Assembly: GCA_003023745.1 (NCBI GenBank)
Contig: PXYV01000001.1
Coordinates: 1 to 64,000 of the forward strand
Origin: Sulfobacillus acidophilus
GTDB lineage: Bacteria; Bacillota; Sulfobacillia; Sulfobacillales; Sulfobacillaceae
DNA: 64,000 bases
Direction: 5' to 3'
Under the pieces are notes generated by a model. The model searched no databases and was not told the DNA's origin. It saw only the letters and a list, made by a program, of their open reading frames with translations. Made by a program: the position numbers and the translations under genes. Positions within the stretch are counted from its first letter, which is position 1; each line of letters begins with the position of its first letter. Shown here one piece after another: positions 1 to 64,000 of the stretch.

Positions 1-1193
1 AATCGATTCCTTTGCGGAATAGTCCGACAATCATGGAAAGCCCTTCAGGATGTCTCCTCCACGGGCAAAATCCAGGGGTGCGAAATGTGAGTCTATCGAT
101 CAAACCACATTGAGGGCACGTGCGCGAGGTATTGCGCGGGTCCACCAAGACCACGGGGACGCCCGCCAACGCTGCTTTATAGACGATAAACGCCCGCAAT
201 TGATCAAACGCCCAACTGTGTTGGCGACGCCGCTGTGCCTTTTGAACCGTGATCCGGTCGCGGATGCCCGTCAAGTCTTCCAAAGCAATCCCGCGCCTCG
301 TGTCTTGGGCTGTCGTCACCAGTTGTTTGGCAATGCGGTGGTTCTCGTTCGTCGCAAAGCGTTGTTCCTTGCGACGGCGTTTTTTGAGCAGACGTTTGGC
401 CGATTTCGTGCCCTTCTTTTGCCACCGTTGGCGCAACGTGGCCTGGCGCTTCCACAGACCGTTCACTTGCCCTCCCGAGTACGTCTGGCCATCCGAATCG
501 GAGGCGAGGTTCACGATCCCGAGGTCCACGCCCAACCAGTCGTCGGGCGCAGGCGGGGGCGGTTCGGGGACATCGACGACGACCTCCAAGAAAAAACCGG
601 CCGTCCCGATACAGTAGATCGGCTTGGCCCCGGATGCGATCCATCCGCGCCCGATGGTACCCATCCATGACGACGGGGATGATTTGCAGACCGTTCAGGG
701 TCAGGATCGAGACCCGATCCAATCCTTTGCACGACAGGATTCGGGGATCGTACACGATGGTCCCATGCGGGCGAAACGTCGGTTGCACCGCTTTATCCCT
801 TTTGTAGGCTTCCGCCACTTTGCTAATCGCCCGCACCGTCATTTGGGCCGACAAGCTAAAGGTCGCCCGAATGTCGGCATAGACCAGCTTTTGCAGGTGG
901 CCCTTGTTCGCCGTGCGTTCCCGAAACGCGACGGCGGCAATGGCATTGCAGGCGGCGTTGAACCGCTCCATCGTCTCCAACAACGATTGCGCTTGGTCGG
1001 GCGTCGATGGCGCATGCGGGATGAGACCACAGCCTGCGTGGGGGTTGGGTCGTGGCGGTCCCAAAAAGGGGGGTAACGTGCCCTCGACGAGGTTAACCAG
1101 TGTCATCCGTCGCGCAGTCGGTATGTACAGGGCTATCGCGTTGGCATAATATCCAGGAAGAAATAATCGAATCGTGAACCAGCTTGGATTCAC
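1..1193 (-). pseudogene. tnpB: Decayed IS200/IS605-family TnpB (RNA-guided nuclease) gene
   Basis: TnpB proteins are RuvC-like, guide-RNA-dependent nucleases carried by IS200/IS605 transposons. Reading the - strand across frames gives a near-complete TnpB: an N-terminal part (about 1106 to 600), then in another frame the RuvC motif GVDLGI, the motif ALEDLTG and a zinc-finger half CPQCG. The reading frame breaks at a six-base A run (591-596 on the + strand), where one extra base shifts everything downstream. A second break before the last zinc-finger half leaves the family's terminal ADxxAAxNI-like motif (seen as SDYSAKESI) in yet another frame, after an in-frame stop at 31-33. I therefore call it a pseudogene. 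No tnpA transposase is visible. The start is uncertain; Met at 1106 is an alternative. The 3' end lies at or near the window edge. Confidence 0.82.
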
Positions 1194-1654
1194 AGGCTGT
1201 CGTTGAAAAACCTGGCTTTAAGGCGCATGTCATCCATGGGACGCATCGTGCGTTTGGTGTAATTCTAGAGCGGTGTTTTTAGCATAAGATCTTTTTTGCT
1301 GGTCTCGAAGCAGTGGACGTGCGCAAAAGATGGCGACGGACGGTGTAACGCCGGTGAAACGGTGCCGGGCAGGACGCTGGTGTGGGCAATGGCAGGTGCT
1401 TTCAGACGAAAGAAGAATCTGATGGCCGGTAGTATTAGGTCGTCCCTAGTCGTTGAGCCTTGAACTCACTTTGGCTAAACGCGGATCGGCACGTTCGAAT
1501 GCGTCACCTATTGGGTCCTGGTCAAATCGCTATGAGAGTGCTTGACGTAGGGCGGCTTACGCGAGAATACCTGGCGAACACGCCCAATGAGTGGCACAAT
1601 GATATTAGCGGTGCACGGCCGTCCTAGGCGGTCGTCATATTCCAGGTAAAGGCG
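1194..1654. other. Intergenic region, no convincing gene
   Basis: About 460 bases between the tnpB remnant and the leucine-dehydrogenase-type gene. I see no ORF with a ribosome binding site and no recognisable RNA. It probably contains the left flank of the transposon remnant and the promoter of the downstream gene, but I could not pick a convincing -35/-10 pair. Confidence 0.5.
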
Positions 1655-2752
1655 GTGAAGGGACGACCTTCGGTCGCTAGGATGATGGATATATTTGAAG
1701 AGATGGCTCGGCGAGGTCACGAGCAAGTCATTTTTAATTACGATCGCACGTCAGGTCTTAAGGCGATTATTGCGATTCACGATACGACGCTCGGCCCGGC
1801 CTTGGGCGGATGTCGGATGTTGCCTTACGCCACCGAGGAGGCGGCGTTGACCGACGTATTGCGATTGTCCGAGGGAATGACCTACAAGGCTGCCGCCGCC
1901 GGATTAGATTATGGTGGCGGGAAAACGGTGGTGCTTGGCGACCCCGCCACGGACAAGTCAGAAGCTTTGTTTCGCGCGCTGGGGCGGTTTATCGACACTC
2001 TGAATGGACGTTACCGCACGGGCGAGGATGTGGGTACGTCGGAAAACGATTTTGTCCATTCTCTTCGAGAAACGCGGTTTTTAGTGGGCTTACCCCAGGC
2101 TTACGGCGGGTCCGGCGATACTGGAGACAATACGGCATTAGGTGTCATGCAGGCTATCCGGGCGGGATTGATGCACCGCTTCGGAACCACCTCCCTGAAA
2201 GGGCGACGAGTAGTCGTTCAAGGGTTGGGGAAGGTTGGCTATCACGTGGCGCGACGCTCCGTCGAAGAAGGAGCCGACGTCATTGCGGCGGATATCAATC
2301 CCCACGTTGTCGGACGCGTCGCGTCAGAGTTGGGATTAGAACCCATGGATCCGTGGGCGGTCGTAGAGACATCGTGCGACGTGTTTTCCCCGTGCGCGTT
2401 AGGCAATGTTATTAACGCAGAGACGGTGAATAAGTTGGAGTGCCAAATTGTGGCAGGCTCGGCCAACAATCAATTAGAAGACGACAGCTTGGCGGACACT
2501 TTGCGGGAAAAGAACATTCTCTACGCTCCTGACTTTATTGCCAACGCAGGCGGCTTAATTCAGGTTGCGAATGAAATTCAAGGGTATAATCCGGAACGCG
2601 TGAAACATCAGATCGAGTCCATTTATGATTTGCTGTTGGCGATATTTGAGGAAGCTGAACGCACCCATCAATCTACGATGACCGTGGCCATGAAGCACGT
2701 GCGTCAGCGGCTTGTGCTGGTGCACGATATTCGCCGTATTCGCACGTCATAG
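1655..2752 (+). CDS. Leucine dehydrogenase (Glu/Leu/Phe/Val dehydrogenase family)
   Basis: NAD-dependent oxidative deamination of branched-chain amino acids to 2-oxo acids in the cytoplasm. The N-terminal dimerisation/catalytic domain holds both family lysines, in MTYKAA (K78) and GGGK (K90). The C-terminal Rossmann domain has the dinucleotide motif GLGKVG at about residues 190-195. About 365 residues matches leucine/valine dehydrogenases and is shorter than glutamate dehydrogenases. The start is uncertain: GTG at 1655 gives this length, while ATG at 1682 or 1685 would remove 9-10 residues, and neither has an ideal ribosome binding site. The adjacent mutase gene suggests a role in Leu/Ile/Val catabolism. 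Phenylalanine dehydrogenase is a possible alternative specificity. Confidence 0.85.
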   Translation: MKGRPSVARMMDIFEEMARRGHEQVIFNYDRTSGLKAIIAIHDTTLGPALGGCRMLPYATEEAALTDVLRLSEGMTYKAAAAGLDYGGGKTVVLGDPATDKSEALFRALGRFIDTLNGRYRTGEDVGTSENDFVHSLRETRFLVGLPQAYGGSGDTGDNTALGVMQAIRAGLMHRFGTTSLKGRRVVVQGLGKVGYHVARRSVEEGADVIAADINPHVVGRVASELGLEPMDPWAVVETSCDVFSPCALGNVINAETVNKLECQIVAGSANNQLEDDSLADTLREKNILYAPDFIANAGGLIQVANEIQGYNPERVKHQIESIYDLLLAIFEEAERTHQSTMTVAMKHVRQRLVLVHDIRRIRTS

Positions 2753-2860
2753 TCGCCACGGTTAAAGCGGCGGGCTGATATTGGATGAGCCGGCATAGGA
2801 GGCGGGTATGACCAACCTAAGTTGTTGACATGTTGAGAATGCTGCCAGGGGGGATGTGTA

Positions 2861-4507
2861 GTGGCAATAGATGTGGGGAAGCCATTTGATTCGTCGCAAT
2901 CAGAGGCCTCAGATCCATATCGTGGACATCGGCAATATCGCACCGTGTCGGGATTACCCATTCGAGCTGTCTATAAGGCAGACGATCGGCCGCCCGCGGA
3001 AAGTATTGGAGAACCGGGGCAATTTCCGTACGTGCGAGGAATACACGACACCATGTACCGCGGTCGTCTGTGGACGATGCGCCAGTTTGCAGGCTTTGGA
3101 ACGGCTCGTGAAACCAATCAACGGTTTCGGTATTTGCTCGCGCAGGGTCAAACCGGTCTTTCGGTCGCATTTGATATGCCGACCCTCATGGGATATGACT
3201 CAGATGATCCGCAAAGCCTGGGCGAAGTCGGACGCGAGGGGGTTGCCATTGACTCCATTCAGGACATGGAGCGCCTATTTGAAGAGATTCCGTTGGGCCA
3301 AGTATCGACGTCGATGACGATTAACGGGCCAGCGCCAATTATTTGGGCTATGTATTTGGTGGCTGCAGAGCGGCAAGGGGTCCCTTGGGACCAATTGCGG
3401 GGTACGTTGCAGGCCGATATCTTGAAGGAGTATATCGCTCAGAAGGAGTGGCTTTTTCCGCCGCGACCATCGATGCGCGTTATTGTCGATATGATGGCTT
3501 TTGCTACAGAGCATGTGCCGCGCTGGAACTCCATCAGTATTAGCGGATATCATATTCGCGAGGCTGGGTCCACCGCGGTGCAAGAACTCGCATTTACTCT
3601 GGCGGATGGATTTGCGTATGTTCAGGCAGGCATTGAGGCCGGTTTAGATGTCAACGCGTTTGCACCGCGACTTTCTTTCTTTTTCAATTCCCACATTGAC
3701 TTTTTTGAAGAGATTGCCAAATTTCGTGCCGCCCGCCGGATTTGGGCCCGACACATGAAAGAACAGTTTAAGGCCACAAATCCGAAGGCGTGGATGATGC
3801 GCTTTCACACCCAGACGGCTGGCTGTTCGTTAACGGCCCAGCAGCCGGAAAACAATATTGTGCGCACTACCCTCGAGGGCTTGGCGGCGGTGTTGGGTGG
3901 CACCCAGTCGCTGCATACCAATTCCATGGATGAAGTCCTTTCCCTACCTACTGAAAAGGCCGTCAAAATTGCTCTGCGCACCCAGCAGATCATCGCATTT
4001 GAGAGCGGGGTCGCAAATACTGTTGATCCTTTGGCGGGATCGTATTTTGTTGAGTCGCTGACGGACGAAATGGAGCGTCAGGCCGAAGCGTATTTTGCAC
4101 GCATTGGTGAGATGGGCGGGGTGCTCAACGGAATTGAAAATGGATTTTTTCAGCGCGAGATCGCGGAGGCCTCGTACCGCTATCAAAAGGAAATTGAGAA
4201 TCACGAACAGATTATGGTGGGTGTCAATGCTTTTATTGAAGACGATAGGGATGAGCGTATCCCCATTTTGAAGATTGATCCGGCGGTGGAGACGGAGCAG
4301 CAGCAAGCAACGCGACGTTGGCGCGCCCAGATTGATCGCCAGGCGCTTGACGATCGGTTAGGGCAATTGCAAGAAGCGTGCGCGGACAACCAAGCTGCGC
4401 TCATGCCGAAAATTATCGAGTGTGTCAGAGCCGGTGCGACTGAAGGCGAAATTGTGCGAGCAATGAAGGCGGTATTTGGGGGTTGGCGCGAACGTCCGGT
4501 GTTTTAG
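2861..4507 (+). CDS. Methylmalonyl-CoA mutase, large (catalytic) subunit
   Basis: Adenosylcobalamin-dependent isomerisation of (R)-methylmalonyl-CoA to succinyl-CoA. The 548-residue protein is the TIM-barrel catalytic part only; it has no C-terminal B12-binding domain, as in split mutases. Residues matching the methylmalonyl-CoA enzyme are visible: Tyr66 in DTMY (equivalent of the substrate-contacting tyrosine), Arg206 in PSMR (contacts the substrate carboxylate in methylmalonyl-CoA mutase) and His231 in SGYH. Isobutyryl-CoA mutases have Phe/Gln at the first two positions, and 2-hydroxyisobutyryl-CoA mutase lacks the Tyr, so methylmalonyl-CoA is the favoured substrate. GTG start after an AGGGGGG ribosome binding site. 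The small B12-binding subunit is probably the gene at 44756-45148, about 42 kb away. Confidence 0.88.
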   Translation: MAIDVGKPFDSSQSEASDPYRGHRQYRTVSGLPIRAVYKADDRPPAESIGEPGQFPYVRGIHDTMYRGRLWTMRQFAGFGTARETNQRFRYLLAQGQTGLSVAFDMPTLMGYDSDDPQSLGEVGREGVAIDSIQDMERLFEEIPLGQVSTSMTINGPAPIIWAMYLVAAERQGVPWDQLRGTLQADILKEYIAQKEWLFPPRPSMRVIVDMMAFATEHVPRWNSISISGYHIREAGSTAVQELAFTLADGFAYVQAGIEAGLDVNAFAPRLSFFFNSHIDFFEEIAKFRAARRIWARHMKEQFKATNPKAWMMRFHTQTAGCSLTAQQPENNIVRTTLEGLAAVLGGTQSLHTNSMDEVLSLPTEKAVKIALRTQQIIAFESGVANTVDPLAGSYFVESLTDEMERQAEAYFARIGEMGGVLNGIENGFFQREIAEASYRYQKEIENHEQIMVGVNAFIEDDRDERIPILKIDPAVETEQQQATRRWRAQIDRQALDDRLGQLQEACADNQAALMPKIIECVRAGATEGEIVRAMKAVFGGWRERPVF

Positions 4508-4699
4508 GAATTCGCGTGACCCTTGTCAAAGGCGTCGCGTTTTGCTGGATATGAACGGCAGAGCGCTGCCGTCAAGAAGCAAGATCCGACCGACGAGCGT
4601 CGCGTCGTGGCAGTCCCGGTCTTGATCGGTGAGATGGGCTTGACGTTTCCATCGACGCAATGGTGGCCCTGATCGAGGTCCACCCGAGGAGGAGTCTTT

Positions 4700-6193
4700 T
4701 TGGCAACCTTTTGGACCGATGTGGTAACGAGTAACCCCGCTATCACCGTGATAGTCACCGACGCGGATCAGAACGGCACAATCTTGGCGACGGGTGGCCA
4801 GGCTTTGTTATCGTCTCGACGTGCGAGTGACCGTCTTCACTCTTTGGAGGGGCGGTTTGTTACTGCTGGTTTTTGGGACAGCCATATCCATCTGGTCGAT
4901 TATGGGATAAGTTTTGCGCGAATACAGTTTGACTCCCACGACAGCCTGGAGGTGGTCTTAGAAAAAGTGCGAAGCGCGGCTGCCCAACTTCCCGACGATG
5001 CTTGGCTGGTAGGACAAGGTTGGAATCTGCAGGCGCTCGGGGCGATTCCGACACGGGCTGCGTTGGATGCTGCTGCCGGTGCGCATCCGGCGCTGTTGTT
5101 GAGTTTGGATCACCACACGGTGTGGATGAATCAGCGAGGTTTGGCCCGAGTGCACGTTCGCGATCGGGATTTGACGTCACCGATGCAGGGAATTTTGCGG
5201 GAACGTATCGCTTTTGCTGTGCACGAACAAGTGGTGGCAGAAACCGTTGCAGACCGGACCCGCGCCGTGAGGAGCGCAGTTGAAGCGCTTCATCGTCGTG
5301 GATTGGTAGGTGTGACAACTATTGAGGAGCCAGCAGGATTTGCGGCGTTGCAAGACGTGACACCGCCATTGCGCGTGCAGATTTTCATGCGGGAAGCGGC
5401 CGGAGAGGGATTGTTGAGCGCAGGGTTTCATAGTGGGTTTGGCAACGATTTTCTGCGCGTGCTGGGGGTGAAGTTGTTTGCAGATGGTGCCTTGGGGTCG
5501 CACACCGCGTGGATGCTGGATCCCTACGAGGGGAGTGATGACAACCGTGGAATGAGTACCATCGATCCAGCACAGCTGGCGACCTGGGCGCGGCGTCTGG
5601 GAGCAGGTGGTTTGTTGGCGGCTGTGCACGCCATTGGCGATCGCGCCGTGCGCGAGACGGCGCAGGCTTTGTGTGCAGTTGACTGGAAAGCGAGCGCCAG
5701 CAGTCGCATTGAACATGCCCAACTGCTTGACGATGCGGACCTCGACAGGCTGAAAACGGGGAACATTGCCCTTTCGATGCAGCCGGCGCATTTATTGTTT
5801 GATCGAGATATTGCGGATGAACATTGGGGTCCGCGCAGCCGACGCGCCTTTCGGTTTCGTGACATTCTCGACGCCGGTATTCCGTTGATTTTTGGGTCAG
5901 ACGCGCCCGTTGCTGATCCCGATCCGGTAACGGGATTATGGGCGGCGGTACATCGCGCCAATCCCGGCCGGTCACCGTGGTTTCCAGCCCAATGTTTGAC
6001 GCCGGACGAGGCGATTTGGTGTTATACGCGAGGCCCTGCTCTTGCCGATCATCGGCCATCGGGCGTGATTGCGCCTGGGTATTGGGGAGATTTTACGGTA
6101 TGGAGCGAAGATCCCCGTAAGGCGTTGATGGAGCAAGAGCCGGAGCGGCTAGAAGTGGTGGGCACCATCGTTGGTGGGCGCACCGTTCTTTAA
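4700..6193 (+). CDS. Amidohydrolase family protein (YtcJ-like)
   Basis: A 497-residue metal-dependent hydrolase of the amidohydrolase superfamily, YtcJ/LAF3 type. The metal-binding HxH motif is in DSHIHL (H62, H64). Further family motifs follow in order: GVKLFADGALGS, HAIGD, EHAQ and GSDAPV near the C-terminus, carrying the remaining likely metal ligands. The substrate is unknown; relatives hydrolyse amides or cyclic amides. TTG start is supported by GAGGAGGAG about six bases upstream. It follows the mutase gene after about 190 bases on the same strand, so co-transcription is possible but not shown. Confidence 0.8.
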   Translation: MATFWTDVVTSNPAITVIVTDADQNGTILATGGQALLSSRRASDRLHSLEGRFVTAGFWDSHIHLVDYGISFARIQFDSHDSLEVVLEKVRSAAAQLPDDAWLVGQGWNLQALGAIPTRAALDAAAGAHPALLLSLDHHTVWMNQRGLARVHVRDRDLTSPMQGILRERIAFAVHEQVVAETVADRTRAVRSAVEALHRRGLVGVTTIEEPAGFAALQDVTPPLRVQIFMREAAGEGLLSAGFHSGFGNDFLRVLGVKLFADGALGSHTAWMLDPYEGSDDNRGMSTIDPAQLATWARRLGAGGLLAAVHAIGDRAVRETAQALCAVDWKASASSRIEHAQLLDDADLDRLKTGNIALSMQPAHLLFDRDIADEHWGPRSRRAFRFRDILDAGIPLIFGSDAPVADPDPVTGLWAAVHRANPGRSPWFPAQCLTPDEAIWCYTRGPALADHRPSGVIAPGYWGDFTVWSEDPRKALMEQEPERLEVVGTIVGGRTVL

Positions 6194-6821
6194 AGAAAGC
6201 CCAGTGCCAGCGGTCTAGGCGCTGGACAACCGCGGCGACCGCGCCATAGGTCAGAAGACTTGCAAAATGACTCGCCGAGCCTGATCTCATTGGTGCCGCT
6301 CAGGTTCATTATTCCTTCCCGAGGAGCAATGTGCATGCGGTATTTTCAGAAGTCCGAGGGCTCCCATCGCATCGTTGGGCAATGAACCTCTCCTGCCGGT
6401 TGGCCTCTACCAGGCGCGGCGGGGGTTTCTGGATTCGTTCCCAGAAATTCATGGTTCGTTGACCGTTGCGTAAGAAGCTGTGGATCTCCCAGGTCTTGTG
6501 CGATTTCCCCGGGCGTTACTTCGGACCGCTCCGGCCCTCGTTTCCGAAAAATGTGCGTGGTTTTTTGAGGCTTGGTCGGCGGTTCTCCGGAAAAAGGCTT
6601 TTTGATAACCGCTTCGCGATCACGACGGCCGCATCGTGGTGCAGGTATACCGGACCCTGTGTGGAGGAATTTTCAACGGGTGAATTCGACAACACGTGTC
6701 GAGAATTGTGGATATCATGGGGATAACAGTGTGTAAAAACTGTAGATAACTTCTAAGCAGTGGAAGGAAATGAGTACCTACGCCGAGAAAGGGGAGAGAG
6801 CAGGGTAAAGGAGGACTGACA
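6194..6821. other. Gene-poor region of about 630 bases
   Basis: No convincing coding gene. An 86-codon ORF (6466-6726, +) is open but has no ribosome binding site I trust and no recognisable family. The right part holds three DnaA-box-like nonamers (listed separately) just upstream of a small zinc-ribbon gene. The rest shows no clear repeat or RNA. Confidence 0.5.
6707..6749. promoter_or_regulatory. Cluster of three DnaA-box-like nonamers
   Basis: TGTGGATAT (6707-6715), TGGGGATAA (6718-6726) and TGTAGATAA (6741-6749) each differ by one base from TGTGGATAA, the complement of the DnaA box TTATCCACA. All three have the same orientation within 43 bases. They may bind DnaA as a regulatory or titration site, or be chance similarity. 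No other origin feature is nearby. Confidence 0.35.
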
Positions 6822-7073
6822 ATGATTGAACGCAGATGCTTCGCGTGCGGATCCCAAGATGTAGTCGATACGGGGCCCTTAACCGTGCATGGCCAAAAGG
6901 CGGTGGTGCGGGTCGATTCAGCGCGACAGTGCATACTTTGTGGAAACCTTGAGATTACCGTGCCGCAGTTACTTCTGGTGAAACTCTATCCTCCCGGTGT
7001 TCGCTATCTCACACCTGAGCGCCGGGCGCGGGCGCAGGGACGTCGGCGCGTGCGGCGCCGCCTAGGCCTGTAG
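6822..7073 (+). CDS. Small zinc-ribbon protein (YgiT-like), function unknown
   Basis: An 83-residue protein with two CxxC knuckles, CFAC near residue 6 and CILC near residue 37, consistent with one zinc-ribbon fold, followed by a very basic C-terminus rich in RRAR/RRVRRR. The spacing recalls YgiT/MqsA-type N-terminal zinc fingers, but no helix-turn-helix domain follows and no toxin gene is adjacent. The basic tail suggests nucleic-acid binding; this is inference. ATG is preceded by an AAAGGAGG ribosome binding site, so translation is likely. It lies directly downstream of the DnaA-box-like cluster. Confidence 0.6.
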   Translation: MIERRCFACGSQDVVDTGPLTVHGQKAVVRVDSARQCILCGNLEITVPQLLLVKLYPPGVRYLTPERRARAQGRRRVRRRLGL

Positions 7074-7100
7074 AGCAGGCACAGTACGGCGTACATAAGG

Positions 7101-7131
7101 CGGCCGATTCGGCAAGTTCAAGGGTCGGCCG
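7101..7131 (+). terminator. Possible intrinsic terminator hairpin
   Basis: CGGCCGA (7101-7107) and TCGGCCG (7125-7131) are perfect inverted repeats with a 17-base loop, shortly after the zinc-ribbon gene. The T-rich tract that follows is weak (GTCTTGATTT), so termination is only a possibility. Confidence 0.35.
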
Positions 7132-7210
7132 TCCGTCTTGATTTGCGATTATACAAGCTTTACACCGGTCCGGAAAAGACGGTCGTAACCCGCTCGATTA
7201 TAAAATGGTT

Positions 7211-7239
7211 TTCCGACTGCGGTCGATTTGTCCTATAAT
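7211..7239 (+). promoter_or_regulatory. Candidate sigma-A-type promoter for the Mo-hydroxylase operon
   Basis: A perfect -10 hexamer TATAAT lies at 7234-7239, with a weak -35 TTCCGA at 7211-7216 and a 17-base spacer. The predicted transcript starts near 7246, about 315 bases before the first likely start codon of the downstream operon. Confidence 0.5.
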
Positions 7240-7245
7240 TTGGAC

Positions 7246-7558
7246 GTGTCACCCAGAAGCTCTTGGCAGGCGATGAATAGGCTGTGACTGTCTTGGAAAG
7301 GGGTCGGTGTACGCCGAGGTGACCGAGCGGGGTTAGCTTTGGGCCAAGACGGTTGAGCCGTTAAGGTGCGTAGCGGCGCTACCCCTGCATGATGGTGTAA
7401 CACGGGGGCCTTAGGTCCGAGCATTTTCAGTGGGGCCGTGCGTGCATGTGCGGCGGGTGAGCCCGATTGCTAGCTAGCGCTGGAAGAACCGAGTATTCGC
7501 GTGGTTGGCGCATCGGCAATGGTCTGCATTACGTTTGCGCTTATCAGGGGATCTATCA
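7246..7558 (+). ncRNA. Candidate structured 5' leader, class not recognised
   Basis: About 315 bases lie between the TATAAT box and the AAA ATPase start. The interval has several short self-complementary segments: ACGG/CCGT around a five-base loop (about 7350-7362), GTAGC/GCTAC around GGC (about 7370-7382), and GGGGTTAGC (about 7330-7338), which can instead pair with GCTACCCC. The last two stems compete for the same bases, as in riboswitches. I checked by eye against the TPP, SAM, lysine, T-box, c-di-GMP, c-di-AMP and cobalamin consensus elements and none fits convincingly. A molybdenum-cofactor-type switch is an attractive hypothesis from context only. Confidence 0.35.
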
Positions 7559-7561
7559 GTA

Positions 7562-8425
7562 GTGGAAAGGCAGGGTTCCGTTATTTCACACCAACGGGCT
7601 TGGTCCGCAATATTGGAAAATGGTCGATACTTGGCAGACGACAACACGATATTAATGCTGAGCTTGGCGGTCGAGATGGGAAGACCACTTTTGTTGGAAG
7701 GCCCCTCAGGTAGCGGTAAGACCGCGCTAGCCGAGGCTCTGGCGAGAGGATTGGTGCAGCCGTTAGTGCGGCTTTCCTGCTACGAGGGACTTGGTGCGAG
7801 TGAGGCCTTGTACGACTGGAATTATCACGCGCAATGGGCAAGCCTGACACAAAATGGATCAAGTAATCCTTTTGCCGACGAATTTTTGTTGCCGCGGCCG
7901 TTACTGCAAGCAGTCCAAGAGCCGCGATCCATCTTGCTGATTGATGAGGTGGACCGGGCCGATGAGGCATTTGAGGCACTGCTGTTGGAATATCTGAGCG
8001 AATTCCAGATTTCCATTCCCGAACGTGGCACTGTCAAAGCGGAACATCCGCCCATTACCCTTTTGACGTCCAATCGACAGCGTGCCTTGTCCGACGCCTT
8101 GCGGCGCCGATGTCTGTATCTATTTGTCGACTGGCCCAATCACCAGCGCGAAGAAACCATCGTCGAGTTTCACGTTCCTGACATCAACACTCAGGTGAGG
8201 CGGGCCTTGGTGCAGACAGTGCACATACTCAGGAGTTGGGGGTTGCTTAAACCTCCCGGATTGTCTGAGACCATCGATTGGGCACGTGCAACAGCACTGC
8301 GCGGTGTGACGGATTGGGAACGCTCGTGGGTGGAAAAGACACTGGGACTTGTGATCAAAGACGCTCTGGACTTAGAGCGCGTGCAGGAACGGATCGATGA
8401 ATTGGTCGTGGACCCCAATACGTGA
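7562..8425 (+). CDS. MoxR-family AAA+ ATPase (CoxD-like)
   Basis: AAA+ ATPase of the MoxR/NorQ/CoxD group, which work with VWA-domain partners to insert metals or mature enzymes. Counting from GTG at 7562 (287 residues), the Walker A motif GPSGSGKT is at 47-54 and Walker B LLIDEVD at about 125-131. A sensor-like TSN and an arginine-rich RRRC segment follow. A TTG at 7505 would add 19 residues, but GTG 7562 has a better-placed ribosome binding site (CAGGGGA). The gene heads a cluster with a VWA protein and a molybdenum hydroxylase, matching coxD-coxE order. The stop is followed in the same frame by the VWA gene. Confidence 0.85.
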   Translation: MERQGSVISHQRAWSAILENGRYLADDNTILMLSLAVEMGRPLLLEGPSGSGKTALAEALARGLVQPLVRLSCYEGLGASEALYDWNYHAQWASLTQNGSSNPFADEFLLPRPLLQAVQEPRSILLIDEVDRADEAFEALLLEYLSEFQISIPERGTVKAEHPPITLLTSNRQRALSDALRRRCLYLFVDWPNHQREETIVEFHVPDINTQVRRALVQTVHILRSWGLLKPPGLSETIDWARATALRGVTDWERSWVEKTLGLVIKDALDLERVQERIDELVVDPNT

Positions 8426-8434
8426 CTCCCCCCG

Positions 8435-9289
8435 GTGCAGCCATCGGGTGCTCCTGCAGCCGACTCGGAGCCGCCGGCGGGACTTTTAGACGGCCAATCC
8501 GATGATGAGACGGCCGTTCGGCAGGAAGGTCGCATTCGGGCTGGTTGGGCGTTGGGACATGACATCAATTCCGGATTGCCTGAGTCCTTTCCTGCATGGC
8601 TTCTCGCAATTCATGCAAATTCGGGCCCGTTTGAACGAGTAGTCCGGCGCGGTCAGCGCCGTGGTGCCGCTGTGGCTGTGGATTGGAGCAAGACCTTGAA
8701 ACGGTGGTCCCGTCGCGGCCATTCGGATGCATCCTTGGTGTGGCGCAAGACGTACCAGGGGCCGGGTGCGATCGCCATACTGTGGGACGTCTCGGGGTCA
8801 ATGGCTAGCTACGTCGACTGGTATTTTCCGTGGCTGTTTCAGGTGGCGCGTCAACGCAAGGATGTGCGAGTGTTTGCGTTTGGAACGGAGTCGGTCGAAT
8901 TGACGCCATATTTTCTGGGGTCGTACCAGCAGGCGGTAGCGGCAGTTTATGCGCAAATCCATCTGTGGGGGGGCGGAACTGCCATTGGTCAAGTGTTTAG
9001 CCAATGGCATAAAGCGTATGCAGACCAGCTCTTGGACCCTGCGGCGCGCATCGTGGTGATTAGCGACGGATGGGATGCAGGCCCGCCTGAATATCTGGAA
9101 CAAGTCATGTTGCGCATGGCACAACGCGCGCGGGAGATCTACTGGATTAATCCGCTAATGGTAACTCCCGGGTTTGAACCGAGGACTCGTGCTCTTAAGA
9201 TTGCGTTACGATATACTCGGTTGATGACTGCGGGCGCTACCATCGATGATCTGCGGCGCTTGACCTGGCGGTGGGGGTTAGAGGTCTAG
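8435..9289 (+). CDS. VWA-domain protein (CoxE-like)
   Basis: A 284-residue protein with a von Willebrand A domain. The MIDAS motif DVSGSM is at 118-123, with a later GGGTAIG and an ISDG strand. CoxE-like VWA proteins partner MoxR ATPases in maturing CO-dehydrogenase-type enzymes. At 284 residues it is shorter than typical CoxE (about 400), mainly at the N-terminus. GTG at 8435 is the earliest start; it lies in the same frame as the upstream ATPase, separated only by TGA and three codons, and the preceding CTCCCCCC tract offers no ribosome binding site. Translation may depend on coupling or readthrough. The first 50 residues are low-complexity and acidic. Confidence 0.8.
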   Translation: MQPSGAPAADSEPPAGLLDGQSDDETAVRQEGRIRAGWALGHDINSGLPESFPAWLLAIHANSGPFERVVRRGQRRGAAVAVDWSKTLKRWSRRGHSDASLVWRKTYQGPGAIAILWDVSGSMASYVDWYFPWLFQVARQRKDVRVFAFGTESVELTPYFLGSYQQAVAAVYAQIHLWGGGTAIGQVFSQWHKAYADQLLDPAARIVVISDGWDAGPPEYLEQVMLRMAQRAREIYWINPLMVTPGFEPRTRALKIALRYTRLMTAGATIDDLRRLTWRWGLEV

Positions 9290-9317
9290 GCCGTGCAGCA
9301 AAAACGAGGGGGATGCA

Positions 9318-10127
9318 ATGAAACCGGCGGCATTTGAATATATCCAAGCGGCTTCCGTGGAAGAGGCGATCCAAGCCTTAGCGGATCATCCACAGGCAAA
9401 GATTTTGGCAGGCGGCCAAAGTTTGGTGCCTTTGATGAATTTCCGGTTAAATCGTCCCGGAATGCTGGTAGACGTAAACAATATTGATGATCTCGCGACC
9501 ATTGCGGTAAAGGACGCGGGACTCGCGATCGGCTCATTAGTAAGACATCAACGGTTAGTGGAGGATGCCTTGATTGGCGACCGCCTGCCCATTCTTGCTC
9601 AGGCCGCCAGCCATATCGGCCATTGGGCCATTCGCAATCGCGGTACCATTGGCGGTAGCTTGGCCCATGCGGATCCGGCTGCAGAACTGGTGGCCCTCAT
9701 GATCGCCCTAAACGGGACGTTAGTCGTGCGTTCGCATCGGGGAGTGCGCCGTCTGACTGCGGACGAATTCTTTCTAGGGTACTTTACCACAGCGCTGGAA
9801 CCGACCGAGATCATTGTGCAGTGTGAGATTCCCGCACCGACCGGCCGCATGGGTTTTAGCGAAGTGGTGCGTCGGCCCGGGGACTTTGCGCTGGCGGGAG
9901 CTATCGTGGCGCAAAGTGGCGCTGCTGGTTGGGTGACTTGGTTCGGGTTGGGATCGCGCCCTGAGCGCTTTTCGGTTTCTCATTGGGGCCAGGACGACGG
10001 GGAGCGGCACGCCATGCTTGGCGAATTGGCCACGCGCATGATGTTGGCCGAAGATGAAGAGTACAAACGGGATATCGCAGTGAACGCAGCTATGCGTGCA
10101 TATCGGCAAATTAAGGAGGGCAAGTAG
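9318..10127 (+). CDS. Molybdenum hydroxylase, FAD-binding medium subunit (CoxM-like)
   Basis: FAD-binding subunit of a xanthine-dehydrogenase/CO-dehydrogenase-type enzyme. It passes electrons from the iron-sulfur subunit to an acceptor such as quinone. Both flavin-binding motifs are present: AGGQSLVPLM at 31-40 and TIGGSLAHADPAAE at 110-123. The 269 residues are slightly short of the usual 280-290, mostly in the C-terminal domain. ATG is preceded by GAGGGGGA. It is followed after two bases by the 2Fe-2S subunit, so the subunits are clearly an operon. Confidence 0.9.
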   Translation: MKPAAFEYIQAASVEEAIQALADHPQAKILAGGQSLVPLMNFRLNRPGMLVDVNNIDDLATIAVKDAGLAIGSLVRHQRLVEDALIGDRLPILAQAASHIGHWAIRNRGTIGGSLAHADPAAELVALMIALNGTLVVRSHRGVRRLTADEFFLGYFTTALEPTEIIVQCEIPAPTGRMGFSEVVRRPGDFALAGAIVAQSGAAGWVTWFGLGSRPERFSVSHWGQDDGERHAMLGELATRMMLAEDEEYKRDIAVNAAMRAYRQIKEGK

Positions 10128-10129
10128 GG

Positions 10130-10618
10130 ATGCCAACAGAAGAAGCCCGGACTGCGATTGAATTGAACGTGAACGGTATCACTCATCGCCTTGATGTGTC
10201 TCCGCGCTGGTCCTTGGCGGACGTACTGCGACACCAGCTCGGATTGACCGGCACCCACGTGGGGTGCGAGCAAGGCGTGTGCGGGGCCTGCACGGTGTGG
10301 CTCGACGGTCTGCCGGTACGTAGTTGCCTTATGTTCGGTGTGCAAGCGCAAGGACACCAGGTGACAACGGTCGAGGGAATTACCCCTAGCACCGGCTTGA
10401 GCCCCTTGCAGACAGCATTTCAAGAACATCATGCTTTGCAGTGCGGTTTTTGCACTCCAGGCATGCTCCTCACGGCCCAAGCGCTGTTGGATCGCAATCC
10501 CAAGGCCGAGGAAGGCGAGATTCGCGCGGCTTTGAGCGGTAATCTGTGTCGTTGCACCGGTTATCAATTTATCGTTGACGCCGTTTTGGCGGCACGTGAT
10601 GCAGGGAGGGATGCGTAG
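10130..10618 (+). CDS. Molybdenum hydroxylase, [2Fe-2S] small subunit (CoxS-like)
   Basis: A 162-residue iron-sulfur subunit carrying two [2Fe-2S] clusters. The N-terminal plant-ferredoxin-type cluster uses C46, C51, C54 (CEQGVCGAC) and C66. The C-terminal helical domain binds the second cluster through C105, C108 (CGFC), C140 and C142 (CRC). All eight cysteines are present, so it should be functional. It transfers electrons from the molybdopterin site in the large subunit to FAD in the medium subunit. ATG start; its stop overlaps the start of the large-subunit gene. Confidence 0.93.
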   Translation: MPTEEARTAIELNVNGITHRLDVSPRWSLADVLRHQLGLTGTHVGCEQGVCGACTVWLDGLPVRSCLMFGVQAQGHQVTTVEGITPSTGLSPLQTAFQEHHALQCGFCTPGMLLTAQALLDRNPKAEEGEIRAALSGNLCRCTGYQFIVDAVLAARDAGRDA

Positions 10619-12927
10619 TGGACCAGGCAATGCGGCCGCAAATGATGGGAGCTCGGGTATCGCGGGTTGAGGATCCGCGGCTTTTGAGTGGTCAGGCCCG
10701 CTATTTGGATGATGTGGACGTTCCGGGCATGTTGGAAGTGGCGTTCGTACGTTCTCCCCATGCAGCGGCGGAAATTGTGGCGATGCGCCTAGATAAGGCG
10801 CGCCAACATCCCGGTGTGTTTGCCGTGATGACGTATGACGATTGTCCGGTAATGCTGTGGGATCGTGCCGAGTACGATATTGGCCAGCCATGTCTGGCGC
10901 ACGGTGAAGTAACGTATGTGGGTCAGGCGGTGGTGGCAATTATCGCCGAGAATCGCTATGTTGCTGAAGACGCGGCTGAGCTTGTGGAAATTGAATACCG
11001 ACCGCGCACTCCTGTGCTTGACATGCGCGAGGCGATCTTAGAGCGGCCACGACGGGTGCACGCGGAAACCAGCAATGTATTTTTTCACGAGGAGTATGCG
11101 ACGGAGGGTTTTTCTGAGGCGTTTGACCGCGCTCCGCACCGCTTGAGCGCCACGTTTCGCACCAATCGGCAAACGGCGGTGTCTTTAGAAGCGCGGGGGA
11201 CTGCAGCGATGATTGACGCTGCGAGTGGGCGGTTGACGGTGTATGCCTCTACCCAGTCTCCTCATCGGATGCGCGAAGACATCAGCAACTTGCTGGATAT
11301 TCCAGAACAGCTGGTGCGCGTCATTGTCCCTGAAGTGGGCGGAGGATTTGGCATGAAGGCCAACTGTTATCCTGAAGACATTGTTGTCGCCAAAGCGGCC
11401 TTAGCGTATCGCAAGCCCGTGAAGTGGGTGTCGGACCGCACGGAATCGTTGCTAAGCGATGTCCATGGTCGCGACGACATTCACGACGTTGAAGTGGCAT
11501 TTGCAGATGATGGAAAAATCATAGCGATTCGCGATCATCTGATGGCGGATGGAGGGGCCTATCCAGCCTACCCGTTCTCGGGGGCTGTGGGCGAGACCAG
11601 CTTGGCCGCCCGTGTGTTGACAGGTCCATATGATATCGCTCATCTGGCCACCGTGATCGACTGCACGTACTCCAATAAGGTGCCGTTAGGCGCATATCGC
11701 GGAGTGTGGGGGCCGATTGCCTCCTTTATTCAGGAAGGCCTGGTGGAACGCGTGGCGCGCTACTTGTCGTTGGATCCGGCACAAGTGCGTCGTCGCAATA
11801 TGATTCGTCCGGATCAGTTCCCCTATCGTAATGCAGCCGGCATGCCGTACGACGAAGGTTCTTACCTGGCATCTCTTGAGGATGCGTTGAAATTGATCGA
11901 CTATGACGGTTTTCGTCGCCGCCAACAGGAACTCCGTACCCAAGGACGCTACTTGGGATTGGGGATCTCAGCGTTTGTGGAACCGACCGCGATGGCGTCG
12001 TCGGAAGCCGGGTCGGTTGGCTACGAGTCGTGCACGATTCGGATCGAGCCCTCCGGCCGTGTGACGGCTGCGTTGGGATTGGGGCCGACCGGTCAGGGGC
12101 ACGAAACGACCATGGCCCAAATTTTGGCGGACCAGTTGGGTGTGCGTTTTGAGGATATTGTGGTACTCCATGGCGATACAGATAGTGCGCCGTATGGAGG
12201 CGGAACCGGCGGCAGCCGTTCTGGGCCGATTGGCGGTGGGGCGGCGCTAGTCGCGGGCCGACAAATGCGCCAGCGGTTAATTAAGTATGCGGCACATCTG
12301 TTGGAGGCCGGAGAAGATGACATTGAATTGGGTCATGGCGAAGCCTGGGTGGCCGGGGTTCCGGATCGTTCGATAAGTATTCGAACCATTGCGCAGACGG
12401 CATACACAGATGTGAAAAAGATTCCGCCTGGGCTTCCGATCGGGTTGGAATTGACCGAGCGCTATTTACCCAAACGCCCTGTGTCTTTTTCCAACGGTAC
12501 GCATATTGCCGAGGTTGAGGTGGACATTCAAACAGGCATTGTGCGAGTAACTCGCTATGTGGTGGTGAACGACTGCGGCCGGCTGATCAACCCCACGATT
12601 GTGGAAGGACAAATCCATGGCGGGGTGGCACAAGGCATCGGTGCCACGTTGTTCGAAGCTTTGCATTACGATAGGGACGGACAACTGACGACAACCTCGT
12701 TGATGGATTACTTGTTGCCTGAAAGTACCGACGTGCCGCGTATGGTGATCAAGCATATCGAGACGCCGTCTTCAGGCGAGGGGGGGATTAAGGGGATGGG
12801 CGAAGGATCGCTGATTGCGTCTCCAGCCGCCGTGGCGAACGCAATTTCCGATGCCTTAGCACCGTTTGGGGCCATGGTGGACACCTTACCGGTGACACCG
12901 GCCATGATTCGTGCCATGGTCAGTTGA
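10618..12927 (+). CDS. Molybdenum hydroxylase, molybdopterin-binding large subunit (CoxL-like, non-CODH)
   Basis: Catalytic subunit (769 residues) of the xanthine dehydrogenase family, binding molybdopterin cytosine dinucleotide. Family segments include GGGFGMK (241-247), GPTGQGHET and a C-terminal GMGEGS with the likely catalytic glutamate. The active-site loop reads AYRGVWG at 359-365. True form I CO dehydrogenases have AYxCSFR with the Cu-binding cysteine, and form II proteins have AYRGAGR; this protein has neither. It is therefore unlikely to oxidise CO. An aldehyde, N-heterocycle or similar substrate is plausible but cannot be fixed from the sequence. GTG start overlaps the coxS-like stop. 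Confidence 0.88.
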   Translation: MDQAMRPQMMGARVSRVEDPRLLSGQARYLDDVDVPGMLEVAFVRSPHAAAEIVAMRLDKARQHPGVFAVMTYDDCPVMLWDRAEYDIGQPCLAHGEVTYVGQAVVAIIAENRYVAEDAAELVEIEYRPRTPVLDMREAILERPRRVHAETSNVFFHEEYATEGFSEAFDRAPHRLSATFRTNRQTAVSLEARGTAAMIDAASGRLTVYASTQSPHRMREDISNLLDIPEQLVRVIVPEVGGGFGMKANCYPEDIVVAKAALAYRKPVKWVSDRTESLLSDVHGRDDIHDVEVAFADDGKIIAIRDHLMADGGAYPAYPFSGAVGETSLAARVLTGPYDIAHLATVIDCTYSNKVPLGAYRGVWGPIASFIQEGLVERVARYLSLDPAQVRRRNMIRPDQFPYRNAAGMPYDEGSYLASLEDALKLIDYDGFRRRQQELRTQGRYLGLGISAFVEPTAMASSEAGSVGYESCTIRIEPSGRVTAALGLGPTGQGHETTMAQILADQLGVRFEDIVVLHGDTDSAPYGGGTGGSRSGPIGGGAALVAGRQMRQRLIKYAAHLLEAGEDDIELGHGEAWVAGVPDRSISIRTIAQTAYTDVKKIPPGLPIGLELTERYLPKRPVSFSNGTHIAEVEVDIQTGIVRVTRYVVVNDCGRLINPTIVEGQIHGGVAQGIGATLFEALHYDRDGQLTTTSLMDYLLPESTDVPRMVIKHIETPSSGEGGIKGMGEGSLIASPAAVANAISDALAPFGAMVDTLPVTPAMIRAMVS

Positions 12928-13010
12928 GCGTGCACGGTGATTGACGTGTGAGCTTGTGACATAAGTCCAGGCGAGGCATAGGCCGTAGGTGGCCAAAGGG
13001 GTGTAAGGGC

Positions 13011-14996
13011 ATGAAGCCGGAGGATCTTTTCGCGATTGGGTTGAGGGGTGAACTGGTTTTTGATCCGGTTCGCCCGTACCTCTATTTTACGGATACACGG
13101 GCAGATAAAGGGGAGAACCGGACCCAAAGTCGGTTGGGCCGACTTCGGGTCGATACCTTAACGGTAGACTTCATCACTAGCGGCCCCGACGATTCTCGCC
13201 CGACGCCGTCACCTGACGGACAGCACCTAGCTTTCTTGTCGAGCCGGTCCGGCAGCCGACAAGTGTGGGTGTTGCCTTTGAGCGGTGGGGAACCCTGGCA
13301 GATGAGTGCGATTGAAGGCGGAGTCAAGGATCTCTGCTGGGCACCGAATTCGCAGGGGCTTGTGGTGGTGGCCCATATCGCGCATGGTTTGTTGGAGCAC
13401 GAGCAGGCGGCCTCGAAGGCCCCGGGGCACGCGGCATCAGATCAGCAACGGGAGCAATATTTTAACCGAGATGTGCGACACATCACGCATCAGTACTACA
13501 AGCTAGACGGCTCTGGGTATTTTGACGACGGCCGCGACCAGTTGGTGTGGGTTTCGCTGGATCGCAGCATGCGACTATTGACCAGCGGATTTCATCATTA
13601 TGCACAGCCGCAATTCTCCCCTGAGGGGTCGGTTTTGTACTATCTTCGTCGGGCGTACGATCCGGAATCCGGCCATCCTGCGCAAACAGACATTGAACAA
13701 TTGGATTGGGCTACCGGTACGGTTGCGACTTTGCCTTTAGGCGGCTTGGCGGTCTCGACGCTTGCGGTGTCAGCGGACCACCGTTATTTAGCGTTTCAGG
13801 CGACGCGGTTGGAGGATCAGGGGTATGGCCTGACCAGACTGTACGTGTGGGATCTCAAAGATGATCAGCTCCGTGATTGGTCTGGCCACTTGGATCGATC
13901 GGTTGGGGACGAGAGCACGAGCGATATGCCGGCATTGTCTACGGCTCGCCCCGCCTGGCAAGGACAGAGCGTTATTACGCTGTTGTCGGATGCAGCCAGG
14001 GTCATACCGGTTCGCTTGACAGCCGAAGGTGTCGAGCGATTGTGGGACCGACAGTGTGTTGTGTACGATTTTGCCTTGGGTGGGGACGTGATGGCCTTGG
14101 CCGTGTCAGACCCGGTCCACCCGTCGGGCATCGTGCTTGTGCATCGCGATGGACGCGAACAGACATTTTGGGCGAACACACCGTGGCCGGCTGAGCACGG
14201 CCCGGTGATGCCTCGTGAAACGTGGGCGGTGCAAGCCGATGGCACGCGAGTTCATACGTGGGCGATTGTACCAGATGGTCCCGGCCCATGCCCCGGCGTT
14301 CTTGAAATTCATGGAGGCCCCATGTCGATGTATGGCTATCGCTACATGCACGAATTTCAGTGCCTGGCCTCGCAGGGATATGCCGTAATTTACACGAACC
14401 CACGCGGGTCGCAAGGCTATGGTGCCCAGTTTTGCCAAACGATTATGGGGCAGTGGGGTGAGAAGGACTATCGGGACGTGATGGCTGGACTGGAACAGGC
14501 GTTAACGGTTTGGCCTGACATTGATGGGACAAAACTTGGGGTGGCGGGAGGAAGTTACGGCGGATTTATGGTCAACTGGATTGTCTCGCATACCGATCGA
14601 TTCATGGCGGGTGTCACCATGCGGTCGGTGGTGAATCGCTTCAGCGCTATGGGCTCGAGCGACCTGGGGTGGTTGCGCGTTCCACAGTACGGGGATCGAC
14701 CGTGGTGGGACGATCCTGCACCGTACTGGGAACAGTCTCCATTAAAGTACGCCTCCGCTATTCACACGCCCTTATTGATCGAGCATCAAGAGCATGACTT
14801 TCGATTGCCGATTGAGCAAGGCGAACAACTGTACGCAGCCTTGAAATATTTAGGTCGGCCCGTTGAAATGATCATGTATCCCAATGAGTCCCATGGTATG
14901 AGCCGCACCGGCAAACCCTGGCACCGTGTCTATCGGTTGAGGAGCATTATCCGATGGTTTAACCGCTACCTGGGTGATGGGAATGCTAGCGTTTAG
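13011..14996 (+). CDS. S9 family prolyl oligopeptidase / acylaminoacyl peptidase
   Basis: A 661-residue serine peptidase, probably cytoplasmic as no signal peptide is seen. The N-terminal two-thirds has WD40-like (PD40) repeat features of a beta-propeller gate. The C-terminal alpha/beta hydrolase domain has GGSYGG with Ser515, Asp596 (EHDF) and His628 (SHGM) as the likely triad. The layout matches S9C acylaminoacyl-peptidases, which cleave short or N-acylated peptides. ATG start with AAGGGG upstream. Its last bases overlap the stop of the convergent cyclophilin gene (14993-14996). A second S9 peptidase of DPP-IV type lies at 48281-50440. Confidence 0.88.
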
Positions 14997-15418
14997 TCGA
15001 CAATCTTAATTGCCGTCATGTGATCGCCGGCGCGCACTTGGTCGAGGACGTCAAACCCCTCTACAAGTTGGCCGAAAACGGTATGCTTGCCGTCCAAGTG
15101 GGGTTGAGGGGTGTGACAGATGAAAAACTGGCTGCCACCGGTATCTTTGCCGGCATGAGCCATGGACAAGGAACCCCGGACATGTTTATGAGGGTTTCCG
15201 TCTGTTTCGCACTTGATGGTATAGCCGGGTCCGCCGGTGCCGTCACCACGGGGACACCCGCCTTGAATCACAAAGTTGGGAATAACCCGGTGGAAGGTGA
15301 GCCCGTCGTAAAACTGTGCCCGGGCTAGTTTGGAGAAGTTAGCCACCGTACCGGGTGCTTCATGGGGATATAAGTCGAGCACCATCCGGCCTTTGTCGGT
15401 CTCAATGATCGCTTGCAT
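14993..15418 (-). CDS. Peptidyl-prolyl cis-trans isomerase, cyclophilin type
   Basis: A 141-residue single-domain cyclophilin that catalyses proline isomerisation during folding. Conserved segments are [13 protein letters not shown] (catalytic Arg plus Phe pocket), SLSMAHAG and GSQFFI, followed by [10 protein letters not shown]. There is no signal peptide, so it is cytoplasmic. The length is that of the minimal bacterial family. ATG start with AGGAGG about six bases upstream on the - strand. Transcribed convergently to the S9 peptidase. Confidence 0.93.
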
Positions 15419-15441
15419 TGTATGCCTCCTGCTCGGTTGGA

Positions 15442-16212
15442 TTACGCCGTCAGTCTGCGTTCACTCAGCAACTGCTCCGCTAAAGCGAGTTCTTCAGGCG
15501 TCAATGGTTGCTGTTGCAATCGGAAGTGTTGCGAAAACCCGTCGCGCAATGCGGTTTCCACCGATTCAATCGTGAGCGTGGACATGCCGGGAAGACGGGT
15601 CAATGCGGTTACCGCATTCGGATCAAGAACCAGATCGCTGCCCGCCCGTTGATAGAATTCCTGTAACAGGGCGGTGGTGGCGACCGGATCTTGACGAATC
15701 AAGAGCATGCCACTGACTAGTGCAAATCCGCCGCGAATGGCTTGCGCAATTCCTGCAATCTTGCGTCCGTTAGCCACCAAATCATAAGGGCCTTCGCAAT
15801 ATGACCCTACTGCCCGACCGAACCCGCTGGCAATGCCAAGATCCATCAGACCATCGATTACCCCTTGCGCCAATCGGCGGAAGTTGGCCTCCCAGATGGT
15901 AAAATCCCGACACGGCTGACTTACGGCAAAGCTCAAGCACTGTTCATCCAAAACGACGGCTGACCCTCCGCCAATGCGCATAAAAACCGGATATCCCCGG
16001 CGGTTGAGCCAGCGCACAGCATCGCTTAAATGTGGCAAGCGACGGTCCTTGGGTCCCAATAAAACATAGGGATTTTGATGACGCACGACCACGGCCGAGG
16101 ATTGCCGATCGGCGCTCCAACGCGCGATGGTTTCGGCGAGGACCGGAGACAAACGCAATTGACTTGGCGGAGCGGTGCGAGATAGCTGCACAAACCGTGC
16201 CTCGACTGTCAT
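15442..16212 (-). CDS. Lipoate/octanoate transferase family protein (LipL-like)
   Basis: A 256-residue member of the biotin/lipoate ligase fold. It has the RIGGGSAVV segment of the family's substrate loop, a cysteine in [10 protein letters not shown] and a lysine in GRKIAGIAQ. The cysteine position matches the acyl-accepting Cys of LipL/LipM transferases, and the YC-x-G-x-YDL context is closer to LipL, which moves octanoate from GcvH to E2 subunits. ATP-dependent LplA ligases lack this cysteine. An upstream Met at 16233 exists, but ATG 16212 is preceded by GGAAGGG. The exact LipL versus LipM assignment is an inference from this motif. Confidence 0.75.
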
Positions 16213-16396
16213 TGTAACCCTTCCTTCATCCATCAGACGAAGCCATCAATCATCCTATACGTTGTACTCTACCCCTGACACGAGGTCAAGCGTTTAAGGA
16301 AAGTTGGCGCCTTTGCACTGCCAAAGGCCGCTCGATTAACGGCGGGGTGACGGAAATCGCTGACGGTTGGTGAGGCAATTAGTAGAGTCATCCGGA

Positions 16397-18241
16397 TTAC
16401 TGCATCTCCACCTGGTACTCCTGTAGCCAGGCGTTGGCTTGAATGAGAAAGGCGAAGAGCTGTGCGTTGCCCATGAGCTGACCGAACCAAGGAATTTGGT
16501 CCGCTTGAGGCCCTAACTCGACTAATCGCAAAAGACGGGTACGGTTTAGAAGAGGGTTCAGCGGAGCCGATACATCGTGCAAAATCTCGTTGAGACGCAC
16601 TGCCATCGCATCAAAGTACGTGGGATTAGGTGTGGAGGGATAGGGGGATTTGCGTCGCAAGAGAATTTCCGGGGGTAGCCAGCCTTGCGCTGCCTGCCGC
16701 AGAATGCCTTTGGTGGTGTTGCCAAAGTTTTTTATAGACCATGGAATGTTAAAGGCGTACTCGACCAGACGATGATCACAAAAAGGCACACGCACTTCAA
16801 GGCCATGGGCCATGGTCATCCGGTCCTTGCGGTCTAAGAGTGTCGGTAAAAATCGTGTGATGCTCAGATACGAGATGTCGCGAATACGACGTTCCAACAA
16901 ACTCTCGCCCGGTAGATGCGGCACTTCCTGCAGCGCTTCACGGTAGCGCTTCTCCACGTACTCGGTCGGGTTGAGATAGGCGAGGAAGTCGGGATTCAGA
17001 ACGCTCAACCGATCGCTTAGGCGCAGTGCCCAAGGAAAGGTTTCGGCGTGCAATGCATCGTGGCGGTGAAACCAGGGGTAGCCGCCAAAGATTTCGTCGG
17101 CGGCTTCACCGGACAAGCCCACGGTGGCTTGTTGCTTGATGTACCCGGCAAATACCAATAGTGACGTGTCGACGTCTGCATGTCCAGGGAGGTCCCGTGC
17201 CCTTAGTGCGGTTATTAGATGCTGGTCCAGATCCGGCGTGTCCAGCTCTACTCGGGTGTGGTCGGTCTTGAGGTATTCCGATACCTGGATTACCCAAGGA
17301 GCATCAATATTGGTTTGAAAGCCGTTATCACGAAAGTATCGGCGCATGTCTTTGAAGTCGACGGAATAGGTTTTCAGACGGTCTCGCCCTTGACTACGAA
17401 AGGCGCTTTGGGCGAGTGCGGTGACGATGCTGGAGTCGAGTCCTCCTGACAACAGAGATACCACGGGCACATCGGCGACCAGTTGGCGCGTGACAATATC
17501 GCGCAATAATTCGCGAATCTTTAACGCGGTACCATTGGCGTCGTCTCGATGTGGTCGCGCTTCAAGACTCCAATAGGGTGCCAAGTGAGTTCCCATGGGG
17601 CTGTGGGTTAAATGCCACCCCGCGCGGAGCTCTTGAATGTCGTGGAAGACTCCGTGCCCCGGGGTGCGCGCTGGTCCCAAGGCGAATACTTCGGCCAGCC
17701 CGTCCGCCCGCACATGTCGAGTAATGAGGGGGTGAGCCAAGAGCCCCTTGATCTCTGACGCAAACAGGAAGGCTCCCTCTTTTTCTGCAAAAAATAGCGG
17801 CTTGACGCCCATCCGATCGCGGGCGACATACAATGTCTTTGATTGACTATTCCAGATGGCGAAGGAAAAGATTCCGTTCAGGCGCCGAACAGCCTGATCT
17901 CCCCACGCCATGTAGGCGGTTAACAAGACTTCTGTGTCCGATCGCGTTTGAAACGGATAGCCAAGACTTTGCAGTTCTTCCCGCAGTTCTTGAAAGTTAT
18001 ACAACTCCCCATTGTAAACGATGGTAAAGACCGCCCCTTGATGTCGTCGCGACATGGGCTGCATGCCCCCTTCGGGGTCAATGACGATGAGGCGGCGGTG
18101 CGCCAACCCTGCGGCTGGCGTAACCCAGGTCCCGCTGCCATCAGGACCACGGCACGTCATTACTCGAGCCATAGCTTCCAATTGTTCCTGTGACTGGACA
18201 ATGTTGCGACGATAGTCAATCCATCCGGCAATGCCGCACAT
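16397..18241 (-). CDS. asnB: Asparagine synthetase B (glutamine-hydrolysing)
   Basis: Converts aspartate to asparagine with ATP, using ammonia from glutamine. The N-terminal Ntn glutaminase domain begins MCGIAG, so Cys2 is the nucleophile; this fixes the start at 18241 although the ORF opens 23 codons earlier. GAGGAGG lies seven bases before this ATG. The C-terminal synthetase domain has the PP-loop SLLSGGLDSS near residue 270. Length 614 residues fits the Bacillus asnB/asnO class. Some paralogues of this family amidate cell-wall or peptide substrates, but nothing nearby suggests that here. Confidence 0.92.
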   Translation of the reverse strand: MCGIAGWIDYRRNIVQSQEQLEAMARVMTCRGPDGSGTWVTPAAGLAHRRLIVIDPEGGMQPMSRRHQGAVFTIVYNGELYNFQELREELQSLGYPFQTRSDTEVLLTAYMAWGDQAVRRLNGIFSFAIWNSQSKTLYVARDRMGVKPLFFAEKEGAFLFASEIKGLLAHPLITRHVRADGLAEVFALGPARTPGHGVFHDIQELRAGWHLTHSPMGTHLAPYWSLEARPHRDDANGTALKIRELLRDIVTRQLVADVPVVSLLSGGLDSSIVTALAQSAFRSQGRDRLKTYSVDFKDMRRYFRDNGFQTNIDAPWVIQVSEYLKTDHTRVELDTPDLDQHLITALRARDLPGHADVDTSLLVFAGYIKQQATVGLSGEAADEIFGGYPWFHRHDALHAETFPWALRLSDRLSVLNPDFLAYLNPTEYVEKRYREALQEVPHLPGESLLERRIRDISYLSITRFLPTLLDRKDRMTMAHGLEVRVPFCDHRLVEYAFNIPWSIKNFGNTTKGILRQAAQGWLPPEILLRRKSPYPSTPNPTYFDAMAVRLNEILHDVSAPLNPLLNRTRLLRLVELGPQADQIPWFGQLMGNAQLFAFLIQANAWLQEYQVEMQ

Positions 18242-18381
18242 GATGCAACCTCCTCGTGGGTTGGTTCCGCTAGCAAAATACTCTATGCTTAGAGAGAATG
18301 CCGGGTCCAACGTGATGCCAGGGGATTAGTGGTCTGAAATACAACATCTTCCACGGGAACCGGCGAAGGAGGTCACTAGCG

Positions 18382-18876
18382 TTGATCGCCGTGGTCATGG
18401 GCAGTGAGTCGGATTGGGAGACACTCCGACACGCCAGTAACATGTTGTTCGATCTGCAGATATTGCATGATGTACACGTCTTATCCGCTCATCGCACCCC
18501 GGAACGGATGCTGCAATTTGCGGAGCACGCTGAAGAGGCGGGCTATCGTTTGATTATCGCCGGCGCAGGCGGCGCTGCCCACCTTCCGGGAATGATTGCC
18601 AGTGCCACTCTGTTGCCGGTCATCGGCGTTCCTGTGCAAAGCGCCGCTCTGCACGGGCTTGACTCCCTGTTATCGATCGTGCAAATGCCTGGCGGCGTGC
18701 CTGTCGCCACCATGGCCATCGGTAAGGCCGGTGCAGTCAACGCAGCCCTCTACGCAGCGCGCATTCTGGCATCCACTGACCCGACACTCAAGGCGCGGTT
18801 GGATCAATACCGGCAAAAGATGCGCGAGACGGTGCTGGATCAAGATCGGACGGTGAAATCATGGATGAAGGAATAG
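18382..18876 (+). CDS. purE: 5-(carboxyamino)imidazole ribonucleotide mutase
   Basis: Converts N5-CAIR to CAIR in de novo purine synthesis. The N-terminal GSESDW and SAHRTP motifs hold the catalytic Ser and His of class I PurE, and GGAAHLPGM forms the CO2/carboxylate pocket. The 164 residues match the family. TTG start with GAAGGAGG upstream. purK follows with a 16-base overlap, giving the usual purEK pair; the other pur genes are not adjacent. Confidence 0.95.
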
Positions 18877-20021
18877 TTCCGGTTGGAGGGACAGTGGGCA
18901 TTCTAGGCGGGGGTCAATTAGGCCGTATGATGGCGTTGGCGGGGCGGGCTATGGGCCTACACACGCTGATCTGGGACCCCGATCCGCTTGCCCCTGCCGC
19001 GCAGGCGGCTGATGACCACATCGTTGCGCCTTACGATAGCATATCGGCGCTGTCGGAGTTTGCTGCGCGCATCAAGTGTGCGACTTATGAATTTGAGAAC
19101 GTGCACTCTGAGACGGCGCAACAACTGAGCCAATTGTGCTCCGTGTACCCGCCTCCAGAACTATTGCAGGTAAGCCAGCACCGCCTTGTTGAAAAGGACT
19201 CTGCACGTGCGCTAGGCTTGGCCACCACACTGTACGGGCCGGCCACTTCGCCTGATGAGGCGCTGAACGCTGTTAGACGTCTGGGAGTGCCCGGTCTTTT
19301 CAAAACGGTGAGCGGTGGATATGACGGCAAAGGCCAAGCCTTGGTGGAGAGCGTCAACGCGGTGGGGGCTGCGTACCAATCCTTGCAGGGTCATGGAGAT
19401 CTCATGTATGAGCGGTGGGTCGAGTTTCAGACGGAAGTATCGGTGGTCGTGGCACGCGACCGATACGGGAAAGTCGTGACTTATCCTGTCACCGAAAACC
19501 ATCACCGTCGCGGGATTTTGGACTGGAGTGTGACACCCGCGGAAGTTTCCAGTGATCATGAGCGGTTGATGACCGAGCAGGCGCGTGACGTGGCCGAGGG
19601 ATTAAATTTGGTGGGCGTGATGGCGCTCGAGTTCTTTGTGACGGCGGATGGCCGGGTATTGTTTAATGAGATGGCGCCTCGCCCCCATAATTCCGGCCAT
19701 TGGACAATTGAGGGGGCCTGGCCTTCTCAATTTACCCAGCATATGCGCGCGATCGCGGGCTGGTCCGTGGCGACTCCGCGCTTTCTTTCGCCCACGCTGA
19801 TGATGAACCTCTTAGGAGACGGATTTGTCGACGGGTTTGAGATGTTGCCGCGCGTCATGGAATTGGAGGGTGTGCAATTGCACTGGTATGGGAAAAAGGA
19901 CATGCGACCGGGGCGTAAGGTGGGTCATGTGACGATTGTGGGTGATTGCGTTCCGCGACTGAAGGAGACGGCTGAAGCGGTCCGGCAGATTCTTGGTGGT
20001 AGGTGTAACGATGGCGCGTAG
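18861..20021 (+). CDS. purK: 5-(carboxyamino)imidazole ribonucleotide synthase
   Basis: ATP-grasp enzyme that carboxylates AIR with bicarbonate to N5-CAIR, the substrate of PurE. The N-terminal GGGQLGRM motif is at about 14-21, followed by the ATP-grasp core ([12 protein letters not shown]) and [14 protein letters not shown] near the metal/phosphate site. The 386 residues match the family. ATG start overlaps purE, and the end overlaps the following TetR gene by about 11 bases, suggesting a purEK-tetR transcript. Confidence 0.94.
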
Positions 20022-20601
20022 GAGTCGGCGAGACATCATTATTGAAGCGGCTGCCGAATTATTTGCAGAGAAGGGGTTTCGCGCCACCACGGTGCGGGAT
20101 ATCGCGGATGTAGCAGGGGTGTTGTCAGGGAGCCTGTATGCTCATATCGCCACCAAAGAAGATCTCTATTTGGAGATTGTACGGCGGGCTGCTTATGATT
20201 TTAGATCGGCGCTGGCACCGATTGTGCAAGAACCGAATGCGGCTGATGTAAAACTCGGCAGGATGATCGCGGCCCATCTTTTGGTTATCGAACAATCGCG
20301 GGCCTGGGCGCGCGTGTATTTAGATGACGATAACGATTTGAGCCAGGCGACGCGCGAAGAAGCGCGCAAGCTGCGGCGCGATTACGAAAGGCTTTGGGAC
20401 ACAGTCTTACAAGACGGGATTGACCAGGGACTATTTCGGGTGGAGGACGAGAGCTTAGCTCGACTCTTCATTCTTTCTGCGCTTAATGGCGTGATTCGCT
20501 GGTATCGGCCAGACGGACGCCTGTCCTCCAAGCAAGTGGCGCAGGCATTTGCGCCGCTAGTCCTGCGAGTTTTAGGCGTCACCGCGCTGCCGTCGCAGTG
20601 A
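20011..20601 (+). CDS. TetR/AcrR family regulator, probable regulator of the paa genes
   Basis: A 196-residue TetR repressor. The N-terminal helix-turn-helix (IIIEAAAELFAEKGF followed by TTVRDIADVAGV) spans about residues 8-45, and the C-terminal domain is predicted helical for ligand binding. It sits directly before paaA, where TetR proteins of the PaaR group that sense phenylacetyl-CoA are often found, so control of paaABCD is the likely role. ATG 20011 is chosen since it starts MARRSRR, the usual basic N-terminus; an upstream start at 19993 adds six residues. A candidate operator lies at 20645-20668. Confidence 0.8.
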   Translation: MARRSRRDIIIEAAAELFAEKGFRATTVRDIADVAGVLSGSLYAHIATKEDLYLEIVRRAAYDFRSALAPIVQEPNAADVKLGRMIAAHLLVIEQSRAWARVYLDDDNDLSQATREEARKLRRDYERLWDTVLQDGIDQGLFRVEDESLARLFILSALNGVIRWYRPDGRLSSKQVAQAFAPLVLRVLGVTALPSQ

Positions 20602-20614
20602 GCGGAATTGCTCG

Positions 20615-20643
20615 TTGACAGGCGCGGGAGGGGATAAGATAAT
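20615..20643 (+). promoter_or_regulatory. paaA promoter
   Basis: Perfect -35 TTGACA (20615-20620), a 17-base spacer and -10 GATAAT (20638-20643), immediately upstream of the paaABCD genes. It is the clearest sigma-A-type promoter in this part of the window. Confidence 0.75.
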
Positions 20644-20644
20644 G

Positions 20645-20668
20645 TAACAAAAAACAATTGCTTGGTTA
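20645..20668. promoter_or_regulatory. Candidate TetR (PaaR) operator
   Basis: An imperfect palindrome opening TAAC-A-AA and closing TT-G-GTTA lies just after the -10 box, overlapping the predicted transcription start and ahead of the paaA ribosome binding site (AAGGAGG). The position fits repression by the adjacent TetR protein; this is inference from symmetry and location. Confidence 0.4.
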
Positions 20669-20680
20669 AGGAGGCCTGTC

Positions 20681-21628
20681 ATGTCTCAGCAACCGCTAAT
20701 CTCGGACCGCGAGGCCTATTTTTTAGAGCGTTTGGACCGCGGCGATCGCATTGAGGCCGACGATTGGATGCCAGAGGAGTATCGTCGTCAATTGGTGCGA
20801 TTAATCTCCATCCACGCGGTGAGTGAGATTATGGGGGCATTGCCTGAAAAGGAATGGGTGCCGCGCGCTCCGACGCTGTACCGAAAGCTCGCGATTACGG
20901 CCAAGGTACAGGATGAAGTGGGCCATGGGCAGTTACTGATTCGCGTGGCTGAGGATCTTATGCGCCCCTGGGGGAAGACCCGGGATGATATTATGGAGGA
21001 TCTTTTTGCTGGTCGCCTTAAATATCATAACGTTTTCCACATGGCGACACCGACGTGGGCGGACGCGGGCATTATTGGATGGTTAGTGGACGGGGCCGCC
21101 GTGATTACGCAGGGAATGTCACTCAGTTGCTCGTATGCGCCCTATGCGCGAGCTTTGCAACGTATCGTCGAAGAAGAAGGGTTTCATATCCAGCATGGCG
21201 AGAGCATTTGTCTTGCGTTGGCGGAAGGCACACCGATGCAACGGGCGATGCTGCAGGACGCACTCACGCGCTGGTGGCCGGCATTATTGATGTTCTTTGG
21301 ACCCCCGGAGAAAAGTGAGCTGTCGACTAACCAACTGCGTAATTTACGATATCGGATTCGGTCGAAGACCAATGAAGAATTGCGCCAGCGCTTCTTTAGC
21401 AAGTATGTGCATCGGATACGCTCGTTGGGATTGCAGATTCCCGATAGAACCCTAGCGCAAGATGCGGTCACGAAAGAGTGGCACTATCAGCAGCCCGATT
21501 GGGATTTGTTCCGCCAAATTGTGAATAATCACGGCCCACGTTCTCAAGAACGGTTGGGACTGCGTCGCACGACGTATGAGGAAGGTGCGTGGGTGCGGCG
21601 CATGGCTGCCCAAGCTAGCAGTGTGTAG
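20681..21628 (+). CDS. paaA: Phenylacetyl-CoA 1,2-epoxidase, catalytic subunit PaaA
   Basis: Catalytic di-iron subunit of the ring-1,2-phenylacetyl-CoA epoxidase. The ferritin-like fold carries ExxH motifs typical of di-iron carboxylate proteins: E79-H82 in DEVGH and a second set in EEEGFHIQHG near residue 170. The 315 residues match PaaA. ATG start with TTAAGGAGG upstream. First gene of paaABCD and preceded by a strong promoter with a TetR-like operator. Confidence 0.93.
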   Translation: MSQQPLISDREAYFLERLDRGDRIEADDWMPEEYRRQLVRLISIHAVSEIMGALPEKEWVPRAPTLYRKLAITAKVQDEVGHGQLLIRVAEDLMRPWGKTRDDIMEDLFAGRLKYHNVFHMATPTWADAGIIGWLVDGAAVITQGMSLSCSYAPYARALQRIVEEEGFHIQHGESICLALAEGTPMQRAMLQDALTRWWPALLMFFGPPEKSELSTNQLRNLRYRIRSKTNEELRQRFFSKYVHRIRSLGLQIPDRTLAQDAVTKEWHYQQPDWDLFRQIVNNHGPRSQERLGLRRTTYEEGAWVRRMAAQASSV

Positions 21629-21642
21629 GAGGTTAGCGCCCC

Positions 21643-22002
21643 ATGCGCAATCTAGATAGTGAAGTGTACGAAGTGTTTGCCCAGTCGGACTCGCTGAGCC
21701 CCCACGTGCATGTGTTTAACGTCCAAGCGTCGTCACCTGAGATGGCCTTGGTGTTAGCGGAGGAAAATTTTTTTCGCCGTGCCGAGTTCGTGAGTTTGTG
21801 GGTGGTGCGCCGAGACCACATCCATCACCTAGGATTTGGCGATCGAGACGGATTTAAAAAAACGGCCAAGCCGTATCGCACGACGGACGACTACAAGTAT
21901 TTACGGGATAAGTGGCGCTATTATCGCGAACATCCGATGAATCCTGACGCGGATCGGACGTCCACACAAGGAGGGCATGAACACGACTTCACTCGCGATT
22001 GA
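21643..22002 (+). CDS. paaB: Phenylacetyl-CoA 1,2-epoxidase subunit PaaB
   Basis: Small 119-residue structural subunit that bridges PaaAC dimers in the epoxidase complex. It shows the typical start EVYEVFAQ, the central VVRRDHIHH and the C-terminal KPYRTTDDYKY segments. Family length is about 95; here the C-terminal tail is longer and overlaps the start of paaC by 26 bases. TAGGAGG ribosome binding site; ATG start. Confidence 0.92.
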   Translation: MRNLDSEVYEVFAQSDSLSPHVHVFNVQASSPEMALVLAEENFFRRAEFVSLWVVRRDHIHHLGFGDRDGFKKTAKPYRTTDDYKYLRDKWRYYREHPMNPDADRTSTQGGHEHDFTRD

Positions 22003-22789
22003 CCGGGTCAAACGCACCCCTGCCCTACGGCACCTGGTTATCGAATTACTGTGGCAGGTAGCCGACGACGACCTTATGATCGGGTTTCGCGATCAGGAGT
22101 GGCTGGGGCTGGCGCCTCATATCGAGGAGGATGTGGCGTTTGGGTCCATTGGACAAGAGGAATTGGGACATGCGGTTCATTACTACGGGTTGATTGAAGC
22201 GTTGACAGGCGACCGGGCGGACGATTTGGCACTGTTGCGGGAGACGTCAGCCCGGCGAAATGCTGTCCTTTTGGAACAGCCTAACGGGGCGGGAGACTAC
22301 CTTCATGATCCCCATTTTAATTGGGCTTTTACGATTGTGCGGCATTATTTGCACGACGTTTGGGAAATGACGGTGTTGACAGCCATGACAGGCAGTGTGG
22401 TTGAGGAGTTGGCCCAAGCGGGCACAAAAATTTTGGGAGAAAAGCGCTATCATCGCGCGCACCAGGAATTGTGGTTGCGCTTACTGGCGGCCCATAACCC
22501 ACAACAACTGCAGGATGGATTGGCCCTGGCGTCGCAGTGGGGTGCTGATTTGGCTGATTTCGGACCGATGGCGATAGATTTGCAGCAATCTGGGGTGTTG
22601 CCAGATGCGCCGTTATTGCCCAAGCAGTTTGCTGACGAGGTGACGGACGCATTCAAGGAAATGAGCATTGACTTGCCAATCTTTCAGCCGGGCTTAAATG
22701 GCCGCCAGGGTCAGCATACGGCGGCGCTCGGTGGCGCGTTGACGACGCTTTCTGAGGTTTATCGCTTGGATCCGGGGGCGCGCTGGTGA
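21977..22789 (+). CDS. paaC: Phenylacetyl-CoA 1,2-epoxidase subunit PaaC
   Basis: Structural partner of PaaA in the epoxidase (270 residues), a ferritin-like helical protein that has lost the di-iron site in the family. It carries the PaaC-typical IGQEELGHAVHYY and HNPQQLQDG-like segments and an HDVWEM motif. ATG start with AAGGAGGGC upstream, overlapping paaB. Its stop overlaps the GTG start of paaD, so translation is probably coupled. Confidence 0.9.
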   Translation: MNTTSLAIDRVKRTPALRHLVIELLWQVADDDLMIGFRDQEWLGLAPHIEEDVAFGSIGQEELGHAVHYYGLIEALTGDRADDLALLRETSARRNAVLLEQPNGAGDYLHDPHFNWAFTIVRHYLHDVWEMTVLTAMTGSVVEELAQAGTKILGEKRYHRAHQELWLRLLAAHNPQQLQDGLALASQWGADLADFGPMAIDLQQSGVLPDAPLLPKQFADEVTDAFKEMSIDLPIFQPGLNGRQGQHTAALGGALTTLSEVYRLDPGARW

Positions 22790-23280
22790 GGGGAGAGATG
22801 GGCCTGATGCAGAAGTCAGACGGGCGTGCTACGGTAGAGAGTGTGTACGAGTGCATATCGCACGTGTGTGATCCGGAGATCCCCACGGTAAGCATCGTCG
22901 ATTTGGGCATGGTTGAGAAGGTTACGGTGACGGACCGACAAATCGTTGTCGTGCTCATCCCGACATTCGTTGGGTGTCCAGCGCAACCTATCATTGCCCG
23001 TGACGTCCGCCAAACGCTGGCAGCGCAGTACGCCGATTATGCGATTGAGGTGCGCTTTGCGCTGACTGTCGCGTGGACTTCGGCCCGGATTACCGAGGCG
23101 GGGCGGCAGGCGCTCCAAGCTTGCGGAATTGCACCACCTGGGCGTGCATTCGGTGATGTGGCATGTCCGGTCTGTCATGATACGAAACCGGTATTGCACA
23201 ACTTATTTGGCTCGACCTCCTGCCGCAGTTTGTATTACTGTCGTCAGTGTCGTAATCCCTTTGAAGCGTTTAAACCATAA
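22786..23280 (+). CDS. paaD: Phenylacetyl-CoA epoxidase assembly protein PaaD
   Basis: PaaD is a metal-sulfur (MIP18/DUF59-type) protein needed for a functional epoxidase complex. The N-terminal DUF59 domain reads CDPEIPTVSIVDLGM, and a C-terminal zinc/Fe-S region has C127 and C130 (CPVC) followed by CRSLYYCRQC. The 164 residues match the family. GTG 22786 overlaps the paaC stop; ATG 22798 with GAGGGGAG upstream is an alternative. The next gene is not paaE, the ferredoxin/flavin reductase that normally completes the system. Confidence 0.9.
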   Translation: MRGEMGLMQKSDGRATVESVYECISHVCDPEIPTVSIVDLGMVEKVTVTDRQIVVVLIPTFVGCPAQPIIARDVRQTLAAQYADYAIEVRFALTVAWTSARITEAGRQALQACGIAPPGRAFGDVACPVCHDTKPVLHNLFGSTSCRSLYYCRQCRNPFEAFKP

Positions 23281-23388
23281 TCATGGCGACGTCGATGGCG
23301 GGGCGAGGTCAACTATTTGGGGTCGAATTGTGGTATTTTGTGAAGTGTGTAACGAGTGCCGGTCAGCTTTTGAAAAAGGGGTGATGAC

Positions 23389-23853
23389 ATGCAGCTATGG
23401 GCGAGCATCAACGAAGCGTTTATGATCATTAGCGCGGTTCTCATTGCATTGGGGTGGGTGTTTATCCGTCGTGGCCAGCGGGAAACTCACCGGAAACTGA
23501 TGCTTACGGGAGCGGCCTTTGCCACGGCTTTTTTTATTAGCTATGTCCTGGCAACGCTGTTCGTCGGCGACACCACGTTCGGGGGACCTGCCAAATATCG
23601 CTTGACCTATCAAATTTTCTTACAGGCACATGCGACACTAGCGACAGTTGCAGCCATTATAGGTATCATTACCCTCAGGCGGGCTCTATTACAACGCTTT
23701 TCGCTCCATCGGCGCATCGCTCCCTGGACCGCGACCATTTGGCTGGTCACCGCCGCCTCAGGGCTCGTGGTGTTCCTTTTGCTCTTTGTCGTGTACGCGC
23801 CCGGGCCGACGACTAACCTTTTCCGCGCGATTACGTTGGGACATGCCGGGTAA
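23389..23853 (+). CDS. DUF420 family membrane protein (CtaM/YozB-like)
   Basis: A 154-residue integral membrane protein with about four predicted transmembrane segments (about 8-27, 38-62, 78-100 and 115-138) and the DUF420 features ISAVLIALGW, HRKLML and HATLATVA. DUF420 members such as CtaM in Staphylococcus help cytochrome aa3 oxidase maturation; that role here is an extrapolation, as no oxidase genes are in the window. ATG start after AAAAAGGGGTGATG. Stands alone between paaD and an MFS gene. Confidence 0.75.
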   Translation: MQLWASINEAFMIISAVLIALGWVFIRRGQRETHRKLMLTGAAFATAFFISYVLATLFVGDTTFGGPAKYRLTYQIFLQAHATLATVAAIIGIITLRRALLQRFSLHRRIAPWTATIWLVTAASGLVVFLLLFVVYAPGPTTNLFRAITLGHAG

Positions 23854-23919
23854 GATGAAAGATTCTGGTTAAACTAGGTTGCGTCAGGCTAGTGGTGGCG
23901 AGTATAGCGGAGGGGATTC

Positions 23920-25251
23920 ATGCGACCTAATTTTCGCATTCTGTCGATCTATTTGATTGGAATTTTTATTGGCGCGCTAGATACCAGTATTATTTCGCCC
24001 GTCTTTCCACTGATTATGCGGACATTTCACGTTCGGTTGGAGTGGGTTGCCTGGACCGTAACAGCCTATACCGTGGCATACATCGCCTCGACGGTCTTGG
24101 CTGGGGCCTGGGGAGACCGCCTCGGCCACAAACAGTTATTTTTGTGGGGCGTAGCGGCGTTCATGTTGGCATCGGCGCTGGCAGCCGTGTCTTTCAGCTT
24201 TTGGATGTTCATGGTGGCCCGGGTGATTCAAGGGGCGGGAGCGGGTGCCGTCTATCCCAATGCCCAGGCCGAAGGTGTGCAGCAGTTTCCCGCAGAACGA
24301 CGCGGCCTGGCTTTGGGATTATTTGGGGCTGTTTTTGGGTTGGCGAGTGTTCTGGGACCCACGTTGGGTGGCGTTTTGGGGCAATATTTAGGATGGCCCG
24401 CGGTGTTTTGGGTCAATGTACCTATCGCGCTGTTGGTTTTGGTGCAGAGCGGACGCATTGCCCCGTCTCAATCCCATGATCGGGCTATGCCGGATTGGCA
24501 GGGAGGGGCCGCGTTTTCGGCGTTATTGGCCAGTGTCTTGCTGGTGGTGATGGTGCCGGGCCTGATTTTGCGGGGCGTGTTTGCTGTAGTGGCTTTGCTG
24601 GCATTAGCCCTCTTTGTGTGGCGGGAGCGTCGTGCGGTCGTACCATTTCTTGATCCGGTGCCCCTTCGCAATCGCTCCGGTGTGGCCATGATGATAGGAG
24701 CGGCGTTGATTGGTCTGGACATGTCGGCCGCTGTATTCGTGCCCACTCTGGTTCAACGGGAACTGCATTTTAGTGTTTTGGACTCAGGTCTGGCGCTACT
24801 CCCGGCGGCATTCAGCGGTGCGGTGCTGGCAGGGGCGGGAGGCGTCCTGGTGGACCGTGTGGGGCCGCGCAAGGTTTTAATGGTCGGGCTTGTGGCGGGG
24901 GCAGCCGGCGGGCTGTTGCTGGCTCTGCCCGGACTGGGCTTGGGCCGGTTTGTGGTGGCCATGCTGTGTTTTGGATTGGGCACAGCGTTTACCATGGGTG
25001 CCCCGTTGAATCGCATGGTGTTAGCCTTGTACCGCGAAAATCAGTCCGGGGAAGCCCTATCCGTGGCGGCGGTGTTTCGTGGGATGGGATTGGCAGCCGG
25101 CCCTATTATCTTAACCGCGGTTGAGGCAGGCCATGGCTTTGGTGGGATGTTTGGCACCGTGATGCTGGCTTCGTTAGTTGGGGTTGGTGTGTTTGTGCTG
25201 GTGCCGGATGTGAAGGTGGTAGGCCGGAGGCAGGTGCTTTCAGAAAGTTAA
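23920..25251 (+). CDS. MFS transporter, DHA2 (EmrB/QacA-like) family
   Basis: Integral membrane exporter of 443 residues with many hydrophobic helices. It has the DHA2-type start GALDTSIISPVFPLI with the membrane acidic residue of motif D1, motif A GAWGDRLGHK in the loop after helix 2, and the antiporter motif C GPTLGGVLG in helix 5. These mark a proton-coupled drug/metabolite efflux pump. The substrate is unknown and no regulator is adjacent. ATG start with CGGAGGGG upstream. Confidence 0.85.
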   Translation: MRPNFRILSIYLIGIFIGALDTSIISPVFPLIMRTFHVRLEWVAWTVTAYTVAYIASTVLAGAWGDRLGHKQLFLWGVAAFMLASALAAVSFSFWMFMVARVIQGAGAGAVYPNAQAEGVQQFPAERRGLALGLFGAVFGLASVLGPTLGGVLGQYLGWPAVFWVNVPIALLVLVQSGRIAPSQSHDRAMPDWQGGAAFSALLASVLLVVMVPGLILRGVFAVVALLALALFVWRERRAVVPFLDPVPLRNRSGVAMMIGAALIGLDMSAAVFVPTLVQRELHFSVLDSGLALLPAAFSGAVLAGAGGVLVDRVGPRKVLMVGLVAGAAGGLLLALPGLGLGRFVVAMLCFGLGTAFTMGAPLNRMVLALYRENQSGEALSVAAVFRGMGLAAGPIILTAVEAGHGFGGMFGTVMLASLVGVGVFVLVPDVKVVGRRQVLSES

Positions 25252-25344
25252 ACGAAGCGCGGCAGAAATTGGATTGGGCAACTAGGGTAAATCCGTTAAG
25301 GGTGGGTGATAATAACCGCACTACCCGAGATGGAGGTGAGATGA

Positions 25345-25566
25345 ATGGCTCGAGGCAGCAGCACCGGAAATCGACCGCTGGTTCAAGGAGCGGGGCGCGC
25401 ACTGGATCAATTCAAGTATGAAGTCGCTCGTGAAATTGGACTCCAGGGCATCGAAGATGGATACTGGGGCGAAATTCCGGCACGTCAGTGCGGTGCCGTG
25501 GGCGGTCACATGGTTCGAAAAATGATCGAGATGGCTGAACAGCAAATGGCTGGACGCACCCGCTAG
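25345..25566 (+). CDS. Alpha/beta-type small acid-soluble spore protein (SASP)
   Basis: A 73-residue spore protein that coats and protects DNA in dormant spores. The family signature is clear: ALDQFKYEVAREIGL with the germination-protease site region around KYEVAREIG, and VGGHMVRKMIEMAEQQ, the second conserved DNA-binding segment. ATG 25345 follows TGGAGGTGAG. A strong terminator follows directly, so it is monocistronic; expression is presumably forespore-specific, but I could not identify a sigma-G promoter with confidence. Confidence 0.93.
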   Translation: MARGSSTGNRPLVQGAGRALDQFKYEVAREIGLQGIEDGYWGEIPARQCGAVGGHMVRKMIEMAEQQMAGRTR

Positions 25567-25570
25567 AAGA

Positions 25571-25595
25571 AAAGGCCGGAAATCCCGGCCTTTTT
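25571..25595 (+). terminator. Rho-independent terminator after the SASP gene
   Basis: GGCCGG (25574-25579) pairs with CCGGCC (25585-25590) around a five-base loop and is followed by TTTTT (25591-25595). The flanking AAA/TTT extend the stem, so it could also serve the convergent dienelactone hydrolase gene. Confidence 0.85.
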
Positions 25596-25611
25596 ATGCC
25601 TGTCCACAGCG

Positions 25612-26418
25612 TTATGCTTTGAGCTCGCGGTTAAAAAAACCTAAGGTTTCGGCCCAGGCGTCGCGGGCTGCGTCGACATCGTACGAGGACCGACTGTCAT
25701 TAAAAAAGGCATGGCCCGCCTGGGGGTAAATTTTGTAATGAAAGGTCTTGCCCAACTGTGTCATGCGCTCTGATACTTCGGGGACCGCATCGGTAATGCG
25801 GTGATCCGTACCACCGTAGAACCCGTAAACCGGCGCTTCAATACGCGTTAACGCTTCGGCTGCGGGGGCGGTGCCGTAATTGCAGACAGCAGCCTTGATA
25901 CGACTGTCCTCGGTGGCAAGCAAAAACGATAGCGCGCCTCCCATGCAATAACCGATGCTCACGACGGGCCCGCCCAGCTGTTCCGCATAGTCGACCCAAG
26001 CACGCAACTGGCCTACCAGAGATTCGTTATCTTTAGGCGCGAAGAGTCGGCCTAGGGTGTCGCGTAGCTCTTGCGCTTGCGTCGCGGGCAATCTCTCGAG
26101 ATACTGGTCACGCACTGAGGGGTCACCCCAGGCCTGCGGCGGAACGGTATCGAGAAAGCGCTTCACGGCTTGGATCCTCGGAGCGCTAAGCGCCTCGGGG
26201 ACACTGCCGAGTGAATACAAGTCTGGGGCAAATGCCTGATATCCAGACATGGCAAAGCGGTCGGCCATGTCTTGAATATGTTCGTCGACTCCCCAGACTT
26301 CTTGAATGACAATAACGGTAGGCAATACCCGGGTACCAGCCGCCGCCGGACGCACACGATAACTGCGCATGCTGTGCGTGCGGTAACTACCTTCAATCCA
26401 CTGCCGATCTAATTGCAT
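25612..26418 (-). CDS. Dienelactone hydrolase family protein
   Basis: Alpha/beta hydrolase of 268 residues. The nucleophile is the Cys of GYCMGG, as in classical dienelactone hydrolases, with an Asp in GGTDHR and His in GHAFFN completing the triad. No signal peptide, so cytoplasmic. The substrate may be a lactone from aromatic breakdown, though no other beta-ketoadipate gene is nearby. ATG start with CAGGAGGTG upstream. Lies 18 bases downstream of trxB on the same strand, so possibly co-transcribed. Confidence 0.87.
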   Translation of the reverse strand: MQLDRQWIEGSYRTHSMRSYRVRPAAAGTRVLPTVIVIQEVWGVDEHIQDMADRFAMSGYQAFAPDLYSLGSVPEALSAPRIQAVKRFLDTVPPQAWGDPSVRDQYLERLPATQAQELRDTLGRLFAPKDNESLVGQLRAWVDYAEQLGGPVVSIGYCMGGALSFLLATEDSRIKAAVCNYGTAPAAEALTRIEAPVYGFYGGTDHRITDAVPEVSERMTQLGKTFHYKIYPQAGHAFFNDSRSSYDVDAARDAWAETLGFFNRELKA

Positions 26419-26436
26419 AGGACACCTCCTGTTTTA

Positions 26437-27381
26437 TTATACAGGATTTTCCACGTGTTTTTGTGACTCAAGCCAACGTTCAACGTCCATGGCGGCGCGA
26501 CATCCTGTACCTGCTGCGGTGATAGCCTGACGATAGCGAGAATCGGCTACATCACCGCAGGCAAAAACACCAGGAATATTTGTTTCCGTGGTTTCTGGAT
26601 TGGTGACAAGATAGCCGATGGCCGTGGTTTGTACCTGGCCTTTTAAGAAGTCGGTATTGGGGCGATGGCCAATCGATACAAAAAGTCCCTCGGTGGATAA
26701 GACCTCGACTTGGGCGGATTGATTGTGCCGGATCTTGAGCCCGGTGACGCGATGATTGCTGCCGAGCACTTCCAATGGCGTAGCGTCCATGACCCACTTG
26801 ATCTTGGGATTGTTGCGGGCACGGTCTTGCATGACTTTGGAGGCCCTCAGGGTATCACGCCGATGAACAATCGTGACTTCGGAGGCATAGCGAGTCAAGA
26901 ACGTAGCCTCCTCCATGGCCGAGTCTCCACCGCCAACGACGATGATGCGTTTGTTGGTAAAAAAGAACCCGTCGCATGTGGCGCAGGTTGACACGCCATG
27001 GCCGATCAGATCGGCTTCGCCGGGGATTTCCAGCAATTTGGCGGACGCACCCGTCGAGATAATGAGGGAATCCGCCTGATATTGGGTGCCGTCGGCGATA
27101 AAGACACGGAAGGGGCGTTGACTGAGGTCGACGGACTCGGCCTGTCCGTATACGAAACGGGCCCCAAAGCGTTGCGCCTGTTTCTTCATTGCCTCCATGA
27201 GGTCAGGGCCTAAGATGGCATCGGGGAATCCCGGAAAATTTTCAACTTCCGTCGTGAGCATTAACTGTCCACCCGGTTCATCACCCTCGATGACCAGGGG
27301 GTTCAAGTTAGCCCGAGCGGCGTAAATGGCCGCCGTATAGCCGGCGGGTCCGGTACCAATAATGATCACATGTTCGCTCAT
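26437..27381 (-). CDS. trxB: Thioredoxin-disulfide reductase
   Basis: NADPH-dependent FAD enzyme (314 residues) that keeps thioredoxin reduced. The N-terminal FAD motif GTGPAGYTAA is at 8-17, the redox-active CATC followed by DG is at about 133-136, and the NADPH-binding GGGDSAMEEA follows. The C-terminal CGDVAD is the second FAD contact. ATG start with AAGGAG upstream on the - strand. Typical housekeeping copy. Confidence 0.95.
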   Translation of the reverse strand: MSEHVIIIGTGPAGYTAAIYAARANLNPLVIEGDEPGGQLMLTTEVENFPGFPDAILGPDLMEAMKKQAQRFGARFVYGQAESVDLSQRPFRVFIADGTQYQADSLIISTGASAKLLEIPGEADLIGHGVSTCATCDGFFFTNKRIIVVGGGDSAMEEATFLTRYASEVTIVHRRDTLRASKVMQDRARNNPKIKWVMDATPLEVLGSNHRVTGLKIRHNQSAQVEVLSTEGLFVSIGHRPNTDFLKGQVQTTAIGYLVTNPETTETNIPGVFACGDVADSRYRQAITAAGTGCRAAMDVERWLESQKHVENPV

Positions 27382-27579
27382 GGTTGATTCGTCTCCTTAT
27401 ATCCTATCTGGGTCGCGCCAACGGCTCACGTCTATGATCCAACAAGAAATACCCCTTAGGGCATTTTCTTTAGTATACCCCCACGCAGCTGGATTACCAA
27501 TCGCTGTGACCGTTCGTATTTTTCCCGCAGCGATGGGATTTGGCCTGAACACGAGTACAATGTTCAAAGGAGGTTGGCT

Positions 27580-27843
27580 GTGAACGGATTGAAGGAGTTT
27601 TTGGGAAATACTGCTCCGTGGAGTCGGCGCAGTATTCGATGGTTTTGGACCGCCGCGACGTTGACCCTGGTGATGGTTGTTCTGGCGTATGTGTTGTTAT
27701 GGCTTGGGGTACAAGGCAAGCTGGCGGCGTGGATGGCCCTAGGCGGCCAAGGCGGAGCTGTGGTTTTGACCTTTGGCGGATTTTGGGGCGCATATCGGGC
27801 GCGGCGCGATGATATACAAAAACAGGAGCAAAAGACGCGTTAG
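27580..27843 (+). CDS. Small membrane protein, unknown function
   Basis: An 87-residue protein with two predicted transmembrane helices (about 21-45 and 52-75) and a charged C-terminal tail (RARRDDIQKQEQK). No family recognised. GTG at 27580 is chosen because AAAGGAGG lies seven bases upstream; a TTG at 27574 is too close to it. Divergent from trxB with about 200 bases between. Confidence 0.55.
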   Translation: MNGLKEFLGNTAPWSRRSIRWFWTAATLTLVMVVLAYVLLWLGVQGKLAAWMALGGQGGAVVLTFGGFWGAYRARRDDIQKQEQKTR

Positions 27844-28110
27844 GGGCGAAGCCGGCATGAAGAGGGTGCAATGCTATGCGTGGATTGCGCATCGTCGTAG
27901 GCCGTCGGTGTCTGCGAGTAATTGGTGTAGTTGTCATGGTGTGGGGGTGGTCGCATCTTAGCCCGCTAGTACTGTCGGCGATTTTCCATGGTCAGGGTTA
28001 GGTGGCGGGCACGCTCATCCCCCAAAGGCGCCTGTGGCACTGGCCGCATCGTCGGTTGGCACATAGGTGGCGCTGATACAGAAGATACTGAAGGTCAGGG
28101 GGGCTGACGG

Positions 28111-28377
28111 GTGGTAAAAAAGTCACTTGGAATTGTCGTCCTGATGGCAGTAATGGTCGTGGTGCCGCGTCATTTAGGACCGACGCGCATCGTGCAGGTC
28201 AGTCCTATGATGCGAATAGGCGCGAGGGAGATGGGGACCACAAGCCCTGGCACGGCGTTCGACCTTACCCTCACGGCGTGGCCGGTGAAAATGATCAATC
28301 GAGGTTTGCGCCTTACTCCCCATAGGGGTGTGCACAAACCGGTGCAGACCACTTTGGAGGTGGGGGTCATGCGATGA
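28111..28377 (+). CDS. Possible small secreted protein, unknown
   Basis: An 88-residue ORF starting at GTG with AGGGGGG ten bases upstream. The N-terminus (MVKK followed by a hydrophobic stretch to about residue 19) looks like a signal peptide or membrane anchor; the rest is short, basic and without recognised motif. It could be a real small exported protein or a chance ORF; the ribosome binding site and signal-like N-terminus are the only support. Confidence 0.35.
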   Translation: MVKKSLGIVVLMAVMVVVPRHLGPTRIVQVSPMMRIGAREMGTTSPGTAFDLTLTAWPVKMINRGLRLTPHRGVHKPVQTTLEVGVMR

Positions 28378-28450
28378 GCCGTGACCAACATATGGTATAA
28401 TTGCAATAGTGTAGCGTATGAGCGGACACCGCCCTGAGGAGGTTGGACGG

Positions 28451-29188
28451 ATGAAATCCGAACTCGTCAAGCGCGGTTTCCGTTGGATTCAGGCGCATCG
28501 GTGGATTTGGGCTGTCGTGGCCGCAATTGCTTTAGTGGGTGCCATTTGGTGGGCCTGGGACGTGGTCGCCAGCACAGTGGGAATTCGTCAGGCGTTTCAT
28601 GTAGTCTCCTTGGCCCTACGAAATTTTGCCGGAGCATTAGGTCCATGGGGGCCGTTTCTTCTCATTATCGCACTGGCAGTTCACAGCATCTTAATTGTGT
28701 TTCCCATGGAAATACCTACGTTGGTGGCGTTTGCGCTGTATGGGCCCTTCGGTGGCGTCGCGGTGGTATGGACCGGATCCATGTTGACGGCTGCCATCTC
28801 GTTTATGCTAGGCCGTCTTTTGGGGCCTCCGGTTCTTCAGCGGTGGACCTCGAATGCGCGGGTTCGCGCACTCGTGCGCGTGGTTGGCCAGCTAAATCCG
28901 TTTGCGTTAATTTTGTTGCGCTGGGTGTCGTTTATTCCGTTTGATGTGCTGAATATGGCCTTTGGAGCCTGCCAGGTTCCGGTGGTGCGGTTTGCCTGGA
29001 CAACGGCGATCGGTGAATTAGTCACCAGCTTCGTGATGGCGCTATTGTACCGCACCGCTCTGCATGCGCACTGGGGCGAGTTGGTGGGATTAGTGGCGGT
29101 TTTGTTCGCCGTCGGCTGGGGTATCTATTGGTGGTCGGGCAAAACGCACCTCAAGCGCTTAACCGCGCCCGACGACATGGAAGCATAA
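28451..29188 (+). CDS. TVP38/TMEM64 (DedA-like, VTT domain) membrane protein
   Basis: A 245-residue integral membrane protein with about five to six helices. The VTT/SNARE-assoc domain is marked by the FPMEIPTLVAFALYGPFGG segment and by RWVSFIPFDVLNMAFG, containing the conserved proline and the re-entrant-loop-like glycine motifs. Relatives act in lipid scrambling or transport across the membrane; the role here is unassigned. ATG 28451 with GAGGAGG upstream is preferred over an upstream start at 28418. Confidence 0.8.
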   Translation: MKSELVKRGFRWIQAHRWIWAVVAAIALVGAIWWAWDVVASTVGIRQAFHVVSLALRNFAGALGPWGPFLLIIALAVHSILIVFPMEIPTLVAFALYGPFGGVAVVWTGSMLTAAISFMLGRLLGPPVLQRWTSNARVRALVRVVGQLNPFALILLRWVSFIPFDVLNMAFGACQVPVVRFAWTTAIGELVTSFVMALLYRTALHAHWGELVGLVAVLFAVGWGIYWWSGKTHLKRLTAPDDMEA

Positions 29189-29239
29189 GCGCGCGGTGCT
29201 TGAACGTAATGGGTGGCACGCTTTAAATGCCGTAGCGTG

Positions 29240-30178
29240 TCAGGAAATTCCGACCCTCTCGCCCAACCTCTGAAGGAATCGGTCCCGATTGAGACTGAGT
29301 GCAACCTGAATCCCGTTGGAATAATGGCGGGTGCGGCCATCGACGACAGTCATCCCGTCTGTGTGCTGTCCGCGGGTTTCGACCTGAACCGGCAGTCGCT
29401 CGACTGTCACCAGATCTGGATCTTCGACCACGGCCACTGCCAACGGATCGTGAATGGGACACCATCCCACGATGTCCGGGTTATCTTGTTCGTAAGCGGA
29501 TATGTAAAAGGTCGTAGCCTGTTGCAATAATTGCGCATAGGAAAGTGTTGGGTTTAGCCTTGCCAGGTGCTCCCGGTACAAGCGCGCTTGCATGGTGACA
29601 TCCAGGCCCACCATCGTGATGTCTAGACCGCTCTTGAAAACGATGTCTGCGGCTTCAGGATCTCCCCAGACGTTTGCTTCCGCCACCGGGGTAACATTGC
29701 CCGGCACAAAGGCTGAACCGCCCATCATCACCACACCTTTGATTAGTTCGACCATCGTCGAATCGAAAAGGAGCGCGCGGGCGAGATTGGTCAACCGCGC
29801 CAAAGTGATGATGGTCACTTGCCCGGGCGCTTGGTGCACGGCATCTACGATGAACGGCACCGCTTCTTGGCGCTGGGCTGTGTGGTGCACCGGGGGCAAG
29901 ATGGCGTCACCTAGGCCATTGTGGCCATGATAGCGGATTACTGGACCAGACCAGGTACGCCAAAGCGGTCGGTCGGCACCGCGATAGACGGGAACCGGCG
30001 TATCCAATAGTTGCGTCAGGAGCAAGGTGTTTCGGGTCGTAGACGCTACGTCTGCATTTCCAAATCCAGTGGTTATACCGATTACATTGAGCGCGGGTGA
30101 GCGCAGGGCATAAACTAAAGCCCAAGCATCGTCAATGCCAGTGTCAACATCAAGAATTACGGGGAGTGGGTTCACCAA
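29240..30178 (-). CDS. Inosine-uridine preferring nucleoside hydrolase
   Basis: Calcium-dependent N-ribohydrolase (about 312 residues) that cleaves nucleosides to base and ribose for salvage. The signature DVDTGIDDAWAL at about 10-21 carries the calcium-binding aspartates. Further family elements are GGSAFVPGNVTPVAEANVWGDPEAA, with the ribose-binding region, and the late CPIHDPLA. TTG 30178 or GTG 30175 follow AGGAGG by five and eight bases, so the exact first codon is uncertain. Convergent with the TVP38-type gene. Confidence 0.9.
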   Translation of the reverse strand: MVNPLPVILDVDTGIDDAWALVYALRSPALNVIGITTGFGNADVASTTRNTLLLTQLLDTPVPVYRGADRPLWRTWSGPVIRYHGHNGLGDAILPPVHHTAQRQEAVPFIVDAVHQAPGQVTIITLARLTNLARALLFDSTMVELIKGVVMMGGSAFVPGNVTPVAEANVWGDPEAADIVFKSGLDITMVGLDVTMQARLYREHLARLNPTLSYAQLLQQATTFYISAYEQDNPDIVGWCPIHDPLAVAVVEDPDLVTVERLPVQVETRGQHTDGMTVVDGRTRHYSNGIQVALSLNRDRFLQRLGERVGIS

Positions 30179-30951
30179 TCCAACCTCCTGCCAAGGTAGT
30201 GGCTTTAACCATGCATCCGCATGTTGGTTCTAGGATGGCCTCGGAGATGCGAGCGCACTGGTTACGGCCGCATGGTCTGTCGCCGGAATGCCGTAACCGC
30301 CAGATCTTCTGGGTTTTCCGGCCTGTGCGCCGACCCGTTAAGCACCCTTCGCCTGATGTCCGACCTTCCTAGGTGCCGATTCGGATAGTTCCGATCCTAT
30401 CTTCCTATGATAGAACAAAGGTTTTTGGTTGCCTAGCCCCGGCGGACTTAAGCGCCGTGACCGTTGGAATTTACTTGGGGAGGGTACTGCGCGGGCTTTT
30501 AGCTCAGATCTCCGCGGCATCTTTGCTGCCGGCGTTCGCTTTGACTCGCGTAGATTGTGCCTGCAGGAGATATGGACACACCACTGTGAGTCGTCCAACA
30601 ACCTCTATCATAGCCCGTCGGGTTGATGATGGTTGCCAGCGTGCTTGCTTTTCTGAGTTTTGGTGTGGTTACAGGTTCCCGCGTGAATGTGCCGCCACTG
30701 TCCATCGACGCAGGCGTCAATCGTGAAGGAGAAGTGGGATCCGCGTCGGACCCTACAAGCAGCACGTCTGCCCTAGTCACAGATGCGGGGCAGGCGAGGC
30801 GCCCGTGACCTTTGATGAAGATTTTTACTGTTGCGATGTGTGTGCAGGTGATAGACTGAGATTGTGGCATAGTGCATAGTGATCGCAATGTAATACAGTT
30901 GCTGTTGAATTCGTTGTGGGGAAGACGGGGTGAACGGAGGAAGGCGGGAAG
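30179..30951. other. Intergenic region of about 770 bases
   Basis: No convincing gene. It contains a 9-base perfect inverted repeat (30260-30298, listed separately). A 61-codon ORF (30623-30808, +) begins with a signal-peptide-like hydrophobic stretch but lacks a ribosome binding site; it may be a decayed or unusual small secreted protein. A 117-codon ORF at 30373-30726 shows no family and no start signals. Confidence 0.5.
30260..30298. repeat. Inverted repeat, possible hairpin
   Basis: GGTTACGGC (30260-30268) and GCCGTAACC (30290-30298) are perfect 9-base inverted repeats with a 21-base loop. No T tract follows, so a terminator is unlikely. Function unknown. Confidence 0.5.
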
Positions 30952-31686
30952 ATGATTGTTCGTGGTCTGTTGGCAACGTTGGCAGCGGTCGTCGTGGGAG
31001 GGTCCGCTATTGCAACGCATGCCTCAGCCACAAAGACGACGGCGGATCCGGTGCAGGCACAGAAAGTCCGGATTGTGCGCCCCTTAATATTACCTGGCCC
31101 AGTGGTGAGTGACAGCACGAGTGCGCAGGCATTAGGCAACCAGGTAATGAAGTCGGTTGCCAAAGGGCACATGGTGGCGGGTGTTGTTTTGCGTCGATCA
31201 CCGACGGAACTTTGGGTCAGGACCGGCACGCCTTTGCACCCATCGACGGAGAGCTTTGCTTTGTCTTCGGGAACTGTGACATGGCAGGGCGGATGGACCT
31301 TTTTGGGCAGTCAAACTTTCCGCAACATGCCTGTCAACCTGGTGGTGCAACACCATACTGTCGTGGGCGTCTTGACTTATCGCAACGCCTATGGGCGGGT
31401 GGTGCGATTACGGGGGGATTGGGTGACCATTGCAGCAGTAAAGGGAGCCAAACATAGTAATCCAGCCTGTCGCCGTCCCGCGGGCCCACTAGTGGTTGCG
31501 AAAATTCTAAAGACCACGGTGTGGAATTCCCACAAGGGTTTGCTGCCTCGACGCAGCTTGGTGCAATTTACTGTCTACGGGGTGCCCGGCTATCCGGTTT
31601 TGTTGGGCGGCGTGGAAGATTATGGTCATGCCGTGTGCCCCGCTCCCAAACTGGCCATTGTGCGTTTGGTGCTGAAGTCCGGGTAA
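30952..31686 (+). CDS. Predicted secreted protein, unknown function
   Basis: A 244-residue protein with a clear signal peptide (hydrophobic about 5-21, then ATHASA as a likely signal-peptidase cleavage region). The mature part is rich in Val, Thr and Pro, with two Cys (in NPACRRP and HAVCPAP) that could form a disulfide. No family recognised. ATG follows CGGAGGAAGG. Its last 118 bases overlap, on the opposite strand, the end of the next gene (31568-32824). Confidence 0.6.
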   Translation: MIVRGLLATLAAVVVGGSAIATHASATKTTADPVQAQKVRIVRPLILPGPVVSDSTSAQALGNQVMKSVAKGHMVAGVVLRRSPTELWVRTGTPLHPSTESFALSSGTVTWQGGWTFLGSQTFRNMPVNLVVQHHTVVGVLTYRNAYGRVVRLRGDWVTIAAVKGAKHSNPACRRPAGPLVVAKILKTTVWNSHKGLLPRRSLVQFTVYGVPGYPVLLGGVEDYGHAVCPAPKLAIVRLVLKSG

Positions 31687-32824
31687 GTTGGGTAGGCGGG
31701 TAATGAACGTGCCAAAGGTAAAAGCGTGTATGGGTATTCCAGCCAAAATCCCAGGGGACATGATAGCGGTCATTGCTATGGGTGTTGGTCAAGGGTACCC
31801 CGTGTAGGTCGTAACCGATGACCACTGCGGTATGTTGGATGCGCCCGTATTGCTCGTAACTGATTAAGTCACCCGGTCGCAACGATTCAATGGCTCCGTC
31901 CGGCCATCGGTCCGCAGGGCGCGTGATGTCCGCGTAGGTGCCGCCGGCAAACTCCGTCGCGCGCCCGCTACTTCGCAAAAATTGTGCAAGCGATCCGGCG
32001 TTTGCCCAGGCGGCGCTACCCTCATGAGTGGCCTGATCGAAATACCAAACGCGTGTCATAGGAAACCCGCCGGCCAATAGAACCTGTGAAATCCAATTGG
32101 TGCAATCTCCTCCGTTGTCGTTGTAGTCCGGGTATTGGGGATTGTACAGGCCATCATTTCCGCACCCTGGAGCATTTCCGCAATACACGTTGGCGTATTC
32201 TAGGGCGAGTTTGCGGTTGGGAGAGAGTTGGTGAGGGTTAGGCGTCCCTCCATAGCGATTAGGCACTGCTTGGCCGGCCATGTTGCCTGGCGACACGGGA
32301 TTGACAAAGTCATCCGCGGCAAAGCGCCACTGCCGGTACTCGTACACAATTGTGAGATGATGACGCGAGGCGATGCCAAATGAAAGCGGTATGTGCGGCT
32401 GATTGATGTAGTGGTAATGATAGGCTTCCCGTTCAATCGCTCGCACGTAAATGCGTTGAGGGGTGACGTAACGGATTACTGGCGTTCGAACCATTACGCT
32501 CACGCCTGTCCAGCGGATGCGTCGCAAGGCTGCCCAATTTGTGAGATAGCGCGAGCGCACTTCAGCAGCCTGTAGGGCCTGTTGTGCGAGGGGGGTGGAT
32601 TGATATAGTGTCGACAAATGGCCGAGACGGCCATGCACCATGTCTGACATCTGGGTTTGAACTAGTTGTTGCACGGATTCTTGGGCAGTGCGCTGAGGAC
32701 TAGTCTGCCCTGGCGCTGCGATGTTAGTGACTGCGCCGAGCCATGTGAGCAAGGAGATTGGTAAGGTAACAAGCGTGAGTTTCATGTGGGTAGGATGATG
32801 TAGGTGGGTACGTTTCATACGCAT
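31568..32824 (-). CDS. Secreted protein with a putative amidase (Amidase_6) domain
   Basis: A 418-residue protein with an N-terminal signal-like segment (hydrophobic from about residue 15 to 36). The C-terminal half matches the putative amidase domain of Firmicute wall/spore proteins: YANVYCGN, then GGDCTNWISQ with the likely catalytic Cys, and later QHTAVVIGYD with a likely catalytic His. The middle region is a predicted beta-rich, Tyr- and His-rich domain of unknown role. A peptidoglycan or peptide amidase is plausible but untested. ATG 32824 abuts the + strand gene start; ATG 32785, at the start of the hydrophobic segment, is an alternative. Neither has a clear ribosome binding site. The C-terminal tail after about residue 380 is basic and lies over the neighbouring gene. 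Confidence 0.65.
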   Translation of the reverse strand: MRMKRTHLHHPTHMKLTLVTLPISLLTWLGAVTNIAAPGQTSPQRTAQESVQQLVQTQMSDMVHGRLGHLSTLYQSTPLAQQALQAAEVRSRYLTNWAALRRIRWTGVSVMVRTPVIRYVTPQRIYVRAIEREAYHYHYINQPHIPLSFGIASRHHLTIVYEYRQWRFAADDFVNPVSPGNMAGQAVPNRYGGTPNPHQLSPNRKLALEYANVYCGNAPGCGNDGLYNPQYPDYNDNGGDCTNWISQVLLAGGFPMTRVWYFDQATHEGSAAWANAGSLAQFLRSSGRATEFAGGTYADITRPADRWPDGAIESLRPGDLISYEQYGRIQHTAVVIGYDLHGVPLTNTHSNDRYHVPWDFGWNTHTRFYLWHVHYPPTQLTRTSAPNAQWPVWERGTRHDHNLPRRPTKPDSRAPRRQ

Positions 32825-33341
32825 GGTGATAATGATGCTTAAATGGCTGGCTTTGACGGATGAGCCATGGATGGTAGGAACGATGGAAACTCCGATTGGT
32901 CCGTTGTGGGCGATTCATAGCGATTCAGGGCTGGTTGCGGCAGAATTTGGTGAACAGTGCCCGACGCGATTTGATGGTCGCACGCTGTGTTCGACGGCGC
33001 TTGCGCCCTGGGTGCAGACATTGTTTGATCAGGCATTTATGCAAGGAATTCAAGGGACATGGTACGCGCTGGACCTGGGGCTAACCAAGTTGGAGCGAGC
33101 GCTCATATCGACGGCCACCCAAATTCCCTTCGGTCATACCTGCAGTTACGCAACGTTGGCCCATTGGGCAGGTTACCCGGGAAGAGCCCGAGCGGCTGGG
33201 CGGGCAATGAGCAAAGTGCAAATTGCGTACTTAGTACCCACGCACCGGGTTATTCGTTCCGATGGCACGGCGGCGCCGGGTCAACGCAGCTCTCTCGTGC
33301 GAGCGCTGCGTCAGTATGAACAGATTGTTATTAAGTGTTAG
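32823..33341 (+). CDS. MGMT/Ogt homologue lacking the acceptor cysteine
   Basis: A protein of the O6-alkylguanine-DNA alkyltransferase family, with both the N-terminal domain (METPIGPLWAI) and the DNA-binding/active-site domain (IPFGHTCSYATLAHW, then GRARAAGRAMS with the conserved Arg finger region). The hallmark PCHRV is PTHRV here: Thr140 (counted from 32823) replaces the alkyl-accepting Cys. Stoichiometric alkyl transfer is therefore not expected. Alkyltransferase-like proteins carry Trp or Ala at this site and recruit nucleotide excision repair; this could be a Thr variant with a similar lesion-sensing role. The last residue is Cys, but far from the site. Start uncertain: ATG 32823 has no ribosome binding site, while ATG 32871 has GGATGAG upstream. 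Confidence 0.75.
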   Translation: MVIMMLKWLALTDEPWMVGTMETPIGPLWAIHSDSGLVAAEFGEQCPTRFDGRTLCSTALAPWVQTLFDQAFMQGIQGTWYALDLGLTKLERALISTATQIPFGHTCSYATLAHWAGYPGRARAAGRAMSKVQIAYLVPTHRVIRSDGTAAPGQRSSLVRALRQYEQIVIKC

Positions 33342-33395
33342 CCACCAACAGTGCCATCAGACAAAAATTGCATCACCAACGTGGCAGGGACGTTG

Positions 33396-34406
33396 TCACA
33401 AGACGTGCAGCGTCCCCACAAGCCAATATCCAACGATGCTGACGCCTAGGGCCAGTCCCCATATGCTCGTATAAAGCCAACGGCTGAAACGAGGAATGTT
33501 GACATACTGGGAATTATGCATGCGCGGTTCCCGCAGTAACGAAAAGAAAATTAGTGCGACGATGATTAAAGTGATCGGGTCGAGCGTGAATTGGTTCGTT
33601 AGGGGATTATAGAACAAAACCACCAGCACACCGATGATGCCTGGAACCCATGCCTTCCAGCGCCAAAAGCCGACCGTGCGCCCACCGTCCAGAGGCAAAA
33701 CTGGCATCAGGTTAAACACGTGCAACAGAAATCCCATCTCTGCGACCGCAAGGAAAAGGGCGTTGTGAGTGGCGATCCCGATAATCAGGGAGATGAGAGT
33801 GGCGGCTAAGCCGAATATCGGGCCCATGACACCAATATAGGCTTCGTCCGCCGCGCTTTGAGGAAACTTTTTTAGCTGAATAAAGGCTCCTAAAAATGGA
33901 ATAAATATGGGCAGGCTGCCGGGAATGCCCTTGCGTCGATTCGCAAACAAGTGGCCTGACTCGTGAATCGCGATTAGACAAACCAAGCCAATACCGTAGG
34001 CCCAACCGAACGCAAGTCCGTAAGCTAACATACTAACGAGAATGGATGCAAACACCAAAACCAATTTAAACTTGACCAAGATTCCTAGTGCAATCGTCCA
34101 AAATCGTCGCAACCGCCCTTTGAGGCCGTTGCCATTGGGTGTAGCCGAGGGCTGATATTGAAGTTCGGCGTTTCCCAGGCGCACAATCACCGGGCGCTGA
34201 GTTCGCGCTAACTCTTGCCGTAATTGACTGATCTGTTCCGAATCGAACGAGTACCAATCCAAACCTGGTTCCTCGTTAGGATCCGCCCCTCGCACGGACC
34301 AGGATCCGGGCAGCGCATAGGCGTTCGGCACTAAGCGAATTAATAGAGCCCACCAGGGGCTGTCCGGGGAGATTGACTTCCACTCGGTATTGGCTAGAAC
34401 CGTCAT
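33396..34406 (-). CDS. M50 family (site-2-protease-like) membrane metallopeptidase
   Basis: A 336-residue intramembrane zinc peptidase. The zinc motif HExxH appears as H148-ESG-H152 in a transmembrane helix, and the third ligand motif LDGG follows about 105 residues later. About six hydrophobic helices surround them. An N-terminal soluble segment of about 100 residues precedes the first helix and has no recognised domain. ATG 34406 (GGGGTGGTG upstream) is used; the ORF opens 56 codons earlier without support. The substrate, and any role in regulated proteolysis or spore development, is unknown. Confidence 0.85.
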   Translation of the reverse strand: MTVLANTEWKSISPDSPWWALLIRLVPNAYALPGSWSVRGADPNEEPGLDWYSFDSEQISQLRQELARTQRPVIVRLGNAELQYQPSATPNGNGLKGRLRRFWTIALGILVKFKLVLVFASILVSMLAYGLAFGWAYGIGLVCLIAIHESGHLFANRRKGIPGSLPIFIPFLGAFIQLKKFPQSAADEAYIGVMGPIFGLAATLISLIIGIATHNALFLAVAEMGFLLHVFNLMPVLPLDGGRTVGFWRWKAWVPGIIGVLVVLFYNPLTNQFTLDPITLIIVALIFFSLLREPRMHNSQYVNIPRFSRWLYTSIWGLALGVSIVGYWLVGTLHVL

Positions 34407-34630
34407 GCCATCACCACCCCTTGCGGTTGTATGCCTATTATTATAAACGAATGAGGGGTTTGGCCTGGGGATGTTTGCGAAGAGCGGACATGCATCCCTC
34501 GGCACGTCGAGCGATGTGGTCGCGGAAAATTTTTCGGTAACTTGTGCAAATGCTGTCCAAGAGCAGGATTTCACCTACCATACGTCGAACCCTCGACGTT
34601 GTGAGTCAGTTCTCGAAAGGAGAGACGTTC

Positions 34631-36358
34631 ATGAAGGCACGCCGCGTCGCTATGGCGGGCGGATTGGCGCTTAGTTTAATCGCGTTGATGGGGGCCGCCA
34701 AAACGAGCAATGTCAACGCGACCAGCAAGGCAGTGGCAGGAGGCACGATTGACTATGCCCTTCCACCGGCAACCAACCTAACATGGTATTTCCCGTTGGT
34801 GAATTCGTCGAACGACACGGTCTATAATTTTCAGCTTATTGATCAGCTATATATGCCCCTTCTCTATATCAATCACGACTTAGGCATCGACTGGAAAAAT
34901 TCTGATGCCACTCGGGTGACGTACAATAGTCAGGGAACCATCTATCACGTATTTATGAACAAAAAGCTGAAGTGGTCCGATGGTCGGCCTGTGACGAGTG
35001 CCGACGTGCTCTGGGATTGGAAGATGATTCAAGCGACTTCGGCGAAGAATGCGCCTGCGCCTTGGCCGTACGAAGGAGCTGGGACCGGCGATATTCCCAC
35101 CGGAGTCAAAAGCGTTGTGCCTAATGGACCGTACGAATTTACCGTGACACTGAAGAGCCCTGCGAACCAGCAGTGGTTCATGTACAACGGGTTGAATCAG
35201 TTGCAACCGTTGCCCATGCAGGTATGGAACAAATATCCTAACAACACCTTAAAGGAAATCCAGTATCTGGGGGCACAAGCGACCAATCCGGCGTTTGATT
35301 CGGTAGTTGACGGACCTTATCGTCTCGGCAAGGTGGTGTCGAGCCAGTACTGGACCTTGGTTCCTAATGCGAAGTATACGGGAGGACCACTGGCCGACTC
35401 GAAAATTATCATGGAGTATGAGGGTTCAAATGCCTCCGAATTTGCTGCGTTAAAGACGGGCAGCATTCAGGTCGGATACGTAGACCTGTCGGAGTATGGC
35501 GCCATTGGAGAACTGAAACCGATTGACAACATCTGGGCTGGATACAACTTTGGCAACTTTTTCTTGGCTCTAAACTTGCATTCAAATGCCGAGAACGGAT
35601 TGGGCCCGGTCTTTAATCAGCTCTACATCCGGCAAGCCATGGAAGATGCGATCGATCAGAATGCCATTAATCAGGACGTCTATCATGGCTATGCGCCGGA
35701 CCAATATGGGCCCATTCCTTCCATTCCTTCAACGCAGTATTTGGACCCGGCACTGAAAAAGCCACTGTATTCGTACAATCCATCAGCCGCGAAAAAGCTT
35801 CTGACCTCCCACGGCTGGAAAGACGTCAATGGGGTGATGACGAAGGGTAGCCAAGCCCTCAAGTTTACCGTTCTTTATACCAGTGGCAGTCAGTCGATTA
35901 CGGATATGATGGTCGTGATTCAGTCGGATTTGGCGAAGGTCGGCATCAAGATTACCCTTGACCCGCAACCTTTTGCCACGTTAGTCGGAACAATTACCAA
36001 TTCGGCCGATGAAGGCCAATGGGACGCGGCATCAGGAATCGGGATTAGTTATGGGGGCACATACCCAACTGGCCAAACAGAATTTGCGACGGATGGGGGA
36101 TTGAATTTCTACGGATATAATAGCTCCGAAGAAGACAAGCTCATTGCTGCGACGACTAAACCGACGCCGAGCGAATCTCAGACTTTAAAGATCTTTGACC
36201 AGTACGAGTACTATACTAGTCAGCAACTTCCCCTCTTGTTTATCAACAACGCTGGGACCATCGAAGCGGTGCAAAAGGATGTCCACGATGTGACTACCGC
36301 AACGTTGAACCCTGTGACGGATGTGCCGCTAATGCAGTACTGGTCCGTATCTAAGTAA
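34631..36358 (+). CDS. ABC transporter substrate-binding protein, family 5 (peptide/nickel type)
   Basis: A 575-residue extracellular solute-binding protein of the DppA/OppA type. A signal peptide (KARR then hydrophobic to about residue 23) ends near MGAA and lacks a lipobox Cys, so it may be released or anchored differently from usual Gram-positive lipoproteins. Family features include the KWSDGRPVTSADVLWDW segment near 115-130 and ligand-domain blocks ending at the C-terminus. ATG 34631 follows AAAGGAGAG. No permease or ATPase genes are adjacent, so the transporter partners are elsewhere; the substrate is unknown. Confidence 0.85.
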   Translation: MKARRVAMAGGLALSLIALMGAAKTSNVNATSKAVAGGTIDYALPPATNLTWYFPLVNSSNDTVYNFQLIDQLYMPLLYINHDLGIDWKNSDATRVTYNSQGTIYHVFMNKKLKWSDGRPVTSADVLWDWKMIQATSAKNAPAPWPYEGAGTGDIPTGVKSVVPNGPYEFTVTLKSPANQQWFMYNGLNQLQPLPMQVWNKYPNNTLKEIQYLGAQATNPAFDSVVDGPYRLGKVVSSQYWTLVPNAKYTGGPLADSKIIMEYEGSNASEFAALKTGSIQVGYVDLSEYGAIGELKPIDNIWAGYNFGNFFLALNLHSNAENGLGPVFNQLYIRQAMEDAIDQNAINQDVYHGYAPDQYGPIPSIPSTQYLDPALKKPLYSYNPSAAKKLLTSHGWKDVNGVMTKGSQALKFTVLYTSGSQSITDMMVVIQSDLAKVGIKITLDPQPFATLVGTITNSADEGQWDAASGIGISYGGTYPTGQTEFATDGGLNFYGYNSSEEDKLIAATTKPTPSESQTLKIFDQYEYYTSQQLPLLFINNAGTIEAVQKDVHDVTTATLNPVTDVPLMQYWSVSK

Positions 36359-36376
36359 GAGGGCGTGCGTAGGCCT

Positions 36377-36407
36377 ACGGCCCACCTCGAGTCAAGAGGT
36401 GGGCCGT
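36377..36407 (+). terminator. Strong hairpin after the solute-binding protein gene
   Basis: ACGGCCCACCTC (36377-36388) and GAGGTGGGCCGT (36396-36407) form a 12-bp perfect stem with a 7-base loop, about 20 bases after the stop. No T run follows, so it may stabilise the mRNA end as much as terminate. Confidence 0.65.
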
Positions 36408-36505
36408 GGTCTGATGCAGTGTGCGCATTGTGTTGCAGGCTTCATTGCAAAACCACATTGCTGTCGATGCCTTCTTGCGGCTCGCCCTGATGCGACGCCG
36501 GTTGC

Positions 36506-36805
36506 CTAGAGTCGATAATAGACGGTTGTTGTAAACGAGTCGCTGGTAAAGATGGACCGAGCTCGGTCCGATAGCGACTTGTATTGCGGGTCACGCCGGA
36601 TAGATTGGGCGAGTGTCTCTAACTCACTCAGGGTCTCGAAATCCATAGTGGCTTGGAAAGCCCCAGGAGCACCAAAGGCTTGGTAATACACATCTAAGGT
36701 CTTTTGGTGAGTTTTATGAAAATACTCTTTCATCTCGGAAAATAGCTGCATCGCTTCTGAACTTTTTCCGGGTACCGCCCGAAAATCAATGGTGTAGCGG
36801 GTCAT
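36506..36805 (-). CDS. Small protein of the dimeric alpha-beta barrel (NIPSNAP/ABM-like) type
   Basis: A 99-residue cytoplasmic protein beginning MTRYTIDFRAVPGKSSEAMQ, with alternating strand/helix pattern resembling single-domain dimeric alpha-beta barrel proteins. The family match is by pattern only. No catalytic residues can be named. ATG with GGAAGGA upstream on the - strand supports translation. It stands alone between the hairpin after the solute-binding protein gene and the transposon-like remnant. Confidence 0.55.
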   Translation of the reverse strand: MTRYTIDFRAVPGKSSEAMQLFSEMKEYFHKTHQKTLDVYYQAFGAPGAFQATMDFETLSELETLAQSIRRDPQYKSLSDRARSIFTSDSFTTTVYYRL

Positions 36806-36888
36806 AACGTCCTTCCTTCCGTAACGATTAGTAATTTATGTGCTATGGCACTCAAAATCAAGGCCAACCAAAAGGCTTCGATAGTCAA

Positions 36889-37250
36889 CTACCCCCGCCT
36901 GAAAGCGGGAGCTTGTCACGACCCAATAGTCCGAGCGCATCGTTGGATGCTCCTGTCTTTTGTCGTCAGCTCTCGCGGACGTGGTGTAACATCGTGGGCG
37001 GGTTGACAACCACCCAACCATACGGGATATGCCCGCATAGCTTCTGCCGCTCGTCCTTGATTTCCAAAGTCGGCAGACATCGTGAGGCGGCTTGATCTTT
37101 TACACAGAAAAGCACTATTTTCTGCAACCCCGCAGATACAGTTGTCAAAGTGCAGAGTGGAGTGCCTTGATCAACGGTTTTCTCCTGATCAAATGATACC
37201 AGAAAGGAAGAGGGCGGCGTTCCTTCCCGGCCTAAAGCGCCGGGGTTTCC
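36889..37250. mobile_element. Candidate non-autonomous IS200/IS605-type (PATE-like) element
   Basis: Two imperfect palindromes flank about 320 bases without a gene: CCCGC-CTGAAA-GCGGG at about 36894-36909, preceded by AACTAC and followed by AGCTTGTC, and CCCGGC-CTAAAGC-GCCGGG at about 37228-37246. Such short hairpins near AACTACC and TTTCC ends resemble the subterminal palindromes recognised by TnpA of IS200/IS605 elements. No tnpA or tnpB remains between them. I call it a palindrome-associated remnant by inference; exact ends are not defined. Confidence 0.45.
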
Positions 37251-37604
37251 ACGCCGCGATATCTGATGAACGCAATCCTGTTGTTGTAGTCCCTCACTGC
37301 TATGGTAACCGTACGTAGTCGAAGAATACAGGGGGAGGTAGCAAGAAAAGCGACATTCTGTCTGGTTTCTACCCGGCCTGAGACCAACCGCGCAAAGTAA
37401 ATTGAGACAAAAGCTTTTCTGGCTGCTTAGTCCAGTCTGGCCTTTACATCAAAAAGAAGCCATTTCTTTATGCATAAAACTTCTTCATATAAAGTGTGCG
37501 GGGTTGCGTGGCGAGCTCTTTAGGAACGATTGGTAGGGCGCGATCGTCGCCGACGGTTTAGGATAACAATTACAACCATACTGGGTTGGCGACATTTTGA
37601 ACGT
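37251..37604. other. Intergenic region, nothing recognised
   Basis: About 350 bases between the palindromic element and the tRNA-Leu gene. It is locally more AT-rich (TTTCTTTATGCATAAAAC and similar) than its surroundings. No ORF with a start signal and no RNA recognised. Confidence 0.5.
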
Positions 37605-37689
37605 TGGTGTCGGGAGGGGGACTCGAACCCCCACGGGTTTCCCCATACGCCCCTCAAACGTAAGCGTCTGCCTGTTCCGCCATCCCGAC
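37605..37689 (-). tRNA. tRNA-Leu (anticodon GAG)
   Basis: The - strand folds as a class II tRNA: acceptor GTCGGGA pairs with TCCCGAC, the D-arm has GGCGGAACAGGCAGAC, anticodon loop TTGAGGG gives GAG (reads CUC/CUU), a long variable arm follows, and the T-arm is GGGGGTTCGAGTCCCCC. The 3' CCA is encoded. Length 85 bases including CCA. Confidence 0.95.
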
Positions 37690-38147
37690 AACACATCGTT
37701 AGTATAACACACAATCGATAACCACATAGCGTCTCACTGTAAATTTTCTAGGCTCTCCGTGTGCTTAGCCGAGAAGACTAAGACCCTCGAGATTGAACTT
37801 GGTCGAGGTCGTGGATCTTATCGCCCAATGGAGCAGTACACGGTCATCTACCAAGTAGCGTCGGCCAGGGTCATCGCAAGGGAGCACTGGTTTTGTAGGC
37901 GCTCTTGTGGCGATGTGCGTCGCCACAAGGGCCCCGGCAGGGGTAAGCGAATAGTGCCTGGATAGACTCCCTCGGTGCTGGAGTCAAACGCCACATTAGC
38001 GCGAGCGTTGAAGTCCGCGAAGATTTAGGCGCGGCAGGCCCCATGCAGATTGCGGATGACCATGAGTGGCGATGTGGCAAGTAATGTTGCGAAACAGGCT
38101 GGTCAGAGCATCTGACCTACAAATGCGGAAGACGTGCGGGCGCGGAT
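37690..38147. other. Intergenic region with a hairpin
   Basis: About 460 bases after the tRNA-Leu gene with no convincing gene. It includes the inverted repeat at 37904-37929. The end runs into a helix-turn-helix antitoxin-like fragment. Possibly an old integration site, because it lies between two tRNA-Leu genes and near a transposon remnant. Confidence 0.45.
37904..37929. repeat. Perfect inverted repeat (9-bp stem)
   Basis: CTTGTGGCG (37904-37912) and CGCCACAAG (37921-37929) flank an 8-base loop. No T run follows. It could be an operator or structured RNA element; function unknown. Confidence 0.55.
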
Positions 38148-38384
38148 TTGGTGCGGGAGTCTAAAGTCAGCGTGGCGGGTCTGTCTGACCTGATCGGGGT
38201 ATCGAGGCGGGCCATCAACGCGCGGCTCGACAAGCGTCGGAGTATCAGCCCTGAGATGGCTCTGCAACTTTTGCGACGCTTGGGCAATACATTGCAATTT
38301 TGGCTCGCGGATCCGATGACGGTTGATCGGACGGAGGCTTCTGGCGATCTTGGAAAGACGGCGAAACGAAATTACACAAGCTAG
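38148..38384 (+). pseudogene. HigA-type (XRE) antitoxin fragment
   Basis: A 78-codon ORF whose centre matches HigA/VapI-type antitoxin helix-turn-helix proteins: SVAGLSDLIGVSRRAINARLDKRRSISPEMAL followed by the family-typical LGNTLQFWL. The normal N-terminus (a PxHPGE-like segment) is missing, and the C-terminus after WL diverges without the usual YDLW. TTG start, no ribosome binding site and no adjacent HigB toxin. Most likely a truncated remnant, though a small DNA-binding protein cannot be excluded. Confidence 0.45.
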
Positions 38385-38529
38385 AAGTGAAGACGTGTCG
38401 CTAAAGAACCGCAAAAACAACGAAGCCCCCCGCCCTTACCGAGCCGGGTACAAATAACGCGCGGTGATCAGTCAACATAGAAACAAACGGTCTTGCCCGA
38501 TTCTAAGTTCGACATGGTCACCAGTCTTA

Positions 38530-38616
38530 TGGTGCCGAAGGTGGGACTTGAACCCACACGAGCTATTGCTCACGGCGCCCTGAACACCGCGTGTCTGCCT
38601 ATTCCACCACTTCGGC
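38530..38616 (-). tRNA. tRNA-Leu (anticodon CAG)
   Basis: Class II tRNA on the - strand: acceptor GCCGAAG pairs with CTTCGGC, anticodon loop TTCAGGG gives CAG (reads CUG), long variable arm, T-arm with GGTTCAAGTCC. CCA is encoded at 38530-38532. About 840 bases from the tRNA-Leu(GAG) gene. Confidence 0.95.
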
Positions 38617-38760
38617 ACATCGTGGAAGATCGTGTTCAGTCTATCAGCTTTGACGACTTTTATCAACCACTCCCCAGGTTCTTTAGTTGTGGTGGATAAT
38701 GCCTACGATAATGGGCACGACTAGACTGTCTAGAGATTGTAACCAAGGTGAGGGAACCCG

Positions 38761-39162
38761 GTGCCCAAAATAACCCGCCTCCAACTTAGTGTGGTCGTGA
38801 TCGTCGCGGTGCTGGTATACATGATGATTCAAGGGGTCCATAATTTTTCCAGTTATTTTGTGACGGTGCGAACCTATCGCGCCCATCTCGGCCAACTCAG
38901 GACTCAAAACGTACGAGTCGAAGGGACAGTGTTGGCGCGCTCCGTGCGATACAACCCCGAGGACGGCTCATTGCGTTTTACGCTGACATCGGGATCAGAA
39001 CAACTGAACGTTCTGTACCGGGGAATGATGCCCGATGAACGGTTTCGCGATGCTCATGCCATCGTTAAAGGGAAAATGGGTGCGAACGGTTTCTTTTACG
39101 CACAGAAGCTGGAAATACAGTGTCCCGACCATTATGCGCCCTCCCCGCGGAGAGACTCATGA
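38761..39162 (+). CDS. ccmE: Cytochrome c maturation haem chaperone CcmE, CxxxY type
   Basis: CcmE carries haem from CcmABCD to the CcmF lyase. This 133-residue protein has one N-terminal membrane anchor (about 8-24) followed by the OB-fold beta-barrel (VRVEGTVL, LNVLYRGMMPDERF, AIVKGKM). In most bacteria haem is attached to His in HxxxY. Here the motif is C121-PDH-Y125, the CxxxY form described for some archaea and Desulfovibrio. GTG start with AAGGTGAGGG upstream. First gene of a ccm operon; its stop overlaps the ccmF start. Confidence 0.88.
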   Translation: MPKITRLQLSVVVIVAVLVYMMIQGVHNFSSYFVTVRTYRAHLGQLRTQNVRVEGTVLARSVRYNPEDGSLRFTLTSGSEQLNVLYRGMMPDERFRDAHAIVKGKMGANGFFYAQKLEIQCPDHYAPSPRRDS

Positions 39163-41174
39163 CAGCTCCGATGGTCGGCGACTTCGCCTTCAAATGGGCA
39201 TTTCTTATGGCTATTTACGCGTCGATGGCGGGCCTTTGGGCTTGTCAGCGCCGATCGTCGCTGCGCTTACAGCAGAGTGTGCGGGGGGCGATTATAGCAC
39301 TCGCCGTGAGTTTGAGCACAGCGGTTTTGATTTTGGAACATCTTTTCGTGGCTGGAGATTACGCTGTTCGCGCGGTTTACGACCACACTGACAGAACCTT
39401 GCCGCTCCTCTATAAAATGGCGGCCCTATGGGGTGGGGACTGTGGCTCTGTGTTGTTTTGGGCTTGGATTTTGTCGCTTTACCTGGCCTTTATCGCGGCG
39501 CGTGCGACAGTTGCACCGCGATTATTGACCTCGACTGTGCTGGCCGTGGCGACACCTTTGGAGATCTTCTTTACCGGACTCTTGATATGGGTGGTGAATC
39601 CATTTGCTACCGTTTGGCCGCATGCCGTAAACGGTGCGGGATTAGACCCCTTGCTGCGAAACCCGGTCATGCTTGTTCACCCCCCCGCCATGTACACGGG
39701 TCTGATAGGAATGGTGATTCCGCTCGCGTATTTGCTATCGGGGTTGTTGCGCCGACTGCCTTGGCCGCAGTGGATTGGGGCGGTTCGTGTCTGGATGCTG
39801 TTTTCGTGGCTATGGCTGAGCGCTGCACTCATTTTGGGAGGCATGTGGGCGTACTTGGAATTGGGATGGGGAGGCTACTGGGAGTGGGATCCGGTAGAAA
39901 ATGCGGCGCTGTTGCCGTGGCTGACGGCGACGGCGTGCTTGCATGCACTGCAAGTGGAGGAGCGTCGCGGACAACATCGGTGGTGGACCGCACTATTGGC
40001 GGCGGCGACATTTCTCTTGACATTAATTGGCACCTACATCACCCGCAGTGGGGTGCTGAAGAATTCAGTGCACGCATTTACGGGCACGGGCATCGGATCG
40101 TATTTTGCGGGGCTCTTTTTGGTCAGCCTCGTTACAATCGCAGTGATCTTTGTCATGCGCCGGGATATGCTTGACGACCGCGGTCCCGCCCAAGTTGACG
40201 GCATGGCCAAAGAATCAGTCTATCGATTGCTGGAAACCACGATTGTGATCATGGCTGCCCTGGTGCTGGCGGGGACCTTCTATCCCGTCATTACCCAAAC
40301 GCTGTCGCATCAAACGATAATTTTGCGGCAAGGCTTTTTTAATCAATCGGTAAGCCCTCTGTTTTTACTCATCATCGGGCTCATGGGAATAGCCCCGATC
40401 ATGTCGTGGCAGCAGAATTCTTGGCCCGTGCTGACAGCTCAAACGGGATCGCTGGCCGCGTCGGGGCTGGTCGGTGTGGCTGTGGCCTTCTTAGGAGGGG
40501 ATCGCACGCCGCTTTCCTTAGTGGGCGTGTTTGTCATCACGACAGCCCTGGCCTCGATGTTGCGCGAATTTTACCGAGCGGGTCGGGCACGATCGGTCGG
40601 GCTCGGATTCTGGCAAGGACTTTGGTCTGCCTTCGTGGCCCATCGCCGCCGTTATGGGGGCTATATGGCACATCTGGCTTTTTTGCTGGTGGCTCTAGGC
40701 GTGCTGGGCTCTCATACCAACGCGCTGGCGCTGACCCGAACGTTGAGGCCCGGACAATTCATTACGGTCGCTGGCTATCGCTTGTACTATCGCGGAATAG
40801 CGAGTCGGCCTAGGTTTTCGGGGTTAAGCACTCAAGCTGTTCTGGTTGTTTCGTATCACGGACGCAGTTGGATTTCGCGGCCTGGGCTCGCGTTTTATGC
40901 CGGTTCGGCTGCGCCTGTGGCGGATCCCAGTATTCACGAGGGGTTTATGCAAGACTTGTATGTTGTTGTGGACGCCATCAGCGCTCACCAGGCGGTTTTA
41001 CTTCACGTAATGATTAATCCATGCGTATTGTGGATTTGGTCTGGCTTGCCGCTTTTGGTGGCAGGCGCTGGATTAGCTTTGAGCGGCCGACGGTCAGCAC
41101 GGCTTTCTATTGTGCATGATCACGCCTTGGGGCCGACCACGCACGATACCCCAATAGGAAGTGACGGATTATGA
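39159..41174 (+). CDS. ccmF: Cytochrome c haem lyase subunit CcmF
   Basis: Polytopic membrane protein (671 residues) of the haem handling family that attaches haem to apocytochrome c. The WWD domain is WGGYWEWDPVENAALLPW near residues 230-247, and the flanking His residues include HPPAMYTG before it. About 13-15 hydrophobic helices. ATG 39159 overlaps the ccmE stop (ATGA) and has GGAGAG upstream; the frame is open 13 codons earlier but that start is inside ccmE. It ends overlapping a small zinc-ribbon gene. Confidence 0.92.
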   Translation: MTAPMVGDFAFKWAFLMAIYASMAGLWACQRRSSLRLQQSVRGAIIALAVSLSTAVLILEHLFVAGDYAVRAVYDHTDRTLPLLYKMAALWGGDCGSVLFWAWILSLYLAFIAARATVAPRLLTSTVLAVATPLEIFFTGLLIWVVNPFATVWPHAVNGAGLDPLLRNPVMLVHPPAMYTGLIGMVIPLAYLLSGLLRRLPWPQWIGAVRVWMLFSWLWLSAALILGGMWAYLELGWGGYWEWDPVENAALLPWLTATACLHALQVEERRGQHRWWTALLAAATFLLTLIGTYITRSGVLKNSVHAFTGTGIGSYFAGLFLVSLVTIAVIFVMRRDMLDDRGPAQVDGMAKESVYRLLETTIVIMAALVLAGTFYPVITQTLSHQTIILRQGFFNQSVSPLFLLIIGLMGIAPIMSWQQNSWPVLTAQTGSLAASGLVGVAVAFLGGDRTPLSLVGVFVITTALASMLREFYRAGRARSVGLGFWQGLWSAFVAHRRRYGGYMAHLAFLLVALGVLGSHTNALALTRTLRPGQFITVAGYRLYYRGIASRPRFSGLSTQAVLVVSYHGRSWISRPGLAFYAGSAAPVADPSIHEGFMQDLYVVVDAISAHQAVLLHVMINPCVLWIWSGLPLLVAGAGLALSGRRSARLSIVHDHALGPTTHDTPIGSDGL

Positions 41175-41410
41175 TGCTGACCATGACGGGCCTCTTAACA
41201 GCCGCGGTGTTGGCATTAGTTGGCGCTCCCTGGAAGGGGAGGATTCACGGCTCTCCTCCTCAGACCCGGAAAGTCGCGGTGGACCTCGACCAGATTGATG
41301 ATTTCGTGCGCGCACATTTTTGTATGTACTGTGGAGCACGGCGCCGGGCCGAGCGTGCCGAGTGCTCCCAGTGCGGCTGGCGTGATCCGGACAGCAGGAG
41401 CGAACGATGA
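41171..41410 (+). CDS. Small membrane-anchored zinc-ribbon protein in the ccm operon
   Basis: A 79-residue protein with a hydrophobic N-terminus (about 2-19) and a C-terminal zinc ribbon, CMYCG and CSQCG. The start overlaps ccmF's stop and the end overlaps the next gene, so it is embedded in the ccm operon. It is not CcmH or CcmG: it lacks the LRCxxCQ motif and any thioredoxin WCxxC. A zinc-binding, thiol-exchange or assembly role in the pathway is a guess from position. Confidence 0.6.
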   Translation: MMLTMTGLLTAAVLALVGAPWKGRIHGSPPQTRKVAVDLDQIDDFVRAHFCMYCGARRRAERAECSQCGWRDPDSRSER

Positions 41411-42216
41411 GGCGTGTTGTGAAGCTCGCCGTCGTGATACTAGCGCTAACCCTGAGTTGTCCTGCTCGGGCCATGCAGGTGAGGGTTGGGAGTCGGCCGA
41501 CGGTTCGGGTGGAAATGCTGATCATTATTCCCCGACAGCACTGCTGGGCAGTCTTTGAGCAAGCGGTACTGACACACCATCACCCCGATCGTCTTGCCGT
41601 TGGTGTTCTTGCACACGCCCAGCGGCTGGTGGTGGACGGCGCCCGTCGACTGGGTCAGACGTCGACGGCGGTGAAAGTCATGACGCGTGCACAATACCTG
41701 GGTTTTCAATATGTAGTGACGCGTCGGGGACGACGACAAACGCTCAGTATTATAAATCCCCAATCCGTTGCAACCATGCTGGTTTTGGTTCCGCCTACCG
41801 TTTCGTTGTCACAATCCGACAATCCGATCATGTCTCGCGTTGGATTGGGAAGAATTCCGGGGATGCCAAACAGCCCCATCTTTGACGAGTACGCGACGCA
41901 TGATCTGCAAAGCGGCCAAACTGTGCCGTTGGTTTTTGGCCCACCGCCCGCCGTTTCGAGTGGATTGAAGCACGCGTTGACAGGACGGATCCTCGAGGTG
42001 CTGACTTTGCTCGTGTTGGCGATCACTATTGCAGTGGCTTTGTTTACAAAAGGAGATGAGATGGTGGACAACGATGGGCTCAGTGAGGAGTGGTACGAAC
42101 TGGCAGCGTTAGTAACGCGGTGGACCCAGGGAGAGATAAGCGCGGAACAGTATCGTCTCCGCCGGGATAGCATTGTGCAACGGTTGCGAAGTCACGGTGA
42201 GATTAGCGATGGGTAA
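41407..42216 (+). CDS. Secreted/membrane protein of unknown function in the ccm operon
   Basis: A 269-residue protein with a signal peptide (MRRVVKLAVVILALTLSC, then PARA), an extracytoplasmic domain of about 170 residues predicted beta-rich, one transmembrane helix (about 197-217) and a short C-terminal cytoplasmic tail with a SHOCT/CcmI-like acidic-basic pattern (GEISAEQYRLRRDSI). Only one Cys remains in the mature external part (PRQHCW). It overlaps both neighbours, so it belongs to the ccm transcript. It may replace missing CcmG/H/I functions, but no motif proves that. Confidence 0.55.
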   Translation: MRRVVKLAVVILALTLSCPARAMQVRVGSRPTVRVEMLIIIPRQHCWAVFEQAVLTHHHPDRLAVGVLAHAQRLVVDGARRLGQTSTAVKVMTRAQYLGFQYVVTRRGRRQTLSIINPQSVATMLVLVPPTVSLSQSDNPIMSRVGLGRIPGMPNSPIFDEYATHDLQSGQTVPLVFGPPPAVSSGLKHALTGRILEVLTLLVLAITIAVALFTKGDEMVDNDGLSEEWYELAALVTRWTQGEISAEQYRLRRDSIVQRLRSHGEISDG

Positions 42217-42901
42217 CGAGGTAATAGTGGTTTGCCGAAACCTAGAAAAACGGCTAGGTTCTCGGCGAATTCTGGCGAGTCTCAATCTGGTTCTGCATCG
42301 TGGAACGGCCCTGGCGGTCACGGGCGGCAATGGGGTCGGGAAGTCGACGCTTTTGCGTGTGATCGCGAGCGCGTGGGGGCGGTCCGGCGGCGTTCTAGAA
42401 CGCTTTGGCCAGGTGGTCGCGGTGAGCGGCGAACCAGACGTACGCATCGGTTATGTGGGGCATCAGTCGCTGTTGTATCCATCGTTGACGCTTTATGAGA
42501 ACCTCGCCCTCTATGGTCGTTTGCTGAAGCTGCCTGACTTGGGGCAGCGCCTCAATCAAGTTATCTCCCAACTGCAGTTAACCTGCTACGCGCATGACGT
42601 GGTGGGTTCGTACTCGCGGGGGACCCTGCAGCGGGCGGCTTTAGCCCGTTTATTCATGTCACCGGCTGAGCTTTGGGTGATGGATGAACCCTTTACTGGA
42701 TTGGACTGCGGCGGTCAACAGATCGTGACTGAAATGATGCTGGAGGCAAAGCGCCAAGGGAAGACGATCGTGCTTACCAGCCATCAACTGCCGGAAGTAC
42801 AAGGAATTGTTGATGCGGTGGCGGAGTTGAAGGGTGGTCGTTTTGCCCGCTGGTGGCGTGTAGACGGGCCTGCGATTTTGAAGAACGAGGTCACTCTTTA
42901 G
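42209..42901 (+). CDS. ccmA: ABC transporter ATPase CcmA
   Basis: Cytoplasmic ATPase of the CcmABCD complex, which releases haem-loaded CcmE. Walker A is GGNGVGKST (about 40-48), the signature motif is the variant SYSRGTLQR, and Walker B is LWVMDEPFTGLD. ATG 42209 overlaps the upstream gene by eight bases; the ORF opens 12 codons earlier without support. The 230 residues match CcmA. Followed directly by ccmB. Confidence 0.85.
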   Translation: MGNEVIVVCRNLEKRLGSRRILASLNLVLHRGTALAVTGGNGVGKSTLLRVIASAWGRSGGVLERFGQVVAVSGEPDVRIGYVGHQSLLYPSLTLYENLALYGRLLKLPDLGQRLNQVISQLQLTCYAHDVVGSYSRGTLQRAALARLFMSPAELWVMDEPFTGLDCGGQQIVTEMMLEAKRQGKTIVLTSHQLPEVQGIVDAVAELKGGRFARWWRVDGPAILKNEVTL

Positions 42902-43570
42902 ATGGCGTCGATGCGAAAATGGGTGCTGGTGGTCGTGAAAGACTTACAGATTGAATGGCGGCGCAAGGACTTTGGGGCTGCAACGGTAGGGCTGGGGATC
43001 ATGGCCGTGGTGGTGTTTCGAGTCACCCTAGGGGCGACGACCCGGTTAGGGCCCGCCTTGGCGTCGGCCATGCTTTGGATAGATTGCGCATACGTGGGCA
43101 TAATAACGATCACTCGCATCTATGCACGTGAAGTTCCTGAAAATGCCATGCTTGGGCTGGGTCTCATGCCTGGAGGGCGCATTGCCATTTTTTTAGCAAA
43201 AGTTTTCTTAGCCCTCATGTTTTTGCAATGCAATCAGATACTGGTGCTGACGTTGATCGGACACGGATTGCTGTTGCAAGCGCTGAACCGAGCGGTCTGG
43301 TTTGAACTGATACTGCTCCTTGGCGGATTGGGGATCGCTTTAGTCGGAACATTCGTGTCCGCGGTTGGGTTCAATGTGGCCGGCGATGATGTTGTCACTC
43401 CCTTGCTGGCTGCGCTTTTGCCGCTACCCGTTTTGATTTGCGCTGCACAGTCGACTGCCGATCTGTGGTTGGGGAAACACCTGGGGCTTTGGCTTCAAGG
43501 ACTGATTGGATACGATGTGGTCTTTCTTGTGTTGCCGATGGCGTTACACGAATTTGTCTGGGAGGTGTAA
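42902..43570 (+). CDS. ccmB: Haem exporter membrane subunit CcmB
   Basis: A 222-residue polytopic membrane protein with about six helices and the CcmB-typical N-terminus VVVKDLQIEWRRKD. It pairs with CcmA and CcmC in the haem-handling complex. ATG start directly after the ccmA TAG. Sequence motifs outside the start are weak, so the call rests on the N-terminal signature, topology and position between ccmA and ccmC. Confidence 0.82.
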   Translation: MASMRKWVLVVVKDLQIEWRRKDFGAATVGLGIMAVVVFRVTLGATTRLGPALASAMLWIDCAYVGIITITRIYAREVPENAMLGLGLMPGGRIAIFLAKVFLALMFLQCNQILVLTLIGHGLLLQALNRAVWFELILLLGGLGIALVGTFVSAVGFNVAGDDVVTPLLAALLPLPVLICAAQSTADLWLGKHLGLWLQGLIGYDVVFLVLPMALHEFVWEV

Positions 43571-43572
43571 GC

Positions 43573-44253
43573 GTGCAAAAGGCAGCAGGTTGGGCTGTAG
43601 CGATAGTTTGTCCGGTGATGATACTAGCTTTATATCTAAACTTTCTCGGTGCCCCAGACGACGCGGTTTTGGGCCCCAGTCAGCGAATCTTCTACATTCA
43701 CATGGGTGCTGCAGTGACGGCGGCTGTAGCGTTCACAGTCACATTCGCGGCCAGCCTTGCGTATCTCGCCACAAGGCGGCAACGGTGGGATGTATTGGCG
43801 GCGGCATCGGCCGAAGTGGGGATCGTTTTTACGGCGATGGTGCTCGTGACGGGAATACTGTGGGGACGGGTTGCCTGGGGAGTGTGGTGGACCTGGGATC
43901 CGCGTCTGACCACTACGCTCATGCTGTGGGCCTTGTATGGGGGCTATCTCATTGTCCGAGACGCTGTGGACAACAGCGACCGTCGCGCGCGAATATCTGC
44001 GGTATTGGCGCTGGTTGCTTACGTTGACGTGCCGCTCGACTATATGACGATCCGTTGGTGGAATTCGGTGCATCCGCTGGTGATTACGAACCATGGCCTC
44101 GCCGTGGCGCCCAGTATGGCGGTCGCGATGTTCATGTCGATGGCGGCGATGTTAGGTGTGTATGGAGTGTGGCTGGCCCTAAGGATGCGCTTAATGGCCG
44201 TGGAGCTAGGTATTGAAGAAGCGAAGGCGGTTTGGCAAAACCGGGGAATCTGA
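43573..44253 (+). CDS. ccmC: Cytochrome c haem handling protein CcmC
   Basis: A 226-residue, six-helix membrane protein that loads haem onto CcmE. The WWD motif reads WGVWWTWDPRLT (about 98-109), with conserved His residues in FYIHMG and VHPLVI. GTG 43573 with GGAGGTG upstream is chosen; the frame opens much earlier inside ccmB. Two bases separate it from ccmB. Confidence 0.92.
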   Translation: MQKAAGWAVAIVCPVMILALYLNFLGAPDDAVLGPSQRIFYIHMGAAVTAAVAFTVTFAASLAYLATRRQRWDVLAAASAEVGIVFTAMVLVTGILWGRVAWGVWWTWDPRLTTTLMLWALYGGYLIVRDAVDNSDRRARISAVLALVAYVDVPLDYMTIRWWNSVHPLVITNHGLAVAPSMAVAMFMSMAAMLGVYGVWLALRMRLMAVELGIEEAKAVWQNRGI

Positions 44254-44275
44254 ACATACGAAGGAGAGACGGCCG

Positions 44276-44485
44276 ATGAGTTCGTGGGAACACGTAGACT
44301 TGCAATATCTGTTTTACGGATATAGTGCGGCATGGGTGATGATGTGCACTTTCCTGGTACGCATGGACCGGCGCACACGCCGCTTAACACGGGACTTGTC
44401 CGTTCTCCAACAGGCGTTGACCGAGTCTGACCCGACAACCTGGTCATCCTCCCGGGACCAAACGTGGCCGGGACCCAGCGTGTAA
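44276..44485 (+). CDS. ccmD: CcmD-like small membrane protein
   Basis: A 69-residue protein with one hydrophobic helix (about 11-28, YLFYGYSAAWVMMCTFLV) and a charged C-terminal coil. This topology and the position after ccmC fit CcmD, which stabilises the CcmABC-CcmE complex. ATG with GAAGGAGAG upstream. CcmD sequences diverge strongly, so the assignment is mainly by context. Confidence 0.65.
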   Translation: MSSWEHVDLQYLFYGYSAAWVMMCTFLVRMDRRTRRLTRDLSVLQQALTESDPTTWSSSRDQTWPGPSV

Positions 44486-44755
44486 AAACGCTTGGGGAAG
44501 TGATATGCTGTTTCTTGGGCGACCGTGCACCCATAAAAGTCGGGGCGGGTTGGAGGACAGCGGACAGTGTTGGCGATGCTGAGACCATGTTAGTCGGGCG
44601 CCGGCGGGGAACGTGGGGCCGCCGAACGCACGAGAGGACGGCAGCGTGCCCGCTTTAAGGGGCGGGGACGCTCTTTTGTTTTACAACGGTGGTTGTTTGG
44701 ATTGCTGACAGGTCTGCCCCGCTTGCCATATGATATTACGCGAGGAGGGACTACG

Positions 44756-45148
44756 GTGATTCGTGTGTTGGTGGCCAAACCGGGATTGGATGGCCACGAC
44801 CGGGGAGCTAAGGTGATTGCCCGGGCTCTGCGGGACGGTGGCATGGAAGTCGTCTACACGGGACTTCATCAGACTCCTGAGCAAATTGTTGATGCGGCGC
44901 TGCAGGAGGATGTGGATGTGCTGGCATTGTCCATTCTTTCGGGGGCTCACCCGACGCTGGTGCCGCGGATTATGGAATTGGTGAAGCAAAATCATATGGA
45001 TGACATGCTCGTCCTGCTGGGGGGCATTATTCCGGATGACGATGTCGAGCCTATGCTGCAAACGGGGGTCGCGCGAGTTTTTGGTCCGGGCACGGATACC
45101 AAAGATATTGTCGACTATATCCGGGAACATGTGAGAGACCATGACTGA
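44756..45148 (+). CDS. Methylmalonyl-CoA mutase, B12-binding small subunit
   Basis: A 130-residue cobalamin-binding domain with the DxHxxG motif at D12-G-H14-DRG17, whose His ligates cobalt, and later GG in [10 protein letters not shown]. It provides the AdoCbl-binding half of a split methylmalonyl-CoA mutase; the large subunit is probably the gene at 2861-4507. GTG start with GAGGAGGGA upstream. It overlaps meaB by eight bases, the chaperone of the same enzyme. Confidence 0.9.
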
Positions 45149-46094
45149 TGTGGATAGTCTGGCACAAGGCATTCAGCACCAGCAAAAACGTGCCATTGCG
45201 CGCGGATTAAGTTGGATTGAACGGGACCAGCAGTTGGGCAAGGATCTAGTGCGGACACTATTTCCGTTAGCAGGGCACGCCCACGTTATCGGTATTACCG
45301 GAGCGCCAGGGGTCGGGAAGTCCACCTTGGTCAACCGCTTGGCGTTGGCGTTGCGCAGTCAGGGGCAGCGCATCGGCATACTCGCGGTCGATCCGTCCAG
45401 CCCGTTTAGCGGCGGGGCCATATTGGGGGATCGCATTCGGATGCAGGATTCCGTTATGGACGAGGGTGTCTTCATGCGCAGCTTAGCCACTCGGGGACAT
45501 TTAGGCGGGCTCTCGCGGGCGACGTTTGGTGCGGTCACGTTACTGGATGCAGCCGGATTTGACAGCGTTTTAATTGAAACGGTGGGCGCGGGACAATCTG
45601 AAGTGGAAGTCATGCAATTGGCGCATTCGACCGTGGTGGTGCAAGCCCCCGGACTTGGTGACGACATACAGGCAATTAAAGCAGGGATTCTTGAAATAGG
45701 GCAAATTTTTGTTGTGAATAAGGCGGACCACGAGGGTGCAGACCATACGGTACGGGCCATCCGCGGTATGTTGACGTTAGGGCTGGAACATTTAGACTGG
45801 TTTCCTCCTATCCTAAAGACTGTCGCTGAGCGCGACGAAGGAACTGACGCAGTCATTCGGGCGTTGCAAGACCATCGCGCCTATTTACAGGAATCGGGCC
45901 AGTGGGCTCGTATGCGGGCGGACCAGACGACCCACATCATTGAACTGGCGGTGCGAGACTGGGCCGAGGAGGCACTGAGGGCGGCACGGAGCGACGCGAA
46001 TTGGGATAAGTGGCATGAAGACGTGCTGACAGGCCGGCGCGACGCCGCGCATGTCGCCACCGAAGTTGTTCGAAGGAGACTGGCATGGGACTAA
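45141..46094 (+). CDS. meaB: MeaB-type G3E GTPase, mutase chaperone
   Basis: A 317-residue P-loop GTPase of the MeaB/ArgK group that gates cobalamin loading and protects methylmalonyl-CoA mutase from inactivation. Walker [10 protein letters not shown] is at about 54-62, with [20 protein letters not shown] following and the NKAD base-recognition motif near residue 193. ATG overlaps the B12-subunit stop, and its end overlaps the acyl-CoA dehydrogenase start by ten bases. The operon context supports the mutase role over arginine transport. Confidence 0.93.
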
Positions 46095-47248
46095 GCCTCT
46101 TAAGCGCGGAGGAAAATGCTATTCGCGATGCCGTGCGCACTTTGGTGCAACGAGAAGTGGCCCCGCACTCCGCCGACCTAGACCAAAAGGCAATCTTTCC
46201 GCGTGACAATCTGACGATTTTGGGACAGCACGGGTATTTAGGCATGATTGTTGACTCGGAGTTCGGCGGGGCGGGCACCAGCTATCTAGCTCAGACGCTG
46301 GTGGTGGAGGCGCTCGCCGAAGTCGATCCGGCCACGGCGGTCGTGTACGAAGTCCACAATTCGCTGCACACCGAAGCAGTCTGGCGCTTTGGCACGCGCG
46401 AACAACGGCAGCGTTGGCTACCGAGTTTATGCGATGGATCGGCGATTGGCGCATTTGCGCTGTCTGAAGCGGATGCCGGGTCTAACGCGGCCGCTATTGC
46501 GACCCGGGCCCGGGCGGCAGGGTCAGGATATCGGTTAACGGGGCGCAAGATGTTTATTACAGGTGGGGGCGAGGCCGACCGCTACTTAGTGTTTGCCACA
46601 CTCGATCCCGCACTCAAAACGCACGGCATTACCGCTTTTGTCGTCGACAAAAACTCTCCAGGGCTTAGTTTTGGACCTGCTATGAATAAAATGGGAATTC
46701 GCGCTGCACGTACGTCAGAGGTAATTTTAGAGGACGTGCACGTATCTGCACAAGATCGCTTGGGGGCGGAGGGCGAAGGCTATGAGCTGGCGCTGTATCT
46801 TCTTGATGGAGGTCGGATTGGCATTGCCGCCCAAGGTGTTGGCATTATCGCGGCCGCACTGGCACGATCGTTGCGTTATGCGCGGGAACGGCATCAATTT
46901 GGCCGCTCCATCGGTCGCTTCGAAGGGGTGCAGTGGAAACTGGCCAACATGGCGACAGATTTGCATGCCGCTCGCTTGATGACGTACGAGGCCGCTCGCC
47001 ATCGGGACGAGGGGCCGACGCAGCGTCCGCTTTTTGCCATGGCCAAGCTGTTCGCATCAGAGCACGCAGTTTTGCACGCGGCCGCCGCAATTCAAATATT
47101 TGGCGGATATGGCTATATGACTGAGTATGGGGTCGAGCGACTGCTGCGCGATGCCAAAATTACTGAGATTTATGAAGGCACCTCCGAAATTATGCGGTGG
47201 GTTATTGCCTCGCAATTGCTCAAAGAATACGATCTCGACAATATTTGA
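46085..47248 (+). CDS. Acyl-CoA dehydrogenase
   Basis: FAD enzyme of 387 residues that introduces a trans double bond into acyl-CoA. The helical N-terminal domain is followed by the FALSEADAGSNAA segment near 124-136 and the beta domain (GRKMFITGG). The C-terminal helical domain includes YGGYGYM and EIYEGTSEI, with the likely catalytic Glu. The preceding mutase/MeaB genes suggest a short- or branched-chain substrate such as isobutyryl- or butyryl-CoA; this is inference. ATG overlaps meaB. Confidence 0.9.
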   Translation: MGLSLLSAEENAIRDAVRTLVQREVAPHSADLDQKAIFPRDNLTILGQHGYLGMIVDSEFGGAGTSYLAQTLVVEALAEVDPATAVVYEVHNSLHTEAVWRFGTREQRQRWLPSLCDGSAIGAFALSEADAGSNAAAIATRARAAGSGYRLTGRKMFITGGGEADRYLVFATLDPALKTHGITAFVVDKNSPGLSFGPAMNKMGIRAARTSEVILEDVHVSAQDRLGAEGEGYELALYLLDGGRIGIAAQGVGIIAAALARSLRYARERHQFGRSIGRFEGVQWKLANMATDLHAARLMTYEAARHRDEGPTQRPLFAMAKLFASEHAVLHAAAAIQIFGGYGYMTEYGVERLLRDAKITEIYEGTSEIMRWVIASQLLKEYDLDNI

Positions 47249-47259
47249 GAGGGTGCCGT

Positions 47260-48042
47260 ATGAAAGATCACAACATGATTCCGGTGGTGCTGGCAGGAGC
47301 GACAGGGAAGACCGGAAGGGCTGTGGGCCAGGCGATCCACCAGGCGACAGATATGAAGTTGCTGGGAGCCTTGTCCTCGCGCTATGCGGGTGTTGATCTG
47401 GGGTCGATTTGGGGAGAAAACTCACTGCATTTACCGTTGGTGCGAAATTTGCAAGACATCCAGGAGTCCTATGCTGTGCTGGTGGACTTCACCGAGCCGC
47501 AATCGGCGTTGCAGCGAATCCTCCAAGCAATTGACTGGCATTGGGATCTCGTGGTGGGAACGACGGGCTTTTCGCGTGATGGGTTTGAGCTGTTGAGCAA
47601 GCGAGTGGAACAGGCTGGTGTGGGCGCGGCAGTAATCGCCAATTTTTCTTTAGGAGCGTGGGTGGCCCAGCGTCTTGCCCAAGAAGCCAGTCGATATTTC
47701 TCGGCGGTGGAGGTGATCGAAGGACATCACCCGACAAAACGCGATCGACCTTCGGGTACGGCGCGGGCGATGACAGAGATCCTGGGCGCGTCCTTGGGAC
47801 GTCCAACGGACACCATTCCCGTTCACTCCTTGCGGTTACCGGGTATGGTTGCGCACCAAGCGGTGGTGTTTGGGTCGCCCGGGCAAATGCTCACCATACG
47901 CCACGATGTGCATGACCGCTCTGCCTACGTCGATGGCGTCCTCGCGGCTATTCGCCGCGTACATCAGGTGGATGGCCTCATCACGGATCTGGGTGAGGTG
48001 TTGCAGGTTCACGCTGATCCGCCGAATCAAGCATCGCATTGA
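47260..48042 (+). CDS. dapB: 4-hydroxy-tetrahydrodipicolinate reductase
   Basis: Lysine/diaminopimelate pathway enzyme using NAD(P)H. The N-terminal nucleotide motif GATGKTGRA is at about 14-22, and the signature EGHHPTKRDRPSGTA holds the catalytic His and Lys. The 260 residues match DapB. ATG 47260 is chosen; GAGGGTGCC lies upstream and the earlier in-frame Met is inside the acyl-CoA dehydrogenase gene. Its 3' end overlaps, antisense, a small spore-protein gene (47981-48178). Confidence 0.92.
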   Translation: MKDHNMIPVVLAGATGKTGRAVGQAIHQATDMKLLGALSSRYAGVDLGSIWGENSLHLPLVRNLQDIQESYAVLVDFTEPQSALQRILQAIDWHWDLVVGTTGFSRDGFELLSKRVEQAGVGAAVIANFSLGAWVAQRLAQEASRYFSAVEVIEGHHPTKRDRPSGTARAMTEILGASLGRPTDTIPVHSLRLPGMVAHQAVVFGSPGQMLTIRHDVHDRSAYVDGVLAAIRRVHQVDGLITDLGEVLQVHADPPNQASH

Positions 48043-48178
48043 CCCGCTTGCGCGCGAGCATGCGGAATTGGTCGCGATATGAAGAGGCGGGTGTGGCGTT
48101 CAGCTCTTTTAATACGTGCTGACGCAACATATCTAATCCGACCCGGGCGTCTTCGACCAACAGTTTTTTTCGTGGCAT
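47981..48178 (-). CDS. Probable alpha/beta-type SASP-like protein
   Basis: A 65-residue protein beginning MPRKKLLVEDARVGLDML, which resembles the start of alpha/beta small acid-soluble spore proteins (NLVPEARxALDxLKxEVAxELG) up to VLKELN. The second conserved half is weaker. GGAGGAG lies about nine bases before the ATG on the - strand. It overlaps the end of dapB by 62 bases on the opposite strand. A divergent spore DNA-binding protein is the best reading; a conserved hypothetical protein is the alternative. Confidence 0.6.
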   Translation of the reverse strand: MPRKKLLVEDARVGLDMLRQHVLKELNATPASSYRDQFRMLARKRVNAMLDSADQREPATPHPDP

Positions 48179-48280
48179 GGGGGCATTCTCCTCCGACCTA
48201 CGATGCCTCCGGGCGGTGTCTTTTATTCATGGCCGTAAGATGTTCGATCAAACCCAAGACTAAAACCGGAGGTGTGGAGT

Positions 48281-50440
48281 TTGATTACCATTCAAGACGT
48301 CACGGCGTTTCCACGACCAGGGATGCGTATTCCGGGAAGTTTGTCCTTTTCCGAGGATGGCACAACGCTATACTACTTATTTGCCGACAAAGGCACGTCC
48401 CGTTCACTGTGGGCCTACGAGTTGCGGCGGGCGAAGCACCAATTGCTGGCAGAGCCACCGGCGCTATCTACCACCGACACCTATCATGAAGAGATGCTCA
48501 GGCAACGGGCTCGCTTGCGGTGGGACGGCATTGCGAACTACGACACGAAAAAAGACGTGGTGCTGATCTCGTACAGGGATCGTGTCTACATCAGCCGGGC
48601 CAATGGACCCTTGAGGGCAGTGCCGGAGACCAACGGAGCGATTGCGGCGTCCCTGGCGCCAGACGGCAAGAGTTTCTTGTGCGTGATGGAAGGCGATCTG
48701 TGTCAGATATCACTGGATGGGGGCACGCGCCGCTGGTTAACACGCCAGGCGCAACCTGGCATCAGTTATGGCGTGGCTGAATATGTCGCTCAGGAAGAGC
48801 TTGATCGCCATCAGGGATATTGGTTAAGCCCGGATGGTGCGTTTGTGGCCTTGACGGAAGTGGACGAGCGTCACATTCCCGAGTTTCCGATTATCCATCA
48901 AGGGGCCCGGGGAGTCTGGCCCGAATGGCATCGCTATCCGTTTGTGGGCAGTCCCAATGCACGGGTTAGACTGGGTGTGAAGTCATTGTCCGAAAATGAT
49001 GCGGTCGTGCGCTGGCTGGATTTAGGCGGTTCAAGCCGGGTCTTGGATTCCGCGGCAGGCGCAGACTTCAACCGCGAGAGCCGCAGCGAGGAAGAGCGTT
49101 ACCTGATAGATGTCTTGTGGACCCGTGATCGGCGTATTTTGGTGCTGACCTTGTCGCGCCGGCAACGACATCTGGCCTGGGATGCCTACAGTGTGGAAGG
49201 CACCTATTTGGGGCGTCTCTACGAGGAAGTGTCGGGCGACTGGATTGAGCGGCCGGGACGCAGTTTTGTGACGGCTGACAACGTGCTGGTGTCGACGACG
49301 GAGAGGAACGGGTTACGGCGTCTATTGGTCGTGGACGGAGACGGTGCATTTCATTTGTGGCCCAACCAGTTTGGAGATCGGGTGATTCTTGAGGTTTTAG
49401 CCATAAATGAAGAAAGTCACGAGGCTTGGCTGTGGGCCACGCGCAATCAAGCGCTGGAACGCATGTTGGTCAAGCTGAACTGGGTTACTGGGCACTGGAT
49501 TGAACTGACGCCTGAGCCGGGCTGGCATGAAGTGGTTGTGGCTCCGGGGGGGAAGGCTTGGGTTGATCAGTGGTCCACGCTCGAAAAATCGCCGCAAGTC
49601 CGGTTGGTGCGGGATCAAGCAAGTGAGACGGCGCTTTTAATGGACAGTACGCACTCCAATGAGGATTTGAATTTAAACGTGCCGGAGCTTTTTTCCGTGG
49701 TTGTGGGCGACGCGGTCCCATTAAACGGGTTGATGTATTGTCCGTTAGGAGAGGCGCCCGCACGGGGGTGGCCCTTGGTGGTGTTTGTCTATGGAGGTCC
49801 GCACGCCCAACGGGTTGCGTTAGACTGGGGAGAAACGGTCGATTTCGAGGCACAATATTTGACCGAGCGGGGATTTGCCGTCATGAAACTGGATAATCGT
49901 GGCAGCGCCAATCGCGGCCACCAGTTTGTCCGGCCTGTTTTTGAGCGATTTGGTGAGGTGGAGCTTGCCGATCAAATTGCCGGAGTGCGCTACGTTGCCC
50001 AGCGGTGGCCCGTTGACTTGCGGCGTATAGGAATTTATGGGTGGAGCTATGGAGGTTATATGACGCTTCGTGCGCTCTTTATGGCGCCTGAAATCTTTCG
50101 GGTCGGAGTAGCTGGAGCTCCCGTGACTGACTTTCGCTGGTATGATACGGCCTATACCGAACGATTTTTGGGGACGGATTCTACCAATCGCGCTGGATAT
50201 GACGCCACGGCGCTGCTGGACAAGGCTAAACGACTGCAAGGCAAACTGCTCTTGATACACGGACTGGTCGACGAAAATGTGCACTTTCGTCATTCGGCTG
50301 CCTTGATTCAGGCGTTGATCGATGCTGGACGCGACTTCGACCTCTTAGTCCTACCGGAATCACGGCACATGGTGAGCGATACGCAGACCAATCTCTATCA
50401 AAAGCGGAAAATGCTAGAATACTTTGAACGTCACTTGTAG
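48281..50440 (+). CDS. Dipeptidyl-peptidase IV-type S9 peptidase
   Basis: A serine peptidase of 719 residues that probably removes X-Pro or X-Ala dipeptides. The N-terminal beta-propeller contains the double-Glu motif in VAQEELDRHQGYW, which binds the substrate N-terminus in DPP-IV, and RYPFVGSPNARVRLGV, typical of that family. The C-terminal hydrolase domain has GWSYGG with Ser589, then GLVDENVH (Asp) and SRHMV (His). TTG 48281 is chosen: GGAGG at 48268-48272 is eight bases upstream, whereas GTG 48272 overlaps it. No signal peptide. Confidence 0.88.
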   Translation: MITIQDVTAFPRPGMRIPGSLSFSEDGTTLYYLFADKGTSRSLWAYELRRAKHQLLAEPPALSTTDTYHEEMLRQRARLRWDGIANYDTKKDVVLISYRDRVYISRANGPLRAVPETNGAIAASLAPDGKSFLCVMEGDLCQISLDGGTRRWLTRQAQPGISYGVAEYVAQEELDRHQGYWLSPDGAFVALTEVDERHIPEFPIIHQGARGVWPEWHRYPFVGSPNARVRLGVKSLSENDAVVRWLDLGGSSRVLDSAAGADFNRESRSEEERYLIDVLWTRDRRILVLTLSRRQRHLAWDAYSVEGTYLGRLYEEVSGDWIERPGRSFVTADNVLVSTTERNGLRRLLVVDGDGAFHLWPNQFGDRVILEVLAINEESHEAWLWATRNQALERMLVKLNWVTGHWIELTPEPGWHEVVVAPGGKAWVDQWSTLEKSPQVRLVRDQASETALLMDSTHSNEDLNLNVPELFSVVVGDAVPLNGLMYCPLGEAPARGWPLVVFVYGGPHAQRVALDWGETVDFEAQYLTERGFAVMKLDNRGSANRGHQFVRPVFERFGEVELADQIAGVRYVAQRWPVDLRRIGIYGWSYGGYMTLRALFMAPEIFRVGVAGAPVTDFRWYDTAYTERFLGTDSTNRAGYDATALLDKAKRLQGKLLLIHGLVDENVHFRHSAALIQALIDAGRDFDLLVLPESRHMVSDTQTNLYQKRKMLEYFERHL

Positions 50441-50450
50441 GCAATAAAAA

Positions 50451-50527
50451 TGGTCGGAGAGACAGGATTTGAACCTGCGACCTCCTGCTCCCGAAGCAGG
50501 CGCGCTACCAAACTGCGCTACTCCCCG
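50451..50527 (-). tRNA. tRNA-Pro (anticodon CGG)
   Basis: Class I tRNA on the - strand: acceptor CGGGGAG pairs with CTCTCCG (one G-U pair), anticodon stem-loop CCTGC-TTCGGGA-GCAGG gives CGG (reads CCG), T-arm CAGGTTCAAATCCTG. CCA is encoded at 50451-50453. It lies just after the DPP-IV-type gene on the opposite strand. Confidence 0.95.
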
Positions 50528-50606
50528 ACAACCCTGAGTTATTATATGTCTGATAGCCTCTGACGTCAAACTGCGAATGATTTGATACAAGGAAGGACGC
50601 GGGTTT

Positions 50607-51668
50607 ATGAAAGGATTGGTGCTGGCTGGCGGTACCGGAAGCCGATTGCGCCCCTTAACGTACACGGGGGCCAAGCAGCTTATTCCGGTGGGCAACCGCC
50701 CTATTTTGTTTTATGCGCTGGATGCCTTGGTCGAGGCAGGCATTTACGACATCGGTGTAATTATCGGCGAAACTGGGGATGAAGTGCGCCGCGCCGTAGG
50801 TGATGGGTCCCAATTTGGGGCGAAAGTCACGTATTTACCGCAATCGGCTCCGTTGGGACTGGCCCACGCGGTCCGGGTGGCACGTGATTTTTTAGAGAAT
50901 GAGCCATTTTTAATGTTTCTGGGCGACAATTTGCTGCGGGGAGGATTGACCGGCTTGGCCGACCGTTATCGCGGTGGCAATTATGCCGCATCAATTTTAT
51001 TGACCGAGGTCGACGATCCCAGCCAATTTGGCGTAGCGGTGTTGGAGAATGATCGAGTGGTGCGTCTGGTGGAAAAGCCAGCCAACCCGCCTTCACACTG
51101 GGCGCTCGTAGGGGCCTACTGCTTTTCTCCGGTGATTCATGAGGCGGTTGATACGTTAAAGCCATCGTGGCGGGGAGAATATGAAATTACAGATGCAATC
51201 CAACAACTGATTGATTGGGGCATGGCGGTCGATGCAGCGCGGGTGGAGGGGTGGTGGAAAGATACGGGCCGCCCGGAGGATGTATTGGAAGCCAACCGCC
51301 TCATCCTCGAGGATTTGGCCACACGGGTGGCGGGCGTGGTTGATTCGGAGAGCCAAATTTCTGGACGCGTGGTGGTGGAAGAGAATGCGCAGGTGCTGCG
51401 CTCGGTCGTGCGTGGACCCGTGATTATTGCGGCGAGCACGGTTATTGAAGACAGCTATGTTGGCCCATACACGTCAATCGGGCCGCAAGTGCGCATATCC
51501 CGTACCGAAATTGAAAATAGCGTGGTGCTGGCGGAGAGCGTCATTGAAGACATACCTGTGCGCATCGACCAAAGTTTGATTGGGCGGGGAGTTACGGTGC
51601 GCGGAACAAAGCGTCGGCCCCAAGGGCTCAGACTGGTTTTGGGAGACCATAGTCGCATTGACGTCTGA
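50607..51668 (+). CDS. rmlA: Glucose-1-phosphate thymidylyltransferase (long form)
   Basis: Makes dTDP-glucose, first step of dTDP-rhamnose synthesis. N-terminal nucleotidyltransferase signature LVLAGGTGSRLRPLT at about 4-18, with the GDN metal site in FLGDNL. The C-terminal part has left-handed beta-helix hexapeptide repeats (from about residue 245), as in the long RmlA class, which can also act on related sugar nucleotides. ATG start with AAGGAAGGA upstream. First gene of an rmlA-rmlC-rmlB group. Confidence 0.88.
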   Translation: MKGLVLAGGTGSRLRPLTYTGAKQLIPVGNRPILFYALDALVEAGIYDIGVIIGETGDEVRRAVGDGSQFGAKVTYLPQSAPLGLAHAVRVARDFLENEPFLMFLGDNLLRGGLTGLADRYRGGNYAASILLTEVDDPSQFGVAVLENDRVVRLVEKPANPPSHWALVGAYCFSPVIHEAVDTLKPSWRGEYEITDAIQQLIDWGMAVDAARVEGWWKDTGRPEDVLEANRLILEDLATRVAGVVDSESQISGRVVVEENAQVLRSVVRGPVIIAASTVIEDSYVGPYTSIGPQVRISRTEIENSVVLAESVIEDIPVRIDQSLIGRGVTVRGTKRRPQGLRLVLGDHSRIDV

Positions 51669-51684
51669 AGGCTTCCAACGCAAG

Positions 51685-51710
51685 GTGTCGGGTTGCGAGG
51701 CCCGAGACAC
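51685..51710. repeat. Imperfect hairpin between rmlA and rmlC
   Basis: GTGTC (51685-51689) and GACAC (51706-51710), with inner GGG and CCC, can form a stem with a two-base bulge. No T tract follows, so it is a weak terminator candidate at best. Confidence 0.3.
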
Positions 51711-51897
51711 TGGGTCGGAGCATTCGGCGGCCGCCGCGCCTTATTCTATAATCATTGCGGGTGTGCCCAGACAGTCGGGGGCAAGGCCGATCGAATATGA
51801 CACGAAGTGCCAGGGTTGTCAAGTCAGCAGTATGTTGGCATCAGTGTGCTAGTCTTATTGCAATTGCGCACAGCGCGAGAACGGTAGAGACGGGGGT

Positions 51898-52374
51898 ATG
51901 AGGATGAGTCGGATAGGAGCGATTGAGGGGGTGCAGGTCAAGGAGCTGGTACGCCATCCCGATGATCGCGGGTTTTTCACAGAGATCTTGCGCGATGACG
52001 ATGGGTTGTTGCGCCGATTTGGGCAGGCTTCTTTGTCGATGACGTATCCCGGGGTCATCAAAGCCTTTCACTATCACAAACGCCAAGACGATCTGTGGTT
52101 TTTTCCGGTCGGATCGGCGCAGGTCGTTCTCTATGATCGGCGGCCAGACTCAACCACGCATGGTGTCACCCAGGTGCTTTATGCTGGCGAAGATCACCCT
52201 ATTTTAATTGTGGTGCCGGTGGGTGTGGCGCACGGGTACCGCGTGCTGGGGCCCAAGCCATTAATGATCGTATACTTTACGACTGAATCGTATGTGGCAA
52301 GCGATCCGGACGAGCACCGCCTCGCCTGGGATGATCCGGAGATTGGGTTTGACTGGTCGACGCACAACCGATGA
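51898..52374 (+). CDS. rmlC: dTDP-4-dehydrorhamnose 3,5-epimerase family protein
   Basis: A 158-residue cupin-fold epimerase. It shows the DDRGFFTEILR start, AFHYHKRQDDLWF with the conserved His/Lys pair, and VGVAHGY with the second conserved His region. Typical RmlC is about 180 residues; this shorter form may also be a 3- or 5-epimerase variant. ATG with ACGGGGGTATG-type upstream region, ribosome binding site weak. It overlaps the open frame of rmlB. Confidence 0.8.
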   Translation: MRMSRIGAIEGVQVKELVRHPDDRGFFTEILRDDDGLLRRFGQASLSMTYPGVIKAFHYHKRQDDLWFFPVGSAQVVLYDRRPDSTTHGVTQVLYAGEDHPILIVVPVGVAHGYRVLGPKPLMIVYFTTESYVASDPDEHRLAWDDPEIGFDWSTHNR

Positions 52375-52394
52375 ACCATCTGGGGGGAAGCGCC

Positions 52395-53423
52395 ATGCGC
52401 ATTTTAGTTACGGGTGGCCTCGGATTCATTGGGTCGCACCTGGTCCGGCGCCTTTTGCGTGAGCCAGAGGTCTTGGTCACAAATTTAGATGTTCTCACTT
52501 ATGCCGGCAATTTAGCGAATGTGGCCGATGTGGCTGGATCCGATCGATACGTTTGGGAACAATCGTCAATTACGGACGAAGTTGCGGTCGACCGCATTCT
52601 GCGCGAAACGCAGTACGACGCGATTATAAATTTAGCGGCAGAATCGCATGTCGACCGTAGTATTAGCGATGGCCTGCCATTTGTTAAGACAAATGTTGTA
52701 GGAACTCAGGTGTTATTGGAAGCGGCGCGTCGCCATCAGGTGGGCCGGTTTGTGCAGGTCTCCACGGATGAGGTGTATGGGAGCCTAGGTGAACACGGAT
52801 ACTTCACGGAGTTGTCGCCACTTCAACCCAATAGTCCATACTCAGCAAGCAAGGCATCGGCTGATTTACTCGTGTTAGCGGCATACCGAACTTACGGGCA
52901 GAATGTTGTGGTGACACGCTGTTCCAACAACTACGGACCGTACCAGTTTCCGGAAAAACTCATTCCGCTTTATATCACCAACGGCATCGAAGGTAAGCCC
53001 TGGCCCCTGTATGGGGATGGTCTCAATGTGCGCGATTGGCTACATGTGGAAGATCACGTGGACGCCTTATGGTTGGCGCTGAGCCGCGGGCAGGCCGGCG
53101 AAATCTACAATATCGGCGGGCATAACGAGCGTACCAACAGACAGGTCGCCCTCACCTTACTGGACATTATGGGTCTTTCTCCGGATATTGTGGTTTCTGT
53201 CCCGGATCGGCCAGGTCATGATCGGCGGTATGCCATTGACCCGTCAAAAGCCATGCGTGAATTGGGCTTTTTCCCGCGCCACGACTGGACTGAAGGAATG
53301 CGTGAGACGGTACGATGGTATGAAACGCACCCAAAGTGGTGGCAAACCATTAAGTCCGGTGAATATCTCCAATTTTACCAACGTCAATACGGAAGGTTGG
53401 GAGACGCGCCGCATGAATCCTAG
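52395..53423 (+). CDS. rmlB: dTDP-glucose 4,6-dehydratase
   Basis: Extended SDR enzyme (342 residues) converting dTDP-glucose to the 4-keto-6-deoxy sugar. NAD motif GGLGFIGSH at about 7-15, the active-site segment STDEVYG and the catalytic YxxxK in YSASKAS are all present. ATG 52395 with GGGGGAAG upstream is preferred over ATG 52371, which overlaps the rmlC stop. No rmlD follows; the next gene is a Mur-ligase-like protein that overlaps its end. Confidence 0.93.
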   Translation: MRILVTGGLGFIGSHLVRRLLREPEVLVTNLDVLTYAGNLANVADVAGSDRYVWEQSSITDEVAVDRILRETQYDAIINLAAESHVDRSISDGLPFVKTNVVGTQVLLEAARRHQVGRFVQVSTDEVYGSLGEHGYFTELSPLQPNSPYSASKASADLLVLAAYRTYGQNVVVTRCSNNYGPYQFPEKLIPLYITNGIEGKPWPLYGDGLNVRDWLHVEDHVDALWLALSRGQAGEIYNIGGHNERTNRQVALTLLDIMGLSPDIVVSVPDRPGHDRRYAIDPSKAMRELGFFPRHDWTEGMRETVRWYETHPKWWQTIKSGEYLQFYQRQYGRLGDAPHES

Positions 53424-54792
53424 GGCGGCTAGTGCAATCTTGGCGGCACGTGCAACAGCATGGTTGAGCCGTTTGAGCGGACGCGGGGCCAGTTCATTGC
53501 CTGGATTGGTCGCGCGGCGGATTGATCCCTTGATCCTAACCCGCCTAGGACAGGAGTTAGACTGGGGCAGCGTGTTGATGACCGGCACCAACGGCAAAAC
53601 CACCACCGCAGCCATGGTACGGCAGATGCTAGAGAGTCTTGGGGAGGTCACGCTAAGCAATCCGGCCGGAGCAAATCTCATTGTCGGCTTGACTGCGGCG
53701 TTCGTGCAGCGACGCGGGGGACGGCGTCAAGATCGTCCCAGGCGGGCCCTTCTAGAGACGGATGAGGCGACGATGCCGAAAGCCAGCCGCGAACTGAAGC
53801 CGCGGGTGATTACTGTGACGAACTTTTTTCGCGACCAACTCGATCGCTATGGGGAGCTGTCAACGACGGTGAGACTGGTCACCGAAGGTATCGCCTTCCT
53901 GCGACCGGACGGAATGCTGGTATTGAATGCGGATGATCCACAAGTTGCAAGTTTGGGTGCAACGGGCCGGCCGGCATTGTATTACGGGGTTGAGGCCGAA
54001 GGAGCGATGTCCCCGCAGGGCTACGATACGGTTGACGCACGGGCTTGTCCGCAATGTAATGCCCCGCTTATTTACGAAACGCGTTACTACGCCCACCTCG
54101 GCCATTATCGTTGCCCTCGCTGTAGCTGGTCCCGACCTAAACCGGATATTGCCGTGCAGCGGTGGGATCGAGCCCAGCAAAAAGTCTGGATTAGGGTGCG
54201 CGGTGAAGTGCGAGCCTTTGCTTGGCTGGCACCGGGTCTATACAATTTGTATAACGAGGTGGCTGCCGTTGCGACAGCTTGCGCACTCGACATCCCCCTT
54301 GAGGTGGCGCAGGCTAGTTTGGCGAAGTTCCGCCCGGCTTTTGGGCGTATGGAGATGGTCATGGCTGGTCGCAAGCGGCTGTGGCTGGCGTTGGTGAAAA
54401 ACCCGGTAGGATTTAATCAGGTGTTGGCGGCTGTGGCGGAGGACGCCGATGAGTCCTACGCAATGATGGTGGTAATTAACGATCGGTATGCTGACGGGCG
54501 CGACGTTTCTTGGCTGTGGGATGTGGATTTCGAGCACTGGATGCCGCGGCTGTCGCCGCAGCACTGGTACATTAGCGGCCTTAGAGCGCACGACATGGCA
54601 GTTCGCCTTAAATATGCGGGCCTTCTTGACGGCAGCGCTCGTGTCGAGGAGTCAATAGCGATTAGTTTAGACAGGGCGCTTAAGGATGTTGGCACGGATA
54701 CCCTTTACGTGTTGCCAACTTATACGGCGATGTTGGAAGTGCGGCAGTTATTAAGCCAACGCGGGTTGGTGCGGCACTTCCGGGAGGGGTGA
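53413..54792 (+). CDS. murT: MurT-type lipid II amidation ligase subunit
   Basis: Mur-ligase family protein (459 residues). The central ATPase domain has GTNGKTTT near residues 57-64 and the TNFFRDQLDRYGEL segment characteristic of MurT. A C4 zinc ribbon (CPQC and CPRC) interrupts the domain as in known MurT. A C-terminal DUF1727 domain follows. MurT pairs with the glutaminase GatD to amidate the D-Glu of lipid II. gatD is absent next to it; the following gene is selB. ATG overlaps rmlB by 11 bases and its stop abuts selB. Confidence 0.87.
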   Translation: MNPRAASAILAARATAWLSRLSGRGASSLPGLVARRIDPLILTRLGQELDWGSVLMTGTNGKTTTAAMVRQMLESLGEVTLSNPAGANLIVGLTAAFVQRRGGRRQDRPRRALLETDEATMPKASRELKPRVITVTNFFRDQLDRYGELSTTVRLVTEGIAFLRPDGMLVLNADDPQVASLGATGRPALYYGVEAEGAMSPQGYDTVDARACPQCNAPLIYETRYYAHLGHYRCPRCSWSRPKPDIAVQRWDRAQQKVWIRVRGEVRAFAWLAPGLYNLYNEVAAVATACALDIPLEVAQASLAKFRPAFGRMEMVMAGRKRLWLALVKNPVGFNQVLAAVAEDADESYAMMVVINDRYADGRDVSWLWDVDFEHWMPRLSPQHWYISGLRAHDMAVRLKYAGLLDGSARVEESIAISLDRALKDVGTDTLYVLPTYTAMLEVRQLLSQRGLVRHFREG

Positions 54793-54797
54793 CGCTA

Positions 54798-56678
54798 GTG
54801 GCAAACCTATATCCGGTTATCGTGGGAACAGCCGGCCATATCGATCATGGCAAGACCACCTTGGTCAAAGCGCTGACAGGTCAAGATGCAGACCGATTAC
54901 CAGAGGAAAAGGCGCGGGGAATTACTATTGATTTAGGATTTGCCCACATGCGCCTTGCTTCCGGGCAGCGGGTTGCCTTCATTGACGTGCCTGGTCATGA
55001 GCGGTTTGTCCGCAACATGGTCGCGGGCGTTCACGGGATGGATGCGGTGCTTTTGGTCGTGGCGGCTGACGAAGGAATTATGCCGCAGACCGAAGAGCAT
55101 CTGGCGATTTTGCGATTATTAGGTGTTCAGCGGGGCCTTACGGTCATTACCAAAGCCGATTTGGTTGACGCCGAAATGCGGGCACTGGTGCACGAACTCG
55201 TAGTTGACGCGATTCAGGGAACATTTTTGGAGAATGCGCCCGTGGTCACCGTTGACGCCATTACGGGCCGAGGCATCAATGAACTGAAAATGGCTCTGCA
55301 CGAACTGGTGGCCGGGGTAAAGCGCCAATCTGTTGTGGGACCAGTGCGCCTTCCCATCGACCGCGTATTTACCGTGAAGGGCTTTGGCACGGTTGTCACC
55401 GGCACCTTAGTGTCGGGTCGCATCCAAATCGAGGACTCACTCGAAGTCGTTCCCGATGGTCTCATGGTCCGGGTGAGGGGGGTACAGGTGCATAACCGCG
55501 CAGAAACGGAAGCGCTATCAGGGCAGCGGGTGGCGTTAAATATAGCGGGCGTTAGCTACGAAGATGTCAAGCGCGGATCAGTGCTGGCGTCTAAAGGAAC
55601 GCTGCGGGGCGTGAATGTCTTCACGGCGGCGTTGGAACTATTGGCGACGAGTCCGGTCGTGAACGATAATGTGCGGGTTCACGTCCATTCGGGCACGGCG
55701 CAAGCGCTGGGACGCATTTATCTGATTGATAGTCAGGAACTGCGACCGCAAGACACAGGTTTTGTCGAAATACGACTAGAGTCAGCGCTTGCGCTAGCCC
55801 GGCGGGATCGGTTTCTCATCCGCTCCTACAGTCCGGTTGTCACCATTGGGGGTGGCGTGGCCTTGGAAGTAGGAATCCACCACCGCCGTCGTGAGCCTGG
55901 CCTCATGAAGCGCTTGGAGCGGCTGTTCGCGGGTGATGACGCCCAGGCGATGTACGATCTCATTGCTCGAAGCCCAATGCCGGTGGCGGCAGAGGAGGTT
56001 GCGGCGCGTCTTGGATTAACGCCAGCGCAGGTCATGGAAATGGGCCAGTCACAAGCCGATGTGATTGCGCTGGAAGGACGTTATCTTTGGGTAGAGTCGC
56101 AACTCTTGCCGTGGGATCAAAAGGCGCGGGCGATTTTGCTGCAATACGTGCAGGATCGACCGATCAAACCCGGTATGCCTATTGATGAGCTGAAAAGTCG
56201 GATGGCCCACGACTGGCCGCCTCGTATTTTTCGTGCGGCGCTTCAGCATCAAGGATGGTTTTTCGACCGCGAGTGGGTGCGTTTGACGGTCGAACCCGCA
56301 CCGATCAGTGGGCAAGATTTAGCGGCCATTCAATCGGTCTATGAAGCGGTGCGGACCGGCGAGCTCAACCCCTCGCGATTTGACGAGATTAAGCGCCGTT
56401 TGACCTTAGATGAAAAACGCTTTGAGGACATTGTTGAGTATTTATTTCTCCAAGGGTGTCTGCTGCGATTGGAAGATGGTTTGGCAATGTCCCGCGAGGC
56501 GTACGAACAGGGCAAGGAGCTGGTGGCGCAGGCAATTCGCCGGGACGGACCGAAGAGCACCGCTGAACTGAAAGAGGCGTTACAAGTCAATCGTCGCCTG
56601 GCGGTCTTATTTCTGGAATTGCTCGATCGGCAGCGGGTGACGCGTCGCAGTGGCGATAAGCGGGAGTTGGTGCCGTAA
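54798..56678 (+). CDS. selB: Selenocysteine-specific elongation factor
   Basis: GTPase (626 residues) that delivers Sec-tRNA to UGA codons with a SECIS element. N-terminal EF-Tu-like G domain: GTAGHIDHGKTTL, the DVPGHERF G3 motif and TKAD. Domains II-III follow, and the C-terminal 250 residues contain winged-helix modules for mRNA binding (from about residue 375). GTG 54798 is preferred since GGGAGGGG lies about eight bases upstream; GTG 54789 overlaps the murT stop. selA, selC and selD are not in the window. Confidence 0.92.
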   Translation: MANLYPVIVGTAGHIDHGKTTLVKALTGQDADRLPEEKARGITIDLGFAHMRLASGQRVAFIDVPGHERFVRNMVAGVHGMDAVLLVVAADEGIMPQTEEHLAILRLLGVQRGLTVITKADLVDAEMRALVHELVVDAIQGTFLENAPVVTVDAITGRGINELKMALHELVAGVKRQSVVGPVRLPIDRVFTVKGFGTVVTGTLVSGRIQIEDSLEVVPDGLMVRVRGVQVHNRAETEALSGQRVALNIAGVSYEDVKRGSVLASKGTLRGVNVFTAALELLATSPVVNDNVRVHVHSGTAQALGRIYLIDSQELRPQDTGFVEIRLESALALARRDRFLIRSYSPVVTIGGGVALEVGIHHRRREPGLMKRLERLFAGDDAQAMYDLIARSPMPVAAEEVAARLGLTPAQVMEMGQSQADVIALEGRYLWVESQLLPWDQKARAILLQYVQDRPIKPGMPIDELKSRMAHDWPPRIFRAALQHQGWFFDREWVRLTVEPAPISGQDLAAIQSVYEAVRTGELNPSRFDEIKRRLTLDEKRFEDIVEYLFLQGCLLRLEDGLAMSREAYEQGKELVAQAIRRDGPKSTAELKEALQVNRRLAVLFLELLDRQRVTRRSGDKRELVP

Positions 56679-57382
56679 TGCAGCGCGTCGAGGTGGCGTG
56701 GAGTAAGATGCCTAAAGGCGCCTTGGGTCAAAGCGGCGACAGCATTGAGTTGGTTGAGCGCCCCCTGGGGGGATTGACACTTATCTTGGCCGATGGCCAG
56801 GGCTCGGGCCCGGCGGCACGCCGGATTAGCCGAATGGTGGCCATGAAGGCGGTACAATTGATTTCGGATGGATCGCGTGATGGTGCCGTGGCGCGTGCCG
56901 TGCAGGATATGCTGTATACGGCCCGGGAAGGCCGGGTTACGGCAACCTTGGCGTTGTTGACGGTGGATTTTCATACACGGACGTTGGTCGTGTCCCGCAA
57001 TGCTCCGGCTCCGGTCATTGTCCGCCAGGACAGTCGTGTGTTTCGCTTGGAAGGTGGCGCCGAGGTGATTGGCACCTATCGCAAAACCCGACCTGCGGTA
57101 ACAGAGTTGCCGGCAGACCCAGGCAGTTTGCTGTTGACCTATTCGGACGGACTTATGAATGCCGGACGTCGCTATGGTACGACGATCGACTGGCCTATTT
57201 GGGACGAGCGACTTTGCCTGGCGGCGGCTTCTCAACTGCAGGAATTTGTCCAGGACTTGATGGAGCACGCGCTGGACTTGGAGCGGGGACGCCCTAGCGA
57301 TGACGTGAGCATCATGGCACTAGCTCTGCAAGGAGATGATGACTCTGCATTGCGGCAACTTCACGCCAGCATACCCTATTAG
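56678..57382 (+). CDS. SpoIIE-type (PP2C-like) serine phosphatase domain protein
   Basis: A 234-residue stand-alone phosphatase domain of the SpoIIE/PPM group, without the membrane region of SpoIIE. The metal-binding aspartates are in GDSIEL, LADGQGSG, YSDGLMN and DDVSIM, in family order. Such small forms act on anti-sigma factor antagonists or similar partners, but no STAS or anti-sigma gene is next to it. ATG overlaps the selB stop by one base, so the two are probably co-transcribed. Confidence 0.8.
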   Translation: MQRVEVAWSKMPKGALGQSGDSIELVERPLGGLTLILADGQGSGPAARRISRMVAMKAVQLISDGSRDGAVARAVQDMLYTAREGRVTATLALLTVDFHTRTLVVSRNAPAPVIVRQDSRVFRLEGGAEVIGTYRKTRPAVTELPADPGSLLLTYSDGLMNAGRRYGTTIDWPIWDERLCLAAASQLQEFVQDLMEHALDLERGRPSDDVSIMALALQGDDDSALRQLHASIPY

Positions 57383-57794
57383 TCCTCTGGTACTGGTTGG
57401 TGTGTGCGCTGCGGGGAAGAGCACGCTGGCTCAGCAGTTGGAAATGCGTGGTGTGGCGGCGCGAGCCGTGGCGCAAGAGCACTCGCGGGTTATGGATTTG
57501 TACCATCGCTCGGGACAGTGGGTGATTGTCTTGGTGGCCGACTGGAACACGGTTCATCGACGGCGTCAGTTGAGTTGGGATCTGGCGTTTTACCGGACCG
57601 AATGGGATCGGATTGGGGATGCTCGCCAAGCGGCGGCTTTGATTATCCACACCGATTGGTTGAATCCGTCCCAGGTCGCGGATCGAGTCACAACGTGGTT
57701 TGACCGGCAATTTGGCTTTGAGCGACTGTGGTCTTTAGATGCGTCAATTACACAAAGGGAAAAGGCGGTGATTCGGGCAGGCTATCGCGCCTAA
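57336..57794 (+). CDS. Small P-loop NTPase, unknown function
   Basis: A 152-residue protein with Walker A GVCAAGKST at about 22-30 near its N-terminus, resembling small kinases, then VIVLVADW and RRRQLSWDLAFYR. No substrate signature is recognised. It overlaps the SpoIIE-type gene by 47 bases, in another frame. Start at 57336 or the next ATG at 57339. The overlap suggests translational coupling with the phosphatase. Confidence 0.6.
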   Translation: MMTLHCGNFTPAYPISPLVLVGVCAAGKSTLAQQLEMRGVAARAVAQEHSRVMDLYHRSGQWVIVLVADWNTVHRRRQLSWDLAFYRTEWDRIGDARQAAALIIHTDWLNPSQVADRVTTWFDRQFGFERLWSLDASITQREKAVIRAGYRA

Positions 57795-57831
57795 TGTGGG
57801 CCAGCGGTCGCGTGTGGCGACTGGTGCGCGT

Positions 57832-57861
57832 TTGACAGGCTTTTTTGACGAGGTTTATAAT
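57832..57861 (+). promoter_or_regulatory. secDF promoter
   Basis: TTGACA (57832-57837), an 18-base spacer and TATAAT (57856-57861), about 30 bases before the secD start. Both hexamers are perfect; the spacer is one base longer than ideal. Confidence 0.8.
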
Positions 57862-57890
57862 GAGTCGATTTTCTGACAGGGGGCGAGCCG

Positions 57891-59102
57891 ATGCGCCAAC
57901 GCAGTATTCTTGCGCTGGTGGCGCTGGTAGCGGTATTAGTCGCAGCTGGGGGCTATTTTTCCGTTATTAATCCAATTACCAGGCATTTGCAGTACGGTCT
58001 CGATTTGCGGGGCGGAATAACGGCCACTTACCAGGCGGAACCAACGCCGGGAGCGCCAGTCAATGCCAACGCCATGGCCAAGGCTATCGAAATTTTGTCA
58101 TTTCGGGTGAATAAGCTAGGGGTGAGTGAGCCAGTCATCCAGCAGGTGGGACCAACGCGCATCACGGTTGACCTGGCGGGGGTTAAGAATCCGGAACAGG
58201 CCTTGCATTACCTGGGTGAAACAGCATTGTTGCAAATCAAGAGTCCCAAAGGCAAGGTGTTAGTGACGGGCGCCGATCTGTCCAGCGCGGTGGGGGCCAT
58301 CGCAAATGGACAATATGTCGTTGACCTTTCTTTTAACAGTAAAGGGTCGCAACTATTTAAGGCCGCGACAACCAAATATTTGCATCAGCAGTTGCCCATT
58401 TATTTGAACGGGAAGTTAGTGGAGGCGCCGACCGTCGATAGCGTTATCCCCAATGGACAGGCAGAGCTTTCCGGAGGCTTTGCGACGCTCAAACAGGCTC
58501 AAAATACTGCATTGTTGCTTCAGTCGGGTGCCCTGCCAGTTAAGTTGAAGGTGTTGAGTGTGGAAACGATTAGTGCCACATTGGGGCATCAGTCGATTGT
58601 CGCCTCAAAGCGTGCGGCAGTGATAGCGATTGCCCTGATTGCGCTAGCCATGATCTTTTGGTACCGTCTGGCGGGATTGTTTGCTGACATTGCGCTTGGG
58701 GTCTACGCATTTTTGCTGGTGGGCGCATTGTGGGCGGTGCATGCGACCATTACCATTCCCGGTATTGCGGGCATCATTTTGTCGATGGGGATGGCGGTAG
58801 ACGCCAACGTCATCATTTTTTCGCGCGTGCGAGAAGAGATGGTGGCTGGTAAAACGCCGCGCGCCGCCATCGAGATTGGATTTCGGAACGCCATCCGCGC
58901 CATTATGGACTCCAATGCGACGACACTCATATCCGCCATCATCCTGTTCTTTTTGGGCAGTGGCGATGTGAAGGGCTTCGCGTTAACCTTGATGATTGGA
59001 ATTGTGTTGTCGCTGGTGACGGCGGTTGTGCTAACACGGCAGTTCATCCGTTTGGTGGCCGATGCCGGCTGGGCCCGTGTGCGCGCAGTGTTTGTAGGCT
59101 AG
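57891..59102 (+). CDS. secD: Protein translocase subunit SecD
   Basis: Membrane component that helps drive proteins through SecYEG using the proton gradient. The 403 residues include an N-terminal helix (about 8-26), the YGLDLRGGITATY motif D1, a periplasmic P1 domain, and five C-terminal helices with GMAVDANVIIFSRVREE, the family signature. ATG with AGGGGGCG upstream, after a strong promoter. secF follows after 14 bases. Confidence 0.95.
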   Translation: MRQRSILALVALVAVLVAAGGYFSVINPITRHLQYGLDLRGGITATYQAEPTPGAPVNANAMAKAIEILSFRVNKLGVSEPVIQQVGPTRITVDLAGVKNPEQALHYLGETALLQIKSPKGKVLVTGADLSSAVGAIANGQYVVDLSFNSKGSQLFKAATTKYLHQQLPIYLNGKLVEAPTVDSVIPNGQAELSGGFATLKQAQNTALLLQSGALPVKLKVLSVETISATLGHQSIVASKRAAVIAIALIALAMIFWYRLAGLFADIALGVYAFLLVGALWAVHATITIPGIAGIILSMGMAVDANVIIFSRVREEMVAGKTPRAAIEIGFRNAIRAIMDSNATTLISAIILFFLGSGDVKGFALTLMIGIVLSLVTAVVLTRQFIRLVADAGWARVRAVFVG

Positions 59103-59116
59103 GCTAGGAGGGCGTC

Positions 59117-60019
59117 ATGACATTTCATCTCGACTTCGTAAAACACTGGAAGTTATGGTTTGCCCTGGCTGCAGCGTTATGTCTGGTGGGGTTGTTCGGG
59201 ATTTTTGTGCGTGGGCTCAATTATGGAATTGATTTCACGGGCGGTACGCAGTTGCAGTTACGGTTTACGCGTGCGGTAAGCACGACTGCGATCGATGCGG
59301 TGCTGGACCGGCAGCATCTGAGCCAGAGCACGGTTGTCTATATTGGGTCGGGACATCGGGAAGTGCAGATTACGACCCCCACGATTAGTGAAGGGCAACG
59401 AGATACGCTATTGGCGAAGATGCACAGTGTGGGACCGTACCAGGAAATTTCGACGAACCGGGTATCGTCCATTATTGGCAAACAAACGGAACGAACGGCG
59501 CTCTTGGCGGTGTTAATTGCTACGGCGGCAATTATCGTCTACATCGCGATTCGGTTTGAAATGCGCTTTGCGTTGGCGGGCATTATTGCTCTGTTGCTCG
59601 ACGTCATTATGACCGTCGGCATCATCGCATTAATTCATATCGTACTGACCACCTACTTTATTATGGCGGTCTTGACTATTTTCGGATACTCCATGAACGA
59701 TCGGATTATCGTGTTTGACCGCATTCGTGAAAATCTGCATAAGCAGCGAAAGAATGAGCCGTTGGAGGACGTTGTCAATAAAAGCCTCAATCAAGTGCTG
59801 ATGCGTTCGATTAACACATCGAGCACCGTCATGTTGGCATTGGCGGCACTTTTGGTTCTAGGCGGGGCATCGATTCGCGATTTTTCTTTGACGATGCTGG
59901 TAGGCGTGTTTTTAGGCACTTTTACCTCACTCTTTATTGCAAGTCCGGTGTGGATGCTGTGGAGAAAACGGGACGATGCGAGGCGCCGTGCCTCCGTCCG
60001 CCCGGTGCGGGCCGATTAA
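59117..60019 (+). CDS. secF: Protein translocase subunit SecF
   Basis: Partner of SecD (300 residues). N-terminal helix at about 12-32, GIDFTGGTQLQ, then a helical bundle with GYSMNDRIIVFDRIREN, the SecF signature. ATG with GGAGGGCG upstream. The SecD and SecF genes are separate here, not fused as in Bacillus subtilis. Confidence 0.95.
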   Translation: MTFHLDFVKHWKLWFALAAALCLVGLFGIFVRGLNYGIDFTGGTQLQLRFTRAVSTTAIDAVLDRQHLSQSTVVYIGSGHREVQITTPTISEGQRDTLLAKMHSVGPYQEISTNRVSSIIGKQTERTALLAVLIATAAIIVYIAIRFEMRFALAGIIALLLDVIMTVGIIALIHIVLTTYFIMAVLTIFGYSMNDRIIVFDRIRENLHKQRKNEPLEDVVNKSLNQVLMRSINTSSTVMLALAALLVLGGASIRDFSLTMLVGVFLGTFTSLFIASPVWMLWRKRDDARRRASVRPVRAD

Positions 60020-60060
60020 ATTTTCTCTCCGACTGGCAAGATAGGGCGGGAGGAGAGCAA

Positions 60061-60135
60061 ATGTGCACAGGATGGGACGCGGCAAAACACGTGGATGGCG
60101 TAGTGTCGGACCGGATGGCCATCGACGTCTGGTAG
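60061..60135 (+). CDS. Possible 24-codon small ORF after secF
   Basis: ATG at 60061 follows an excellent ribosome binding site (GGGAGGAG, five bases away) and encodes 24 residues starting MCTGWDAAK and ending at TAG. The ribosome binding site is as good as those of the flanking genes. It could be a real microprotein, a leader peptide for the next gene or a decayed start. No family recognised. Confidence 0.35.
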   Translation: MCTGWDAAKHVDGVVSDRMAIDVW

Positions 60136-60145
60136 GATTGTTGCG

Positions 60146-60547
60146 GTGAGTGCTCTTTGGTTGTATGCCCTGGCGGGTTTGGGCTGGACGAATGATTGGC
60201 CGTGGCTGTTGTTGGTTGTCGGTGTTGCCTGGGGATCGGGTAATCGGCTGCGGCCCGCGATATTTGTCGGCGAACTGATCGCAGCGCTCCTGCTGGAGAG
60301 TATGCTGGCGCGATTGTTACCGAAAGCCAGAACCGCATCACTCGCAGTGGATTTGGGTTGGGAAGGAGCTGCTCTGGCTGGCTTTGCACTGTTGGGGGGC
60401 GCGATTGGCGGGATTTTTTTGTGGCAGCTTGCGTTTGGAGTGGATGCGTCGCGGCGGGCGCAGCGCCTCTTGACGGATATGAGGCGGCGATTGGTGGTGC
60501 GCACGATTAGGGTTCTAGCAGCGGTTTTGGTGGTTGCGGTGCGCTAA
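60146..60547 (+). CDS. Small polytopic membrane protein, unknown function
   Basis: A 133-residue protein with about four predicted helices (about 3-29, 37-58, 72-95, 118-132). No family recognised. GTG start; the ribosome binding site is weak. It lies between secF and a cation transporter gene. Confidence 0.55.
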   Translation: MSALWLYALAGLGWTNDWPWLLLVVGVAWGSGNRLRPAIFVGELIAALLLESMLARLLPKARTASLAVDLGWEGAALAGFALLGGAIGGIFLWQLAFGVDASRRAQRLLTDMRRRLVVRTIRVLAAVLVVAVR

Positions 60548-60607
60548 GGCGGCAGGCTGGAGCGGGACGATTCTTGGCACACTGAACAGGCTCAGCAGGC
60601 GATGGTT

Positions 60608-60616
60608 TGGTACAAT
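60608..60616 (+). promoter_or_regulatory. Candidate extended -10 promoter of the CDF gene
   Basis: TG-G-TACAAT at 60608-60616 matches an extended -10 element; no clear -35 is seen at the right spacing. The transcript would start close to the GGAGG ribosome binding site at 60622-60626. Confidence 0.4.
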
Positions 60617-60639
60617 AAGACGGAGGTGCCATGCGTTAG

Positions 60640-61521
60640 GTGCTGTCGACCGAATTAGACCGTCGCAATCATCAAGCTGCTACCCATAATCTTCTGTTTA
60701 ATCTGCTGTTGACTGTGGTGAAATTGGTTGCCGGAGTAATGGGCCGGTCCGAAGCGTTGATTGCAGACGGAGTACACAGTGGAGCCGATGTGCTTTCTTC
60801 GATTGCCGTGGTCATTGGTCTAGCGGGAGCGGGTCGTCCACCTGACGCTGGTCATCACTACGGACACGCCAAAGCCGAAGCCATTAGCCAAAATGTGGTA
60901 GCCGTGCTGTTGCTGCTGGCTGGCATGGAGGTCGCGAATACGGCTATTAGCGGAATAGCTCGTGCGAGTTCCAAGCCTTCTTGGTTGGCGCTAGCAGTGG
61001 CGCTAGCCGCCATGTTGCCTAAGGCTTTTATGGCTATTAGCCAACGGCGGTTAGCGCGGCGAACTGGATCGCATGCGGTGTTGGCGGCGTCTGTCGATAA
61101 CCGAGTGGACGCCGCTTCCTCGTTGATTGCGGCGTCTGGGATCTTGGCGTCGCGAATGGGGTTTGTGTCCGGGGACAGCATTGCTGCCTTGGTCGTGGCC
61201 TTGTTGGTGATGTGGGGTGGCGTTGAGGTCTTTCGCACTGCAGCCAATGATTTGATGGATCCGGCTGCCGACAATGCGACGGAAGCATCGATTCATTCTG
61301 TGGCGGCAGCGGTTCAGGGGGTGCGGTCCGTATCATCTCTGCGGACGCGTGTTAACGGCGCCGGTGTCTTGGTAGACCTCGAAGTTGAGGTGGACCGCGA
61401 CCTGAGTTTGGTGGCAGCGCATGACATTGCGCACGCTGTGGAGGATGCCGTGACCCAGCTTGAGCGAGTGAGGGGCGCCACGGTGCATGTAAATCCGGCG
61501 CGAGAGGATGAAAAATTATAA
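60640..61521 (+). CDS. Cation diffusion facilitator family transporter
   Basis: Membrane metal/proton antiporter (293 residues) of the CDF family. About six helices; the metal site motif appears as ALIADGVHSGAD (helix II HxxxD) and ASVDNRVDAASS (helix V DxxxD). GHHYGHAKAE between them is typical. A C-terminal metallochaperone-like domain follows. The metal (Zn, Mn, Fe or Co) cannot be read. The GTG start lies in frame after ATG CGT TAG, where the ribosome binding site points to that ATG rather than to the GTG. Confidence 0.85.
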   Translation: MLSTELDRRNHQAATHNLLFNLLLTVVKLVAGVMGRSEALIADGVHSGADVLSSIAVVIGLAGAGRPPDAGHHYGHAKAEAISQNVVAVLLLLAGMEVANTAISGIARASSKPSWLALAVALAAMLPKAFMAISQRRLARRTGSHAVLAASVDNRVDAASSLIAASGILASRMGFVSGDSIAALVVALLVMWGGVEVFRTAANDLMDPAADNATEASIHSVAAAVQGVRSVSSLRTRVNGAGVLVDLEVEVDRDLSLVAAHDIAHAVEDAVTQLERVRGATVHVNPAREDEKL

Positions 61522-61529
61522 AGAATCGG

Positions 61530-63791
61530 GTGTTTTGGCGCGACCCTTTGGATCCAGCGGTTATTCAACGGGCGGCTAAGGCATGGGATTTGCCGGATTA
61601 TGCGGCAGAGTTTCTGCTGCGGCGCCGAATGCCGCTTGAGGCACTAGAGGCGAACACGCCAATGCAAAGCCCCTTTGTTTTGCGGGATATGGAGCGAGCG
61701 TGCGATATCATTCGCCAGTATCTCAGCCAGGGCAAGCGGGTTCGTGTGTATGGGGATTACGATGCTGACGGCGTGACGGCGACCGCTCTATTGGTGGGCG
61801 CGCTAAAACGGATGGGATATGCAGCGCAAGTCGACTACTACATTCCGAATCGCTTTGATGAGGGATATGGGTTGCATGAAGAGGCAGTCGTGGACGCCGT
61901 GCGTGATGGCGTTGACCTCATGATTACCGTCGATTGTGGCTCAAGTTCGCCTGAGGCCGCTCGATTGGCGAATTCGCTAGGGTTGGCACTGGTCGTGACA
62001 GACCACCATGCGTTGCCGGTCGAGGTGCCCAAAGTCAGTGCCTTGGTTAATCCGCAGCAGGATGTTGAAGCGGACAAGCTTTCCGGGGCCGGTGTGGCTT
62101 TGCAATTAGCTAGAGCGCTTAACGGCGGCGAGGTGGCGGAGGAGTTATACGGAATTGCCGCAGTCGGCACCGTGGCCGATGTGGTGTCGCTGGTGGGCAT
62201 GAATCGGACGTTGACGCAACGAGGACTAAAAGCCATTGGTGACGGCAACGTGCCCGGCCTGACAGCATTGCTGGGGCTAGGGGCGATCGGTCATGTCACC
62301 GCTCAAGATCTCGGATTTCATGTGGGGCCTTGTCTCAATGCGGCTGGACGGCTTGGAACAGCTGATGCTGCGGTGCAGTTGTTTTTGGAGCGCGATCCTC
62401 AGCGCATCGCCAGTTTGGCTCAGGAATTGACGGAGTTAAATCGAGCGCGGCGTACGATTGAACAGCAAATCATCGAGAAGGCTTGGGAGAATCTTGTGCG
62501 TGACCACAGGGGGCGGCTCTTTCCGTTTACGGTTATTGCCGGGGATGGGTGGCATCCGGGTGTTATCGGAATTGTCGCCTCGCGATTTCGGGAATGGCTG
62601 AGGCGACCCGTGGCCGTGATTACCTGGGAGGGGGATGTGGGCAAGGGATCGGCTCGGAGTGTACCGTCGCTGAACCTCATCAATCATCTTCGGCGGTCTG
62701 AGGATCTGTTTAGTCGGTTAGGTGGGCACCCGGGAGCGGCTGGCTTCAGTTTGCGGCGCCAGGAGGTGTCCGCCATGAGTGAACTATTGTCAGAAGGGTT
62801 GCCGGCGGCGGTGGTTGAACAGCAGTTTGAAATGGGTCAGTTTGATTTGATCGCGCAGCCAAGTCTTCCGAGCAGCAGCATATGGACGGACTTGCAAAAA
62901 TTCGAGCCATTTGGGCACGGGTTTGAAGCGCCTCGGTTTTTGGTCAAAGGGAGTTTACGAACGATTCGCCGGGTAGGAGACCAGGGGCAACATGTTCAGA
63001 TGACGTTGCAAGAAGATGCAGTGCCTGCGGTGGGATTTCAGTTGGGAGAGCGTGCGCGAGGGTTGCAGGTGGGGGATCCGGTGCGGCTCGTGGCGACGTT
63101 GGAAACCAACTGGTATCGCGACGAGGCGATGCCGCAGTGGCGAGTGATGCTGCTTGACGGGCCTTGGCCCCGGACGACCCGCAAATGGGCCCGAGGTTGT
63201 CCCAACCCGTTGCCACAGCGGGTGCTGTGGGTGGTGGAAAGCGATCGGGCCGTGTGGCGCACGGCTCAACGAGAGGTCGCTTGGCCTTACGTGTTGGCGC
63301 TGTCTGTGGGAGAATTGGTGGCGTTGGAGGAGCAGGCGCGACGCGGGTTAATTACAAGGGTGGTGGCGTCGCAGTGGCGGCCATGGCCGCAGTTGCTGAA
63401 TTGGGCTGATGCGGTGATCTGGACGTGTACTCCGCGCAGTCGCTCGAAGTGGGAAGAGTCGGCTTCGTTGCTTAAGCACGATGGCCAATTGTGGCTAACA
63501 CCGATAGCATCCACTGTGCTGCCACACCGCAAGGCCCATCATCTTCATCTTTCGCGGGATCGTCTAGGCCAGCATTGGCGGGGTTGGGAGCGGCACAACG
63601 GTGGGTTCTCCCCCGGGCGCGCGGTGTTTAGCGAACTTGAATTGACGCCGGCCTTAGCGAAGCAGGGAGAGCGGCGGACTGTCGCCCGCAGCCATCTCTA
63701 CCAAATGGCTTTATGGGAGGCAAGACAAGACGCCGATCGGCCGTTTGACATGGCGTTGCTGGGGAGGGAAGAGCTGAATGGCATGGAGTGA
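61530..63791 (+). CDS. recJ: Single-stranded-DNA-specific exonuclease RecJ (long form)
   Basis: 5'-3' ssDNA exonuclease for recombination and mismatch repair. DHH domain motifs are YGDYDADGVTAT near 71-82, TVDCGSS and TDHHAL (D158-H159-H160). DHHA1 motifs GWHPGVIGIVASR and LGGHPGAAG follow, then an OB fold. The extra C-terminal region after about residue 550 is as in long Firmicute RecJ (YrvE-like, over 750 residues). GTG start; ribosome binding site weak. Its end overlaps apt. Confidence 0.92.
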   Translation: MFWRDPLDPAVIQRAAKAWDLPDYAAEFLLRRRMPLEALEANTPMQSPFVLRDMERACDIIRQYLSQGKRVRVYGDYDADGVTATALLVGALKRMGYAAQVDYYIPNRFDEGYGLHEEAVVDAVRDGVDLMITVDCGSSSPEAARLANSLGLALVVTDHHALPVEVPKVSALVNPQQDVEADKLSGAGVALQLARALNGGEVAEELYGIAAVGTVADVVSLVGMNRTLTQRGLKAIGDGNVPGLTALLGLGAIGHVTAQDLGFHVGPCLNAAGRLGTADAAVQLFLERDPQRIASLAQELTELNRARRTIEQQIIEKAWENLVRDHRGRLFPFTVIAGDGWHPGVIGIVASRFREWLRRPVAVITWEGDVGKGSARSVPSLNLINHLRRSEDLFSRLGGHPGAAGFSLRRQEVSAMSELLSEGLPAAVVEQQFEMGQFDLIAQPSLPSSSIWTDLQKFEPFGHGFEAPRFLVKGSLRTIRRVGDQGQHVQMTLQEDAVPAVGFQLGERARGLQVGDPVRLVATLETNWYRDEAMPQWRVMLLDGPWPRTTRKWARGCPNPLPQRVLWVVESDRAVWRTAQREVAWPYVLALSVGELVALEEQARRGLITRVVASQWRPWPQLLNWADAVIWTCTPRSRSKWEESASLLKHDGQLWLTPIASTVLPHRKAHHLHLSRDRLGQHWRGWERHNGGFSPGRAVFSELELTPALAKQGERRTVARSHLYQMALWEARQDADRPFDMALLGREELNGME

Positions 63792-64000
63792 TTATGTTCG
63801 GGAAATTCCAGATTTTCCGGAACCGGGCGTTTTGTTCCGCGATGTATTACCGGTGATAGCGGAACCCGGGGCCTTTTTGGAAGTTTTAGATGGCCTGCAA
63901 ACGCTGGTGCAGCCGTTGGGGGCCGAGGTGATCATGGCTCCAGAAGCGCGCGGGTTTCTCTTGGCGGCGCCACTGGCTGATCGCCTGCGGGCCGGTGTGG
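63778..64000 (+). CDS. apt: Adenine phosphoribosyltransferase (partial, runs off the window)
   Basis: ATG 63778 overlaps the recJ stop and follows GGGGAGGGAAGAG. The visible residues read MAWSDYVREIPDFPEPG, then LFRDVLPVI and MAPEARGFLLAAPLA, matching the N-terminal half of Apt. The PRPP-binding motif lies beyond the window. Position directly after recJ agrees with the common Firmicute order recJ-apt-relA. Confidence 0.9.
   Translation, partial: MAWSDYVREIPDFPEPGVLFRDVLPVIAEPGAFLEVLDGLQTLVQPLGAEVIMAPEARGFLLAAPLADRLRAGV

Follow-up and report, generated by a model that had tools for sequence, protein, structure and literature searches.

The stretch of DNA analyzed here, 64,000 nucleotides from Sulfobacillus acidophilus (contig PXYV01000001.1, hereafter the window), encodes a member of a real, conserved, and unusual subfamily of O6-alkylguanine alkyltransferase (AGT) homologs in which threonine takes the place of the acceptor cysteine. 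This protein probably recognizes damaged DNA without itself repairing it in acid-loving mine bacteria. Sequence comparison, a structure model, and analogy with the alkyltransferase-like proteins (ATLs) together suggest, with a probability of roughly 57%, that the Thr paralog has lost alkyl transfer, behaves in an ATL-like manner, and passes the lesion to nucleotide excision repair. It is also somewhat better than an even bet that the clade represents a second, independently evolved ATL-like lesion sensor, with two domains and Thr for Cys, which is confined to one acidophilic Bacillota order and works beside a normal Ogt.

Gene structure and predicted fold

The gene lies in an open frame of 172 amino acids at positions 32823 to 33341 of the forward strand and encodes a two-domain AGT homolog. 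The frame proposed in an earlier sequence-only reading stands, but its start is probably different: in an alignment of the Thr-clade members, the orthologs begin at residue 4 or 5 of the window protein, so translation probably starts at the ATG at 32832 or 32835. The coding sequence is placed at 32835 to 33341 (forward strand) on the basis of the open frame, these ortholog starts, and matches to PF01035 (62.8 bits, 2.8e-17; cutoff, 27) and TIGR00589 (54 bits; cutoff, 46.4). A sigma-70-type promoter was looked for near the gene start and not found. The PF01035 match covers residues 92 to 153 of the C-terminal DNA-binding and former active-site domain (approximately residues 86 to 172; 33078 to 33338, forward strand), and the N-terminal ribonuclease-like domain (approximately residues 5 to 85; 32835 to 33077, forward strand) is weakly seen by Pfam (PF02870, 0.007).

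An AlphaFold model built from a 14-row alignment (pLDDT, 94.5; pTM, 0.88; pLDDT of 82 to 97 in the N-terminal domain) predicts with high confidence that the Thr protein has the complete two-domain AGT fold. The best solved matches of this model in Foldseek are to Mycobacterium tuberculosis OGT (E value, 1.6e-10; TM score, 0.68 to 0.72), which is also the best solved relative by phmmer. Since these alignments run near full length (156 to 162 columns), while the match to Schizosaccharomyces pombe Atl1 is confined to the C-terminal part of the model, the N-terminal domain has been kept, in agreement with the earlier description of a full-length MGMT/Ogt homolog.

Residues kept and changed in the Thr clade

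We aligned 14 Thr members with 41 Cys homologs from the order and class, 25 diverse homologs, and Escherichia coli YbaZ. The replacement of PCHRV by PTHRV (33237 to 33251, forward strand) first noticed in the sequence-only reading is confirmed, with Thr140 encoded by ACG at 33240 to 33242. All 14 members have Thr at the acceptor position, encoded by ACG, ACC, or ACT. Five residues are invariant in the clade: Tyr109 (33147 to 33149, forward strand), the equivalent of the base-flipping human Y114; Arg123 (33189 to 33191, forward strand), the arginine finger and equivalent of human R128; His141; Arg142; and Glu166 (33318 to 33320, forward strand), the equivalent of human E172. Judged from the alignment, these correspond to the base-flipping residues and triad partners. 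The earlier claim that the helix-turn-helix, the flipping Tyr, and the Arg region are retained is borne out by Y109 and R123, and His141 and Glu166 are present as well. The arginine finger and the helix-turn-helix residues that make up the DNA-binding face are invariant or nearly so.

The change from Cys to Thr was correctly recognized in the sequence-only reading, but it is accompanied by others that this reading missed, at the Asn hinge and in the active-site loop. The hinge residue (human N137; Val132 in the window protein, 33216 to 33218, forward strand) is Ser, Ala, or Val in the 14 Thr members and Asn in 40 of the 41 Cys homologs. Likewise, the G-[Y/F] of the G-[Y/F]-x-G-G loop occurs in 40/41 Cys homologs and gives way to other residues throughout the Thr clade, where the rewritten loop (residues 149 to 158; 33267 to 33296, forward strand) carries a conserved A-x-x-[Q/E] with an invariant Ala151 and Gln or Glu at position 154. 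The FQxxVW core is also altered, and Phe90 is replaced by Leu in 13 members and by Thr in one. These observations correct the automatic naming of the protein, which TIGR00589 labels a methyltransferase although it lacks the acceptor.

Distribution, phylogeny, and selection

A search of 40 relatives recovered a strong ortholog in each of the seven further genomes that belong to the window's genus (48 to 55% identity) and in six genomes of the sister family (35 to 41% identity). Eight of the 14 members thus fall in the genus, one of them the isolate Sulfobacillus harzensis, and the remaining six in the sister family. The named members other than S. harzensis are metagenome-assembled genomes. Against the whole order, a profile of the family scored these 14 members at 234 to 257 bits and everything else at 75 bits or less, and within the order (42 genomes) every genome of genera g1, g12, and g14 carries the gene, which is absent from the remaining genera. 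The search for homologs sharing the Thr thus ended in a single clade with Thr in 14/14.

Searches at greater distance also point to a restricted distribution. No PTHR-type motif was found outside the window's genome in 398 genomes across the phylum. Among 151 genomes of the class, P-x-HR with an x codon starting in A, C, or G occurs in this clade only, in a search that is blind to T-starting codons (Trp and Ser TCN) and that missed the two g14 members (helix R-L-V). Thr is therefore rejected as a frequent substitution at the acceptor position (0/397 other phylum genomes, with all class hits in this clade). When about 85,000 species were scanned with motif patterns of the family, a method that detects only proteins near the query motif, the same members came back, including S. 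harzensis DSM 109850, together with one unrelated PTHR protein (L112, described below).

The 14 Thr members form a single clade (support, 100/100). Its stem is 1.52 changes per column long, and the tree yields no sister group for it. E. coli YbaZ is placed apart from the Thr clade, a placement that is unsafe because its branch is very long. A phage origin of the Thr gene was rejected, as no relative was present in the viral contigs.

The Thr clade is under purifying selection, with dN/dS values (Nei-Gojobori) of 0.11 to 0.22 for the closer pairs and saturation in the more distant ones. Identities between the same genome pairs for the Thr protein and the small Cys Ogt were 75 versus 68%, 77 versus 70%, 71 versus 73%, and 53 versus 50%. 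The degree of conservation of the Thr protein is thus similar to that of the small normal Ogt and lower than that of the longer Cys copies in the sister family.

Genomic context

A normal PCHRV Ogt, for which the sequence-only reading had suggested looking, is encoded in the window's genome (G000:C2:29736-29978), and such a copy is present in every genome that carries the Thr gene. The idea that the Thr protein stands in for a missing Ogt is rejected on account of the copy on C2. A further weak PF01035 match, on G000:C23, is noise and resembles a chemotaxis receptor.

Across the clade, the neighbors of the Thr gene encode Amidase_6, VTT, M50 peptidase, AsnRS, SelR, and isochorismatase proteins, and synteny is conserved within the genus. 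The divergent Amidase_6 gene (PF12671; 31568 to 32824, reverse strand) is syntenic in the genus, with no evident functional link. There is no repair gene among the neighbors in the loci of the clade, and a repair operon around the Thr gene is rejected. A conserved 244-amino-acid protein, encoded at 30952 to 31686 of the forward strand by a frame that runs into the 3' end of the Amidase_6 gene, recurs in five loci of the genus and has no Pfam match. The neighborhood in two sister-family genomes (L043 and L044) differs from that of the window's genus; there the Thr gene directly follows a frame on its own strand that encodes a PF06475 (putative glycolipid-binding) domain (L044:7006-8001).

Comparison with AGTs, ATLs, and Cys mutants

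The Thr protein resembles AGT/MGMT/Ogt proteins such as M. tuberculosis OGT in its two-domain fold, helix-turn-helix, Tyr, arginine finger, P-x-HRV, and Glu, but it lacks the acceptor Cys, the Asn hinge, and the G-Y/F-x-G-G loop. ATLs are distinguished by having lost the Cys and the Asn hinge while keeping the Tyr and Arg (review by Tessmer and Margison, PMC10779285), a combination shared by the Thr protein and by E. coli YbaZ, S. pombe Atl1, and Thermus thermophilus TTHA1564. Hinge loss is common to both groups, and YbaZ has Leu at that position. However, an N-terminal domain is missing from ATLs, and most of them carry Trp at the Cys position (PMC10779285), as YbaZ does, whereas the Thr protein has the N-terminal domain and Thr. 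It also differs in the absence of the DNA-contacting C-terminal extension, since the window protein ends 6 residues past Glu166 (some Thr orthologs have longer C-terminal tails), in its new loop, which is not obviously ATL-like, and in its separate position in the tree, which is uncertain given the long branches. A non-acceptor residue at the Cys position is also found in the C145S and C145A mutants of human AGT, which bind DNA without transfer; in C145S, transfer was undetectable (PMC4150771). These are laboratory mutants of an otherwise intact AGT, whereas evolution has also changed the hinge and loop of the Thr clade.

Because the Thr protein lacks what AGT catalysis calls for and departs from ATLs in several defining features, we file it as neither. 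The proposal of a distinct type in the sequence-only reading is supported by this assignment, by the retained N-terminal domain, and by the single Thr clade. No Thr-type ATL was found in open-access papers, and an earlier description elsewhere is possible.

Proposed function and alternatives

With the Cys absent, the Thr protein contains no known acceptor, which strongly implies that its alkyl-transfer activity has been lost. Finding and holding O6-alkylated bases is its likeliest role because the flipping residues are kept, and by analogy with ATLs we infer that the lesion is bound and handed off to nucleotide excision repair. The protein would scan DNA through its retained helix-turn-helix; the Tyr and arginine finger would flip an O6-alkylated base into the pocket in which Thr replaces the acceptor Cys, and the base would be held there without repair. 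The bound lesion would then pass to nucleotide excision repair, for which the genome encodes UvrA (1405 bits) and UvrC (590 bits) in neighboring genes on a single contig, and the normal Ogt of the same genome would directly repair small adducts. In AGTs, the N-terminal domain supports cooperative binding (PMC10779285), and its counterpart in the Thr protein could do likewise.

An ATL-like function would be convergent, because the N-terminal domain and a tree position apart from YbaZ tie the protein to AGTs. If this is true, a repair enzyme has turned into a lesion sensor more than once, and the clade would show the changes that this required. That Cys loss can produce a lesion flagger is already known from the small Trp-type ATLs; the Thr clade helps to test which residues beyond the Cys matter, given that a Trp-to-Cys mutant of the E. 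coli ATL gained no transfer activity (PMC10779285).

A possible but distinctly less probable reading is that the protein still binds DNA and has left alkyl repair; it might then act in regulation, bind DNA in a structural capacity, or sense some other base modification. Changes that go beyond the Cys, taking in the Asn hinge, the FQxxVW core, and the active-site loop in its entirety, would fit such a role, as would the neighborhood without a repair gene and the canonical Ogt always present in carriers. However, the invariant Tyr, arginine finger, HR, and Glu are what base flipping needs, and DNA binding by the AGT helix-turn-helix is not sequence specific (PMC10779285). We consider it improbable that the ligand of the old pocket is a free alkylated nucleobase or nucleoside, or some other small molecule, and that the protein has no role in DNA repair: AGTs do take free O6-alkylguanine in the same pocket (PMC10779285), and the pocket loop is changed, but the near-invariant DNA-binding face argues against it.

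Slimmer still is the chance that the protein remains an alkyltransferase with another acceptor, either Thr140 itself or a Cys in the new loop. Seven of the 14 members have a Cys two residues past the invariant loop Ala, but in the other seven, the window protein among them, Gly, Ser, or Pro occupies this position, and the loop Cys is rejected as a new acceptor since it is unconserved. C107 of the window protein is also unconserved in the clade, and the undetectable transfer in human C145S AGT speaks against such a substitute. A decaying gene or a sequencing artifact, either of which the sequence-only reading had named as a possible refutation, has next to no probability and is rejected in view of the 14 genomes with Thr and open frames, the low dN/dS, and the synteny in the genus. 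Thr in every member through several different codons excludes chance or error, and no close ortholog has Cys.

Other unusual alkyltransferase homologs

The searches also brought up homologs outside the Thr clade. A second, unrelated PTHRV homolog, so far a single example, is encoded at L112:8001-8291 (JAAZPS010000189.1, Bacillota MAG AS4KglBPMA_3); it keeps the Asn hinge, has lost the G-Y/F-x-G-G loop, and sits on a very long branch. In two homologs from Desulfobacterales (L089:3304-3516 and L106:95-307), an in-frame stop codon, which in L089 is TGA, occupies the place of the acceptor Cys (P-stop-HRVV). The stop is probably selenocysteine, and this enzyme is named in papers on prokaryotic selenoproteins (e.g., PMC2398784); a SECIS element was supported neither by folding nor by Rfam. 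Finally, in a PCHRV homolog from Phycisphaerales (L066:4919-5275), Val stands in for the hinge Asn and the G-Y/F-x-G-G loop is missing. The tree puts this protein together with YbaZ, with long branches; it is possibly an ATL-type protein that still has its Cys.
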